Below are positions 1-64,000 of a stretch of 64,000 bases of DNA, piece by piece. This DNA is from Sclerodactyla briareus (taxonomy: Eukaryota > Echinodermata > Holothuroidea > Dendrochirotida > Sclerodactylidae). The translations under genes and the position numbers were made by a program. The stretch is from NCBI GenBank assembly GCA_026419785.1, contig JAODTK010002010.1:62001-126000 (forward strand), given 5' to 3'. The number at the start of each line of letters is the position of its first letter. Positions within the stretch are counted from its first letter, which is position 1. The notes beneath the pieces are model-generated. The model saw only the letters and a list, made by a program, of their open reading frames with translations. It was not told where the DNA came from and searched no databases.

Positions 1-364
1 GCTAGAGTGCCGGTCCGCTGGCCAATAAACATCTTACAACTGACATGCACTTGCACTGCAAGTGACACATACGGCATATAATACTTTGTGTACAAACAGC
101 GAATCCTGCACTGGTGCGGCACGTGAACACTCACTCACTATCCCCCCCCTTAGGTCGTAAGTAGGAGTTTTTTGTTGCGAGAGAAATTCTAGTCTCCAGT
201 GCATTAAATTGTGCATAAGCCTGGACCATGCAAGAAATCCGAAGAATGTTTCTGTCTGGCCGATCTGAATGTATTTTATAATTCAATATAAATTTCTATC
301 ACTGACACTAGTCGGTAGTGTGTACATGAGAACATCACACCAAATATTTGATTCCTACATGCAT

Positions 365-700
365 TATATCATCACATGGTGATATTATGGTTCTGTCTTC
401 GCAAGCGCCGAGCGCCGCCGCCGATGGAGAATTTTCATGTTAGCGGCGATAACTCTCGCAACGCATTGTCGGGGTTGACTTGAAACTATGCACACATTTT
501 ATCGAATAAAAATCTTCGGATGAGTTTCAAAGCAATGGGAGCGCCCCACTACAACGAGGGCGGGCATCCTGGATTTTTTTTACGTTAGCTTTTTTATTGC
601 TGATTTGCGATGTTTTTGGAACATGGCGATCGTTTTAACGACTAACTTTCGTGTTAGCCTCATGGGACCCCACCGATCTTAGTCGTTATCGAATGAGATC
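365..700 (-). repeat. Stem-loop-tailed dispersed repeat, reversed copy
   Basis: On the minus strand this ends in a CGG-rich stretch (about 400-425), then AACCATAAT, then a short stem-loop (ATATCA against TGATAT at 366-385). The same order of parts (CGG-rich block, AACCATAATATC, hairpin) ends the forward copy at 59660-61508, and a related tail ends the copy at 9500-10870. Shared architecture makes this a member of the same dispersed family. The body to the right has no coding capacity that I can see. The inner boundary near 700 is uncertain. Confidence 0.6.
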
Positions 701-799
701 GACATTGTTCTCCTGGCCCACTTATTGCTCAAATATTTGGATAATACGTTGCTGGTTTACTTACTACCAGCCAGGCGATGTGTATTTATGGTTGACTTT

Positions 800-1010
800 A
801 GGAGTCTGAAGGAACTAATGCATCATGACAGTGGGTGTGTGTGTGACGCCTGGATTGTACATGAAATAAATCTACTCCACCTTGTGTATCATCTCATACT
901 TGGTATGTGGGTTCCCATAATGAGTAAATGATCCCTATTGTTTTTCCGTTCAGGCTAAAGGAAAGGTCATCTGCGGTCAAAACCAATTTTCAGGGCAGGT
1001 CAAGGTATCA
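800..1010 (+). repeat. Head tag plus fragment of the ~310 bp satellite
   Basis: A head sequence with GCATCATGACAGTG followed by a GT run (about 812-845) is the same tag that starts the array at 32110. It is followed at 890 by CTCATACTTGGTATGTGGG and a GAGTAAATGATCCCTATTG segment matching the satellite monomer, including an AAGGTCATCTG stretch. A truncated, diverged copy. Confidence 0.7.
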
Positions 1011-1610
1011 ACTAAGCCTCTTGGCTCTCTGGTTTTTTGTTTGTTGTTAGTTTTGAGTCCTGTATGATTTGGATTGATATGGAGTGCATGTTTGCCTAGC
1101 CAAGATGGATTTTAAAATGTAACTTTTATAGATTAAAAAAATTATGTGTCGTACACACATTGATTGGATGGGCAGGTCATCTGCTGATTAAAATCCACAG
1201 CCCTTTGGAGGCCATATGGTACAGCCAGAAAATCAAGTACTACGTGCTTTCTCCACAGATTGCTGGGATCCTTGATGTTTTCAAATGCAGTGTCAAGTGT
1301 CCTTAGCATCTAAGGCTATTACCTGTCTGCCGTGCACTTATGAAGAGTCATATTGAAGAGATGTATTATTGTGATGTAATACAGGAAGCATGCATATTAT
1401 TTTCAATTCTGAGTTACTGACATCAAGAATAAAATCGTTGCATTTCAACTTTTGCTTGTTCAGATCCTCATTTCTGGACTTCAACAAAATTCTTGTCTCC
1501 ATATATAATCATAATGACTAGCTGTAGCCATGGGGCAGACAAACAAAATTACCTCATGATTCAAAAACACTGTTAATTTTAAAATGGATGCTGTTATATT
1601 ATTGCCCGGC
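1010..1610. other. No gene seen
   Basis: AT-rich sequence with short T and A runs. No long frame, splice pair or recognisable repeat was found here. Confidence 0.4.
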
Positions 1611-1611
1611 A

Positions 1612-1715
1612 TCAGCCCTCGGAGGTGTGGGCATCGCCTCGAGAGGTGCGACCTCGGCCTCGGGGGTGCGGCCTCGGCCTCGATGCTAAGCGGCCCCATC
1701 GACTACAACACTGGT
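1612..1715 (+). repeat. GGCCTCG-rich module with ACTACAACACTGG tail
   Basis: GGCCTCG and CCTCGAG motifs recur several times, followed by CGACTACAACACTGGTGG. The same pairing of GAGGCC/GGCCTC repeats with a CTACAACACTG-like tail recurs at 42080-42200, 42470-42572, 53222-53310 (reverse) and 54140-54262. The purpose is unknown. It looks like a mobile short repeat or the end of one. Confidence 0.6.
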
Positions 1716-1837
1716 GGCAGCAGATGCTCCATCCAGCTCAAGAGATGTGCATTTCTTTCGGCCACAGGTAGTAAATGGGAAATATCTAGAAATTTAGATC
1801 AGAAAGCGCATGGATCCCTCATCCCGGTTTGAGAAGG

Positions 1838-1920
1838 CCCCCCTCCTCCCCCCTCCCCCCCCCCCCCCCCCCCTCCCCCCCCCCCCCCTCCTCTCCCTCC
1901 CTTCCTCTCCGCTCCCCCCT
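1838..1920. repeat. C/T-only tract
   Basis: About 80 bases almost entirely C with scattered T, including runs of 19 and 14 C. It is able to form triplex or i-motif/G-quadruplex structures, and it generates spurious poly-Gly frames on the other strand. Confidence 0.85.
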
Positions 1921-2173
1921 CCTCAAGGACTCGAGAAAAATTTCAAGGACTGTCACCATTTTCCTTCTCCCAAACTGAAAATGATTTGATTGCTGTCCCA
2001 TTTTGCTAAGTTCTTCTTGTAGATGAGGCATTGAACGATGGCATTTTCAGTTCCCAATAAGCATTGATGCTTATTTTCTCAAATTTTTCCAAAGGCTGCA
2101 TGGAACAATTAAGACATGTAATCCTTGCTCAGTAACTTTTTTTAGATTATTTGTTTCCTATATTTTCCTTCAG

Positions 2174-2356
2174 TCTACCAATATTTCTAAGTCAATACTC
2201 TTGGTGACGCAATTACTCAGGGGGTTGCCTCATGAATATGCAAATGCCTTGGCAGCCAAGCATCCGAGATCACGAATGGCAGAGCATGGCCAGAGATTCT
2301 GGGTTGGACAAGGACCAAAGAAGACATTTCAAGAACTAGTGGAAACTAAATTTCAG
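2174..2356 (+). CDS. Candidate internal coding exon, product unknown
   Basis: This is the best single exon in the window. A pyrimidine-rich stretch ending TTTTCCTTCAG (2163-2173) is a strong 3' splice site. The frame is then open for exactly 61 codons and ends TTTCAG before GTAACA, a good 5' splice site, so the exon is in phase 0 at both ends. The peptide includes LLRGLPHEYANALAAKHPRS and FWVGQGPKKTFQELVE, which has a varied, globular-looking composition. I do not recognise the family. No partner exon is obvious within several kilobases, so the gene would need long introns, or this is an exon remnant. The nearby GCAAATTTCAGGTATC at about 2587 echoes the donor but is not followed by a clear frame. 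Confidence 0.45.
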
Positions 2357-3700
2357 GTAACAGATCTTCTTAGTCCATCTTAAAAATGGTATCTGACAAA
2401 AAACATTCAGTAGCTGGCGCCAACCAAAAAATAAAATGAATTAAAGGCTAAATATCAATATCATCAGTTGGGTGAATCCGTCAAAACCATCCTCTCATTG
2501 TCTGTTAACAAATGAATCATGCCAATTTATTCACTCTTAGTCAGTCTTAGTTGAATTCTAGCAAACGTCAAACACTCCATTCAAAGCAAATTTCAGGTAT
2601 CCAGCTTCCCTTGTCTGGAAAAGCAGAGACAATGTTGACCTGAATTGACCTGGGTCGCTTTGATCACCAAGGACCTAGATTGCTCTTTTCTATGCTATAC
2701 CTAGTGGAGGATCAACGCTATTCAGGCCCTGCAAGATACTTTCAATGTCAGCTGCGAATCCTTCACCATGTACAAGACATGCCTCTTAGGTGTTACCTCA
2801 TTGTGACCACAGGCAGACGGCAACTTGCAAATTGCCTACCTTGCCTTGTTTGTCCCTGCTCCATTCCCTTGTGTTGAGCCCTAGCGAGAAAGCAATAGGT
2901 ACAGTTTTAGGCATCTTGGTAGAACCCTCCCATGTATTCAAACCCTGATTCCCCAGGTGATGACGGATTGACAACCACTCAGTTTGATTAGCAAGGACTT
3001 GAAGCTCATCGTATCACTCCAACATGGGAACCAGTACAAGAGGAAGAGTTGGCAAGGTATCAGGCTTCGTCCTGACGAGTACTGAACAACCATAAGAAGA
3101 GGAAAAAGAAAACATGATGTCAGGGTACCAGGTACCCACCTATAAACTGGGGTAGCGGAATAGCCATTGAAGGTAGAACTGAGGATTCACACTTCGTCCA
3201 TTTGGGATAACTTTTTCAGAACAGTGATTTCGTCCGTATGCTCCACAGTGGGACTTGCAGCTGTAAGCTGACCAGTGAATAAGTAATTTATCATTTGCAT
3301 GCAAGCATAGATGAACCTCACCAAGTAGGAATTTCCGGCTATAAACGGTGATCATTTCACATACTCTCTAACATAATTGGAAAATCCACATTCGATAACC
3401 TCCACGAGTAGCTCACGGTATACTCATCACCACCTATCTCCAACTCTTTCATTAGTCCAGGGTATTTTTAGAGGGGTGATGACAGGTAGATAGATAACAC
3501 AGGTATGTTTTTTCATCCGAAGACACTACATAATGTCTTGTGTTCAATATCTGTTTAACTGTCTAGAATGACACGCCCTATTTTGCTTGCCCTCGAATTT
3601 CCCCTTCCTGACTTCGTTCTGTATCTCCACTTTTCATAGGCTCTAGCTATCCATATACATTTACTTCTGAATTAATGTTCCATAAAAGGATATAACCACT
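2357..3700. other. No clear gene
   Basis: Mixed sequence with a short open frame at 2680-2877 (65 codons) lacking convincing splice sites. No repeat relation to other parts of the window was noticed. Confidence 0.35.
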
Positions 3701-3702
3701 AG

Positions 3703-3812
3703 TAGCCCCCCCCCCCCTGACTGTTATGAGAGTCCATTTCAACATAACATTTTTTTTTCTCGCTTCTTTGCCCAGTACTTCCCCCCCCCGCCCCCCCCCC
3801 TCCATTCCACCC
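3703..3812. repeat. Two C-runs
   Basis: C runs at about 3706-3717 and 3781-3800, separated by ordinary sequence with a T run. Low complexity only. Confidence 0.8.
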
Positions 3813-4075
3813 TCCGCCCAACTGTTAGCATGTGGTTACCCTTGGTCCATAGATACTTGGTAATTCTTGGAGGGTAAGAAGTTGATCTTTTCCTTTCACA
3901 GTATGGCTGAATGAGAACTTGTCAAGACCGCTGTGATCTTGCTCTGGCGGCATACCCAGGTCTTAGCATATCTGGCCAGCGAGAGCAATGAAGAGACCAC
4001 TCCGGGAACCCAGAAGAGGTGGATGCAAAACGTGTGGTGGAAATGAATATTAGTACCTGAAAACGCTTTATAAGA

Positions 4076-4690
4076 ATGGTTCAAGAGGCAAGAGTGGTCC
4101 CGCCTCAGACAAGTCCCAGGCCTACACCTTTGCAGGCCTACACCTTTGCCGGCCTACACCTTTGGCCAGGCCTTCATAGAGTTTTATCCGCACCTCCCCC
4201 ACTGCAATACTCCTAGGGGGGTGGGGCAATAATGGGAACTCTCAGGAGACCAGAGATATCCAAACTGCTGAATAGTATAGCTACAAACTGTCGTAGCTAA
4301 AAACTAACTGCTTGAATAAGAATGATTCAGTGAGGCAAGCGTGTCACCTGCGACAGGTATCAGGTCTACAACCTTTGCCAGGCCTGACATAGATTCAACC
4401 CCCCCTCCCCCCCCCCCCCCTCTCCACAGCAATTACTCCTAGGGGGGCAATAGTGGGAACTCTCAGGAGAACAGGAAAGGATCCAAAACTGTGTGCTGAA
4501 TATTAACAGCTGAAAACTCTTTGGATGTAAATGGTTCAATGAGGCAAGCAGTTATCATGTGATGAGTAGTTCCCCCCCCCCCCCCTCTCCACAGCAATTA
4601 CTCCTAGGGGGGGGCAATAATGGGAACTCTCAGGAGAACAGAAATGGATCCAAAACTGGGCTGAATATTGAAGACACTTCAGGTCAGGCT
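4076..4690 (+). repeat. Tandem array, three ~160-245 bp units
   Basis: Units start near 4076, 4321 and 4530. Each runs from AATGGTTCAATGAGGCAAGC through an ACTCCTAGGGGGG box to GGGAACTCTCAGGAGA. Units 2 and 3 carry C-runs (about 4399-4425 and 4572-4587) just before CTCTCCACAGCAATTACTCC. Length differences come mainly from the C-run and the left half. Confidence 0.8.
4119..4168 (+). repeat. Short tandem repeat, 15-17 bp x 3
   Basis: GGCCTACACCTTTG is repeated three times in succession inside the first unit of the larger array. The second unit has only one degenerate version, so the expansion is local to unit 1. Confidence 0.85.
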
Positions 4691-4721
4691 TGAACCCCAA
4701 GGTTTTGTTGTATATCGCGAG

Positions 4722-5110
4722 AATGACAAACTGTATAGGTCCAAACCCCATTTCGATACGATGTTCCTGTGTGGAGTTAGTGGCCTTATGTAGAGAATTG
4801 GGGTGGAATCCAAATCGCGCCATGACGCATGACTGCACACTTGACCCCCAGGAAATTATGTATTCATTGTTTCTTCTTCCGTTGGTAATGTCAACAATAA
4901 CAGAAGTGTTGTTGTCTTTCTTTCACCAAAGTAACCATCAACACCTACCAACCACTATAGCAATCTGCTCCCATATGCTAAATGCTTTTCAAAGTGAAAT
5001 TGATGTGTGAATTTCAATAGAAACAAAGAATGGTTGCAGGGTTGTGCACGTATGACATCATTTATTATTGCATGATGGGGTGCGTTTCTGTAGGACTGTA
5101 AAGGACTGTA
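4722..5110 (+). repeat. Dispersed repeat family A, forward copy
   Basis: Shares ATAGGTCCAAACCCC, TGTGGAGTTA, the CAACACCTACC box and AAATGCTTTTC with copies at 18671, 45255 (reverse), 48143, 52670, 12880 (reverse) and 17575 (reverse). No coding capacity is shared between copies. Non-autonomous element of unknown class. Confidence 0.8.
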
Positions 5111-5182
5111 TCTCCATACTGGAAAGTTAGCCTCTTCATGTTTCATTCTGCAGTGTCCTGAAACTGGTTTGATGTGAAGGTC

Positions 5183-5268
5183 AATGAGGCAAGCAGTCAA
5201 CGTGGATGGGTATCCAGGTCTCAACCAGCCAGGCCTACCATAGAGTTGACCACCTTCCTGATTGAGCA
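5183..5268 (+). repeat. Detached fourth unit of the 4076 array
   Basis: TCAATGAGGCAAGCAGTCAA, then GGTATCCAGGTCTCAACCAG and CATAGAGTTGACC, match the left half of the 4076-4690 units. It is separated from them by the family A copy, which suggests that copy inserted into or beside the array. Confidence 0.7.
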
Positions 5269-5269
5269 G

Positions 5270-8200
5270 TCCCATTGATTTAAATCAATGTGTAGCAAAT
5301 AATCTGCTGGAATCACATTGAAACTCGGGAGTGAGTGTGTACTGGAATCACAGGTATTTTTACTGCGAAACTAACATTCCGTGACGAAGCAGTCATCGAA
5401 ACATTTTGATGCTGCACAAAATTTACATTGACCTCCTTCACGCTGGGACAATACACTGTTCTCGAGTACACAGACTTATTCCGTGAACATGTTACCTACC
5501 CACCACCCCAATGTTGTATTGCGACAGTGCAAATTCGTGCACAGTTAAACTTCTGGATGCTGAAATTGCCCATGTTTAGTTTCGATATGGTCCATTTGGG
5601 TTCCACCAAAAGCTTCAGTCCTTTTTCCGCTCAAAAACATAATTGAACAAACAGTAAGATACCAATGTGATGTCAGTCCTCCATTGATGAATGCATATCT
5701 TTTCTCGACTAACCCTAAACTTCTCTATTGACTTACGCACTAAACAAGCCCCATTACTGCCATCGTATGTTCTCATATGTAGGTAACATCATTAAACATA
5801 AATTTTATGCAAATTGGATAGTAACTGCATGACTAGTATATTCTTGATTCAATACAAGGTGTGTAGTGTTACTTCATATATTAACTAGGTGGGATTTGTT
5901 TATTCATAGTATATATATATACAATAGTTGTGGTATCAGAAAGCTTTGAATTTTTTTGCTTCTTTTGTTCTGTTGCTTGCACCCCCCACCTTGCCGCCTA
6001 GTTTACTCCAACAAAAATGTGTGCAAGCTAAGAAGATAGGTATTGTTCAACTGCACATTATCAGTAATGTTGTTGTCCAGTGTCTCCTGAGTGAACTCCT
6101 TTTTACTTGTAGTTGTAGGCATGCAGGCTCATCAAACCCTTCCAATGCCAGCCATTTTTGGCAATATGTGCTATCTAAGGTTGCCTACTTTTTTTTGTTC
6201 AAGGTGAGTTTTATCGATCACTTTTGGCTTGTGTGTGTGCGTGTGTAGGTCATGCTTTCCCATAAGCGGTCAATGGTTTTTATTATCTGCCAACCAGCAA
6301 TTACCTTCCTTTTCGTCTCGACCTTCTTAGATCAGCATGGTTGAAATTAACTACATAAATACCCTAACAAAAAACTCCACTGATTCAACACTTGGCATCA
6401 TCTACTCCCCTGGAAAAACAATGGCTGCTCTCATCCCCCATCCATAAAATCCATTACAGAATGGCTGGGTTTGCGAATTTCAAATGAATTCTACTCTCAA
6501 TTTTCGAATGTAACCCCTTTCAGTTTATAGATTATGCAATCTTTCCAACTACAACTAGACAATGGTGAACAAATAAACTGTCGACATCCACCAATTCCTA
6601 TCAGAACATATTACGGTGATGCAGTGGGTGGGAAAGCAGGATAGGTGTCAAAAAGATTTGACATGCGATATTCTTGTTCTGTGATATAATTTGTTTATAG
6701 CAAAAAAGAAGCAACAACACGAATTGTTCCATTTTTGTTATTCTGCCATTGGGAAGTTAACAATGTTGAGTGAACAATGGCAACGAAGTATATCCCAATT
6801 CTGGCGACCCTTAAAACCTTTAATTTATTTTGAAACCAACTTAGTCTATGTTCACCCGCAAGTATGTTCACCAGAAGGTTTATTCATTGCCATGTTTTTT
6901 CGAGACCAAGTAAAGTCCACGCCCCTAAGTTTCGCTTCAAATCCGCAAATAAGAAAAATTGCATGGATTTTGCATGTTATTGGACCAACTTATATGTTGC
7001 AATAATACCTGAAAAAAAGAGGGCAGCATCCTGCAACAATGCCCCTCGTGGGGTCGTTCGAGCCATCCAAAACTGCCATGTTGACTACAGTTGCCAAATG
7101 GTGCATTGCCAAGATAATCGTGATGTCAACTAAAGACAAACGTGTTGGCAGTGAAAGAGGTGATAGTTGATAAGTGACAGTTGTCCACTTTAAGTTTCAT
7201 GGAAATCTCAAGTCACCTCAGGCTAATCCAGGAACTGTGGAACGGATCAAGGATGGACAATCAGAGGCTAAGGCCAAGAAAGATTGAGTCACATATCCTG
7301 CTGTATAAGAGTAGAGGCCAAGGAAGAAGCCATGAGGTAAAGAAATATTCAGTCACAATCCCATAAACAGTTCGTAGATATCTCCTGCGCATGAGTCGTT
7401 GTCCCCCGGTGCTGGCATGTGTGACAATTCTGTACTGCTCGACAATCCGCCACAGTATTTCCATTCGTAACGGAGATCTTTGAGAAACTTCACCTTATTA
7501 CTATTTATTACTCCTGTTGTTCAACAATATATTTTCAAATCGGGGCTCTAATGAAGAAAACAAGTTTGTACATTAGTTCTGCATTCACTGTATGCTAATT
7601 AAATGAGAAAACAAGAGAAATTCCGTGAAATGTATAACTGATCCAGTGTCTTTGGTCAACGCCACACATTTGCGAATACTAATATTTTGGTAACCTGGCC
7701 GTAGAATGGAATAATCTCCTTAACTGTTAACGTACGGTGCGCAAGAGCGGTGTGCTTGGCTGGGCATCTCCGATTTGGGCAGTATGGGGTGGTGATATAT
7801 TCACTTTTTATTCTGAAGGTTCTCATAGTTTGTTTAGAACCTAATAGTCCTGCGAATAATTTGACAGATTCCCTGTAATGTTATTTCCTGAATCAGCTGG
7901 TTCTAACAAAAGTATTGCATTTTTCGTACTGAATAATTCGGGGAGCTAAGGAGCCACACACTAAAACCTATGGACGGGGCCCGACGGCACGTTGAGAAAA
8001 GTTGTCACAAATGGTCCAATTGCGCAATGCCGTGTCCGTAACTCCATCCGAACTGCTTATTGGCTGTCAGTCCATGAAGTCCAGGAGGAAGCACAATCGT
8101 ATGGTCTGTAATCGTAAATAAGGAAGACTTCGACTCTGGGGGGTCTGTAGTCTCGTCACAATCGTCCTACTTTTCAACGCCTCAACCTCTCATTGTGTAA

Positions 8201-8676
8201 GTATGAGCGGTTTTGTCGCTCGTAGACCTGAAACCAGGTATTTTTTGGGAATCATTATCATCCAGTTTTAATCCGGTGTTTTCCCCGAATGCGAGGGTGG
8301 ACGGATTCACCTTACACTGAAAGCAAGTGCCCAGCCGTCTGTAGTGGTTTAGTCATATAATTCTGCTCATTCACCCCCCCAAAACTCAAAATGATCCCCA
8401 TCTATTGTATTAACATCACCCAAACACACAGCTCTCTCTGCGGCTTAGAGATCTCCTAGAATTTAGGAGCATCTTGGAAACCTCATATTTATCACGCAAC
8501 TGACACTAATGGCATGCTTGCTACCTAGAACCTTCGATTGCTTTACCAGATAAAGAAAAAAGGGAATACATATCGTATATTCTTTTCACTATTACCGAAC
8601 AATTTCCTTCCAAAAATTCCTAAGATCTAAGCTGTTTTGTCAAGTCTGTTTCTCTTCTCAAATACAGGCATTGCCC
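5270..8676. other. Long stretch without a convincing gene
   Basis: Contains a TA microsatellite at about 5911-5921 and a two-copy imperfect duplication of a GAGGCCAAGGAAG-like unit at about 7264-7360. An open frame of ~105 codons at 6691-7005 follows TTGTTTATAG, a weak acceptor. Its peptide has no features I recognise and chance cannot be excluded. Confidence 0.35.
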
Positions 8677-9425
8677 GCCAGTGTCTCGCCTGGTTGCGGC
8701 GATCAGTGATTTCTTCTTTTAGTCACTATGCAAACATTACAGAAGGCATTCCATAGTTGCTTTAATATCCCAATACCTCTTACATATTTAAACAATCATG
8801 TACGCACCTTGAACATAGCAAACCTAACAACAACTGTGGGTCTTCGATCCTACCTACTGTACCCCCCATTATAAATCAATGATTACTGAGTTTAATAGTT
8901 TTCCCTTCTGATTACTGGATGTCCAAACAATGTAAACGATCCTAAATTAAAAAAGTTTTCAATATATCATGCAAAGAGTATGCCCTTTATACATCTACAC
9001 TTCCAGTACTCCTAGGGGTTCACACCACACCACACCCACCCCTCTCACAGTCTACTTGAAGCCTCCCCTGTCCTAGAGTGGCATAAGCCATCTTATTAGA
9101 CTCCCCTAGCAGGTGAAACCGACACCCTCAGGCTGCTGGCTGTAGGCCCTATTGGCTGAAGCTGTATGACTATATAGGTGATTCAAGGGAATTCCACGTA
9201 ACTCATCTGCTCAATCAATTGTCAAAAGGTATGCCCATGACGTTGCTATGAATAAGACATAAATGAAATCTGTCTGTTACAGATAGGAATATAGTTATGG
9301 AATTGAATGAAAAGGACCTATTGAGGGGTTGAAAGTTGAAATGAGTGTAAAAATAGATATAGTTCTGCTTTATTGATAGTGATGCTGCGCTAGACTATAC
9401 CATGCTTAAATGGGTAGCCGAGAGG
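8677..9425 (+). repeat. Dispersed repeat, partner at 54716-55505
   Basis: Runs of near-identical order with the distant copy: GTGTCTCGCCTG, GCGATCAGTGATTTCTT, GGCATTCCATAGT, TGTCCAAACAATGTAAACG, CAGGCTGCTGGCTGTAGGCC and CTGAAGCTGTATGACTATAT. It is colinear for about 750 bases in the same orientation, with frequent small gaps. No reading frame is conserved between the copies. The 54.7 kb copy carries extra sequence upstream that this copy lacks. Confidence 0.85.
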
Positions 9426-9499
9426 GAATACTATTAATCAAAAAAGTTGGAGTTTTTAGGGGGCTATTTTACTCATTTTAATACTTGTCACAATTAGGA

Positions 9500-10870
9500 T
9501 TTGGATAATTGAATGCCCTTTGATAACATAACAGTTTTATGGAATATCCCATAATAAATGAGCACCTTGTCTCGAAACATCAGCAGATCAAAATACAGTT
9601 TTGAAGTTGTTGCAGAAACTGTTATTATTTGGCATTATTGGTCCATAAGGCCTTGAATGACATTTAATTGACATTTAAAATTTTATGAAAAATGTTACCC
9701 TGATAATATGCTGCATGTCCCAACTTCCAGCCATATCACACACAGTCACTCGAGGCTGTTGCAGGAAGTTATTATTGGCAGTTCTTGGATCCTTGAGTGA
9801 CCTTAAATGACCTTTGAACATGACGGATTTCTATGAAAAATGCTTGCCTCGATGGATGCACCAAGCCTCAAAGATATGTAATCAAGTACACACGCCCTAT
9901 GCTATCGCCCAAAAGTATCCAAATTCGACCTTTGCCCCCTTGTAACTGAGACCAGGTGTCAGATCGAAGGGGAGTTGGTTTCGTCTATGTAGCCACACAA
10001 AGCTATATCAATATCCAAAATGACGTTTATTTCTTTGGCCTGTAACTCTAAAATAAGGCACATTTTCTTAAATGTGAGTCCTTTTCACCTTGTCTATAGA
10101 TGTTGATTGATGCAACTGAACCCAAAACTACATGACAATCTCTACAAGCACCCTAACTGCACTCATTCCAATGTTACTGGCCATTAAACAAAACTTCGAG
10201 AAAATTGCATAATTTTTCAACTTAGTCCATTAAATGACCTTTGGCCTGTTGTCAAATTTACAGATCAAAGTGTAGCATCTCCACCAAGTTTCATGAGGAT
10301 TCCCAAACTTTTTAAAATATGCCATAAATTTGCAAATTAGAGACATTAAATGCGAAGTAGTAACACTAAATGCCCTTTGTGACTCGTCCCTCCTGTAAAT
10401 TTTTGGGACTATAGATAAACAAGCTCCACCGAGTTTCGTCAAAATCCCACGAACTTAAAAAATATCGCATCAAATTAAGCAATTAGACTACTTAATATTA
10501 GCATATATCATGCATTCATCTACTCTTTCGTTACTCTTCATAGTTTTATAATAACTCCGACGGCTTCACTATGCCTCTACGATCAATAGATATCTTGTAC
10601 ACAAGCTCCGGGCCAATTTTTCATTAAAATTATGCCAAATTAATGTCAAAGGAGTAATGGTCTTTCGGGACGAAAAGTGGATTCACATCAGCAACTCCTT
10701 CATAGCGCACCTCCACAAAAAAGGTCCCAGCACGATTGCTTTCACGGTTCAGAAGATAATGGGAAAATCGAACCGCGCATACGGACGGACAGACCAACAA
10801 CAGCAAGAACAGACACACACACAAAGTGACCACTATGTCTCTCCTTGAACAAAGTTCAGGCGAGACAAAA
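9500..10870 (+). repeat. Stem-loop-tailed dispersed repeat, forward copy
   Basis: Shares ordered blocks with 59660-61508: GACATGACGG/GACATGGCGG, TATGAAAAATG, GATCGAAGGGGAGTTG, CACACAAAG, then AGTTTCATGAGGATTCCC and a TTAATTAGCAT-like stretch. The right end has CGGACGGACAGACC followed by the 10836-10867 hairpin. Many TGACCT half-sites are embedded, for example about 9799-9815. Non-coding. Confidence 0.75.
10836..10867 (+). other. Terminal stem-loop of the dispersed repeat
   Basis: TGTCTC pairs with GAGACA, and the inner arm CCTTGAAC pairs with GTTCAGG around an AAA loop, giving about 13 base pairs with one internal mismatch. It sits at the 3' end of the repeat, as the hairpins at 366-385 and 61478-61506 do. 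Confidence 0.75.
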
Positions 10871-11049
10871 ATTCGACCTCCACACCCAACTGAATTAAGA
10901 ATATTAATGACTAATAATAGCGTCAAGGATGGTGTCGTTATTTCTACAACACAAGTAACATTCAGAAATCATAACAAGGAAAGTCGTGCTCGGGGTTATT
11001 GAACATATTGGCCTACTTCGTAGTACGATAATTGTTTTCGGATTGCCGG

Positions 11050-11190
11050 AAAACTACCACCCGGACAATTCCCACACCCTACTACCCTAAACTTTATACC
11101 CTAACCCTAATTCTGAACCATGAGAACATTCCGTTGAGGGTGGGAATTTGTCCGGGTGGAAATTTCCGGGTGGGAATTGGTCCGTTCAAC
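11050..11190. repeat. Inverted CCACCCGGACAA motif around a telomere-like stretch
   Basis: CCACCCGGACAATTCCCAC (11057-11075) is mirrored by GTGGGAATTTGTCCGGGTGG (11140-11159), with a further direct copy of the latter at about 11167-11185. Between the arms lie CCCTAAA and ACCCTAACCCTAA, two and a half animal telomere repeats. Small, probably a transposon end rather than a relic telomere. Confidence 0.6.
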
Positions 11191-11346
11191 GTTGTTTCTC
11201 CTGACATTTTTCCTGACCCTCTACCCTCGCCTCTTGCCGAGAGCACGTCGTCGTCTCCGACCCCCCTCCCCTCCAGTTCCCCGCTGGCACTGCCCTCAAG
11301 TTTGCAAATACTCATGCATACCAACGTGAAATCCGTATCTTCGGAG

Positions 11347-11894
11347 TCACAACACCTTTTTTTTACTTGAAGCAGTAGCGTTTGTGAACAACGAACTGCG
11401 AGTTAACCAATATAGCTTACTGAACAAGTTTTGTTGTTTTTCAAGGTTGTCTATCACATGACCTTCTTGGTTGGGTACTGGCCAATCGGTCAGAAAATGC
11501 TGTGTTGCAGAGGCCTTATTAAGACGTGTTCGCGAAGCATATGCTTCCTTGAGTCTTTTCATCAGAATTGGACCCTGTCCTGCAGTAGATTCAGGAGTTC
11601 TCTGGCCGATCGAACGAACATTCCATCCTTGATCGTTTCGGCAGGGATGATATCTTGTAGCAGTTTTTTCTCGTGTATACTGTCCTGGTAGGCTTCAGAG
11701 TAGTTGTTTGCGGCTCCGTGATGTTGAATGTTTGCTGTAGGACACGGCTGGATGAGGTTACTCGTAGGAAGGATCGGTGACCATTGGCCGCTTTGAAAAC
11801 CACGAGTCCTGTTGTCTTCGCCTCTCAGAGTGACTCCCCTGGAGAGCCTTGACGCATATAGTAGCAGCACCAGAGGTTCTGGTTTTGAAATCAT
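11347..11894 (-). pseudogene. Possible decayed coding sequence with a frameshift
   Basis: Two minus-strand frames abut. The upstream one (11894-11562, 110 codons) ends RSARELLNLLQDRVQF, and a stop overlaps the start of the second (11562-11347), which begins MKRLKEAYASRTRLNKASAT. A one-base shift would join them into about 180 codons. The overall composition looks protein-like, but I recognise no domain and no start or splice site is convincing. A consensus error could equally have made the break. Confidence 0.25.
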
Positions 11895-12690
11895 TCAGGC
11901 GAATCTAGCTGCGCCTACTCGCGCTGGACAGCTTCACGTTTGTTCAGGAGAACTTGTGTATTACGAACGTTTCCCAAACAACTGGAATAAAATTCTAGTA
12001 CTGACTAAGGGGCGCACACGGGCTGTATGGCAGAGACATCCTGAGGAAAGTGGCCAAGGTTTCTCATAACGAGTTCACCCAGCACTAACACTTGGCCGCA
12101 TGGAAGGCACTGCCAACGTGCCGAAACTCTGCCAACCTATTAATGTATCCTGGCCTGAAATGACTCGACCTACTACGAGTGGTTTCCCTCTCGTTCTTTT
12201 GCGTATTTATCAGAGATGAATTACTCAGCAATATCGATGGACGTGTAGTCCATTGGTTGTGGCATTTTTCCACGAAGCTAATCAACAGGAGAGCCACGGA
12301 TCACGAGACAAGAACGTCCTCTCTACCCAAGGGCATAACCAGTGAGTGGTCCATGACCCCCCCCCCTTTTTTGCCAGCCTCTATACATCTGCCAACGCAA
12401 AACATCTTCGATGCTTCGGACCGTGGTGTTTAATTGTGCTCTTGCCCCTCTAACTTTTAATGCGGGTTGCCGCTTTCCCTTTAATGGCAGAAAAACCACT
12501 TTCTTGAATTTCGAACAGGCTTTGACATGCATTGAGCTTCCATTGGCGCTTATAGATAAAACGAGACCAGGTGCTTCGTCCTCCTCGTTTCCATTGAACC
12601 TACGCCGTGCCACATAGGAAGCATAGCTGGCACTCTTGTCTATACTGTCCGCAAGCACTGTGGTGACGCCAATTATACTTTTCGTGCAAG
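11895..12690. other. No assigned gene
   Basis: Open frames on both strands (plus 11812-12069; minus about 12323-12660) overlap here, but neither has signals that set it above chance. The minus frame runs into the poly-C tract as poly-Gly, which argues against it being real throughout. Confidence 0.3.
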
Positions 12691-12696
12691 CACCGC

Positions 12697-12765
12697 CTCC
12701 CCTTCCCCCCCCCCCTCCCCTCGCCCCGCCCCTCCCCCCCCCTTCCAAACCCCCCCCCCCGCCTC
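12697..12765. repeat. C-rich tract
   Basis: About 70 bases of C with scattered T, A and G, next to the start of a reversed family A copy. Similar C or G tracts adjoin several family A copies. Confidence 0.85.
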
Positions 12766-12879
12766 CGAGGGTCGATCTGACCAGCGGACCAGAAGGCCGA
12801 CCGCGTAGGGAACAAGCCTACTGTAACGTCTCGTAGGGGACAGTATCTGTGCGAAGGCGTGGACAACTTTAGGATGGAT

Positions 12880-13300
12880 TATAGTCCAATCAATAATAGC
12901 TGGAGAAAAACTGAATGCGTTGTTCAACCCGAAGTTCATCCACTTTCCTTCCGTTATGGAGTGACGACTTTACAGTCCATCAAGGTCTTGCATGTGTAAT
13001 GCGTAAGATCGACAAACCATCCCATCATGCAAACAAAATGGAGTCTACTCACAACCTTACAAACTAACTTTGTTTTTTTAATGAAGATATTCCACAACAT
13101 TATTTGACTCCGCAAAATTTAGTCTAACTCGATTGGAAGGATTGCTGTCGTGGGTGGTCGGGGTTGATTGTGTGTGAGAGAAGTACAACAGAACTCTGCT
13201 GACTTTTACTTTATTCAACAAAAGGAAAGAATGAAATACCTGACAAACTTCCGTTGTCCTGTTGACTCAATTTTTATTGCGCCAAATTGGTACACGGGCG
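12880..13300 (-). repeat. Dispersed repeat family A, reversed copy
   Basis: On the minus strand it ends AACGCATTCAGTTTTTCTCC, the same end seen at 19098 and 45275. Internal matches include GTACAACAGAACTCTGCT and CATCATGCAAACA. Diverged, with an inserted or rearranged middle. Confidence 0.65.
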
Positions 13301-13660
13301 TAAATTGGGGGACATGTACCCCCCACTTTTGAGGTAGGGAATTGCCTGTACAAACATCCCCCCAGTTTTGTCAGTCCCCATAATTATTCTGACAATGATC
13401 TTCATTCATAATAACCAATTCTCCACTTTTTTATTCAAAACGAAAATTGTATAAGTTGAGGCGACCAACTGAAAAAGGCTAGCGAGCTCAGTAACTCAGT
13501 TACCCAACATGGACCAATAAACGTCGTTTACCCGACAGTCCCTAGCTATGATCCGATTTTTCCCTGAGCGCGAGCCGGCTGGCCGGTGCAGGTTACGCTG
13601 CACTTGCCCACCTCTAACTTTGAAACAAACGAGACAAGAACTGGTATTCACCGCTAAGTT
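13300..13660. other. CCCCCCACTTTT-type repeat debris
   Basis: GTACCCCCCACTTTTGAGG and ATCCCCCCAGTTTTG (13316-13376) resemble the C-run plus CACTTTT modules at 17535, 57255 and 58048. The rest has no feature I can name. Confidence 0.4.
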
Positions 13661-13679
13661 CGCCGCCCTATGGAACGCC

Positions 13680-13890
13680 ATCCGCCGATCATAACTCAGG
13701 CGCTACACGAAGCAAAGTACGCCTTCGCGAAGCGAGCTTTCCCTTCGATTAACGACCGATTATCCTTCGCGTTGGTAAATTTTACGACGCCGATACGGGT
13801 CGCAACTAATCAAGATGGCTTCGTTCATGCTTCACGAAGCATATCTCATCTAGTTTTCACAGCCGCATCACGAAGGATAGATATATCCCA
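13680..13890. repeat. Cluster of TTCGnGAAG palindromes
   Basis: Many copies of CTTCGCGAAG, GCTTCACGAAGC, ACACGAAGC and related short palindromes occur in about 200 bases, lying just inside the left arm of the 13661-16885 unit. The right arm also carries CTTCACGAAGG and CTTCCCGAAGG. They could be binding sites for a transposase or a host factor, or a decayed tandem repeat. Confidence 0.5.
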
Positions 13891-14189
13891 ACAACCAATG
13901 AGAATCAACGTAGAGAACACTTCGGCTGATAATAATTTCATTTTCTAGCTCAGGCGCACACGTGTCGCGCGCTCTTCTCGGCCGCCTAGTTTAGTCGAGG
14001 ATGGCAGCGGCGCTTTCAAACGTCGGCTTCTGATTAGGCCCAGTCTGTGTCTGTCATCTATAGCCTCGCTTAGCTGCCTCTGAAGTACCATGATGCGTTG
14101 TTCTTTCTTCGTCTTCCCTGTTGCTAGGTTTCACCATTGAAGCTAACCGTGGCGTAGGAACGGAATTTTGAGTGTGGGGGGGGGGGGGG

Positions 14190-15800
14190 GGCTGGAGTTG
14201 GATTACGGAACTTGGGAGGTCCTACAGGGTAGGGGGGTGCCCCTCCCCTTTGGGCATTTTTGCATTTTCCAGATGACCTTGGAATGCATTTGGTTTCTAA
14301 GCACTCCAAAAACTCACTTGCTTCCTTCCGAAATATTTTTTGCAATTTCACATGTTCTTAGATGCGATTGCTGCTATGAATCTTGTGATTTTTTCTGCCA
14401 ATTTGAGCAGTGAGTTTCCTTCTTTTTGGAGTTGGTCTCAATCTCACACCTTCCGGGGACGCCGAAGTTCCCCTATCCCACTTGGGGAAATTTTTTTGCA
14501 TTTTGTCAGATCACCTGAGATGCATTTGGTTGCACATGGGACTCGAAAACACAATTCTTTTCTTCATCTAATTGTGTGCATTCTCACATGTCGATAGATT
14601 CGGTTTGCTGCTTTGAATCTTGTCAGTTTGCTCTGCCGACTCGATGGGCAGTGAATCGTCGTCTTTGGGATTTGGTCTAATTCCCCTTTCAGGGAACCGT
14701 CGAAGTCCCCCTACCCCGTTGGGAAATTTTTTTGCATTTTTAGGTGGCCTGAGAGGCAATTTGGTGGGCAATAATAAATAGAACTCATTGTCATTTTCGC
14801 ATGCCTTCAAATGCGATTGCTGCTTCAATCTTGTGATTTTTTTGTGCCAAATCAAGGTGCAGTGGGTTCCCTTCTTTTGGGGTTGATCTAAGTCTCACCT
14901 TCGGGTCTACCAAAGGCCCCCTTCTCCCACTTTTTTTTTTTTTTTTTGGCTTTTCCAGGTGGGCCTTATATTGCAGTTTGGTGCAATATGTACAGCCGAA
15001 CACGCTTCCTTCCAAATTAATTTTGGCATTTTTGAATGGTTTTAAGCGATTTGCTGCTCAATTTCGCGCTTTTCTCTGCCAAATTGGGAAGGGGAAGCGC
15101 GAGCGTGTTTCTCCCTCTTGGAGTTTTGTCTAACCCTCCCTTTTCAGAGGCCTCCGAATTCCCTCCCACTTTGGGAAGATTTTGCATTTTTGGGCCTTCA
15201 AATGCCATTTGGTGGTCACATAGCAGCACAAAACACTCACTCGTTCGAGAAATGGATTGTGTCATTTTCACATGTCCTAGAGGTATTTTGCGCTCTGCTC
15301 ATTGTAGTTTTTTTCTGCCAACTCAAGGGGGGTAAGGGACCTGCTTTGGAAGGTTGGTCTGAATTTCACCTTTAAGGGGACCGCCAAACCCGCCTTTCCT
15401 CACTTTAAGAATTTTTTTACATATTCAAGTGGCCTTATATACAATTTGGTGCATTATGTCCACTCCAAAACACCACTTCGTCCCGAAGTTTTTTTTGGCA
15501 TTTACATTTTCTCATGGCGATTTGCCAATTTACTACTCTGGATCTTATGATCCTTTTTTTTCCGCCCAACTGAACGCTCACTGGCGCAGTAATTTCCATT
15601 TTCGGAGTTTGCCTAAATCTGATATTTGTGGACGCACATCCCACCTCTCCCCACTTCGAAAAATGTCTGCTTTTCCGTGCCTTAGATCGATCGCTCGCCG
15701 AATCGTCTTTTTTTCTCCTGCCAAAATGTGCTGACCCTAAGTGCCGTAAGTCCTTTCTTTGGAACTGGTCAAATCACACTTTTCAGGAACCATGCAATGA
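14190..15800 (+). repeat. ~235 bp satellite array, about seven units
   Basis: Anchor GGAGTTGGTCT or variants occurs at 14428, 14667, 14879, 15120, 15348, 15604 and 15760, a spacing of 212-256 bases with the last unit shortened. Each unit also has CCCACTTTGGGAA followed by a T-run and GCATTTTT, then GCATTTGGTG, then CTTCCTTC, TTTTCACATGTC, GCGATTGCTGCT and TTTTTTCTGCCAA. Units are clearly diverged from each other, so the array is old. There is no shared reading frame. Confidence 0.85.
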
Positions 15801-16451
15801 GGCACGCCAGTTAGTGCATTCTTATGACCAGAGTAATATAGATTTTTTCCCACGTTCCCGTTTCTTCGACGCAACTCTCTACAATTTGCCCGAATATCAT
15901 AAAGGCGCTCAATTTCATTGCAGTTTACGGTTGACGGGTACATAAAATACGCGCACGCGCCAAAACCTTTGCTCAATTCAGGATATTTTATTTGAAAAAC
16001 TACGATTGCCTCACCTTGCCGATTGAGAAATTTGATCATTTCTGCCTAAACTCTCTCTCTCGCTCGTTTTTTTTTTTTCATATCTATTTCGGGCTTTCTC
16101 ATTTGGACCATGCTGGTTAAACCCTGCTTTGGCTCCGAAATGAGAGCTGGGATGGGGGCGGGCGCTTCCTCTCCTATGTTCACGCCTTCGCATATTATCC
16201 AGGAAACTATTTGTAGATTCATCCGTTGTACTAGTCTAGAGAAAAATTAGCTCGAATATCATCCTTTAACAATACATGCAACTATAAATGTTCACCATTG
16301 CGCGCGAAACGCGCCACATTTTTGCCCATTTGTGATACGGTGAAACTTGGACTATCACAGAATCTTCAAGCAATCTACTGAAAAATGGAAGTGGAAAGAG
16401 CATGAATGACCAATGCTATTTTGACATCAAAAAGGGGTTTTCGACCTGTCG

Positions 16452-16573
16452 GTGGAGGGGGGGGGCGGAAAGGCCCTACCGCCCCTCCACATTTTCACTG
16501 GTGGGGGGGGGGGGGGGGTGGGGGGGAGGTGGGGGAGGGGCTGGCGCCCCAGCCCCCCCCCCCCCCCACCCGG
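16452..16573. repeat. Two adjacent G/C hairpins
   Basis: First, GTGGAGGGG...CGG (16452 on) pairs with CCGCCCCTCCAC (ending 16490). Second, a run of 16 G (16503-16518) and further G blocks lead to GGGGCTGG, a CGCC loop, then CCAGCCCC and 15 C, a long G:C stem centred at 16546. It would extrude readily as a cruciform or form quadruplexes, and it is a likely assembly hazard. Confidence 0.8.
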
Positions 16574-16727
16574 TTCCTACGCTCTTGAAAGCTGCACAAA
16601 TCGAACTATATATCGCTGATTTTGATTGGTTCAAGTTATCCCGCGTTGACTCAGATGTACGCGATGCATGCTTTGATTCGTTAACATCAATGCGAAAATG
16701 AGCCTCCGCGATGGTTAACACAGCATC

Positions 16728-16756
16728 GGGGGGGGGGGGGGGGGGGGCGGGGGGAA
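16728..16756. repeat. G20 run
   Basis: Twenty consecutive G, then C and six G. It lies about 50 bases inside the right arm of the 13661-16885 unit. Confidence 0.9.
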
Positions 16757-16885
16757 GCATTTTTTGGGGCCATCGCGACGACCCCTGTATCGTCACTTCA
16801 CGAAGGGTAAGCATCGCTTCCCGAAGGCCGATTTCGCTTCGTGTAGCGCCATCATGTTATGATCGCGATGGCGTTCCATACGCCG

Positions 16886-17454
16886 GCCGTCCGCTCTCGC
16901 GTGCATGTAGTTATGTGCGCCGCTTGGTCGTTTTTATAACAGTTCGTTATAATTATGAACATTATTATAGGTCTTACACGGGCATTGTACGGAGTGTAAC
17001 GGAACTCTCATTCTATATAGTTGGGGATAGAGGCGTGCATGGATTAGCAGCTAAGAGTAAAATGTCGCACCGATCGTCAAAGTGGCTAAATACAGCCAAA
17101 TAACGACATTTAAAAAACGTGGAGGACGAAGAGTTGCCGATAGCTGAATAATCGCCTGAGAATTTTGAAACTGGAGCTCCATCACACGCCCATGCGCATG
17201 TAACTTGATCGTCCTATCACTTAATTGGATGTATTTGCCTGTGACTGACTGTCGGTGAGGTCTGCCCTCATGAACATAACAGAGTGTCTCACATATTTAG
17301 TTCTTGCGTCATTTTAACTGATCAAATGTTATATAGATTTCAAAGATGCAACAATTCTCTTTAACAATCCACAAATCGTAGATAATTATATCATTATTGA
17401 GGCTGAGGTAAAACAGCTGAAAAAACCCTCAAGTGCTGTTTCCGGGCGTCTAGG
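16886..17454. other. No gene seen
   Basis: Contains an AT-rich stretch near 16940-16970 and otherwise unremarkable sequence. Confidence 0.35.
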
Positions 17455-17572
17455 AGGTTGTGAAAAGCAAAAATTTCGTGTATGCTCCGCGCCAACCTAT
17501 AGTGGCGCTCCGCTTAGATAGTGATCTAGCAAATCATCCCCCCCCCCCCACTTCAAAACAAAAATCTACGCC
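17455..17572 (+). repeat. GCGCCAAC...GTGGCGCTC module, copy 1
   Basis: GCGCCAACCTATAGTGGCGCTC (17490-17511) forms a GGCGC-type hairpin, followed by TTAGATAGTGATC, a C-run (17538-17549), CACTTCAAAAC and CTACGCCCCTG. The copy at 57955-58080 has the same order: GCGCCAACAGTTGGTGGCGC, TTAGATGGTCAT, CCCCCACTTTTCGG and GACGCCCCTGG. Confidence 0.75.
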
Positions 17573-17574
17573 CC

Positions 17575-17755
17575 TGAATCGTGATTGTTCCCCAATTTCT
17601 GTTTTCTCTCATATAACCCAACTTCGAAGGTCGATAATTCCACATAGGACATATCGTATGCAGTGGGTTTGGACATACAGATATGGTTTTCCATCTCCAC
17701 TATGCCTGTTGTATCCAAGCTGCCGTTGTCTTTTAATATTCCATCTCAATGATCT
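17575..17755 (-). repeat. Dispersed repeat family A, reversed partial copy
   Basis: Matches the reversed copy at 45700-45860: GATT..TTCCCCAATTTCT, CCAACTTCGAAGGTC, TTCCACATAGGACAT, GGGTTTGGACATA and TTGTATCCAAGCTGCC. It begins directly after the CTACGCCCCTG module. Confidence 0.65.
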
Positions 17756-18064
17756 ATGATGTCAATCAAGCGTAGTGGGCCAAATCCCCAGTCTTCTATT
17801 CATCGATCATTTTTGGAGGGCGTTGTCTCCACAACCTGGTCAGTATACATAGCTCCTGAACGAAAACTTGTCTTTTTCTACATTGATGATTTGCTCAAGG
17901 GTAACGTTAACTCTTGGGTTTATGAAAATCCTGCGTGGTGGTCACAGAAGTGCGCGAGCTGGCCCATACTCCTTGTGCTATGCTTCACAAATTGGGTTCC
18001 TTATGAAACATCTGCCATTGATAGGCCTAATAATATATCCAAAAAAATAATTCGAAGAATCTAA
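17756..18064 (+). pseudogene. Possible reverse transcriptase fragment
   Basis: The plus-strand frame contains VFFYIDDLLKGN around 17866-17900, resembling the YxDD active-site box of retroelement reverse transcriptases. In another frame, about 35 codons on, comes GFLMKHLPLIG, where DIRS- or gypsy-type enzymes have an LGF...KS segment. Frames differ, so a shift would be needed. The match is short and may be coincidence. No other reverse transcriptase blocks were seen nearby. Confidence 0.22.
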
Positions 18065-18660
18065 GGAAAGCTGCACGTTAGTGACACGTAACTCCGTAAG
18101 CAGTATAGTTGACTATTTTATGAAGTCTTAGGGCCGGTTGGGATCCACTGTCCCCCCCCCCCTGAAAACAGCGCGTAGCCGCCATTCGTGTTCGGGAGGG
18201 GGGGGGGGAGGAGGTATTTTCCCCGATTAGAATTTCTTCCCAGTACCTCGCTACGAAGTGAAGATGGGGGTTTGTTTATTTTCATTTCGTTTTCCTATCC
18301 ATTTCCCGTTTTTGAGCCTTCGTGTTCCCGATTTCCCCCTCTCGATTCGTGTGTCGGAGGGGGGGGGGGGGGGGACTTGACCCTCCCTCTAGCTGGACTA
18401 CCCTGGTCCGAGAGTAAGGTACACAGCTTTCCTATCAAGTTATCAATGGATGGGCGGCAGTTCCAAATGGGAATGCACTTGGTAGTGGTAGGTGTGGCCG
18501 CAATAGGCTACGTCCAATCCGGCAATCCGCCATGAATTTGAGCATTCAGTACAGTTCGAACTCCGAAATTCAAAAGACCGGATACCATTCCGCTGTTAAG
18601 GAGCTCCGTTTCAAAGGACACACGCGGATTGGAGACAACAGAGGTTAATATTGGAGAATG
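18065..18660. other. G- and C-run rich spacer
   Basis: C-run at about 18150-18162, G-runs at about 18197-18209 and 18358-18374. Frames here run through the homopolymers and are not believable as genes. Confidence 0.5.
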
Positions 18661-18670
18661 AAAAAAAATT

Positions 18671-19130
18671 ATCTAATAGGTCCAAACCCCATTCCAGTAC
18701 CACTGCTCATATGTGGAGTATGGCATTCAAAGTTATGGGCCAATTTAGCGAGAAAATTGGGGGAGAATCCCAAATGTACAATAGCGCATGACGTCAACAT
18801 GCGGACAACACAGGAAACTATGTTATGTGTTTGATTGTTTCATTTTGTGAGTTAGTCAACATTTAGCAGAAGTTATGTTGTATTTCTCTCACAAAGTCAC
18901 CACCAACACCTACCACCCAACAAACATCCTCTCTCATAGGCTAAATGCTTTTCGAAATGAAATTAATGATCGAATTTCATAGAAACAAAGATGTTTGCAT
19001 GTTTTCGAGTCTTGCGCATACACATGCTTCACAATACACAACCTCAAATGACTATATTCCTAACGGAAAGTCCGTATCTAACTTCCAATCGGACTAGCGC
19101 ATTCAGTTTTTATCCAGCTATTAAATTAGC
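18671..19130 (+). repeat. Dispersed repeat family A, forward copy
   Basis: One of the more complete copies: AGGTCCAAACCCCATT, GAGAATCCCAAATG, GTCAACATTTAGCAGAAG, CAACACCTACCACCC, AAATGCTTTTCGAAATG, and the end GCGCATTCAGTTTTTATCC followed by AGCTATTA. The same end occurs reversed near 45260-45285. Confidence 0.8.
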
Positions 19131-19825
19131 CCCGTATAATCATCTTCTCGGTTGTCCTTTAAAGTGTTTGAGGTTGCCAGGCCTGTCCCTACGTAGACAT
19201 TTACTAGTCTCTGCCCAGAGTAAGCATTACCCTGGTCTGCCTGGATGCTGACACACCAACATCCTAGTTGTGCTCCCGAACAAGAGGTTTTGGGCGAGTA
19301 CTCAAGCAAACCATATGTTAGGGTATTTTGAATCTAAACTAAGAACGTTCTAACTATAAGCCATACACCCTCTCCCCCCCCCCCCCCCCCTCCCCCAGCA
19401 CCACACACACACCGCTGTTCAACGCAGCGTGCGGGTGGCAACCAGGGATTTGCAGATGTGAGACAGCCAAACAGGCCCTCCTCTGGGGAAATCGGTGGGC
19501 GTTCAGATACCGAACATGGCTCACAAACACCACATTACCTCCATAAATTACCTTCGCCCTTCGTCGTAAATCGTGCTTGGTATTGTGTTCAAAAACGCGG
19601 CAATAGTGATTAGTAATAACGGAATCGTCCTGGAAGACCTGTCCGAGTAGCTCCACACTATAATCTCACACTAGACCCGTCTGCTGCCACTGCACACCTA
19701 TATAGTCTAAATTTCTGAGGGTTTATTACTGATTTGATACTGTAACCACTCAAAGACGGTATATCGCGAAGTTTCGCGCGCCTGAGGGTCTTTGGACTGT
19801 ACTATTGGTAGCTGGTCCCATTGAG
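19131..19825. other. No gene seen; C17 run
   Basis: A C-run of 17 lies at 19374-19390. A minus-strand frame at 19354-19656 crosses it and is not convincing. The 3' part (about 19765-19785) has GCGAAGTTTCGCGCGC, a short palindromic stretch just upstream of the promoter candidate. Confidence 0.4.
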
Positions 19826-19914
19826 TATTACGTCATGACGTTGACGTTGCCCGACTCGACATCAAGAGTCGATCACACTATATAAATATATAGCTAGGGG
19901 ACCGACTCGACTAC
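19826..19914 (+). promoter_or_regulatory. TATA/CRE-type promoter candidate
   Basis: ACGTCATGACGT (19830-19841) is a perfect 12-base palindrome of two CRE/ATF half-sites, and TTGACGTTG follows at 19841. CGACTC and GAGTCG form a small inverted repeat at about 19852-19871. TATAAATA (19881-19888) is a good TATA box, and a start site would be expected at about 19911-19918 in CTACTACTACAG. The spacing of CRE, TATA and downstream ATG is that of a normal animal promoter. The evidence is purely sequence pattern. Confidence 0.45.
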
Positions 19915-20006
19915 TACTACAGACTGCGCTGCCAGAAATGGATGACCGCGACAAGTTCAAACCAAATTCCTTCGCAGTGAAGTGATGACGAAGGAGCAGT
20001 ATGGTC
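19915..20006 (+). CDS. Possible first exon with short coding start
   Basis: About 27 bases past the expected start site, GCCAGAAATGG (ATG at 19938) has a purine at -3 and G at +4. The frame reads MDDRDKFKPNSFAVK and then meets a stop at 19983. A strong donor, GTAAGT, follows at 20007-20012. The stop before the donor is a problem: either this is a short upstream frame in a non-coding first exon, or one base is missing and the frame continues as an acidic stretch to the donor. No downstream exon could be tied to it. Confidence 0.25.
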
Positions 20007-20012
20007 GTAAGT

Positions 20013-21960
20013 CAAAGAATGGACCCTGAACACGTCGCGCCTTCATTACTGGGTGGATTGGAATTGTAATTTTACCAGAAATAGATAGATAGAGTTGTGA
20101 AAAAAAAAATGTCATAGTCTTGCGACTGTTTGTTTCGAGTCCAAGGAATAACTCAAGGCTAACTTTACTAGGCTAGGGCTAGGCTAGCCACTAGTCACGT
20201 ATCAGAAGAAGATAAGAAATGTGACTGTAGCACACTCCCACTTGAAGGTGACGAAATCCGCATCACCTATTGCTCCAACTTCCCCGTCCGATTGCCACAG
20301 CCCTCTCTCTATAACCTTCAAACCATCATTTCAAGAACATTCTATCCACTACATTGTTAAAAGTTCATTAGTATGAAGTTGATTCTTCAAGCTAAATTTT
20401 GACAGTAATTGTGGAAAATCACCACTTGTTTTTTCACAGCCTGTATTGTTTTGAAACAGAGTTGGAACAGATAAGTGTTGCCACTCAGGGCTCTTTTGGC
20501 TGATCCTATCTATTCATATTTGGGCATATGCCAAAACATAACTATAGAAAATCTGCCATGATTGATTCATAACTTAAGAGTGTGGCAACGCGAAGAACAA
20601 CAACTTGTGAATGTGTCTTGACCAACAGTCAAATTGTGATCAGTGCAAAGAGATTCCGACTGATTACGGGTACATGGTGTGGTAGTTATCACCTGCCAAA
20701 GACAATGTATGGGGAACTATGATATGAGTTCTAAACCCTTTCTTAACTACAATATTGGTCTTTTTGGGCATTATTAGTTGAGATGATGCAAGCTTGTCGG
20801 AAAATGAAGGAAAACGAGAAGAAAGGTTGGCCGGATTAGGCAAAGTAAAAAAAAAGCATGTTTCTCGTCCCCGCCCGCTTTACGCTTTTTTTAGATATTG
20901 GTCAAATTCTTTTTTTTTGACAACTTCACTTGATAACTTGCTCAATCAAAAGAGGGTTTAAAGGAAAGAGTTACACTGATGCCATTGCACAAAATATGTA
21001 AGAACCATTTTGGGATGGCTTGTGGCCACTAGGGGGGTAAACCTCAGGAAAAAAAAGAAGAAAAAGGGAAGACTCATGCTCAGTTCAGAACGCCTGTACC
21101 GCGAATACAGTACAAATGGTGTATTCTGAACGGTCTGAAGCAAAAAAAAAAAAAAAAAAAGGGCCCTCATGCCCAAAAACTTTCAAGCAAAGTTTAGAAG
21201 ATGAAACTATTTTTTTTTGTTACGGACCTTAGCGTAGCCGAAGAAGAAGACCAGCCTAGGCTCGAGTTGTGACGCAGGCTTTAGAAATGTACAGCTAGGC
21301 TGCACAGGCCTAACTGTCAGTGTTAGTGTTAATGTACTAGGCTTGCTGTATCTTTACTGGGAGGCCATCAGAGTCAGACTGGAACTGGAGAGTAGAGGGA
21401 GCCAGAGGCCAGCTGACACGTTCAGCTAGGCTCCACTTATATTACAATAGAAAAAGGTGAATACAAATCCTAAACGACGTTTGAACCCAACACCTTTAAA
21501 ATGCGAATATCGAGAGCGACAGGCCGGATATAGCAATTAATGCTTCCGTGAACCACAAAAGATTCTTTTACTGGTACCTGCTCATATCGACGATCTTGAC
21601 TGGAAAACTCTGGAAAACTGACTGGAAATCGGGAGAAGTTTCTGGACCACCAGGTTGAAATCTGCATTGATGAGCTGCGCGACCACTAGGATATCGGGTT
21701 GCCGATTATTGCCGTGACCTTAGTTGTGTCGGGAGTGATACAGCTCAATTGGGCACCTATTCTTACTGTTTTAAATCCTATTTTAGTGGTTCACGACATG
21801 TTGGAGAGACCAAAGTCCAACCATCATGTTGAAAAGATTGATGACTGCTGCCGAGGAGGGGAATAGTAAACCCATGCTGTGAGTCCTAAAATACCCGTCC
21901 ATCATGTTCAATACGGATTCACTACCCTTCTGCTAATATGCAACATTTATTATAAACCCT
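20013..21960. other. No gene seen; A/T runs
   Basis: Includes an 18-A run at about 21141-21160 and shorter A or T runs at 20100, 20847, 20911 and 21050. The minus-strand frame at 20958-21176 is poly-Phe from these runs. Confidence 0.45.
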
Positions 21961-21964
21961 TCAT

Positions 21965-22030
21965 ACCGTATTCATTCTAATAGACGCGCATTGCGCGGAG
22001 GCAATCTCGGAAACATGCGCGTTTATTAGG
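21965..22030. repeat. Inverted-repeat end of an ACCGTATTCAT element
   Basis: TAATAGACGCGCAT (21978-21991) and ATGCGCGTTTATTA (22015-22028) are inverted copies with one mismatch around a 23-base loop. It is preceded by ACCGTATTCATTC, which also appears at the ends of the 24971-25868 unit. Confidence 0.7.
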
Positions 22031-23743
22031 ACGGTCGTCTCGCGGAACGTACACGTGTTTTAAGTGCTGCAACATTACTACAGTACAGATACCACAAAAG
22101 ACTAGCTTTGGAGTAATGAATTTACTTTCCATCATCTCTGACAACCAGGTTAGCGAACTCCGTCAAAAAGTTGACGCTTTATAAGGTAGCATATACTAAC
22201 ACAATTTTGTAAGTGCTTCTGGAGCTAGCCTACAGATTGTTAATGATTGAGTGCCATTTTGTGGCTGTGCCCTCTGCACCCCTCCCCCCCCCTCCCCCCC
22301 CCCCCCCCCCCCACCCCCGCAATGAAGGAATTAATACAGTACTGTGACCGTGAACAGATGGGTCAGGTGTTTGTAGTGCTGATATGCTAACACATGGCCC
22401 CCCCTCATAACTTCCATCATAATTTCTTAATTGAGACAGTTCAGAGTGTAAAATACTACCACCAGTGATTTAAGCCAGCCAGTATTTGAGCGACAATGTC
22501 GCAAAATCAATTGAAGATGTCGCAAAAAATAATCTGATAACAAATTTCCAGCACGGGGTTTTTTTTTGCAAAAGGTCAGACCTTCTGTTAGGGGCTCCCA
22601 GCATGATACTTAGCCAAATTATCCTTGTCCCTCATGTCCCAATCTTTACTACCACAGTATTTAGCAATCCCTGGGCCCGGAGGTATAGTTTTGGGAACCC
22701 CTCAATACAGTATGACCCTCCTCAGGGATAAGTGGACAATTTTGTAATGTCGCATTAGAGGTTTGCCCAGGCTAAATCACTGACTACCACATTCTAATAT
22801 TGTTGTTCCCATCAAATTACCTTACTAGAGCTAAAGCCACACCTATGAAACGCTGAGTTTGGTAAGCCTGCATTTTTTTTTATTTTCAAGTGTGTCCTTT
22901 TACTGCATTTTATGTAACTATATTCTGGTTCAGCCTTCTATTTTCTCTTTGATTCATCTACTGCAGATGGCCTTCCTGGTAGCAACCTTCTCCCATCAAG
23001 TTTCAAGTGAAGACATTTAAAGCTGTCTTATGCTAAGTTGGGATGGGGGGTGGGAGAACTCCCAGAGGAGCCAGCTTTTGTCTTAATGGCTGATAAAGTA
23101 CAAGTATCGGACTGGCCATGAATCATCTACTAGGCTTCCTGCCATCAGGAACTACTCCTAGAGACATAACAAGCTACTGGAGGGAACTTTTTGCAAACTT
23201 TTTCCTTGCACCTTGTGAAATCTGTCAAACGTTCCTGGATGGTGGGGCCTCCAAGGACTACCAATCGGAATGTCTTAGTTTCGGTTCTAGTGGCTGTTAG
23301 AATTTAAAGGAATTCTCCTCAAAATCTTATAATATAAGAATTGTTATGTGACAGGATGTTGAATTTCAGCTCTAAATTGGTGCTGAATTGTGCTTCCGAA
23401 TGTTCATTTTGGTGTTTACAGCCAATCAGCCATATCTAGACATCTTTTGATGCCAAAATTTCACCGTTAATGAGGCCTTCCCTCGGAGAGTCATGATGCA
23501 ACAATGGATGGCTGTTCCATATGTTGCACTCACCCCCTTTGTTGTAAGTCTGTGAACATTTCTCGTAATTTATAGCAAAGTTTGGACTAATGAAAACGAA
23601 TAAACTAATACAATTCGCATTTTCTCTCTCATAACAGTACACACATTTACACATGTATATGATTGCATTTCAAGATTGAGTGTACTTGCGATTGGGTAGC
23701 AATGTATGCCTTCAGCCTTCTACCATTTCATGATTCCTCGCAG
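22031..23743. other. No gene seen; C19 run
   Basis: C-rich tract at 22280-22319 including 19 consecutive C. Frames at 22486-22731 and 23118-23300 (plus) lack splice or start signals that stand out. Confidence 0.4.
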
Positions 23744-23854
23744 CAAGTATGCTCTTCCTGTAGCCAACTATCCAATCTTCAAGCCAACACCAATCTACCG
23801 TCACCGCCAGTCTTCACTCCACGAGGAAACTGTTCGAAACCAACTCACATAACA
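23744..23854 (+). CDS. Weak internal exon candidate
   Basis: CCATTTCATGATTCCTCGCAG (ending 23743) is a fair acceptor and GTAAGC at 23855 a good donor. The 111 bases between are open for 37 codons in phase 0 (starts QVCSSCSQLSNLQANT). The peptide is Ser/Pro/Asn-rich and not recognised. A short exon with these signals is expected by chance at some rate in 64 kb. Confidence 0.2.
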
Positions 23855-24024
23855 GTAAGCTTAACACTAATATGGCACATGTGAGCTGTCATTTCCTCCT
23901 GAAATGTCAGAGCAGGACTGACATTACTGTCTGTGCATGCTTACAATTGTCCCAGGTAGAAGTCCAGATCAACAGCTTCAATTATTTCAGTCCTTGATAG
24001 AAATTCATGAGCATTGACAACGTA

Positions 24025-24870
24025 AAATGAATCCATGCAATTATGACTATGTATATGTGTGTATGTATGTGTGACACCGAGCTTAACATGATAACTGGAG
24101 AAGTTCAATTGAGTATGTGAGCTTACCATGATGTGTATAAAAATCCCTATTGTTTTGTGATCAGGTCAAAGTCGAAAATACTTGTTCACATGGGGTCCAA
24201 AATACTTGTTTCCGATCAAGATGAAATTTTGGTATAATCATTTTTTATGTAAACATGATAAGCCAACCACGCCTGAGTCACTAGGTGAATAGAGGTCATG
24301 GTATGTATGTCCACAACAGTTGGCCTGATCAAGATTTAATGGTAGACAGCTTACTGACTACTGGTAGTACAGGAACCCTATTGATATAGTGATATCTGGG
24401 TCATTTTTGGGAAAAAATGAAGAATTAGTGAAAAAGTTGATACTATAGTCATTTTAGCTCGTTAACATGATAAGTAGATCATGCCTGGAATCGCTGGGAT
24501 TCCATAGATGCGTATGCGTGTCAGGGCTGGATGTGAAATCACATATTTACGAAAACGAACGTTTGTTTAGAGAGAAAACAATGAAGTGGATGCGGAAAGA
24601 CCATAAAAGGCAGCAGCCCATGCATATTGTCGTTGCTTGGCTTTTTAACAAAGATTTTCCATAGAATTAATCCGGTGATACGCATCCGCTACCTTGGGTA
24701 CTGTGTCTTATTTTGCCTATTCAGCGTTGGTTTTGCTCTCATTAATGAATTCTGTTTGGCTCTTTCTTTTTTTTGGTTTTGGTACAGTACTAGCAAGAGC
24801 TCCATGATTCTTACATAGTCCCCATTGTTTCTGGGTCAGAGAAATCTGAAATTTTGTAAACATACGACAG
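24025..24870 (+). repeat. Head tag and old monomers of the ~310 bp satellite
   Basis: GAATCCATGCAATTATGACT followed by GTATATGTGTGTATGTATGT (about 24030-24072) is the head tag with its microsatellite. It is followed by ATCCCTATTGTTTTGTGATC, GTAAACATGATAAG, GGCCTGATCAAGATT and ACAGGAACCCTATTG, all monomer parts. Non-satellite sequence interrupts at about 24530-24780. Confidence 0.7.
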
Positions 24871-24970
24871 CGAAATGATTCGTCCTACTGTTACATCCAC
24901 AGAATACTAGGTGCTTGGTGTGTCACAAGCTACAAAACTCAATTTCACAACCAGTAGCATTGTGGTACAA

Positions 24971-25868
24971 TTACCATATTCCTCCCGCGAAGCGCCCAGG
25001 TGCGCTTGCACAATTCAGGTTGGTGCTCTTATGAGGGTAAGTACTATTACATTTTTGCTTTCATATTCTTTTGGGTGATTTTCGGGGACTTACCTGTGTA
25101 CGGTAAATAATGTTCGAATATCGCACAGGTTGAAGCAAACAATGTCTTGCGATTTCAACTGCAGTGCATCCGCCCCCCTTCCGCAACCTGTCCTTCCCGT
25201 GGAAAAAAAAAAAAAGGGAAACAAATGACACAACGAATAAGAGAGGTCTGAACAAAAACGTCGTTCATTCAGGGGGATCCTAACATACTATTAATATCGC
25301 TATAGCAATAACACGCTCAAACACGAATGGGCCTATGTAATACACGCACCATACTGCATTCCACCACCTAACCATGCCCGCTCCGATTTTGGGCATGGAT
25401 ACCAAAGAAGGCATGGCCCTGTACTTTGATTGGCGGAAAGGCTAAATCTTGCTAAAACTATTAATTAATCATCGGTGTATCCAGTGAGATTGTTCAATCA
25501 CGCCATTCATTTTCATGGAATATGTTTAGTACCGGGGTGTCCACACCAGTCACAAGCGCTCAAGAGCTACGGTGTTATCACAGGTCAATGCAAAACACAC
25601 CCCTTGTTGACGTTACCCTGTGTGTGGAGAGATGATGTTAAGTTGATGTGAAGTGACTGCACTACATGTATGGTGACACTATAATACATATTTTTTGTGT
25701 ATGGTTATGCATGTATTCCTTGCAATGAATCGAGCAGTAGTGCTGTGCTACTGCTGGAATGCAAATGAAAAATATTTCAGGCGTTTAGCGCCACCTGCAT
25801 TGCAAAAACTTTGGGTGGGCGGCTGGCACTTACTGGAGATGGGGCCTTTATGCGGATGAATACGGTAA
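24971..25868. mobile_element. ~900 bp unit with ACCGTATTC-type terminal inverted repeats
   Basis: The left end TTACCATATTCCTCCCGCG (24971-24989) is an imperfect inverted copy of the right end TGCGGATGAATACGGTAA (25851-25868). The right end continues inward with GGCCCCAT...GGCGC-type sequence. No coding frame. No target duplication could be seen. The same end motif starts the 21965 element. Confidence 0.45.
25372..25398. other. Perfect 8-bp stem-loop
   Basis: CCATGCCC and GGGCATGG flank an 11-base loop, inside the 24971-25868 unit. It is short enough to be chance, but exact. Confidence 0.6.
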
Positions 25869-25979
25869 TCTATTTTCACAAACGTGACAAGGAATCACTA
25901 TTACTATGTCCGCACATTCCCCCCCCACTTTTCACATAATTGTTTCAGAATCTGATAGCAGGAAATTTTTTCCAGTGGG

Positions 25980-27248
25980 TGTTGTGGAGGATCCATCATA
26001 GACGCTATCAGTCCTCTCACATCCAGGCAGATTTATACGCTCACAAGCATTAATTTCCTCCAGTCACACTCAGGAAAGCCATCTCTCTCAGGAGCCCAAG
26101 GCCTTGGATAATCCTCGCCAACCTAGAATTTCACCCCCAGAATCATCCGCTACAATCCCTCTCCAGGAGTCACCGATAGGAGCAGCACGCCTTCATTCAC
26201 CGCAGCAGTCACAGTTCATCGAGGGGGATGCTTCTCATTACACAGTTTGCGATGGGCACGGGGGATTCTGGAAAGGGTAGCTCCAGTCATAGAGACCAGA
26301 TAACTGCCTCCAAGAGCTCACTGAATAGGCTTACTGATAATAATCCGATGATATTGCAGCTGAAGAGAAGCCTGTCCTCACCTTTGATTACGCAGTAGCT
26401 GCTCGCTGCCAAGTCATCGATAATCCCTGCCAGAAAACAGCTGGAATTGTGTCTGATGTACCGGCAGAAAAAGATGAAGTCAACTTCAGTCAGTCCCTGA
26501 AGGCATCACTCAGAGCTTTCTTTTCTTCATTCCCTCAGTGCAGGGCTTGCTAATGAGACGGGGAGGAAGCCTTGCGACCTGAGCAAGACTGATGGAAGTC
26601 CAATCCCATGGAAGCAGGCTAACTCGGCATCCACTAAGGAATTTTCCATTATACCTCCGTTTGTTCAGGAGTGCGCAGAAACCCCCACACGAGTATTTCC
26701 TGCGTTTCCAGCTTCCAGTACAGCCAGGAATAAAGGGGGGGAACACGCGTCAGAGACGGGTAGCAGGATTGCACTGCTCAAGTGGTCACGCAGGGTGGTG
26801 ATGGGAGCACTGCTGTAAGGAGGGGACCGAACAACTACATGGCAGGAAAAACTCCACAGGCAATCCGAAGAATGCCTCTGGACGTAAAAGGCAAGGAGAC
26901 TACAGTTGTCAGTCAAGGGCAGAAGAGGTTGGCCAAAAAGTCACTCTAACTCTCGCATCAAGCGGCCCCAGTTAGCGACATCACTGGAAGACAGATGTGG
27001 CTTGGGAGAAGTTCCTGTGGACATGCTCTTCGTGTCCTACGGTGCCGTGATGCCAACATATGTTCATAGGAAAATCAGCTATGGGTGATCCAAACCAAAC
27101 GGAGGTGCCAGAACGATGCTCCTGAAATCCTTCACAGCAAACTCCCCGAGACTCAACATATCGGTTCTCATCAGATCGAGGTCAGGAGTCCGCCGCTGCC
27201 GTCCCGGGTCATTGCTGGCCCCTATCTCAGTCCGCCTATTTCCCCAGA
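25980..27248 (+). pseudogene. Decayed coding stretch, possibly retroelement-derived
   Basis: GC-balanced sequence between AT-rich flanks. From 26348 the frame reads DDIAAEEKPVLTFDYAVAAR... to KASLRAFFSSFPQ (about 65 codons). After a shift it continues with SLANETGRKPCDLSKTDGSP to RIALLKWSRRVVMGALL (to about 26815), and then in a third frame as GPNNYMAGKTPQAIRRMPLD to KRLAKKSL. The end CCCCAGAG before GTGAGT (27249) looks like a 5' splice site. Three linked, biased frames suggest a once-coding region of over 250 codons. A Lys/Arg- and Ser-rich capsid-like (gag) origin is my guess only; no catalytic motif is present. Confidence 0.35.
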
Positions 27249-28419
27249 GGTGAGTTTGCTGCCTTCCTTGTAAGGTTTCATAGTTTTGTGGTGGTCCTGG
27301 TCACTCCGGCGAAGGCATATTGCATACTGCTGACACTTCCTCCTGTTCACCCAGCTTGGAGTCCATGAGTGCTCACACGCTTTCCAAGCACGACCATTAG
27401 GAATGATCGTTTTTTCCCCGTTATAAATGAGCATGCACTGACAGCTTGAATTATAGACAAATTCTTTGGCGAGCTCTATCATCATCACGTCCTATTTTTC
27501 AAACTGTCCCCTACTCATTAAGAATTCAAACCAAGTCAACCCATCTTTTCGACACATTGTTGATAGGTAGGGGGACATCTGTTCTGTGGTTAGTAGGGTG
27601 TGTTAGTTTAGTTTTCATGCAGAGGAACTTTGAAAGATCAATTTTGCTCACTGTACATGCAATGTGCAGGCCATGTGCCCCATGGGCCTTAATGCATAGT
27701 ACTATCATCTCAGTGACTGTAACCCAGAACAGGCTTATTGCGGACACACAACTTTCCTTACTTACATTTACCTCATTGTAACATCCAATTTCTCGGGGAC
27801 TTGCCTTCACTTAGAGCCTCTGGCACGTGCTTGTTTAAAAACTGCTTCAATGCTTCACTTGAGTAAGCATCTACAAAGTTCCCTTTTTATGCTTTGTGCT
27901 GAGGATATTTTGCCGCAACCCTGACTTTTTTTCCTATCTTTTTTTTTTTATAGTTTTTTTTAATCAAGCATCCCTATTTTTGAAGGATTATATTCAATTT
28001 TCACTTTGGTATGTGCTGCATTGGAATGAGCTATCTGCACTTAGTGTGAATGCCATTGCATGATTTTCATTTCACTTCACAAATTGATGGAAAGACCCAC
28101 ATCTCTAGACAATTAGAGAGAGATATGGCCCTGAGCACAGAATTGATGCATACAATCACACCTTGTGAGTTATGCTTTATATACTTACAGAACTGGCAGT
28201 TAATTACACACAGCTTTTATTCCTTAAAACTAACCATATGCAGCCAATCAAAAGTAATTTATATGCTGTTCCTCTCATTGTTAGAGTTAGCATTGGGGGA
28301 GGTCTATACTGACTCATACCCCCTCCGACCTTTATGAAACATCTGAATGGAGTGAATGTATACTGGGCTTTTCTTAGTTTTACTCATTTAAAGAACTAGC
28401 CAGAAGATTTACGGGCCAA
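27249..28419. other. No assigned gene
   Basis: Overlapping frames on both strands at 27446-27810, and a minus frame at 27222-27488 with no recognised motif. T-rich towards the right end (27930-27962). Confidence 0.35.
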
Positions 28420-28472
28420 TTTTTTTATTTTTTTTATTTTTTTTATTTTTTTTATTTTTTTTATTTTTTTTA
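28420..28472 (+). repeat. Microsatellite (A T8)n
   Basis: Six nearly perfect 9-base units of A followed by eight T, directly before the diverged satellite array at 28490. Confidence 0.95.
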
Positions 28473-28489
28473 TGTGTTGTGTGTATGTT

Positions 28490-30500
28490 TTGCCTACCTT
28501 GTTAACACAATTTAAGTTACTCGACCACCACATAGATGGGTTGAAGTTCAACTCTTGGTATAGGGGTTCCCCATATTGAGTACATTATCCCTCCTGGTTT
28601 TGGGGTGAGGTGACAAAGGTCAATGTCTGAAAATCTTGTTGACCGATAGTCCAAAATGTCTGGCCGATCAGGTTGGAATTTAGTATATAGCTTTCTTGGG
28701 AGTAACGGAACCTTATTGTTTTTGTTCAGACCCGGGCTTAGATTTGGGAAGAATTTTGAAATTGTGGAAAAATGGATAATTTGGTCAAATTTTAGCTCAT
28801 TGAACAGGACACCTCAATCCCACTCGGATGGGTGCAAAGCTCATACTTGGTATGTGAGTTCCCAATAATGAGTATATGTGCACTATTGTTTTAGGGCCAA
28901 TTCAAAGGTCATCTGAGGTCACGGAATGTCAAAGTCTGAAAATCTTGTTTTGACAAGATACACTCCAGAATGCCATGGATTGATCAGGTAAAATTTCTTA
29001 TGCAGCTTTTAGATATGGGGCGTACAGGAAACCTATTGTTTTTTGTTAAATCGCGGGGTCAGATTTGGGGAAAATGTTGTAATTTTAGCTTGTTACGACG
29101 GTAACGTTCGAATCCACTCTGATAGCATAAGCTCATCTTCTCAAACAGCGGTATATGGGTTCCATAATGAGAACATGATCCCCAGTTTTGGGGTCAGGTC
29201 AAGGTCACCTGAGTCAAGTCTGGAAACCGTGTAACCACGATAAGTCCCTATTCCTGAGCCTATCCGGTTTGAAAATAATATTGTTGGCTGGTTTTAGCTT
29301 GTTAACAAGACCTTATCTCGGATGTATAGGCTCATACTCGGTATGCGAATTCCCCATGATGAAGTGAGTACTACATGACCCTACTTGTAAATCTTGTTAA
29401 CATGTGAAATTGACAATGCGCTAGCTTGATCAAGCCAGATCAGTCATAAATCACTTTTTCCTTTTTCTCTAGTTTTTTCATGGCAATCTCTCACCAGATG
29501 ATTCATTGACCTCATTAGCTGGACATAGCCAGCAGGTGGCCTGTGATCGGTTTGGAAATCTGACTGCAAACTAGCATGAATGGTGGTCCCGGAGAAGACC
29601 CTTATACTGTCAGGAGAAATTGGTAGGGGGGAGAAGATTCTTTAGAAAGATAATAAAACCAACCCTAATGGATATTGGAAGTAAATCGCCCAAGAAAATG
29701 TTGAAGTTGGTGATAGAAGTAGGGGGAGGGTCCAGTATGTTGGACACAAATGTTTCCATTTCTTCTTTTGCCACGGTCAATTTTACCAGGTTTTGCAACT
29801 GTTATAATCAGTGTTTATTCATGGCCCAAACACCTTACTCTTCCTTTCATCCTTTATAGACTGAAGAAACATTGTTTCCTCTTGGGTGGTTTCTTGGAAA
29901 TGCAAATTCTTTGTATCCTCTTTGATTCATCTATAGATGATGAATCAGTATGTACATGCCCTGTTGTTCTGGTGTCATGCCGAGGTCCAGCAGGAGGTCA
30001 ACATTCTGTAGAACCTTGTTGTAACATGACTAATGGGATCAGATCAAGGTGAAATTTGATGTGTTTCATAGAGTGTCAATTTTAGTGTAGATGGGTTTCA
30101 TTGGGAGGCAAAAGGAATTCATTGAATTGATCTTTTCAACTATTTTTTGCTTGTGAACATGATTCACTCGACCCGCCCAATGGATGAAGCTTATATATAC
30201 TTGTTAGGTATGCTCCTTATGATGAGTAATAACTGTATTGTTTTTTGGGGCTGTCCAAATTGAAGCATTCAATTTTTGAAATCGTGCACTGATTGGAATT
30301 TTAGTGGGCAGCTTCCCTATCAATCAAAAGTACATGGGCAGGAACCCTATTGGCTTGTCAAGGTGTTGTCAGTTGTTTTTTTTTTAACTATGGAATTTTG
30401 TGAGAAATGTTGTCCATAATGAGCTGGTAACACCTTTCCTATTGTTTTTTTTTGTCTAGACATAATTTTCAATTCGAAATGATTGAAGGAATATGTAGGT
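28490..30500 (+). repeat. Old, diverged array of the ~310 bp satellite
   Basis: Monomer landmarks recur: CATACTTGG or CTCTTGGTATAG (28553, 28842, 29333), GGAACCTTATTG or GAAACCTATTG (28708, 29028), AGGTCATCTGAGGTCA (28906), GATCAGGT (28665, 28982), and CTTGTTAACA/CTTGTGAACATG (29392, 30150). The stretch 29440-29900 does not match and may be an insertion. The landmarks are far more diverged than at 32262-33500, so these are older copies. Confidence 0.75.
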
Positions 30501-30551
30501 CATTAAATTTACAAAATTTATTCCTGGGGGGAGGTTGGCTGATCTAGCTAA

Positions 30552-30905
30552 TCTGCCTCCCAACAGGATAGTACAGCAGCAGGGCAATATTCTCATTTTG
30601 TTTCATCATCAGCCTCCACAGAGTTGCAAAAAGTCCAAAATAAAATCACCTCTTTGAAAGAGAAGTTAAAGGTGGAAGCCCAAGGCAATCCAAGTAAGGA
30701 GGAACACTATTGTGAATGGCGAGGGAGGACAGATGTCTACAGAGGAGAGAAACAGACACTGCTCAGCCTCAGTGAACAGCAAAAACAGATCCTCAATATC
30801 CTAGGGGGTGCACAAGAAATTGACCTCAGAGTTGGTTGCCAGATAAAGCGGGACCCAGAGGACAGATCAGGAAAATATGACACACATCACTCCTGGCTCA
30901 GCTGA
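30552..30905 (+). CDS. Coiled-coil reading frame after a splice acceptor
   Basis: Opens right after a stop at 30549 and passes CTCCCAACAG (acceptor, ends 30566). It stays open for 117 codons to the stop at 30903. It has a heptad-like stretch, ELQKVQNKITSLKEKLKVE, and a second, LLSLSEQQKQILNIL, consistent with a coiled coil, and is otherwise charged and polar. The following sequence stays stop-poor in other frames. It could be an exon, a retroelement structural protein remnant, or chance. No homologue comes to mind. Confidence 0.3.
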   Translation, partial: SASQQDSTAAGQYSHFVSSSASTELQKVQNKITSLKEKLKVEAQGNPSKEEHYCEWRGRTDVYRGEKQTLLSLSEQQKQILNILGGAQEIDLRVGCQIKRDPEDRSGKYDTHHSWLS

Positions 30906-30978
30906 ACCAGTCAGAGCAGCAAATCACACCAGTAAATGCTCCAAGGCCCTGCTCATGAATGAGACAGACCAAGGGGGC

Positions 30979-31594
30979 GTGAGCACAAATACTAAGGACC
31001 ATTGGGAACCCCACTCCGATACATACACCCGACCTGCAGAGACCTGAGAACAGGAGCAGCGGTGCATTTCCAATGAACAGTTGTGGCGTTGGAGCAGACG
31101 GGATAGCCAAGACGACAGTCGGCAACCTTACCAACCGTGGCAGCAGTTTCTTGGACATCTTGTGGAGACAGAGGAATTGCTCTGCAACCAGGCGGTGGTG
31201 GCGTTTCAATTTGCGGGTGCCCAATCCAGTCATTTGGAGAAACAATGAAGTCAGAGGAACCAACGGTAGACCAATAACTCACAATCGTGATATGAACAGA
31301 AGTGATGGTATGTTTGCAACTGACGAACCAATCTTCAGACAGATGAACATGTTCTCACGCCCTCCCAAGAGCATGCCCGGCGTTTCTGGACTGGCTTCAG
31401 ATCCAGCGAATGATCTCTGTATCGTGAAGGACAGAGGAGTCGGAGGCAATCAGCTGAAGGCTTCTGGCTTCATCGGGGACCAACCAGTTGATCAGCTGGG
31501 TCTTAATGAAACTTTACGTACCAGACGACTCCACCTGGGACCTCTTACTCCCTCAAGCTGGACGGATCTGATGACACAAGATTGTCGATCCTGA
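30979..31594 (+). CDS. Longest open frame in the window, uncertain
   Basis: Open for about 205 codons from just past a stop near 30977 (first ATG 31073; 173 codons from there). The peptide is Gly/Asn/Arg/Pro-rich (for example FSRPPKSMPGVSGLASDPAN) with no motif I know. Competing frames over the same stretch also read well: one gives PWQQFLGHLVETEELLCNQ, and another gives LISWVLMKLYVPDDSTWDLL followed by KIVDPDDKKLPLFQRKG after two stops. The region may be coding but broken, and this frame may be a shadow. Low stop density rather than this exact frame is the evidence. Confidence 0.25.
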
Positions 31595-32109
31595 CGACAA
31601 GAAACTGCCTCTCTTTCAAAGGAAGGGTAGGTATTCTTCATTAGCATGGAGCAACCTGATTGCTAGTGGATTCGATTCGGGTCTCTTGACTGGGGGAGCT
31701 ACATCTTCAGGCAATTTGAGAGATCATGTTGTTGATCATGTATTTAAAAGCCTACATCTACTCGGTGGTAGTCGGCGGGGGGGGAGGGGAGTGGGAAAAT
31801 TTTAGTTTTGAGCCACATCCGTGGAGCCTGGAAGTTTTTGTAGAAATCTAACCACCATTGGCCGTGCCCAATCCTTTCCACCAGAGAACATTAACCCAAA
31901 AGGCCCAATCATTCTGACTGTCCAACATGTACCTAAGAGCCGACTAATGCCAAGTATAGCCCAAAGCCTGGATAACATGGTAAAAAGAGCAACGATACTC
32001 CTGCCTGTTGTTAGTATCTGGACCAAGGAATGGAAAGTAGTATCAGCAAATTTAGCGACACTTTGCAAGCAGATATTCCGGGTTCAATATCCCTGGCGCA
32101 GTTAAGACT
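31595..32109 (+). other. Tail of the coding-like island
   Basis: A plus frame of 94 codons (31821-32105) ends at the edge of the satellite head tag. A short G-run lies at 31777-31793. Base composition remains closer to 30552-31594 than to the satellite. There is no function to assign. Confidence 0.25.
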
Positions 32110-32154
32110 TTTTGATTCCTTGACGAAGTCAGAGGAATCTATGCAGTCATGACA

Positions 32155-32188
<34 letters not shown>

Positions 32189-32212
32189 ATGTATGTATGT
32201 ATGTGTGTATGT
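32155..32212 (+). repeat. Microsatellite (TG)n(TATG)n
   Basis: GT dinucleotides pass into GTAT tetranucleotides and back to GT. The same type of repeat follows the head tag at 830, 24045 and, reversed, 35833-35858. Confidence 0.95.
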
Positions 32213-32634
32213 AACGCTGGCTTTGTAGTCAGCACGATCATCGACCCCATCTGGATGGAAGAAGCTCATACTTGGTATGTGTGTTCCCCATGATGAGTAC
32301 ATGAACCCTATTGTTGGGGTCAGGCCAGAGGTCATCTGAGGTCACCAGAGGTCAAGTCTGAAGAATTTGTGAACACGATAAGTCCAAAATGGTTGGTCTG
32401 ATCAGGTTCAAATTTGGTGTGTAGCTTCCTCATTGGGAGTACAGGAACCCTATTGTTTCTGGTATAGGTCGGTGAGTGATTTTGTTGGATGGAAAATAAA
32501 ATTTGTGAAAAGTCAATATTTTGGCCCATTTCGGCTTGTGAACACGATAACTTGACCCCACCTGGATGGATGAAGCTCATACTTGGTATGTGTGTTCCCC
32601 ATGATGAGTACATGAACCCTATTGTTTTGGGGTC

Positions 32635-32667
32635 AGGTCAGAGGTCATCTGAGGTCACCAGAGGTCA
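32635..32667 (+). promoter_or_regulatory. AGGTCA direct-repeat cluster (DR1, DR4, DR4)
   Basis: Four AGGTCA half-sites at 32635, 32642, 32652 and 32662 with spacers of 1, 4 and 4 bases. The next monomer repeats this exactly at 32948-32980, and others have three sites (32321-32343, 33265-33290). AGGTCA direct repeats at these spacings are the known binding pattern of dimeric nuclear receptors. Whether any protein binds here is untested inference. Confidence 0.4.
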
Positions 32668-33929
32668 AAGTCTGAAAACCTCGTGAACACGATAAGTCCA
32701 AAATGGTTGGTCTGATCAGGTTCAAATTTGGTGTGTAGCTTTCTTATGGGGAGTACAGGAACCCTATTGTTTCTGGTATAGGTCCGGGGGGTGAATTTTG
32801 TGAAAAATAGAAAATTTGTGAAAAGTCAATATTTTGGCCCATTTCGGCTTGTGAACACGATAACTTGACCCCACCTGGATGGATGAAGCTCATACTTGGT
32901 ATGTGTGTTCCCCATGATGAGTACATGAACCCTATTGTTTTGGGGTCAGGTCAGAGGTCATCTGAGGTCACCAGAGGTCAAAGTCTGAAGAATTTGTGAA
33001 CACGATAAGTCCAAAATGGTTGGTCTGATCAGGTTCAAATTTGGTGTGTAGCTTTCTTATGGGGAGTACAGGAACCCTATTGTTTCTGGTATAGTCGGGG
33101 GTGAATTTTTGTGAAAAATAGAAAATTTGTGAAAAGTCAATATTTTGGCCATTTCGGCTTGTGAACATGATAACTCGACCCCACCTGGATGGATGAAGCT
33201 CATACTTGGTATGTGTGTTCCCCATGATGAGTACATGAACCCTATTGTTTTGGGGGTCAGTCAGAGGTCATCTGAGGTCACCAGAGGTCAAAGTTGAAGA
33301 ATTTGTGAACACGATAAGTCCAGAATGGTCGGTCTGATCAGGTTCAAATTTGGTGTGTAGCTTTCTTATGGGGAGTACATGAACCCTATTGTTTCTGTAT
33401 AGTTGGAGGAATTTGTGGAAAATAGAAAAATTCTGAAAAGTCCTTTTTGGCCCCTTGCGGCTGTGAAACATGATACTCAGCCACCTCACCTGGATGAACA
33501 CCTATACGTCCAGAATGGTTAGTCTGATCGGGTTTGAAATTTGGTTTGTGTAGCTTTCCTATGGGGAGTACAGGAATCACGATTGTTTTTTGTATAGGTC
33601 CTGAGGTGAATTTTAGTCGAAAATTGGAAATTTTGTGAAAGTCCATGTTTTGGCCATTAAGGCTTGTGCACACATTAATCGACCCCCACCGCATGATGAA
33701 GCTCATACTTGTGCCTTCCCATGATTAGTAATGAACCCTATTATTTGGGGGTCAGCTCAGAGGTCATGATATTAGCATGCCCCCATGTTTTCAGGGTCAC
33801 CATAGGTCAAGTCTGAAATCCTTGAAATGTGTGTAGCTATCTGATCAAGAGTATAGGAACCCTATTAAATTGGTTGGTAAAAATGTGAAATTTGTAGACG
33901 ATATGTGTCCCATGGATATCTCCTCTCAA

Positions 33930-34370
33930 CATTTGTCCTTGTGTTTGGTATGGTTCCGAAGAGTCAAGGATCACTAAGCAGCCTTTTGCTTTCTGGTTTC
34001 CTCCTTTGCATTTGCACGGGCGAATTGAGTCTTTGGTCTTCACTTCATATTCCGCTGTCATCAGTGGACTTTCCAGGTTTCTGGGGTTTGTTACAAGATA
34101 TTTGCAGTGAGTCCTCGTCTGGCGGCTGTGAGCACTCCTCCAGTACCAAGAAAGGATCAGGTCCCTGGACTTCATGCTTGTCCCTTTTCTGATGGGGATG
34201 TAAACTGCGGTCCCGGTGAGTAGGTTGATATTGGTTTATCCCCCTGCCTGGATATATCTTGAGCCTTGCTGTCAGAGAGAGCATGTTAATCGCCTGTGCT
34301 CATCCCAGTCAATATGGTTATATTTGATGAGCCTCATGTGGCTTCCTGAACACCCATATAATTAATGAAA
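33930..34370 (+). repeat. Dispersed repeat, copy 1 (partner 46470-46855)
   Basis: Shared order with the partner: TTGGTCTTCACTTCAT.TTCCGCTG, TGGATTTTC/TGGACTTTCC, TCTGGGG.TGTTAC, ATATTTGGCA/ATATTTGCAG with TGAGTC, CTGTGAGCA, GGGGATGTAAA and GATGAGCCT. Same orientation, about 12.5 kb apart. This copy lies in the spacer of the inverted satellite arrangement. Confidence 0.75.
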
Positions 34371-34479
34371 TCGTTTTGGTACACCACACAACCATCTGCA
34401 GGAGGGCCTTCCAGCCATTACACCACACTGCCAGTATACTACAAAGGACCACCATGTTTTGAAAGTTGGGGTCCAATGC

Positions 34480-34612
34480 ATTGGGGGGGGGGGAGGGGGT
34501 TGGAGGTAGGGTGAGAGTGGGCACCCTGATTCAGATATTGAGAGGCAATTTTTTTGTATGGGGAAAAATATGTATGGTGACCAATAGGGCTTATACCCCC
34601 CCCCCCCAACAT
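34480..34612. repeat. G-run and C-run pair
   Basis: A G-run at 34483-34492 with further G blocks, and a C-run at 34598-34608. The poly-Pro frames on the minus strand are artefacts of these. Confidence 0.8.
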
Positions 34613-35145
34613 TGGATTGCTGCATCTCACTAATGCCACTAACTTACTGGAGGTTTGACTACCATTGCCTGGCCAAACTTTACTGCTGAAATCTAAATAT
34701 CCTTCAAATGTGAGCAGTGTTGTGAACCTTTCGAAGATATTTCCCCACTGTCGTTAATATTCCCGGGCTAGATATCCCGCAGTTAACAGACTTCTTGTCG
34801 GTGCGTGTTTCCAGAGCGAGGTGATTGTATATTTGCAACTGTCAATTAGTTGCTCCACCGAGTGAGGCAAAATGTATGACAGAAGTATAATGTCCTCTCT
34901 AGAGGATGAGTGGACGAGCAACTTTTATATTTGGTGTTGTCGTGTTGCACCTGATATACCCGAGCCCTGCCTGCTTAGGCTTCCCTCCGGATTGGATTGC
35001 TGCATTTCACTAATGCCATTAACTTCTATATGCCTACTGGGGGTTTGACTTCCTCATATGGCCTTCGAAGTCCATCCCGACCTTTACATATGCATTCAAT
35101 GTGAGCAGGTCTTGTAGAAAACATGTCTACCCTACCGATATCCCC
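34609..35145 (+). repeat. Pair of ~130-150 bp direct repeats
   Basis: GGATTGCTGCATCTCACTAA (34613) recurs as GGATTGCTGCATTTCACTAA (34994), followed in both by TGCCA.TAACTT, ACTGG.GGTTTGACT and AATGTGAGCAG. Spacing is 381 bases. It lies between the two inverted satellite arms. Confidence 0.85.
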
Positions 35146-35269
35146 ACCTGTCTAGAGCTCTAACATGTGAGGTAGATCGCGATTTAAACCAGAAAGCACA
35201 AGGCTTAGTGATTCCTTGACTCTTCTGACAACCTATAGCCAGACACAGGACAAATGGGAGTTGCAAGTA

Positions 35270-35905
35270 CCGGCTCATCATGGGCAACATACGTCTGACA
35301 ATTTGACAAATTTCTCATTTCTCCAACCCACTAAGAGGTCCTGTACTCCTTGATAGAAAGCTACACCCTAAACTTCAAGGTTTTATGATTCTGACCTATG
35401 CTGAATCTCATATGACATCTGACTTCCAAGACCACTGCGGTGCATGTACTCTCATGGGAACACACATACAAGTATAGGCTTCAGCATCCATGTGGGGTCG
35501 CGTTTAATCGTATTCGAGCCAAATGGGCCCAAAATATCGGCTTTTCCCAATTTTTCTATTTTTGACAAAATTCACTCCGACCTGAACCAAACAATAATGT
35601 TCCTGTTACTCAACATGATAAATCTATACACCAAATTTAACTTGATCGGACCAAACATTCTTGACTCATCATGTTACAAGTTTCGCAGACTTTGACCTCT
35701 GGTGACTTCATATAACCTCTGACCTGACCCCAAAATAATAGTTTTCAGCACTCATATGGGAACACACATACCAATATAAGCTTCATCCATCCATGGGGTG
35801 GAGTGATGTTTGTTTCAAACCGCGACCACACTACATACATACACCCACACACACTGTCGTGACTGCATAGATTCGTCCGACTTCATCATGGAATAAAAAA
35901 AAGCG
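35270..35905 (-). repeat. Inverted ~310 bp satellite, about two monomers plus head tag
   Basis: Read on the minus strand it starts with the head GAATCTATGCAGTCACGACA (near 35872), a TG/TATG microsatellite, then GATGAAGCTTATATTGGTAT and TTTGGGGTCAGGTCAGAGG. A second monomer starts near 35480 and decays by 35270. It is the mirror of 32110 onward, with older divergence. Confidence 0.85.
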
Positions 35906-36139
35906 TAAATACTATAATCAAAGGGTACCATCATGAACGCCAATTTGCTATGGGGTTCAAGCTTATATCAGTTGAAAAACAAAACATTTCCACTAGCCTT
36001 TTAAGAGACCGAGCATACATTTCCAACATTACATAGTTTTGAGATGTATTTTCTAAGCTTACCTCCCCCTGCTTACCTCCCCCTGACTGTATCCTAACGA
36101 CACACATCTAATGATGATGGAGACTCATTTAACCAAAAC

Positions 36140-37905
36140 CTCCCTGACACCATGTTTTCATTCATTCCTAGGATGGCAGTTATAATGGACTCCTCAGCCA
36201 GAAAGATGGTTCTGTTATTTGTGACACCCACTGGTACAAGAGTGAGAGGGAATGGTACGCGGGCCTATCTACAACCTTCCGGTCACCTCCATCAGGAGGT
36301 CAAATCTGTGAATATCTCCTGTACAACTGGAAGAACTGACAATCTGGCATGTCCATTGCCAAATGATATGCATTGGTAAGTTGAGGACCTGGGTACAGGT
36401 AGGACACAGCTTAGCTCATAATGCATTCCGTGAATCTGCAAACCCCTCAGAAGAGAAGTGGGGGCCTCGTCAGTGTTCATCCATGCTTACATGCCGGTCG
36501 AGCATAGCTCAGGCTCTGCAGCTGTGGAGCTCAACAGCAGTTGTCCATGAGATACTAAACTGCTGCAATGCCAGGTCTGCCAGTATTTCCATGGATTGGC
36601 ATTGGAAGTCTCAACTTCTAGAATATCGCCCTGAAATTCACCCAAGCCCTCATTTGATGTCTCAAACCACAGAGTGTACATAGGTTCCAACAGCAGTGCT
36701 ACTACCGCCCTACCAGTGAATGAACAGGATCAAAGAATGTGGAATGTGGTTGATTCTGCAACTTCTGGCATGACAGTCCTTGATTCACCGCTACACTAAT
36801 GGTCCTCTCTCTCATTTGCCCGACCTGCCTCCTGGTACTGATCCACCATTTTTCCAGGTTTTCCTTGGGAATTTTGGACACTCAATGACCATTCTGCAAC
36901 TGACTGACATTCTTCATGATGAACTGGGTTCTCATTTGTATCGAGTGATACCATGGATCTTGTTGCTTATAAATTCCCTCCCCCATCTCTCATCTGGCAT
37001 CGTCTATACACGCTGCTGATGTCCTCACCAAGCTTTGGTCATGAGGTCAACAGAATGATGTCTACCACCACACAGTAATTTGATTAGGTGGTTGGTCAAC
37101 CTTCCAAAGAGAAAATAATTCTGACCAAATACTAACTTACAAGGAATCTTTCTTCCTTGCTCTAGCTATCATTTTGATCTCTGTATCTTGGTAAGCCGAC
37201 GTCAAGTGTCACAATGTCACCCGATCAGTTTCCTGATGTTATTTTCCACAAGGTTGTGCACACCAGTGAACAAGTTCTTCTCCCTCATGCCCCAAGACAT
37301 CCATCACTGGACTGTCCATGAGTCCATGTGATTGTCTGGATGAACTTCATGAAAGAGTCTAAACGTTTCCTATTCAATGTTGCCGTACGGCATCTGGAAT
37401 CTGTTATTCCTTACATTAATTTTCCCACATAGAACATCAGCACATCGTCCAGTGGGGATGTCCTTGTACATGCCTTTCACCCTCACTTTTGTCTCTTCTC
37501 AACCAGCCAAGAAGTTGAAAGGGACCACACAGCCAGGGGTCATCACTAAATTCTCACAACCCCCCACGCCACCTGAACCAGTAAAAGGACGCCCTCCACC
37601 CTCAACTGAGGCTCGGTCACCTGGTATTGAGGCTCAGCCACGTCTGTTCGACACGTTTGACCCCTCAAGATCAAGTCAGTGTACCTGATTGGGGAGGATG
37701 AGCTCTTTCGGAGGACGATCTGATCCTGAATGGATTCTGGGAGAAGGAAGGAGAATTTGATAGCTTGGTCCCCAAAAATTGGATAGCTGACTTGACAACA
37801 TGGTGATGTGCACCAGGAAGGAAGAGATTGCAAGAATGAAACAATCTGGGCCCCATGTCTTTGAATGTCTGATAAATCAGACACAGCCTGGACATCTAAT
37901 AATTT
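36140..37905. pseudogene. Stop-poor, coding-like island, decayed
   Basis: Long frames exist on both strands. Plus: 37377-37688 (103 codons) holds KLKGTTQPGVITKFSQPP and a Pro-rich stretch, followed in shifted frames by LIGEDELFRR and GFWEKEGEFDSLVPKNWIAD. Minus: 36735-36292 is one frame broken by a single stop, including LVSHGQLLLSSTAAEPELCS, and 37540-37240 reads KGMYKDIPTGRCADVLCGK to NNIRKLIG with scattered stops. The minus LSSTAAEPEL faintly recalls the LSSTEAEY box of Copia-type RNase H. I cannot choose a strand or family with confidence. Clearly unlike the AT-rich flanks. Confidence 0.3.
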
Positions 37906-40769
37906 ACTGAATATAATATCTTTAATATGGCATGGCAGATTGTTTTGTCAGTAGCCATCTCACCTAGCTAATACTACATTTTGTGTACGTTCTCTATAGG
38001 GAACTTGCAACCTCAAGTGACACAAAATATTGCTCGATGCCACCACATTAAGTGCAATTGGTATTAAACTTGAGAATAACCTTCCAGCCATTACAGTGAT
38101 AATCATTCATGTATAGAATAAAAACTGGTTTCACTATTTATTGACAATTACAAATGCAAATTGTGCATGTAACAACTGACAGCGAATTAATATAACACAT
38201 CCATACCATTGCTTTCATATTCATAATAAATGGTTCTACGAATACATTGTACCACATATATGAACAACCCATGTTTTCATGTTTTCATATTTCATATTTA
38301 ATGAATTATCCCTGTGAGTTCTGCATTTCGCATCTGACAGACCAGCACTGGCTGTTTCATAAGCAAGTGACATAGTTTGCTTATGGCCCAATCTTTCAAG
38401 GATCAAATGTTTTGTGCAATGCACGGCTGACTAAATGGCCTCCTACTGTCAACCAGATTTTAAAAGCAGCAAAACCCATAAGGTGAGGTTGTTGTTGCCT
38501 CGTTCTAAGTGGGCCCACAACTGGTGCTAATAGTAACTTGTCCACATGTGGCAGTTGTAACACTAAATATGGGGTCACTATGGTGTTGGATGTTTAATAG
38601 GCAAATTTGGGGTGAAGGCAGACTGGAGTAAAGTAAATGGCATGTCTCCAGCGTCTGCCATTATTGTGATAATAGTTTTGACTTGGTAAGTCTGATCCTT
38701 CACTCTGGCCCCTGCATTTGGTGAGTTGTCGATCCAATTCCTGATATTTGGGACCTGCTGTTCTTGTAACACAGCAGACCCAGTCAGCAAACCTAAGGTG
38801 TCTGGTGTTTATAACTTCAGCGTCTACTGTTGTGAGAATGCTGTGTTACTGCAGTTTCACAATGGGAGACTTGGAGTCATGCAATGTACTTCAGTCCTTC
38901 TCAGCTCATGTCTAACCGAGTCCAGCATACTCCATGACTGACCGAGCTAGGACTAACATTATTTTCACTGGCATCTCCATCAATGTCCCATATACCAAAA
39001 GAGGTTTTTGCCTATAGATCCTGAACAAAAATATGAGGAGTCAAATGAAAACAGTATGACTTGCATTATTACCATGGTCTCTGTGGTTCCTAATGATGTC
39101 CACAACAGGCATTGTTTCAAACAGCTTTGATTGCCTCCAAAGCTGAATGGAAGGTATTGAAATAACTGAAAACAATTTCATTCCCCTAACACCTGTACTT
39201 TGTTTTCTAATTGTTGTGCAAGACTAAGAAATAGAAAACATTTTTAAGCCTGTATAGACCATTGTGTTACTGGGTCCTATGTTGTCAACATTTAAACAAC
39301 TTGACCACTTTTCGAACAAAACATCAAACTGTACATGAGTGACAGTTTAAACATGTAGTCACACTCATCAGTGAGAACTGATAACGATAGCTAATAGTGT
39401 GCCCTGCTTATAAATGAGCCTTGGTCTATGTTTTTTACATGTATGATATCCACAGGCACCCTATCTCAGTTTTTAGGGAGAAATTATTACTAATTATCCC
39501 GGGCTCGATTGACCATCTTTCATAATTTACCGAGGGCTACCGGTGAAATGAGCACTATAAGGGGAGATCTGCCATCATCATAGTGTCAAATACTTCGGAA
39601 TAGATATCAATTCGCAGCAGCTTGACAAGTAATCAATGTGCTGGTTGCATTGCACGACAACAAAAACAAAAAATTGTGCAGTGCAGTCAATATGACTGTT
39701 TATTAAAACTTCCTTCGACAAATCGTAGTGACAAAGTAACATTCAGGCATGATCAATCTGAAATGCCACTAGAACAATTTAACTGACTGCTGTGATGTCC
39801 TCAAATGCCCACATGTTAACATTCACCTTACTATGGCTTCAACCAAATGATACCGCAATGCAAGTCTGAATGTCCATATCAGGCGTGTGGGACAATCTTA
39901 GAGACAATATCTCATGCGCCCGCTAACCGAGAAGCCCTATTCAATGCCCGTCAATCTGTTCGACTGTGGAAATTCCTCACTGTCGGGGGTTTCCGCAAAC
40001 TATTAATCTTGCTCTGCAAGAATTCAGACATCTGCAGGGTTCATCCTACTCTACTAATCCTACAAAACAGTACTGGTGTGGTGATTGTGAACTACAAATA
40101 CTTACCCTTTATCGACATTCATCCCTCTCATATGCTACCGAGTGTCTGGCATTTTACATAGTACCCGGATTGGCAACCCGCATTGCCCTTCTCTTTTCCC
40201 AGCCTATACTCTTTTTTCCACTCGGTCGCAAGAGTGAGGTGCATGGGTCGATTAGTGTAAGTAAGTATGTGACATAGATTATGCACTACAAAATTCTTAT
40301 TGCCTTCCATGCCACTGGTACTGTACCCATCATAAATCTGCCTATTGCTGCACATACATCAATACACCCCCGGTCCTGCTCCCACTTTCAACCTCAACCT
40401 CAGGTTCTAAAGTCTTGACCAAAAACATTGTAGCTTGTTCATTCTGTTTACTTCTTATGGACTCCCTCTCTTCGAGTTGAGGTCTCCATTTAGTAGATCA
40501 TTTCAAACAACCCAGCGTCTGAAAAAAAAAACTGAACTCCCTCTTTCACCCCAGTCTTATCGATTTTCAGCCTTCCCTGAGAGCGCATTGAACAGTTCTT
40601 TTATGGATTTTGGTGCTATATAACACAGGTTAAGAAGAGTAGCTAATCCATCCAACCATGTAGCCTTGCTTGCCAACTTATAGCCAACACCTCCACTAAA
40701 GGGGAATCGGATCTCTAGTGATCACCTCTGCGTCAGACAATAACATTCTGTACCGTCCCAGTATTAGGA
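37906..40769. other. No assigned gene
   Basis: Overlapping frames at 38236-38941 and 39847-40355. The minus stretch 38790-38396 reads fairly smoothly through stops (VPNIRNWIDNSPNAGARVKD, then VTPYLVLQLPHVDKLLLAPV in a shifted frame) and could be old coding sequence. The plus stretch at 39847-40277 has two overlapping frames of about 104 codons. None has a recognisable motif. Confidence 0.25.
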
Positions 40770-41120
40770 CGGACAGCTAGGTGATGTTAACATCAGTGTT
40801 ATTTAGGTGGAGCTGTGGCTAATCTTCATCTGAAGTGCCTCCTCCTTGAAGAATCATACCTGTAGCTATGACATCCTGCTCCTCTAGTGAAGATCCTGCT
40901 ACACCAGTCGTAGACCGACAACTAGGTGATATTAACATCAGTGTTAGTGAGGCAGGAGCTTTGCTAAGCCGTCATCTGGCGAGGGCTCACTGCTTGAAGA
41001 ATCATACCTGTAGTTGGAACAATCCTGTCTAGTGAAGATTCCTGTGACGCCATTCGAGGACAACATCTAGGTGATATTAAACATCACAAATGTTTGTAAG
41101 GAGAGGTTTGTGCCAAGCGT
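40770..41120 (+). repeat. Tandem array, ~147 bp unit, about 2.5 copies
   Basis: CTAGGTGATGTTAACATCAG at 40778, CTAGGTGATATTAACATCAG at 40922 and CTAGGTGATATTAAACATCA at 41068. Between them, GAAGAATCATACCTGTAG and GTGAAGAT..CCTG.T recur. A detached unit lies at 42226-42330 and a stub at 42583-42610. Confidence 0.85.
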
Positions 41121-41689
41121 TCAATTCGGTAAGGGTTCCTTCCTTGCAGGATCCCATAGCACAGGATATCAGAACAGCGAGAGCATGTTTGCACTGTTGA
41201 TGGAGAAAAATATGGGATTCTTTACCAAACCTAGGTTTATATGATATTATATTATGTTTCAACTATGGAAGTTGGGAAATTTTGTTTTGGCCTATTGGGT
41301 TTGGGCACTGATTAGACCATTGCTGTGTTGCGAGTCTATGTTGTCTGAGTGCTTGAACACCTCCGTTTAGAGCACTTTTGTATCTCATTTGTACACCTAG
41401 CAGACTAGGTCATTTTGGATTAACCCTCTCGGTGGTACTCTGCATAACCAACATATTATGAGGATTTGTTTTTGTCAAGCTGTCAGTTTTAGGGCTTCAC
41501 CATCTGCGCGAACTTTCAGGCAGCTCGTTATTTATGAGATATCAAGGGTAGTGATTTTGTTCCGCAGCCCTGCCCACTTGTGAATTTTCAATAATAGGGC
41601 GCATCTACTTACAATGAAGCATCATAGAGTCTCAATGGATGTCAGGGGTATGGTAAGAAGGATGGAGAATTGTAAAGAATTGTAAATTT

Positions 41690-42200
41690 TAGTGATGTTG
41701 CTTAATGCCATAAGCCCGGGAAATAGGCCATCTCCCGTAATCTGGGAGGTCGTAAGACGAACAATTTTTTGTAAGTACGCCATGACCAAATTTGTTCTAG
41801 TACTTTCTACCCTGCAGTTTGGTGGAAATCCAACGAAATTCAAAAAAATTGCCATAAAAATGCAAAAAGAAACCATTAAATAACCTCTCAGTGAACCCGA
41901 ATTTACTTTCAAATTCTGGGAACAATGGTAGGCCACATCCGACAAGTTTCGTGAAAATCGACAGACTAATCGCATAAATTATGCAAGTTAGACCACTTAA
42001 TTAGCAATTTGGCTGAAATGACAGAAAAAATTTAATATTTCTTCCCCATTGTTAAGAGCAAAAAAAAATATGTGTCCGGACCTCGGCCCGAAATCCGAGG
42101 CCGGAAGACCGAGGCCGAGGCCACAGCCTCCAAGGCCGAGGCCGCCGAAAAGTGGAAGCGAGGCCCGAGGCCGGCCTCGAGTAGCTCGCAACACTGGAGT
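41690..42200 (+). repeat. AAGTTTCGTGAAAATC repeat with GAGGCC-rich end, copy 1
   Basis: ACAAGTTTCGTGAAAATCGA, CAGACTAATCGCATAAATT and TTAGACCACTTAATTAGC are followed by an A-run and a block of CCGAGGCCGAGG units (42080-42175) ending CTCGAGTAGCTCGCAACACTGG. The AT-rich half is related to the middle of the 9500-10870 and 59660-61508 repeats. Confidence 0.75.
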
Positions 42201-42225
42201 CACTACGACATGGTTGGATCTTAAA

Positions 42226-42330
42226 CATAAGTGGAGTGAGCAGGAACTGTGATAAGCCTCATCTGCGAGGCTCACGATATGAAGAATAATACCTGTAGTT
42301 AGAACATCCTGTCTAGTGAAGATCCACCAA
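42226..42330 (+). repeat. Detached unit of the 40770 array
   Basis: GTGAGCAGGAACTGTGATAA, CTCATCTGCGAGGCTCAC, GAATAATACCTGTAG and CATCCTGTCTAGTGAAGATC align with 40950-41040. It is wedged between the two GAGGCC-ended copies. Confidence 0.8.
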
Positions 42331-42610
42331 GTGCGTGAAAATCCGACAGACTAATCGCATAAATTTATGCACAATTAGACCACTTAATTAAGCTAGTGAG
42401 GACTGAAATGAATTAAAAATTTTCATGATTCATTCATTTAATAGCAAAAAAATATGTCCGGCATCGGCCCAAAATCTGAGGCTGGAAGCACCGAGGCGAC
42501 GGCAACAGCCTACGAGGCGAGGCCGCGAAAACTGGCTCGAGGCGAGGCCGACTCGAGTCTCCAACCACTGGATGTCCTAAGATAGGTGATATTAAAGCAG
42601 TGTTAGTCCT
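42330..42610 (+). repeat. AAGTTTCGTGAAAATC repeat with GAGGCC-rich end, copy 2
   Basis: GTGCGTGAAAATCCGACAGA, CTAATCGCATAAATTTATGC and ATTAGACCACTTAATTA, then TATGTCCGGCATCGGCCC, GAGGCGAGGCCG units and GAGTCTCCAACCACTGG. Colinear with 41950-42200 at 372-base spacing. It ends in another GGTGATATTAA.GCAGTGTTAG stub of the 40770 array. Confidence 0.8.
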
Positions 42611-43489
42611 CCAACAAATGGAGGTCATAGACATGTTCGCGAAATACGACCATGGTTAATTAAGACTATTGACATTTTATGATTTGCACCAGAGAGTTTG
42701 ACTCTCCAAGGATGATATACATTAGATTGGACCATAAAAATTTGTCAGATGGATGTAATTTGGACAATGTGCTGTACATGTATGAGGAGCAATTTTTAGA
42801 CAAACCAAATCATCTTTGTGGCTCAAAAGTCAAATCTGAAATGAAGGTAGTCCCAGGTAAAAACAAAGTATAATATAATCCCACTTAATCAGGAGAAGCG
42901 TTCTTTAGATTTTTGCTGTTTTTGTTACAAGCATCAGTGGTTTGAGCTGAAAATCTATACATATTATTACTGTTTATTATTTTACATACACATTAATTGA
43001 GATCATGAGGAATAATCTGTATTACTCTCCAGACAGTGAGTTCCTTTTATAGTCCTTCCTGAAATTCATGCAAATCGTTTCCAATAACATTAAAAAATCA
43101 CATATCAAAGATTCCAGGTCTGTGTGAAAATTCTTCTACAACTATCAGTAGAATGATTTGTAGAATATATATATAAAATAATGAATATATATCACTTTTA
43201 AAGTCACGTTATAGAGATCAAATATAGGTACATGAGATACTAAATAGAATATTCCAGTTACCCTATCAGGAATGGTTGTGATTTGACCAGAATTCTTTTT
43301 TTTTTTTTTCTTTAATGACCGCACAATTCACATACCAGACACTGTTGTGTGGTCACCCCTCGTCGTTTTCAACACCAAACTTGCAGCGCTGCAAAATTTG
43401 GCCGTCCAGTTTCGCAACCACTTTTTATTGGGAAGTTCAGGGGAAAACTCACCATTGGTGACTCCTTCCTCTTCAACACTGCAGAGGAA
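42611..43489. other. AT-rich, no gene seen
   Basis: A short plus frame (42679-42873) without splice signals, a TA-rich stretch at 43164-43192 and a T-run at 43297-43309. Confidence 0.4.
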
Positions 43490-43679
43490 TACAAAAATGA
43501 ATAGGAAATACAAAGTTAGAATCAAGAAATACAAAGTAGAATCAGGAAATACAAAGAGAATCAGGAAATACAAATAGCATCAGGAAATCAAAATAAGCAT
43601 CAGGAAATACAAAGTAGATCAGGAAATCAAAATAGACTCAGAACTACAAAGTAAGAATCAGGAATACAAAGTAAATCAG
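43490..43679 (+). repeat. Minisatellite, ~20 bp unit, about 9 copies
   Basis: Degenerate tandem copies of GAATCAGGAAATACAAAGTA with single-base gaps. Both-strand frames here are repeat by-products. Confidence 0.9.
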
Positions 43680-43889
43680 TGCCATATGCAGTCCCAAAAT
43701 TTATAACCTATCGCCCAAGGTTGAACATAAGACTAGACTACTGTATACAATGTGGGGCTTTGATGATTCAATTCAGAGCATTGGGTTTTTTTAGCAGGAA
43801 TAAGCTTTGGAGCAGGTACATTTCTTAGTCCTCATAGGACAGATCTATCCTCTACTTTATCCAGCTACACGCGTCCTTTAATGAAGTCA

Positions 43890-44332
43890 TGTTAAAATAT
43901 TGCTGTACTCACGCCCAAATATACTCGTTTTGGTGTTATGATTTAACGTGAATCATAAAATCATTCAATTATACTTTGGTCCAGGTTCATAGCATTCTCA
44001 GTTAGGAAGAATAATGGCTTCCTCAAATTCATAAATTTGGGTGATTTTGGCAAACTGGCCACTTTTTTTATGTCATATCTACCAATTATAAGGGAAATTT
44101 GAGAACATATTCTTTTCATTTTTTTAATATTGGTAGATATGACGTCATCAAATGGGCATTTGCAAAATGTCAAACGTAGCGTGATATAAATGGAATAATG
44201 TATTCTAAAATTGTAAATTAAATGCTACTTTGCCTAACATGCTAGAACATGAAACAAAGTTTGATTGGCATGATTTTCCAATGCACAATCATATGAATTT
44301 TTAATATTTTGGGGGCTGGACTTGCCCTTTAA
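43890..44332. mobile_element. TTAA-ended MITE-like element with internal hairpin
   Basis: The right end GGCTGGACTTGCCCTTTAA (44314-44332) matches the TTAAAGGGCAAGTC-type end commonly seen on piggyBac-like short elements. Internally GTCATATCTACCAAT (44072-44086) and ATTGGTAGATATGAC (44129-44143) are a perfect 15-base inverted repeat. The mirror similarity extends outwards to about 44045 and 44175. The left end is not clear and may be truncated. Family assignment is inference. Confidence 0.45.
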
Positions 44333-44420
44333 CCACTATTTCAGAGGATTCAGGCCCCCATAATCTGTGCTGCCCTCAACATGGCTGTGGATTTTAGTCT
44401 TCTCCTTCCTGCCCATTGTG

Positions 44421-44803
44421 GCAGGGAGCACTCGCGGGGGGGGGGAAACTGATTATTGATAGGGGGGTATCAGGCGTGACCATTGGCCTTTTGAAAGTAC
44501 TAGACCAAGTATCTTTCTGGGACAAAAAAAGCACACTAAAGAGTATCAACCGCATATTTTGTTACCCGAAACAAGGCTCCCGATTTCCAAATTCATTCTT
44601 TTTCCTGGAAATCCCCCAAAACATGATGGGTTCTACCAAAAATAAAATATACCCTTTTTTCTTAATTTTAGTGGATTTTGCACCCTTTCATGTTACGCAC
44701 AAATCGTACCTATAATTTAAAAGTACCCTATGTACGTGGATTCTTGTTCACGCGTGATACTCTCTTGTAAATGGCAGCGCAGGTACCCCCCGGGGGAGCA
44801 CTT
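44421..44803. mobile_element. Short element with G/C-palindromic end
   Basis: The left end GCAGGGAGCACTCGCGGGGG and the right end GTACCCCCCGGGGGAGCACT share GGGAGCACT and G-runs. The right end contains the palindrome CCCCCGGGGG. The interior carries a 99-codon plus frame (44416-44715) that begins within the G-run and is not convincing. Confidence 0.35.
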
Positions 44804-45254
44804 TAACTGATTCTAATTTTACAACCCTAAGCTGAGTCATTAGGTTAAGAGGATATTGTCCACATATGTCAAGCATTGGTGGTATTACAAATTTGGCAGG
44901 TAGTCTTATTACATCCAGTTTTAATAGTGATGTTGTTTGTTACACTTTGATAAGCAGGTGATATACAAAGAACTCTATTTGCAAATTCGTACACTTGCAG
45001 CATAATAATACGGACGAACTGTATGCATAGTAATGAGCCTATCCACCATAGCAGGACCGGTGAATACTAGACAGAGCTTATAGATTGCAGGTGCAGAATA
45101 TCTCACAATAGAGGATCATATGAAGATGACAAAAGCGCAGAAGACAAGTACCAGGGCATGCCACACTGGCAGGACAGGGGACCATGGCCCCTCCCCCACC
45201 TATGCATGGAGTCTGGGAAATTCAGCTAGTTAAAGGACAACTGCAAGGTGTTTA
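44804..45254. other. No gene seen
   Basis: Ordinary mixed sequence with no repeat relation noticed. Confidence 0.4.
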
Positions 45255-45835
45255 TACAGGGCTAATAATAGCGGATAAAAACTGAATGCGTCACCCCCCT
45301 CCCCCCTCCCCCCCCCCCCCCCCCCCCCACCCCCCCCCCTGTCAAAACAGGAAGTTCATAGGACTTTCTGTCCGGAGTATAGTCATTCGAAGTGTATGTA
45401 TTGTGAAGAATGTGATTGCGCCAAACATGAAATGCATCCCATCAGCAATAATTAATAATGTCATACTTGCACAACCCTGCAAATTTGGTTTGCTATGGAA
45501 ATATTAAACATTAAAAGTCACTCAAAAAGCATTTAGTCTATGGGCAGGGATTGCTGGTGGTTGGTAGGTGTGATGCGTTTACTTTTGGTGGGAGAAAAGA
45601 CACAACAGAACTCCTGCCTAATGTTGACTTATTCAACCGAATGAAACAATCAAAACATAAATAATTTCCTGTGTTAGTCCATGTGTGAATTGAGCGTTAT
45701 TTTGCAATGGGATTCTCCCCAATTTCTCTGCTTAATGGCCCCAAACTTTGAAGGCCAACAACTCACCACATAAGGAACATCTATTGAAATGGGGGTTCGG
45801 ACCTATAGATACAGGTTTGCATTCTCACAATATTA
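45255..45835 (-). repeat. Dispersed repeat family A, reversed copy with C-tract
   Basis: The minus-strand end is GACGCATTCAGTTTTTATCC. The body matches 18671-19130 and 52670-53090: on the plus strand AAAAGCATTTAGTCTATGGG, GGTGGTTGGTAGGTGT, TGTTGACTTATTCAAC, TGGGATTCTCCCCAATTTCT and CGGACCTATAG. A C-tract with 21 consecutive C (45308-45328) sits between the end and the body, where other copies have only short C or G stretches. Confidence 0.8.
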
Positions 45836-46469
45836 ACCTCGTTGTATCGAGCCTGCAGAGCGTCCTGTAAGGTGGAGGGGGATTAGAAAGCTGTCGATGG
45901 AATAACACATACAAATTAACAATTGCGTTGGGTAATTATCTTTATCACTCATATGATGGCCACTCGGACGCACCATTCATTATCTATCCAGGTCCAAGCA
46001 TAAGCAGTTGGGATGTTCCAAAGACTTTGCCACCTCCCTCCTCACAATTTCCACACACACCACTGACCAGGTACAGAGAGTTTCAAATGATTGAATATTA
46101 TACCACAAACTTACAAGGGAATATCCTCAATGTACAAATTAAAAAACTTTCAAACAACATACTCTGTGTGCATGGATTGTGTAAAAATATTAAAATAGCA
46201 CTATTCTACTCAAATTATGGTAGGAAAGAGCAGAAAGGACTGGATGGCACAAGAGGCAGACAAGCTTGCCTGAAACTTCCTGTCACCTGAAAAATATATA
46301 TATAACTCTTTCAAGTTGAAAGGGATGCTGAGTTGTTAGATCACCTGCTGGTCGATACGTAAGTTTTTTTTGTCAGTAACAATCGTTGGTGGTTCATAAA
46401 ACGAGCAGAAACCTCCATGGACGGAAGAATGGTATGGTAGAGTGGTATCGTGACATTTACAAAGCAGTA
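45836..46469 (+). other. One 120-codon frame, otherwise nothing
   Basis: The plus frame 45928-46290 (MGNYLYHSYDGHSDAPFIIY...) is the longest ATG-initiated frame in this part. It has no splice context or motif I know, and its composition is AT-driven (Asn, Ile, Tyr, Lys). Probably chance. Confidence 0.2.
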
Positions 46470-46855
46470 TTGGGTCAGATCCAGCAGTCGCCAGGACCTT
46501 TTTTTGGGGGGTAATCGTACTTGCAGTGCGATGGCGAGCTCTTGGTTTTCACTTCATGGTTCCGCTGGAATGCAATGGATTTTCTGGGGCTGTTACAATA
46601 TATTTGGCATGAGTCTCCTTGTCTGCTGTGAGCATCATGTTTAAAACTTGAAATTTTCTGCCCCAGGTGTACTGAGAAAGTGGTCGAGTCACTGCGGTCG
46701 TCAGGTGAGGATGTAAAATGGTGTCCCCGGGAAAAGGTAGGAGTGGTAAAACCCCTGCCGCTCGCTCACCTGTGCACTAGTCGAGAAGAGAAGCCAAGTT
46801 ATCACCAATGCTCATCCACAATTAATACAGCCAGGGTTCCTAATGAGCCTTAATT
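46470..46855 (+). repeat. Dispersed repeat, copy 2 (partner 33930-34370)
   Basis: CTTGGTTTTCACTTCATGG, TTTTCTGGGGCTGTTACAAT, ATATTTGGCATGAGTCTCC, TGCTGTGAGCATCAT, GAGGATGTAAAATGG and TAATGAGCCT follow the same order as the partner. It is followed within 450 bases by a satellite head tag (47305), echoing the layout at 33-36 kb. Confidence 0.75.
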
Positions 46856-46974
46856 AAATCATAAATTTCAACACTTCCCGAGGGCGCGGCACTCGGGGGC
46901 TCCGGGGGGTCAGAGTCCTCATGACCCCCAACTTTTTGAGAAGGCCTGCCTCGATAAGATTTGTTTCACACACA

Positions 46975-47120
46975 CGTTCCCACCCCAAAAAAAATTGAGA
47001 CAACCTGCTGCTGCAATATTTACTACTGCCAGCTGCAAACCTCGTATTAACGGCAAAAATCAGTTTTTGTGTTGAAAAATTTTTGATCACTTGGGTCTGG
47101 GGGGGGGGGCAGGGGGACTG
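46975..47120 (+). repeat. AAAAATCAGTTTTTTG...TCACTTGGG repeat, copy 1
   Basis: CTGCAAACCTCGT..TAA, GGCAAAAATCAGTTTTTGTG, GATCACTTGGGTCTGGG and a G-run match 55730-55800 (AACTGCAAAAAATCAGTTTT, AATCACTTGGGCCATGTGGG). Confidence 0.6.
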
Positions 47121-47304
47121 GGTCCTTCATTTTCTGGCTTAACACCCGCCGCAATCATATTACCACCTTAACCTGATTTGCTATAGATTTTGTTAAACCT
47201 GCCACCACAGGTTGTGGAGTGCCCGTTCAATCAATTTCTTTCCCCAGTTCCTATTTATATCACAGAGCTTACAATTTAATCATCCAAATTTATTGTTTTT
47301 TTTA

Positions 47305-47365
47305 TTCTTGAATGAAGTCAGAGAATCATAGTGGATCATGACAGTATGTGGGGATTATAGTAATG
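47305..47365 (+). repeat. Satellite head tag without array
   Basis: TTGAATGAAGTCAGAGAATC and GGATCATGACAGTATGTG match the head at 32120-32160. No monomers follow, so this is a solo tag. Confidence 0.65.
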
Positions 47366-48142
47366 TGATAGCAACCAAAGTGTGTGAGTTCGATTCTGGG
47401 ACATCCTATCATTTGGGCTCACTCACCTAATGCATTATGATATATATGTCACCCCCCCCCCCCATTGCTTACTCCGCCGAAGAATCAATTCAAATCCGTA
47501 ACAAATTACCAAATGAATTGAGTTTCTATAATTCTGTAGTATCTTCAGGAAGCGGTTACCACTTACCTTGAAAAGCTACCATTAATATTATAATGAAAAA
47601 AAAGTGGTATGTAGGGGGATCACTAAAGGATGGGGTGGGGATGGGGTGTAGTGCATCTTCCATTTCACAACCGTGCAGTGTTCCTGTTGTGTTAGTTTCA
47701 ACTGTTAGGTTAGCTGTTAGTGTTAACTATATTCATATATTATCCCTTGGGTAGTGTACTACTTTGACTAAGCCCATAAGGTATTCTTGTATCCCTTCCT
47801 TTCACTTCTATGCCTTGTTTGATCTTATGTTCACGTGTCTTAGATCAAAGTGAAACAAATTAAACTGAACTGAACTAAGTTCAATGACACAATATATGTT
47901 ATACAGTATTAACAGCCAGTTGGACACAGTACTGTATCAGTTCTCTCATTTAAATAGTATATCGAATCTATGAAGTACCTGAAAAAACGCTTCTCTCCCA
48001 GACGGGACTGGTGAATCTCGTACCGGTCTCATTATCCACAAATCCAAGGCTGGTAGGGGGGGTTGCCAAATACAGTCAAACTGTAATAATTACAAGACAC
48101 AAACAACCAGGCATTGAAGGTTTATTGTGGGGGAGGGGAAAC
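47366..48142. other. No gene seen; C13 run
   Basis: A C-run at 47452-47463 and a small cluster of TTAGTGTTAAC/TTAGGTTAGC variants at about 47690-47735. GTGAGTTCGATTCTGGGA at 47381 resembles a tRNA B-box, but no tRNA fold surrounds it. Confidence 0.35.
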
Positions 48143-48425
48143 TAATCTATAGGTCTAAACCCCCCATTTCAATACAATATGTTCCTGTGGGAGTTAATCG
48201 TCTCCGAGTTTGGTCCATTCTGCAGAGAAATTGGGGATAATATGCACGATACTCCCATGATTTCCACTTAAGTTGGATTCAACAGGATAATTAGTTATGT
48301 ATAAAAATTTTCATAGTGTCAAACAACTCAACCTCTGCCCACAAGCTATGGTCGTTTCTTCTCTTACCAAAGTAACCGCCCACCCCCACCACCCACTTCG
48401 CAATCCTCTCTCAGACTATTTTTCA
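48143..48425 (+). repeat. Dispersed repeat family A, forward truncated copy
   Basis: CTATAGGTCTAAACCCCCCA, TTCCTGTGGGAGTTAAT, GAGAAATTGGGGATAAT, CTTACCAAAGTAACC, CACCCACTTCGCAATCCTCT and ACTATTTTTCAG. The 3' third is missing and the GAGTCC-rich module follows directly. Confidence 0.75.
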
Positions 48426-48429
48426 GTTT

Positions 48430-48660
48430 TTGGAGTGCAGACAGTCGAGTCCGAGGTCCAAGACCGAGTCTCAACATCCAGTCCGAGTCAAGTCTGAGTC
48501 CTCAACATCCAAGTTTACCGGACGCCTGAGTCCCTATCGATATTTGGCATTCAGCAAAAATGAAATGCTTAGTAATTGGATTCAAAATAGAAGTTATTAC
48601 AAGTTAGATGTTGCCTCTGCGAAAACTGTTATATGAGACCGAGACTGGCTCGGTCCTCCA
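48430..48660 (+). repeat. GAGTCCGAG-rich module
   Basis: CGAGTCCGAGGTCCAAGACC, GAGTCTCAACATCCAG, GAGTCCTCAACATCCAAG and, further on, GAGACCGAGACTGGCTCGG with CTCCACACTGC. The layout (GA-rich reiteration followed by a CAACA(C/T)CCAG-like tail) parallels the GAGGCC modules elsewhere. Confidence 0.55.
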
Positions 48661-51600
48661 CACTGCTTATTTTGTCCAAAAGTGAAAATAAAATGTGTAT
48701 GGGCAGAGCCTAACAATCATGACGCAATAGGTTAGCGATCGCGCGAAATAGTGATATTGTGGTCCCAATACTCATGCGTCTAGTGATCGACAAATGAAGA
48801 TTATGGAAGGATCCCAATTTTGGGGGATTGTCGAACAAAACCCTGTATGAGAATAAGTATGAGTGAGGAATAGGCCCCACTATTGTTAGGGAGGCTCTCG
48901 CAATCGTCCGCTTCAGTAAGCTGATAGAATCCTAGCCAAACTGTGACAAACAGAACTATTCCATAAAACTGAAAAAGGCCGGAGCAATGGGCAGTTGAAA
49001 CCTTACCGAATGTCAGTTTTCTATTCAGGATTACGAGTTCTCCACATCTATCTATGTTCCTAGACCCATACCCTGCAGAGAAGCGGGTAATTGAAAAATC
49101 TGTATAAGTGGAGCAGGTCGACTACTACTCCAAAAAGAAATCCAAGTTGTTCCACCAATATAACTTCAATTCAGGCCTGGTTAGCATAGGCTAGTATATC
49201 CAATTAGGCAAATTCGTGATATTGGGTACTGTCGCATGGTAACAAATGGCATGATAGTACCATCAACCCAATCACTTGAGGAATCATTCTACTTTGAAAT
49301 AATCTGTGGAAATGAAGACTTGTTGACGCGTGAGATATGTTGGTTGAATTTAGTACCAAGGATGCATCTTACTAATTCATTGTGTACCAACTGACGTAGT
49401 TCCGTCCGGGTTTGGTACACTGACGATACTTACAATACCAAGGGTGACTTTCTGTCGGAACTGGGGGGGGGGAAGCATGGGAGCCAAGAGATGTGAACTA
49501 CCTAATAGGACGGGTGTCTCTCCTCGGGGAAAGCCCTTCGCCTGCCCCCCCCCCAACCCTTTCCCCCAGGTACCCAACATAATTGCCTATTACATGGTGA
49601 ACTTTTGAAAAGCCATCTTATGAATATTCATCGATTTTATATTTGATAGCCAGAATTGTAAAGTTTAAAGCAATTACTTCTCTGACAAGCCATGCAATGA
49701 ACAAGGTTATCTACTTACCCTGGACAGTAAACTCCATCAGAAAACTGTTATAAACAGGAGAGAGGGGGAGGGAATATAAGAATTGACTTAGGTTGACATT
49801 GGGTTGGAAATTACTCTTTACGAACATTCAGTTGTTTCGATTTGTATATATAGGCAGGACCCATCAGTCACATATCATCAGTTGCTATTTAGCAAGTAAC
49901 AAAAATGATTTTTTTATCTAGAATTTAGGAGAAAAAAAGTAGGAGCTTCAATTTATTTGGAAGGGCCTAAATGACCAGATATTTAAGTATTGCAGTTCTG
50001 CAAGCTTAGTATGTGCGGCCAAAAAAAAATTATTCTGGAAATGAGTAGGGCCCTTTCCATTCTTTTTTTTCCATAATTCCGGGAAGTTATGCCAACTTCT
50101 GGTTACAAAAGATCCCCAACATTAAATTAGTACTTGCCTGTGCTTTCGCAGGGCTTTTAACAGTAGTTCCAACCATTGAAGACCTACTTTTGAACAAGAA
50201 ATTTACAGAATAAGAAGAAATTGGTTCATTTTTTCAAACCCGAGAAACAAAGACGTTAGGGATTCCTTGGATGATCCCCATGGTGACAAAGAAAGCACTG
50301 CTGTCAGCTTCATGGTTCATAACAGGAACCACATGGCCAAGGAAGAGCCTCATCATTCAAACTTAAGATGGGGTGATTGTGTTTATAAGCTGGAAAGTAG
50401 CAAACTAATTCCTATCTCTTATTAATTTTCTCACTTTTCCCCTAGAATTGACCTCTGGTCTACACTCAAACAATGGGGTGTTTTGGTTATTACTTCGCAG
50501 CATCGTGGAGTTTGGTACTACCATGTGAAAAAAAAAGTTACTAATTATACCAAGTTTTAATTGGTTTGAACAAGCTTTCTGAACTTCGGACCTCTTGTTA
50601 GATGGAGAACCTTTTGACCTGACGACAAACTAATAAGGATCATGTAATGGTCATGAGGGACCCATATATAGCAATCCTAAATGCCCATTACCGTTTCGAG
50701 TTTTTTGGTTTTGTCCACCCAAGTCGGCATATAGCCTTTTTTTTTTTTTTTGATCCTTGGAAAATTGCTCATTTCCAACTGGCGAATTGGGCATTTGAGC
50801 AATTGGGTGAACGTTAGCACAAATAATGTAAATACCAAATCAGTTTGGAAAAATTATTGTTTGTTACTTTTCACTTGTCTCAGTGACTCACAAGAAATGA
50901 CATTTTAGGCGGTTGTTGAATGAATTCTGGTGCAACATGTACGACTGAAGCAGGTCGGAGGAAGGATGAGTCACAAGTATTTTGAGCACTAGACCACTGT
51001 GGAAGTTTGTCTTGTCTTGTCTGTTCCTCAGTCATAAGGCTTTGGAAGTCCCGTAGCATGCAATTATGTATTACATGGAATACATTATGAAGGTCGTGGC
51101 GTGGAGATGTATGGCACAATTATCAGTTGGGTACGGACATGACAAAAGATTAATGTTCATCACGGTATACTACTCCCGCGAATGTAAAAAAAAAAAATCT
51201 GTTGACTGAGGAGAATTTATGATCATCTGGGAAGGAATCTGATTGGTAGCTGCGTTGTGCAGTCATAGTAACTGTACTTCCATATACCAGCCAAAGCACA
51301 CAAAGTCAACTTGGAAAAACATATCAGCCTTTGTTTTGAATAGTTTGCTAGGTAATACATCGTATGGTCCCACAGCCAACATTCCAATGATACATTACAA
51401 TCTACAGTACATAGCGCAGAACGCACAATGGAGTCTGACACTGAAGTGTAAACAGAACAACTGCTACGAATCACACACTGTTGTGTATGCGTTTGTACAG
51501 AGCCCGCGCCAGAGTTGTTCACACACAACACTGCTAAAAAATTGCTAACTGGTGCATGGTCGAACTTAAACTGTATCGAGAAGCCTTCAAAATACGTTTA

Positions 51601-52430
51601 AGTGTGCCGAGTCACTGACTTGCGTAGTAGGTGATAACGGTACAAAAAGCTATCGGTTTCGAAATGAGTAAACCTTGAAATCATGAAAAATACATTACTT
51701 CACCCGGAGAAGTCTCACTGTTATGTCTTGGTTAACTAACCTAGAGGTTGTCCCTCTGCGATCTGAGATTCGATAGTGATAGGTGTTCTCTAGATTGCAA
51801 TCTTGCCCCGGCCAGTTGGTCTCAAATTTCTTCAGGTTCAGCTCTCGAGCATATAAACAGTGTAGAAAACTGCGCACATGTGGATTACGACTGGATGTTG
51901 TGTAAAGTGCACGGTAGGCACTCCAGCCTTGATTCGATTCGCATGCTTGACTAAGTGATATTGGGGATTCGCCCATTATGATTTGGTCACGGACACGATT
52001 AGGAGGAGTATGTTATATTTGAACAACCAAAAGGTACGTAAAACTCATTTTCCTGAGTGTTGCTATACTTTCTTGAGTTGTATTTATGAATTGCGATAAA
52101 ACGAGGTGCTTGGTCGTTTGTTGCATTAAGGACTCTGAAGGCCGTCATCATAGAGGCAAAGCCGCCACGATGACGTCATACATCAGTTTTAATGCAAAAA
52201 AAGGACTCGGCACTCTGGTATTTTCTAATTGGGAAGGATGTAATCTGTGGACTCACACTCTTTTGTTTTGCTGTATTCCTCTCGGAGCAAAGTAATCAGC
52301 TGGTCTTGGACCTCATCCCTGATACATGAAAGTGGATGACAGCCTATTCGTACATTAGAGAAGCCAGGAAATTAATACTAAACAGATGTCTTTATTAGAG
52401 GACAACGTATGGAAAGGCCAGCCACTGTTG
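48661..52430. other. Long stretch without a convincing gene
   Basis: G-run at 49464-49473 and C-run at 49545-49554. T or A runs at 50738-50751 and 51187-51199. Frames at 51223-51548 occur on both strands over the same bases and look like chance. I see no repeat shared with the rest of the window. Confidence 0.35.
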
Positions 52431-52436
52431 CAAGTT

Positions 52437-52515
52437 GGGGGGGGGGGGGGGTAAGAGCAATTTGGGGGGGGGGGGGGCAAGAGCATTTGGGGGCGGGGGG
52501 GGGGGGGGGTGGGGG
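52437..52515. repeat. G-rich tract
   Basis: Three G-blocks of about 14, 13 and over 13 bases separated by short AT-containing spacers (GTAAGAGCAATTT, CAAGAGCATTT). It looks like an internally repeated unit and is a strong quadruplex candidate. It lies about 160 bases upstream of a family A copy. Confidence 0.85.
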
Positions 52516-52669
52516 CGAAGTAGTGATGGGAAACATGGGGTGTGAAAAAATCATTACCACCTCCTGTAGACAGGCCTCCCAACGTTGGAGGGGGCCTATG
52601 GACCGCCATGCACCCCCTAGGGGCTGTGCCCTTGACTGCAGGCTTTGAACAACAGAGATAGATCGTGGA

Positions 52670-53090
52670 GAAGGAAAACTGATCTATGGGCCCAAACACC
52701 ATTTTAATACGATGTTCCTATGTGGAGTTAAATTGGCCTTTAAGTTTGGTTCCATTATGAAGAGGAATGGGGAGAATCCCAAGTGCACAAATAACGCATG
52801 ACATCACAATTGGACAACCGGGAAGGGTATGTCATGTATTGCATTGTTTCACTTGTTGAATAAGTCAACATTTAGCAGAGGCTGTTGTCTTTCTCTCACC
52901 AAAAGTAACCATCAACACCTACCACCCAACTACAGCAATCTTCTCCCATAGGAATAAATGCTTTGCAGTGAAAATAATGTGCTTTTCGATCTTGTGCAAT
53001 ACACAGCACAACGTCAGAAGACTGTAACTCTGTAACAGCGAGTCGTACCAAACTTCGGGTTTGGACTGACGCATTCAATTTTTCTCTTGC
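52670..53090 (+). repeat. Dispersed repeat family A, forward copy
   Basis: CTATGGGCCCAAACACCATT, GATGTTCCTATGTGGAGTTA, GAGAATCCCAAGTGC, TAACGCATGACATCACAATT, AGTCAACATTTAGCAGAGG, CATCAACACCTACCACCCAA and GACGCATTCAATTTTTCTC. With 18671 this is among the least damaged copies. Confidence 0.85.
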
Positions 53091-53221
53091 AATATATATT
53101 ATATAATGATTTCTGAAAGGGTCCTGTAATCGTTTGGAACAATGTAGTAAATCATGGCCTATCTATAGCATACAGTATTTGCCTGCAGCTATCAAGACTA
53201 TTTACGATTGCCGTTTTGGTA

Positions 53222-53310
53222 CTGTGTGAAGCAGTGCTGTAGTCGAGGCCGGCGAAGGAAAGGCTGAGGCCGAGGCCGCAGCAACTGAGGCTGAGGCCGA
53301 GACGGCTGAA
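53222..53310 (-). repeat. GGCCTCG-rich module, reversed
   Basis: On the minus strand, GGCCTCGGCCTCAG-type units end in GGCCTCGACTACAGCACTGC. The same tail as at 1703, 42180 and 54250. Confidence 0.65.
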
Positions 53311-54139
53311 CGTATTCGTCAAATTTTACAGGGTATGATTGCCATCCTACAGTACAGACATAAAACAGGCGCACTTGGATTTCTTCAACAATAATAAGAC
53401 ATGACTCCACCATTTTCACTATTTTGTGTGAGATGAATGACAAACTACATACAAACCTGTAACACTTGCTACCAAAACTATTAATACAAATTGCGAACAG
53501 TAAGCTGTCACATCATGAAATGGGAAGTGATATAAACAAAACTCTCTCACAGATGAGTCAATAGGAGGGCTGTGACTTACTGGAATATTTTATTTGATTG
53601 AATTGAAATCTAATCACACCATGGAAAAAAAAACATATCATGTCCAGACCTGCTCAGCGAGGGGCAGCCATCGGCCATGATTTCAACCTGATCATAAAGA
53701 AGAGTCAAACAGACTTAGGCCTAATAAACAGAGAGCATATGGATGGTTTAGTTGTCATCTGAAGTTACACAATGATCTTAGTCCTAGGGGATTTGATGAG
53801 GCCGATATGGCACTCATTGACTGACAGCCATAGTAACGCAATAAGTTGCAAGCCAACAAAATGTATTACAGCAATTCTGATGTGTGTGACTGAGTAAGTG
53901 ACTGATGGGGAATAAGCATTGTGATTGATAGGACAAACAGCAAAACTATCCCAAAGAAAGTTTGTGCCTCTCCCTGCTGATGGTAACATACACAGGGCCT
54001 ATAAGTTAATGGATAGTTAAGTCAGAGGGACATCTTTGCATGGTGCACTAATAATTTGTTCATCCATGAACCCATCCTCCCCAGACCTGACAACGTCTCT
54101 TGTGACTGTAATTTCTCCTTGTTCGGCATGGTCCTGCCT
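53311..54139. other. No gene seen
   Basis: AT-rich, with an A-run at 53625-53632. Short minus frame at 53765-53989 without signals. Confidence 0.4.
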
Positions 54140-54262
54140 CGATTTGTCGGGCCGGGAGCATGAGGCAAAGGCCAGCATAACTCCTGAGCTGAGACCAAGC
54201 CAGTAAAAAAGGGCGCGAGGCGTGGCCTCACGACGGAGGCTGACCTCGGTTCTCCAAACACT
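54140..54262 (+). repeat. GAGGC-rich module, forward
   Basis: GGGCCGGGAGCATGAGGC, GAGCTGAGACC, GCGCGAGGCGTGGCCTC and GGAGGCTGACCTCGGTTCTC, then CAAACACTGGTG. It shares the end CTC.AACACTGG with 42560. Confidence 0.5.
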
Positions 54263-54479
54263 GGTGTAAAGGTCCATGGCAGTTAGCAGTATGGGCAGCT
54301 TCGCAACTTTCCAACTGTGAATGCGATGTCACAAATTTCTCGAAAGTCAATTGAATTTCAATCCTCTTCACCTGTGCTAGTTGAAAGAGATCAGTTAGTG
54401 TCACATCACTTGAGCCATGGGACTCGAACTTGAGGCCTACCCTAGTCTGTTGGCAAGAAAAATGAAACAACATGTTTAG

Positions 54480-55505
54480 GCGAAGCTTTTTCGAAAATGA
54501 GGAGGAGGAGGCACTTACTTTTGCTTTTTTTTCAGGCGAACCGACTATTGCTTATCAAAATGTGTATTACAAGATGGTTGTCCCACATGACCTTTTCTCA
54601 GAGGAGGCGGCCTTTCTCATTCTTTTTTATTTATGGTTCTACAGGGACCCAATTCCAACATATTATTCAAAAAAAGTTATGGCTTGAATGAAGAAACAAG
54701 GCGACTCGCTCCTCCCGTGTCTCGCCTGTTGCCGCGATCAGTGATTTCTTTTACTTCTATTTATCACCATGCAAACAATTACCATACACCAGGCATTCCA
54801 TAGTGTGCTTTAATATCCAAATACCTCTTAAATATTTAACATATCATCTACACCCCTTGGACCATAGCAAAACCGAACAACATACTGAGGGTCTTTGGAT
54901 CCTAACCTACTGTACCCTCCTCCATTATAAACATAATTACTGAGTTAATAGTTCCCAATTCAGAATTATGTATGTCCAAACAATGTAAACGGATCCTCAA
55001 TCTAATAATGTTTTTATCCCTGTCTCAATATCACAGGTATGTCCCTTTATACATCTACCTACTTACTACTTCCAGTAACCTCCCATGGGAGTTCACACCC
55101 ACCCCTCTCACACACTCTTGCAAGCCATCCCCTGTCTAGATGGCATAGAGCCATCTAATTAGACTCCCCTGGCAGGTGAACCGACACTCTCAGGCTGCTG
55201 GCTGTAGGCCCTATTGGCTGAAGCTGTATGACTATATAAGTGATATAAGTGGAATTCCACTGTACTCACTGCTGCAATCAATTGTCAACAAGGTATGCCC
55301 CTGAAGTTGATATGAATAAGCCAATACATGGAATCTCTGTCCCTGGTGATCAGATAGGGAATACTATTTAGGGAAATTGAATGAAAATACCATACCCATG
55401 GTGACGCAAAGTTGCAATGAGTAACAATTCAAATCGAATATAGTCTCACGGCTTATCTTTCTAGGGTGCTGAGCTAGACTCAATACCATTCTTAATGCGT
55501 AGCTT
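54480..55505 (+). repeat. Dispersed repeat, partners at 8677-9425 and 58745-59165
   Basis: The left part (54480-54715), with CTCAGAGGAGGCGGCC, GGTTCTACAGGG and CAAAAAAAGTTATGGCTTGA, matches 58745-59165. The right part (54716-55505), from GTGTCTCGCCTGTTGCCGCG to the end, matches 8677-9425. This copy therefore joins two pieces found separately elsewhere and is the most complete. Two short plus frames (54472-54691) lie in the left part but are not conserved in the partner. Confidence 0.85.
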
Positions 55506-55568
55506 CAGATGAAAATCCTTCAATGGGTTGACAAAAGCTTCATTTATTCTCACAAACAGTATTGATCA

Positions 55569-55675
55569 GTTTTTAACCAGTTTGAAGTGGTCAAAACCTA
55601 CCGGTTTAAACCAGGTTTTAACCGGTTTAAACTCGGCGGGCGGGATTTAACCGTCTTACACGGTTTTAAACCAGC
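55569..55675. repeat. AACCGGTTTAAACC palindrome cluster
   Basis: Four to five variants of ACCGGTTTAAACC, CAGGTTTTAACCGGTTTAAA, TTAACCGTC and CGGTTTTAAACCAG in about 105 bases. Self-complementary, with a GGCGGGCGGG insert in the middle. Confidence 0.8.
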
Positions 55676-55699
55676 CAACCCTGGCCCCTGGACACATGC

Positions 55700-55840
55700 T
55701 TGCTGGCACCTATTTGCTTCAAACCCTCTACTGAACTGCAAAAAATCAGTTTTTTGTTTAAATTTAATTAATCACTTGGGCCATGTGGGGGGGTTCTGAC
55801 TCCCAAACCCCCCCTCTCCCCCCATGGGTACGCCCTTGCT
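55700..55840 (+). repeat. AAAAATCAGTTTTTTG...TCACTTGGG repeat, copy 2
   Basis: AACTGCAAAAAATCAGTTTT, AATCACTTGGGCCATGTGGG, a C-rich stretch, then CCCATGGGTACGCCC. Partner at 46975-47120. Confidence 0.6.
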
Positions 55841-57159
55841 TGGTACAACCCAAATATCGCGGCTTTTGCGCACAATGGTGTTGGATCTCATTGAACTCGT
55901 TTTGCGGTGCACCTGTGCTGAAGTGGCAGTCCGGGACACAACGAGACCAAAAAAAAATTAATGCACCTTCTCGCAGTGGTGTGACGATCTCTGCCTAGTG
56001 GGGCCACTTGTGGTGAAGTGTTGTTCAATCATAGCTGAAGGCTGGACACGCAAAAGAGAAATCTCGGCGCCAGGTTGGTGCTGGGTTGTGTGAAAGATTA
56101 GGAATAACAGTAAATAGTGAGATTGAGGGGGGTGTGTTACTCTTTATTATTACAGCTGGCTCAATAGGCCACCTTAGCGTATGTTAAATTATCGTACAAA
56201 AAAAAAACAAACTTTTCGTGGAAGAGGTCTCTGTGGCGAACATATACATTCGATCGAGAGCTATTAATATTATAATGTAGCACTGTACCGGACATAGATT
56301 TATCGAGCCAATCAGTAAACTCCTATCCTGACTCTCCCACAAATATGTTAATGTTAACGACACGACAGTCATCTTACTGATTCTTCTCACTCTCAGGCTC
56401 TACTCTCTTTTCTTAGCAGCTTTTGAAGGAATGTCTGTGAGTTTTTTGGGGTGCTCTGAGAATAGTTGGAGTTTAGTGATGCTCATGATGGAGAAAAAAA
56501 AAAACAACGGGATGCAGGAAACCACATGGAGGACAAGAAGTATTTACTAAAACAATTATCTCGTAACTAGTATTTATGCTAACTATTTTCCTATGTGGAG
56601 TTAATTATAATGGCTAGATGTAGCTTCTCAAAACTAAACACGAACTTGCGATTTCTAGCAGCCAGATGTATCGCGAAATATCTACTCCTGAATTAAAACG
56701 TCTTGTCGAGCACCGTTGTGGTTGGGGAAATCCATTGGTCAGACCAGCGCAACACAGAAAAAAAAAGGAAGCACACGAACCAAAAGGATACTGTTCTTGT
56801 TATTCTGTTAATATTGATGTCAAACGTTAGAGTGGAGGAGTCGATGTCACGCCTGAAAGGCACAAAGTTTCAGAGAGTTGCCGTGAGTTTCTACTTTCAG
56901 GAAACAATACTAATACTAACTGGAAATGTGGGATGGTTTTTGCCTAATGCCAGGTGACTATTATCAATAATACAGTTAACGTTAGGCCTAAACTTATTGC
57001 TGTTCAAGGTACATGTGCGTTGGGCCACTGGACAGCTGCACTGGGCGCGATCTGCGAGGTGAGAATATGAGGGGGGGGGGGATTGACTACGATGTTTTTT
57101 AAGCATCCCAACTAGCGGAGCACCACCAGAAGTTGGCGTGGGGCTCAGGCATACAAGAA
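55841..57159. other. No assigned gene
   Basis: A-runs near 55950, 56199 and 56500. A G-run at 57072-57081. Frames at 56703-56957 (plus) and 56897-57106 (minus) have no supporting signals. Confidence 0.35.
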
Positions 57160-57275
57160 AAGATTTTGTTTCACACAGAGGCCGTCACACGGTGGGGGAA
57201 GCGGGGGGAAAGCCCCCCCACTTTCTAAAGGGGGGGGGATATCCAATCGTTTGCCCCCCCCACTTTTCGGACCTT
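57160..57275. repeat. Paired G- and C-runs with CACTTTTCGG
   Basis: GCGGGGGGAAAGCCCCCCCA (57199-57218) is a tight hairpin. It is followed by a second G-run (57229-57238) and CCCCCCCCACTTTTCGGACC. This resembles the C-run plus CACTTTT part of the 57955 module. Confidence 0.65.
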
Positions 57276-57954
57276 GATAAAAAAAGAAATAGGCCCATGA
57301 CCGAGTTGGATCACTCTAAACTGATGCAATTTGTGTTAAACGTTGGAAATGTTTAAGTCCCAATAATTCAGGTGCGGACCCCAGGTGAAGATCTGGACCC
57401 GGACTGGGCCGAAAAGTGGAAGGATACCCATGTTTCATACAGTTCTCGAATTTTAATCGAATAGCCAAGTGCATAACTTTCCAAGTGTTTCGCGCAATGT
57501 CGTTTTCATCCAGAAGTTGTAGGCTAAAAATAGCGAGTTAATGCTTCGATTAATTTCGTTCACTCGATTAATTTCAGATACCTTGGGGACAGACTGCTCC
57601 CCCCCCCCATTTTTGAGATGAAAAATTCGTGGAAGTGAATTGCCTTTTTCGATAAAATGTCGGGGAAACATGCAATTTTTTTTTGCACGCGCCCATAGTT
57701 TGCCAGTGCCCTGACTTGGAAAATGCGGTACAAATTTCTTCTCCCAAATTGGAGTGGTCCGTACACCTATGGCTTTCCCTTCGATCCCACCAGACTGCCA
57801 GAGACCGTTCAGTAGAACCCTGGATCCCATGCAAACGGAGCCAGAGTAGAAAAGTTAATAATGACATATTGACAACTCTTTGTCTGTCTTTTACTCGAAT
57901 CCACATTTAGATGGGTTGTGCTATGGAGGCTGGCAAGTGCCGTTTTCGTCGATC
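57276..57954. other. No assigned gene
   Basis: A minus frame at 57453-57830 (125 codons) spans a C-run at 57600-57608 and a T-run, so it is doubtful. Overlapping frames occur on all sides. Confidence 0.3.
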
Positions 57955-58080
57955 TGGAAGTATGGAAAATCTGAAATTTCTTTGTACGCCCACCGCGCCA
58001 ACAGTTGGTGGCGCTCTGCTTAGATGGTCATTTGCGTCCGATATGTACCCCCACTTTTCGGAACGCTCCGACGCCCCTGG
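57955..58080 (+). repeat. GCGCCAAC...GTGGCGCTC module, copy 2
   Basis: CACCGCGCCAACAGTTGGTG with GCGCTCTG (57991-58018) forms a near-perfect hairpin. It is followed by TTAGATGGTCATTTG, CCCCCACTTTTCGGAACG and CGACGCCCCTGG, in the same order as 17455-17572. Confidence 0.75.
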
Positions 58081-58439
58081 TTTCACAAACACTTCAGATT
58101 GAAGGAATACTCACTTCCTTTGCCATTATGGGCCGGAGGGAAGTAAGCAACAGCCCTAAAATTGGCAATAATTCTGAAATTTGAATTTCAAGAAAACGTC
58201 CTCGAGGGAGGAACTGATCAATGTTTAGTCCTTACAATTCGGCCCACCATCAGTTGGAAGGCGTAGCCGTTCTAGCGTACAAGAAAATGTTCTTTCTTAC
58301 AGACTCCCCCAAATTGCAGGGAAAAAAGTACTTCCGGGCCGTATACGGCAGTAGGCCCACATCCCTAAAATTGACAAATAGTGGTGTTAATTCAGGGGAC
58401 CATTCATGGAGACATTTATCTCTTCTCATGATTACCATT
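58081..58439. other. No gene seen
   Basis: A 116-codon plus frame (58221-58571) runs into the minisatellite that follows and is unlikely to be real. Confidence 0.35.
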
Positions 58440-58720
58440 AGGGCCACGGTGACAGCACGATGTTCAAAAGGGTTTAGTCATAAGGTCCATGTCATAAGGC
58501 CTTTTTATTCTAAGGCTTTGTTCAGAAGGCCTGTTGTATTCATAATGGCCGAAAAGGTGCTTTATTCATAAAGTGCCGGATATTCAATAATCACCAAACA
58601 GAAGGGCCATATTCATAATAGTAAAAAGGGTCGTATTCATAATATTGAAAAAGGTCCGTTTTCATAATAGGAAAAAAAGGTCCGTTATTAATAATAGGGA
58701 AAAAGGGTCCGTTAGGCCCC
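58440..58720 (+). repeat. Degenerate minisatellite, ~27 bp unit
   Basis: Units such as GTATTCATAATATTGAAAAA, GTTTTCATAATAGGAAAAAA and GTTATTAATAATAGGGAAAA alternate with GGTC/GGCC. The right part (58610-58710) is regular and the left part diverged. Confidence 0.8.
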
Positions 58721-58744
58721 AAGTAAAAAATAGAACAGGTTTAG

Positions 58745-59165
58745 CTCCCGATTTTCGAAAAGAGGATGGAGGGGCGGGCCCCGTGTTTTTTCTTTTTTGT
58801 GGGGGGGCGACCCGGCCATTGCCTATCAAGAGTTTAATACCAGATGGGTGTCCACATGTAGACGAACTAAACTCATAGCCATGTCATAACCAGAAATTGC
58901 ATAATAACCATTCCTAAATAAATTGCAACATGAGAAATACCAGACTTTGGAAAGAGGAAAACGAAGCAGGGGTTTTGCCCACTTCTTACTCAGAGGAGGA
59001 GGGCCCCTTTATTCCTTTTTATGTTATGTGTTCTACAGGGGTTTACCAACCTAAAAACATGCTTCAAATTGTTACGCTGTCAAGAGGCAAAAACTGATTC
59101 ATCATGTAGTTAGACTTTCCAAAATATTCGTCAAAAAAAGTTATGGCCTGAATGAAAAAAAAAAA
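58745..59165 (+). repeat. Dispersed repeat, partner of 54480-54715
   Basis: CTCAGAGGAGGAGGGCCCC, GTTCTACAGGGG and CAAAAAAAGTTATGGCCTGA parallel 54600-54690, with an extra ~75 bases before the CAAAAAAAG block. It ends in an A-run at 59155-59168. Confidence 0.75.
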
Positions 59166-59300
59166 AAAGAAATTTTCAGCATCTCCAAAAAAGGAGGTGG
59201 GCGGGGACGCTAAACATGAAATATTTTATTTTGCCTTATTCATTAATGAGAGAAAATACGGAGTGCGAAACGTAACAAATCATTCAAAGTTGGAAATTAA

Positions 59301-59420
59301 CCCATCGAAAAAAGAATCAACCATCGAAAACAGAATCAACCCATCGGAAAACAGAATAAAGCCTTCAAAGAAAGAATCAACCATTATTGAAAAGCAGAAT
59401 CGCCTATCCAAAAACAAGAA
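59301..59420 (+). repeat. Minisatellite, 19-22 bp unit, about 6 copies
   Basis: CCCATCGAAAAAAGAATCAA, CCATCGAAAACAGAATCAAC, CCATCGGAAAACAGAATAAA and further degenerate units. The open frames on both strands here follow from the repeat. Confidence 0.9.
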
Positions 59421-59659
59421 ACTAGAGAATGTCGGGAGGGTAAACCGCCAAGACATATATACCCCCGCATCTCTTATTGAAGAAATTTGGGGAACATGAA
59501 ACCGGGACAATATTCGTGGAAATGAAGACATTATAGACTTGTGAAGAGTGACACGTGTACAGGTAGGAATCGGGATATTCCATAATCCACTTGTCAAGTG
59601 TATGAGGCACCCCAACAGCCGGGACAAGGTGCGTCCTTAAAAAGCACATTAATTCAAGA

Positions 59660-61508
59660 GCGACTCTTTATGACAGGGCCACCCGAAAGAGGTCAACTTC
59701 AGGTCAGAGTCACACACATGCAGGTCGACAATATATCCCAATGGTGAACCATCCACCTTCGCAGATATTCAATCTTTATCTTTTCCGCTTATAGCCAAAA
59801 AACAGTGTTTGACCCCTAAGGACTCGAATGACCTTACTGATTATGACAGTTTTTATGAAAATTGGTACTCCCCTGTGATACATCCAACTCCTATGGAGCA
59901 TTTGCATTACTGATAACACCCCAGTGCTATTGCCGAAAGAGGACTAAAATCAGTTTTGGACCCCTAAGTGACCTTTAATTGACCTTCAATGACATGGCGG
60001 CTTTTATGTAAAATGTTACACTCCATGTGATGCATCCACTCCTAGATAATATGCATTCCAATGAACATGTCCAATGTTATTGCGAAAAAGGTATAAATTA
60101 AACTTTGACCCTTGGAACTACCAAAGTAGTAGGTCCGATCGAAGCGGGAGTTGTTTTCTCAATTACAAGCACACAAAGTTCTATCACATAGCCAAAAATA
60201 ACCAGTTGCTACTTTTTTCCCCGGAAACTCCTTAAATAAGATCATTTATTCAAGATTCGACCTTTAAAACCACATGACCACCCGGACAGAGGTTCAAATT
60301 CAGGTCAGAGGTCACACACATGCAGGTCAAACAAATGAGATCACAATGGTGAAGCCATGCCAGCCTTCAGATATCAATTCTCCGAGTATAGCCAAAAAAA
60401 GTTGACCCCTAAGTTGGACCTCGAATGACTTTATGATATGACAGTTTTTATGAAAATTGTACTCGCCAGGTGATACATCCACTCCTAGGAGCACTTTTGG
60501 CATTCTATGAAACCACACCCAGTGCTATTGCCGAAAAAGTACTAAATAAGTTTTGGACCCTAAGTGACCTACTGACCTCAATGACATGGCGGTTTTATGA
60601 AATGGTTACACCCATGTGATGCAGCAACTCCTAGAAGCATATTGCCTTCCAATGAACATGTCCCAATGTTATTGCGAAAAAAGTATTAAAACTCTTCATT
60701 TGAATGATTCAGGACAACTAATATGCTAATTAGTCCCACAAACTTACCGTCAGTGATCTGGATTGCTATTGAATAAATTTATCAGGACTGGTAGTGAGGT
60801 CCTATTCACAAAGTTTTGTCAACTTACCTAAGAGTGAGAAAATAATGCATTACTTATTCTAATTTGCTAACGATAGTTAAATTAAGCACACATAATGACC
60901 TTCATGATTTCAACGCAATTGACTAAATATCGGGACTGTTCGAAGGTTCCCACTCCAAGTTTCGTGAGAACCAACAAGTTTATTAATTTGCCTAATTGCT
61001 GAATTAGTTCATGCAAGATGACCTCCAGTGGACCTCGGCCACATTAGGAAATCATCGGCACTGATAGTTGGCCCTATTCCCCAAGTTTCATGAAAAAGCC
61101 AATGAAGTTTGAAATATACGTACATTCTGCTATTAATTAGGCTATGGCCGAAGAAATGCAAACTGCCTCGGATGACCTCGAAATTGTCCACATGTTTTTC
61201 GGCTCCAACAACTACCCTCAACAACCAGTTTGTTGTAAATCGCACGAGGGGGGGGGGGACTTGACAATTTTTGCGAAAAACCTGCAAATAGAGGGCTAAC
61301 AAATCCAATACAGCCAATTTTCGAACTTATACGAGATTGTACTCATCGGACATGTGTACCACCAGTTTTGGGGCAATCGGATAAAGGTTAAAGATGTAGA
61401 GCGTAACGCCTAAATTTCGGCGGCGGGCGGCGGCGGCAGCGCGGCGGAGCGGCGGGCCACACGGCCAAAACCATAATATCCCCGAACAAGGACAGGTTGC
61501 GGGGATCT
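59660..61508 (+). repeat. Stem-loop-tailed dispersed repeat, most complete copy
   Basis: It has an internal near-duplication. GACAGTTTTTATGAAAATTG, TGATACATCCACTCCTA and CAGTGCTATTGCCGAAA occur at about 59846-59938 and again at 60439-60536. AATGACATGGCGG with ATGCATTCCAATGAACATGT or TTGCCTTCCAATGAACATGT also occurs twice (about 59988-60080 and 60583-60660). The right part has AAGTTTCATGAAAAAGCC, then a CGG-rich block (61419-61457), AACCATAATATC and a terminal hairpin. Non-coding. Confidence 0.8.
61478..61506 (+). other. Terminal stem-loop of the dispersed repeat
   Basis: ATCCCCG pairs with CGGGGAT and AAC with GTT around an AAGGACAG loop, with one bulged G. Its position at the end of the CGG-rich block matches the reversed copy at 365. 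Confidence 0.75.
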
Positions 61509-62344
61509 ATCAGTCACCATAAGCGATACTCCATGACTTTCTACCGTGAAAGGATTCATTGTATAGCCGCGCTCCTTTAAGTTTGATACACTCCACGCAG
61601 TCCTGGGAGCGGAGTGTAACAAAATCACAAGAAATGGAATCAGACCATCAGGATATGCAACGCACCCTGCCGTAGGGGATCCTGGAAGGGTGATTTCTAA
61701 GTTCTGAATGCAAGCTTACAGTGGCAGTTTTTGCCATGTTCTGTCGGCTAATAGCATATTTTTGGGAGAAAGTCTGGATTGTGCTATCAAGGCGAGGAGC
61801 TGTTTTGTTTCTTACCCTCTTGTCATTCGATTTAAAAGTAATTGGGCAACTAAGTAGTGTTGTTGAATAGAATTAGGGCGGTGGAGACATCTATAAGGGA
61901 ATTGATAGGTCCTAACATGGCATCGGATCACACTCGGCGATTAGGTTTTTGGTGTCCCCCTTTCCCATTGTATATGTTCAGGTGTGGCATGGGAGACATG
62001 CCTTTAGTAGCCCTTCTGATGTTTTGTCTACTTAGCTCTAGAAATGAAGACTGACTGGGGTCAATAGTCAGCTACATGTATGTCAAGGTTGTTTATCGTG
62101 AAACTTTGTTGTAATCTGTTGGTTCGTTGAAGGAACGTCCGGCTATCAGGGAGTGTGGACTCCACATATACGCCATAGTGAACATTTTTTTCTTTCTTTA
62201 TTGGTCAGTCGAGACAACAAACAGATATCTTGATGAGTTAGGTAAGAATGTCTTGCATGTTCCGTTCGAAAAGTGTGTACATTTGACCATTTTGCTTTTT
62301 TTTTCTTTTGTTAGACACGGGTCATTTTTTGAGGACTAATGGGA
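61509..62344. other. No gene seen
   Basis: Two short plus frames (61857-62054 and 62127-62339). The second is T-run-rich. No repeat relation noted. Confidence 0.35.
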
Positions 62345-62405
62345 CATTATATTCAGAGAAATCAATATTTTAACCATTTTAGCTTGTAACATGCAACAAT
62401 TCCAT
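62345..62405 (+). repeat. Fragment of the ~310 bp satellite
   Basis: TCAATATTTTAACCATTTTA with GCTTGTAACATG matches the monomer end (TCAATATTTTGGCCCATTTC, GGCTTGTGAACACG). Confidence 0.55.
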
Positions 62406-63753
62406 TCCAGGTGTGTATTGATGTCTTTTCATGACAGTTACACCAAGAATTTGCAGACTCCATATATCTACAAATGCCTTATTGATTTATCTCATTACCT
62501 GTTTTAGGTCCTTCTTAATCCTCTAGAAAAGAGTAACATACTTCAACATTCCAGCCATAGTATACTAGTACGGTACCGGGTTTATTATCAACACACTCTC
62601 CCACCTCACTGCTTGTATTGTACTCATTAAGAAAAGATTACAGAATGATACAGCAATCACTCGATTACTACATACTATAACAGAAGTGGAGTCCATACAA
62701 GTGTCAAATAGGCCAAGTATTGCACAATTACGTGCAACTGTATGGGTGGCGTAGGGTTGGGATGGGCGAGCAAGTTCCTGCGACGGAGTGGTCCGAGGAC
62801 TGATCAAACAGAAGTGTAACATTGTTGTTTTTTCAGGGACATTACAAATATATCCATACGACTTTTACAGCCAATGGCTACAGTGTATATTTTGTATGAT
62901 GAAGGTGGCAGCATGGTTTGACATACTGATCCTAAACTAAGCAGGAGACTGAGATATAAGTATGAGGCGTGCGATTTTCAGCTGTAATATACAAATTTTC
63001 ACCAGGACTACAGGTTGAATAATAATACTGTGGGGGCAATCAGCACTCGTATCGAGATGTGTGGAAATTTTTAGCATATTCCCGTCTCGGCTAGTACCCG
63101 ACAAAATGGGCCATATTCCCCGACGGGCATGGGGGGGGAAGTCCCCCGCTTCCCCCTGGCGCCACTCCTGTGCACTGCATAGGCTCAACCTCCATATCTT
63201 CCATCATTGGTTATGTAATGACCTTGTGCTAGCGGTGCTTGTGGAATTCGTCTTCCGTTCAATAATGTTCTATTAAAAATGAGAGTCCCATTGGTAAGTA
63301 TATGTTGTTGTTCCACCTACACAAAATGATCAGTCCTTCGTATTAGATATTGTTAAATCTTATTCTCTGCCTACCCTCTCTTCAGCATACACCTCCACTA
63401 AGTACACTCACTCTATAACATGCCACTCGCCATCCACCTCTTAACCCCCCTTTACATTCCACTGTATTAACACCCACTCTCCCCGTCACACTCACTCTTA
63501 CATAGATAATGCTTCCCTGATCCATAGGTATGTTTTAAGGGGCTAGAGCTATTGATGAGGGGGTGTAGTTAATCTTCCTTGCCTCGACAGCAACATCCAT
63601 ACACCTCCTAAAATGTGCCTACTCAGCCGCTATGGGCACAAACTGTCCAATGTTAGGTTTTGCAATTACTTATTTGGAAGAGGTACACAAGTATTGAGAC
63701 AAGGACTCTCATGACGCAGGGTCCGCGTTGTTTGACTTTTTCCTCCCCCTCTC
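62406..63753. other. No gene seen
   Basis: GGGGGGGGAAGTCCCCCGC (63131-63149) is a small G/C hairpin. 63370-63510 is a C/T/A-rich, loosely repetitive stretch (CACTCACTCT, CACCTC variants). Confidence 0.35.
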
Positions 63754-63840
63754 AGTTTCGCTTCTGGTTTTGGACACTCTGTTTTTTGTTTCGACACCAT
63801 TATTCCGTTTTGGACACCCTAGTTTCTGTTCTGGAGACGT
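63754..63840 (+). repeat. Degenerate ~22 bp tandem repeat
   Basis: GGTTTTGGACACTCTG, GTTTCGACACCATT, CGTTTTGGACACCCTAG and GTTCTGGAGACG follow each other. About four weak copies. Confidence 0.6.
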
Positions 63841-64000
63841 ATTGATTCCAAATCCTGATGGTCTGTTTTTTCCATTCTTGATGATTTTGTTACACGCCGC
63901 GCACCAGGCTGTGCGGAGTGGATCACACTTGAAGGTGAATGGCACGGCAATACAATGAAATATCCTGTTAATGGTGGAGGTCATGGAGTATCCTATGATG

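Follow-up and report, generated by a model that had tools for sequence, protein, structure and literature searches.

AGGTCA direct repeats in the satellite array of a HINE-like element and in further repeat families of Sclerodactyla briareus

The AGGTCA-bearing satellite array described here makes up, at a probability of roughly three in four, the middle of a non-autonomous Helentron (HINE), whose copies have spread the AGGTCA clusters mostly as passengers. As a carrier, this element belongs to a class of rolling-circle transposons already described. Passive spread explains this satellite, which we call family A; it does not account for the AGGTCA DR4 (AGGTCA-N4-AGGTCA) found in other repeat families. 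Between them, the HINE and these other families have put thousands of receptor-site-like sequences into the host genome. Our analysis covered the window, meaning the whole 64-kb stretch of DNA, and the 319-Mb host genome (3,171 contigs); published work is cited by PMC number.

The satellite array and its carrier

TRF assigned the satellite a period of 313 bp and 4.0 copies, and TRF and BLAST placed four ~313-bp monomers on the plus strand at 32243-33475, with degenerate copies running on to 33767. Self-matches resolved the monomer into two diverged ~157-bp halves, the AGGTCA cluster being confined to one of them. An older, diverged array of the same family was located by BLAST/HMM on the plus strand at 28519-30255. 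Right before it, at 28420-28473, stands (TTTTTTTAT)6, which may represent the microsatellite of an older element that has since eroded.

The younger array lies inside a HINE-like element running from its 5' module to its 3' module (32109-33999, plus strand), as delimited by alignment of its LF (5' end) and RF (3' end) with a second copy and by genomic loci. This second copy, of the same family and with ~1.4 monomers, stands tail to tail with the first (35900-35186, minus strand) and has its 3' subTIR, GTCAAGGAATC, at 35210-35220. The inverted similarity between the two copies extends beyond the satellite on both sides: LF at 32109-32163 aligns without gaps to 35900-35846, the 5' end of the right copy being eroded, and in both copies the RF alignment ends at GGTTT. 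Allowing up to 3 mismatches, the outer box has two occurrences in the window, one on each strand. The 5' module of the left copy (32109-32139, plus strand) consists of a T-run, the subterminal repeat GATTCCTTGAC (32114-32124) and, 3 nt past it, the inverted partner GTCAGAGGAATC (32128-32139); the resulting hairpin has a z of -2.6, with 2 of 200 shuffles equally stable, and no such 5' hairpin was found in the decayed right copy. A (TG)n(TATG)n microsatellite detected by TRF (32158-32213, plus strand) separates this module from the array. The 3' module (33963-33999, plus strand), placed by alignment with the right copy and by genomic copies around GTCAAGGAATCACTAAGCCTTTTGGCTTTCTGGTT, comprises the subterminal repeat GTCAAGGATC (33963-33972), a weak palindrome AAGCA/TGCTT (33976-33991) and a terminus ending in CTTTCTGGTTT, an order shared by the right copy, with GTCAAGGAATC in place of GTCAAGGATC; neither 3' module in the window, both of them eroded, folds better than shuffles. 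Between the left 5' module and the 3' module of the right copy, 12 nt are complementary (0 of 2,000 shuffles), against 8 nt for the eroded 3' module of the left copy itself (36 of 2,000). Six-frame translation of the window revealed no Pfam domain and no protein of an autonomous partner, and neither RNA families nor tRNAs were found in it. A coding origin was rejected on the same absence of Pfam domains, the sole match among 99 open reading frames being a weak one to TMEM95 (E 0.0065).

Across the host genome, there were at least 40 LF matches (the best 40 of 3,238 first-look candidates being scored), at least 40 RF matches (the best 40 of 2,192) and at least 186 monomer matches (3,502 first-look candidates). 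From these, 20 loci were fetched, picked by LF alone. Monomer sequence followed LF in the same direction in 19 of them (as pieces only in L064, L066 and L078), L071 having LF without monomer sequence, and a same-direction RF lay further downstream in 15; in the fetched stretches of the other five (L066, L070, L071, L073 and L078), no 3' module was seen. Wherever monomers were present in an LF locus, they pointed the same way as LF, and none of the 20 mixed directions. The 5' module, with its T-run, subterminal repeat, inverted partner and microsatellite, recurred at unrelated sites, as did the 3' module with its inverted subterminal repeat and, in part of the copies, its palindrome. Among 24 five-prime ends, 21 started with TTTTT (as the query itself did), 21 contained ATTCCTTGAC and 16 the exact GTCAGAGGAAT. 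The 3' module was variable among the 18 three-prime ends compared, which speaks against a HINE: the exact GTCAAGGAATC was present in 6, the others having changes, and the palindrome appeared as the exact AAGCCTTTTGGCTT in 4 and as the core AGCCTTTTGGCT in 7. None of 17 LF-RF pairs had a direct repeat of at least 4 nt at its junctions (re-paired mean 0.77).

This anatomy agrees with that published for HINEs in PMC7492417 and PMC4067079. SubTIRs of the HINE type (~11-15 bp) occur at both ends, GATTCCTTGAC at the 5' and GTCAAGGAATC at the 3' end; an inverted partner adjoins the 5' subTIR, as in DINE-1 and the oyster HINEs; a left-module microsatellite precedes central tandem repeats of fixed orientation; and the 5' junction is T-rich without target-site duplication, on the comparison of the 17 pairs. 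By anatomy alone, Cg_HINE of Crassostrea gigas resembles the element in its 5' subTIR with complementary inverted repeat, a microsatellite mostly of 4-nt units, a short satellite-like array in fixed orientation, a 3' subTIR (followed by a palindrome that only part of the copies here carry) and T-rich insertion without target duplication; its monomers average 140-180 bp against ~313 bp here, and AGGTCA is absent from the main text of the paper (PMC7492417). The DINE-1/HINE elements of arthropods, likewise compared by anatomy alone, share subTIRs of 11-15 bp with an inverted repeat beside the 5' one (in DINE-1), a microsatellite and central repeats, and have a 3' stem-loop to which the palindrome in part of the copies here may correspond (PMC4067079). 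For the bivalve superfamily BIV160/Cg170, the comparison with two published primers (46 nt, PMC5139131) yielded no convincing support over shuffles. Exact box and monomer patterns had no match in the viral contigs or genome contigs of public collections, and no report of the family A satellite was found in the literature searched, from which subscription papers were mostly missing.

The long inverted arms in the window had suggested another carrier, namely one ~3.8-kb foldback transposon (32109-35900) with the satellite in its long inverted repeats, as in the anatomy of Tetris from Drosophila virilis, itself a transposon with satellite-like tandem repeats (PMC4079207). We give this next to no credence and dropped it: LF and RF are different, complete ends, and since the genome holds LF-array-RF units in one direction, the window contains two tail-to-tail HINEs rather than a single foldback element bounded by long terminal inverted repeats. 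Long TIRs and target duplications of 8-10 bp mark Tetris (PMC4079207), whereas the genomic copies here are single units, with junction repeats of at least 4 nt in none of the 17 pairs. The 20 LF loci largely refute the foldback reading.

AGGTCA clusters in the window and across the genome

The two central monomers, 32554-32866 and 32867-33176, each contain four AGGTCA with spacers of 1, 4 and 4 (DR1, DR4 and DR4), at 32635/32642/32652/32662 (cluster 32635-32667) and 32948/32955/32965/32975 (32948-32980), exactly where the earlier note had reported them. As it had also said, other monomers carry three: the motif scan found DR4-DR4 triples in each outer monomer of the array, at 32329/32339/32349 (32329-32354; monomer 32243-32553) and 33265/33275/33285 (33265-33290; monomer 33177-33475), all on the plus strand. 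The older array contains, as claimed, AGGTCATCTGAGGTCA at 28906-28921, which is a DR4, and additionally an AGGTCA DR0 at 29196/29202 (29196-29207). The cluster sequence of family A is GGTCAGGTCAGAGGTCATCTGAGGTCACCAGAGGTCAAAGTC, built of units of ~7-10 bp that each start with GAGGTCA, and it may have grown through local duplication of such units in an ancestral monomer. Among 69 monomers spanning the cluster in the LF loci, 66 had at least one AGGTCA, 53 at least two, 33 a perfect DR4, 23 a DR1 and 15 a triple. Because a family A monomer can hold four AGGTCA (DR1, DR4, DR4), each new copy or array expansion multiplies the sites; most copies would be passengers, decaying no differently from the element sequence around them.

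With 2-3 AGGTCA DR1-5 pairs per monomer, all four monomers exceeded every one of 5,000 dinucleotide shuffles each (shuffled mean at most 0.0008), and for the looser RGKTCA a single shuffle in 5,000 reached the observed number of pairs, in one monomer only. In the whole window, AGGTCA occurred 71 times against a shuffled 35.8 (sd 5.4), and AGGTCA/TGACCT ranked first among hexamers using all four letters for close direct pairs, with 18 against 0.35 expected. When family A was masked, 6 close direct pairs remained against 0.12 expected (runner-up hexamer 3; 2 for spacers 1-5). We read these six pairs as approximately three independent places, namely the minus-strand core of a distinct family B, its plus-strand cluster and a site at 2636; the shuffled expectation for pairs outside family A is 0.07, and the Poisson probability of at least three places is ~5e-5. 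Single hexamers outside family A were not enriched, AGGTCA numbering 40 against 33.5 (sd 5.7) in shuffles and RGKTCA being fewer than shuffled, at 115 against 145.8 (sd 12.6). Identical-hexamer pairs of the variants AGTTCA, GGGTCA and GGTTCA were absent outside family A within the window.

Genome-wide, the perfect DR4 occurred 18,337 times (9,180 + 9,157), where its rarity would be expected from the reversed pattern, present only 240 times in the 319 Mb, a 76-fold difference. AGGTCA DR3 numbered 3,176 against 136 and triple DR4 1,958 against 6 for the reversed patterns. For the human genome, 12,376 DR4 of the looser RGKTCA type are given in PMC1785376. Shuffles and the reversed control together rule out a chance origin of the pairs: two RGKTCA-type half-sites, directly repeated with a spacer of 1-5, are present far above chance, as expected of nuclear receptor elements. 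The earlier note had called these receptor-type dimer sites amplified by a repeat; the direct-repeat half-sites and their amplification are borne out, the array being part of HINE copies that occur at unrelated genomic positions. Its observation stands and is larger than its author knew, and its interpretation is supported in part, a rewiring of hormone or lipid-sensing control being conjectural.

In the first 100 DR4 places listed, the spacers TCTG (33) and CCAG (17), the main pair of family A, accounted for 50, with TTCA third at 10. We fetched 40 loci, 20 with triple DR4 and 20 with DR4, which were mostly picked for spacers unlike those of family A and so are not a random sample. In profile searches with AGGTCA masked in the targets (E<0.001), 12 of these matched A only, 2 matched A and E (L085 and L089), 7 E only, 7 D and 2 B; ten matched no profile (L087, L094, L098, L105, L108, L109, L110, L113, L120 and L121). 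Loci L084, L091 and L096 supplied the D profile, and L079, L085, L088, L089 and L095 the E profile, so that each of them matches its own profile by construction; the E match of L122 was marginal (8e-4). AGGTCA DR4 is thus found in at least four repeat families, and other families of the host genome share the motif with family A. L085 and L089 possibly have two satellite types side by side.

Family B, a tandem repeat of ~146-148 bp on the minus strand at 59787-60676, has AGGTCA direct repeats of its own: DR5 at 59969/59980 and DR2 at 60565/60573 on the minus strand, and DR1 at 60302/60309 and, just outside these bounds, DR5 at 59690/59701 on the plus strand. It is organised in composite units of ~595 bp (59634-60689), and an isolated minus-strand copy at 9764-9909 bears a perfect DR4 (9798/9808). 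A further ~145-bp family with a single AGGTCA and a GAAACTTGG-like stretch, resembling L105 by eye, may be present at 10229-10256 and 60700-61200. Also present in the window are two copies of a dispersed repeat with 77% identity over ~800 bp (8675-9418 and 54711-55503), and another dispersed repeat in four copies of 71-76% identity (4712-5088, 18632-18968, 45522-45858 and 52636-52981).

Either the families have a very old ancestor in common and the AGGTCA cluster is all of it that can still be read, or the motif was acquired more than once. Descent of all AGGTCA-bearing families from one very old ~150-bp repeat, with the DR4 as its last recognisable piece, is a reading that we hold tentatively, as somewhat less than an even chance. 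It is consistent with the similar lengths of the units or halves in families A, B, D and E (~114-160 bp), the same type of cluster in all four, a TTGGTG-like stretch noticed by eye 40-60 nt upstream in some families, and the match of L085 and L089 to both A and E. Against it, the four masked profiles otherwise miss one another's loci at E<0.001, and a relationship between A and B in particular was rejected, the similarity being lost once the hexamers were masked and the masked score falling below shuffles.

The distribution across families also bears on a role for the hexamers within the element itself, as putative recognition iterons for its own replication protein or an associated factor. 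The ~10-bp pitch and the single orientation relative to the element ends in the LF loci would fit such iterons, and the foldback element Galileo offers a precedent, its internal repeats being said, as cited in PMC4079207, to add transposase sites. However, L064 retains both ends with only monomer fragments between them, the same motif recurs in families whose ends are not defined here, and the signature structures of Helentrons sit in the terminal modules (PMC4067079); we regard such a function as improbable.

Half-site conservation and candidate host receptors

Half-sites were no better kept than neighbouring monomer columns, which argues against significant extra constraint on them. Across 11 old copies that lie in the window, agreement with the reference was 0.733 for half-site columns against 0.718 for the rest, and 60 of 116 slid placements equalled or beat them. 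The 20 LF loci yielded 61 monomers; scored by the frequency of the commonest base per column, half-sites there reached 0.884 and the other non-CpG columns of the same half 0.895 (p 0.37), or 0.941 and 0.920 when gaps were left out of account (p 0.12). Another, wider set comprised 101 monomers, among them the reference itself and a few duplicates (L052 and L056 overlap), and its values were 0.917 and 0.926. In a separate comparison by identity bands, half-sites slightly exceeded the monomer average in three of the four bands and fell below it in one, with many slid placements doing equally well. Selection on the half-sites was therefore not detected in the old copies or in the sets of 61 and 101 monomers. 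Spacers were more variable than half-sites, at 0.746 against 0.884 in the 61 monomers (p 0.0007), 0.834 against 0.941 with gaps ignored (p 0.006) and 0.821 in the wider set. This also fits selection on half-sites, and the weaker spacers are suggestive; indels and subfamily variants concentrate there.

Seven zf-C4 exon matches exceeded the cut-off, at five contig places (L099-L103), a small set for 319 Mb that is perhaps due to split exons. The exons at L099-L101 have the P-boxes CEGCK or CESCK, and the peptides of four of the five receptor loci (L102 left out) had as best PDB matches NR6A1 (E 1.2e-25), NR5A2 (3.4e-21), PPAR delta (2.3e-15) and EcR (5e-9), the last followed by FXR and LXR. P-boxes of the CEGCK and CESCK type read AGGTCA, LXR-type receptors use DR4 sites, and AGGTCA is the textbook direct-repeat half-site. 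By these exon matches, receptors whose DNA-binding domain is of the AGGTCA type are encoded in the host genome. Receptors with such a P-box would be predicted to bind the sites in vitro, which makes binding to family A sites plausible and would turn the element into a reservoir of sites, possibly a sink.

Repeat-borne receptor sites bind receptors elsewhere, as with Alu DR2 (PMC1785376) and the HNF4 sites in Alu (PMC3252374), and Helitron-borne sites helped to rewire dosage compensation in Drosophila (PMC4384637). Like the family A element, the ISX/ISY helitrons of Drosophila miranda are rolling-circle elements that disperse a defined protein-binding motif, with binding and selection shown for them, whereas the element here is known from its sequence (PMC4384637). 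Alu, through its DR2 and DR4, resembles it in that a repeat family contributes a substantial part of the receptor-type direct repeats in a genome, but it is a SINE whose DR2 arose largely via CpG deamination, whereas here the sites lie in a satellite monomer (PMC1785376). Among the two spacings counted in the host genome, DR4 is far more frequent than DR3.

These considerations bear on the reading, foreshadowed in the earlier note, that the AGGTCA clusters are putative working nuclear-receptor response elements by which the element would spread hormone- or lipid-sensing control or gain germline expression. In its favour are the 76-fold excess of perfect DR4, the occurrence of the motif in no fewer than four families, which apart from the two mixed loci show no mutual match in masked profiles, host exons resembling EcR/FXR/LXR, PPAR, NR5A and NR6A1, half-sites better kept than spacers, and the precedents in PMC1785376, PMC3252374 and PMC4384637. 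We nevertheless consider it unlikely, as half-site conservation is no higher than that of the rest of the monomer half and no identical pairs of variant half-sites occur outside family A in the window.

Spacing alone proves nothing, since triple DR4 also occurs in viral contigs, where several stretches derive from short tandem repeats. Of 50 IMG/VR stretches with AGGTCA triple DR4, at least 8 are (GGTCA)n tandem repeats and 18 (L002, L003, L008, L010, L012 and 13 others) have one conserved AGGTCA-N4-AGGTCA-N4-AGGTCA segment in common; none of the 50 matched family A convincingly (best E 0.1) or family B at all. As most IMG/VR contigs are presumably from phages, the arrangement would arise where nuclear receptors probably play no part. 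The segment common to the 18 stretches perhaps represents iterons of one phage group. A further role, in which orphan receptors on the arrays would act on chromatin or recombination and not on genes, is very doubtful in our view. NR2C/NR2F receptors on TCAGGG variant telomere repeats (PMC7691514) offer a parallel and the arrays hold many sites, yet PMC7691514 itself argues for an indirect role.

Several families with little recognisable in common apart from this motif, at least one of them rolling-circle borne, may have loaded the genome with ~18,000 perfect AGGTCA DR4, having converged on the motif or kept it as all else in them changed, because a host receptor (e.g., an NR6A1-like germline receptor or one of the NR1H/RXR type) binds it and thereby gives expression, chromatin opening or safe copying, a proposition that we consider decidedly unlikely. 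If it were true, the repeats would act as a sink for receptors and at the same time provide a regulatory network ready for use. With even a minor fraction of the sites occupied, receptor networks would face a large background of repeat-borne sites, and one insertion could create a response element in a single step. The multi-family pattern permits a direct test of transposon selection for host receptor motifs.
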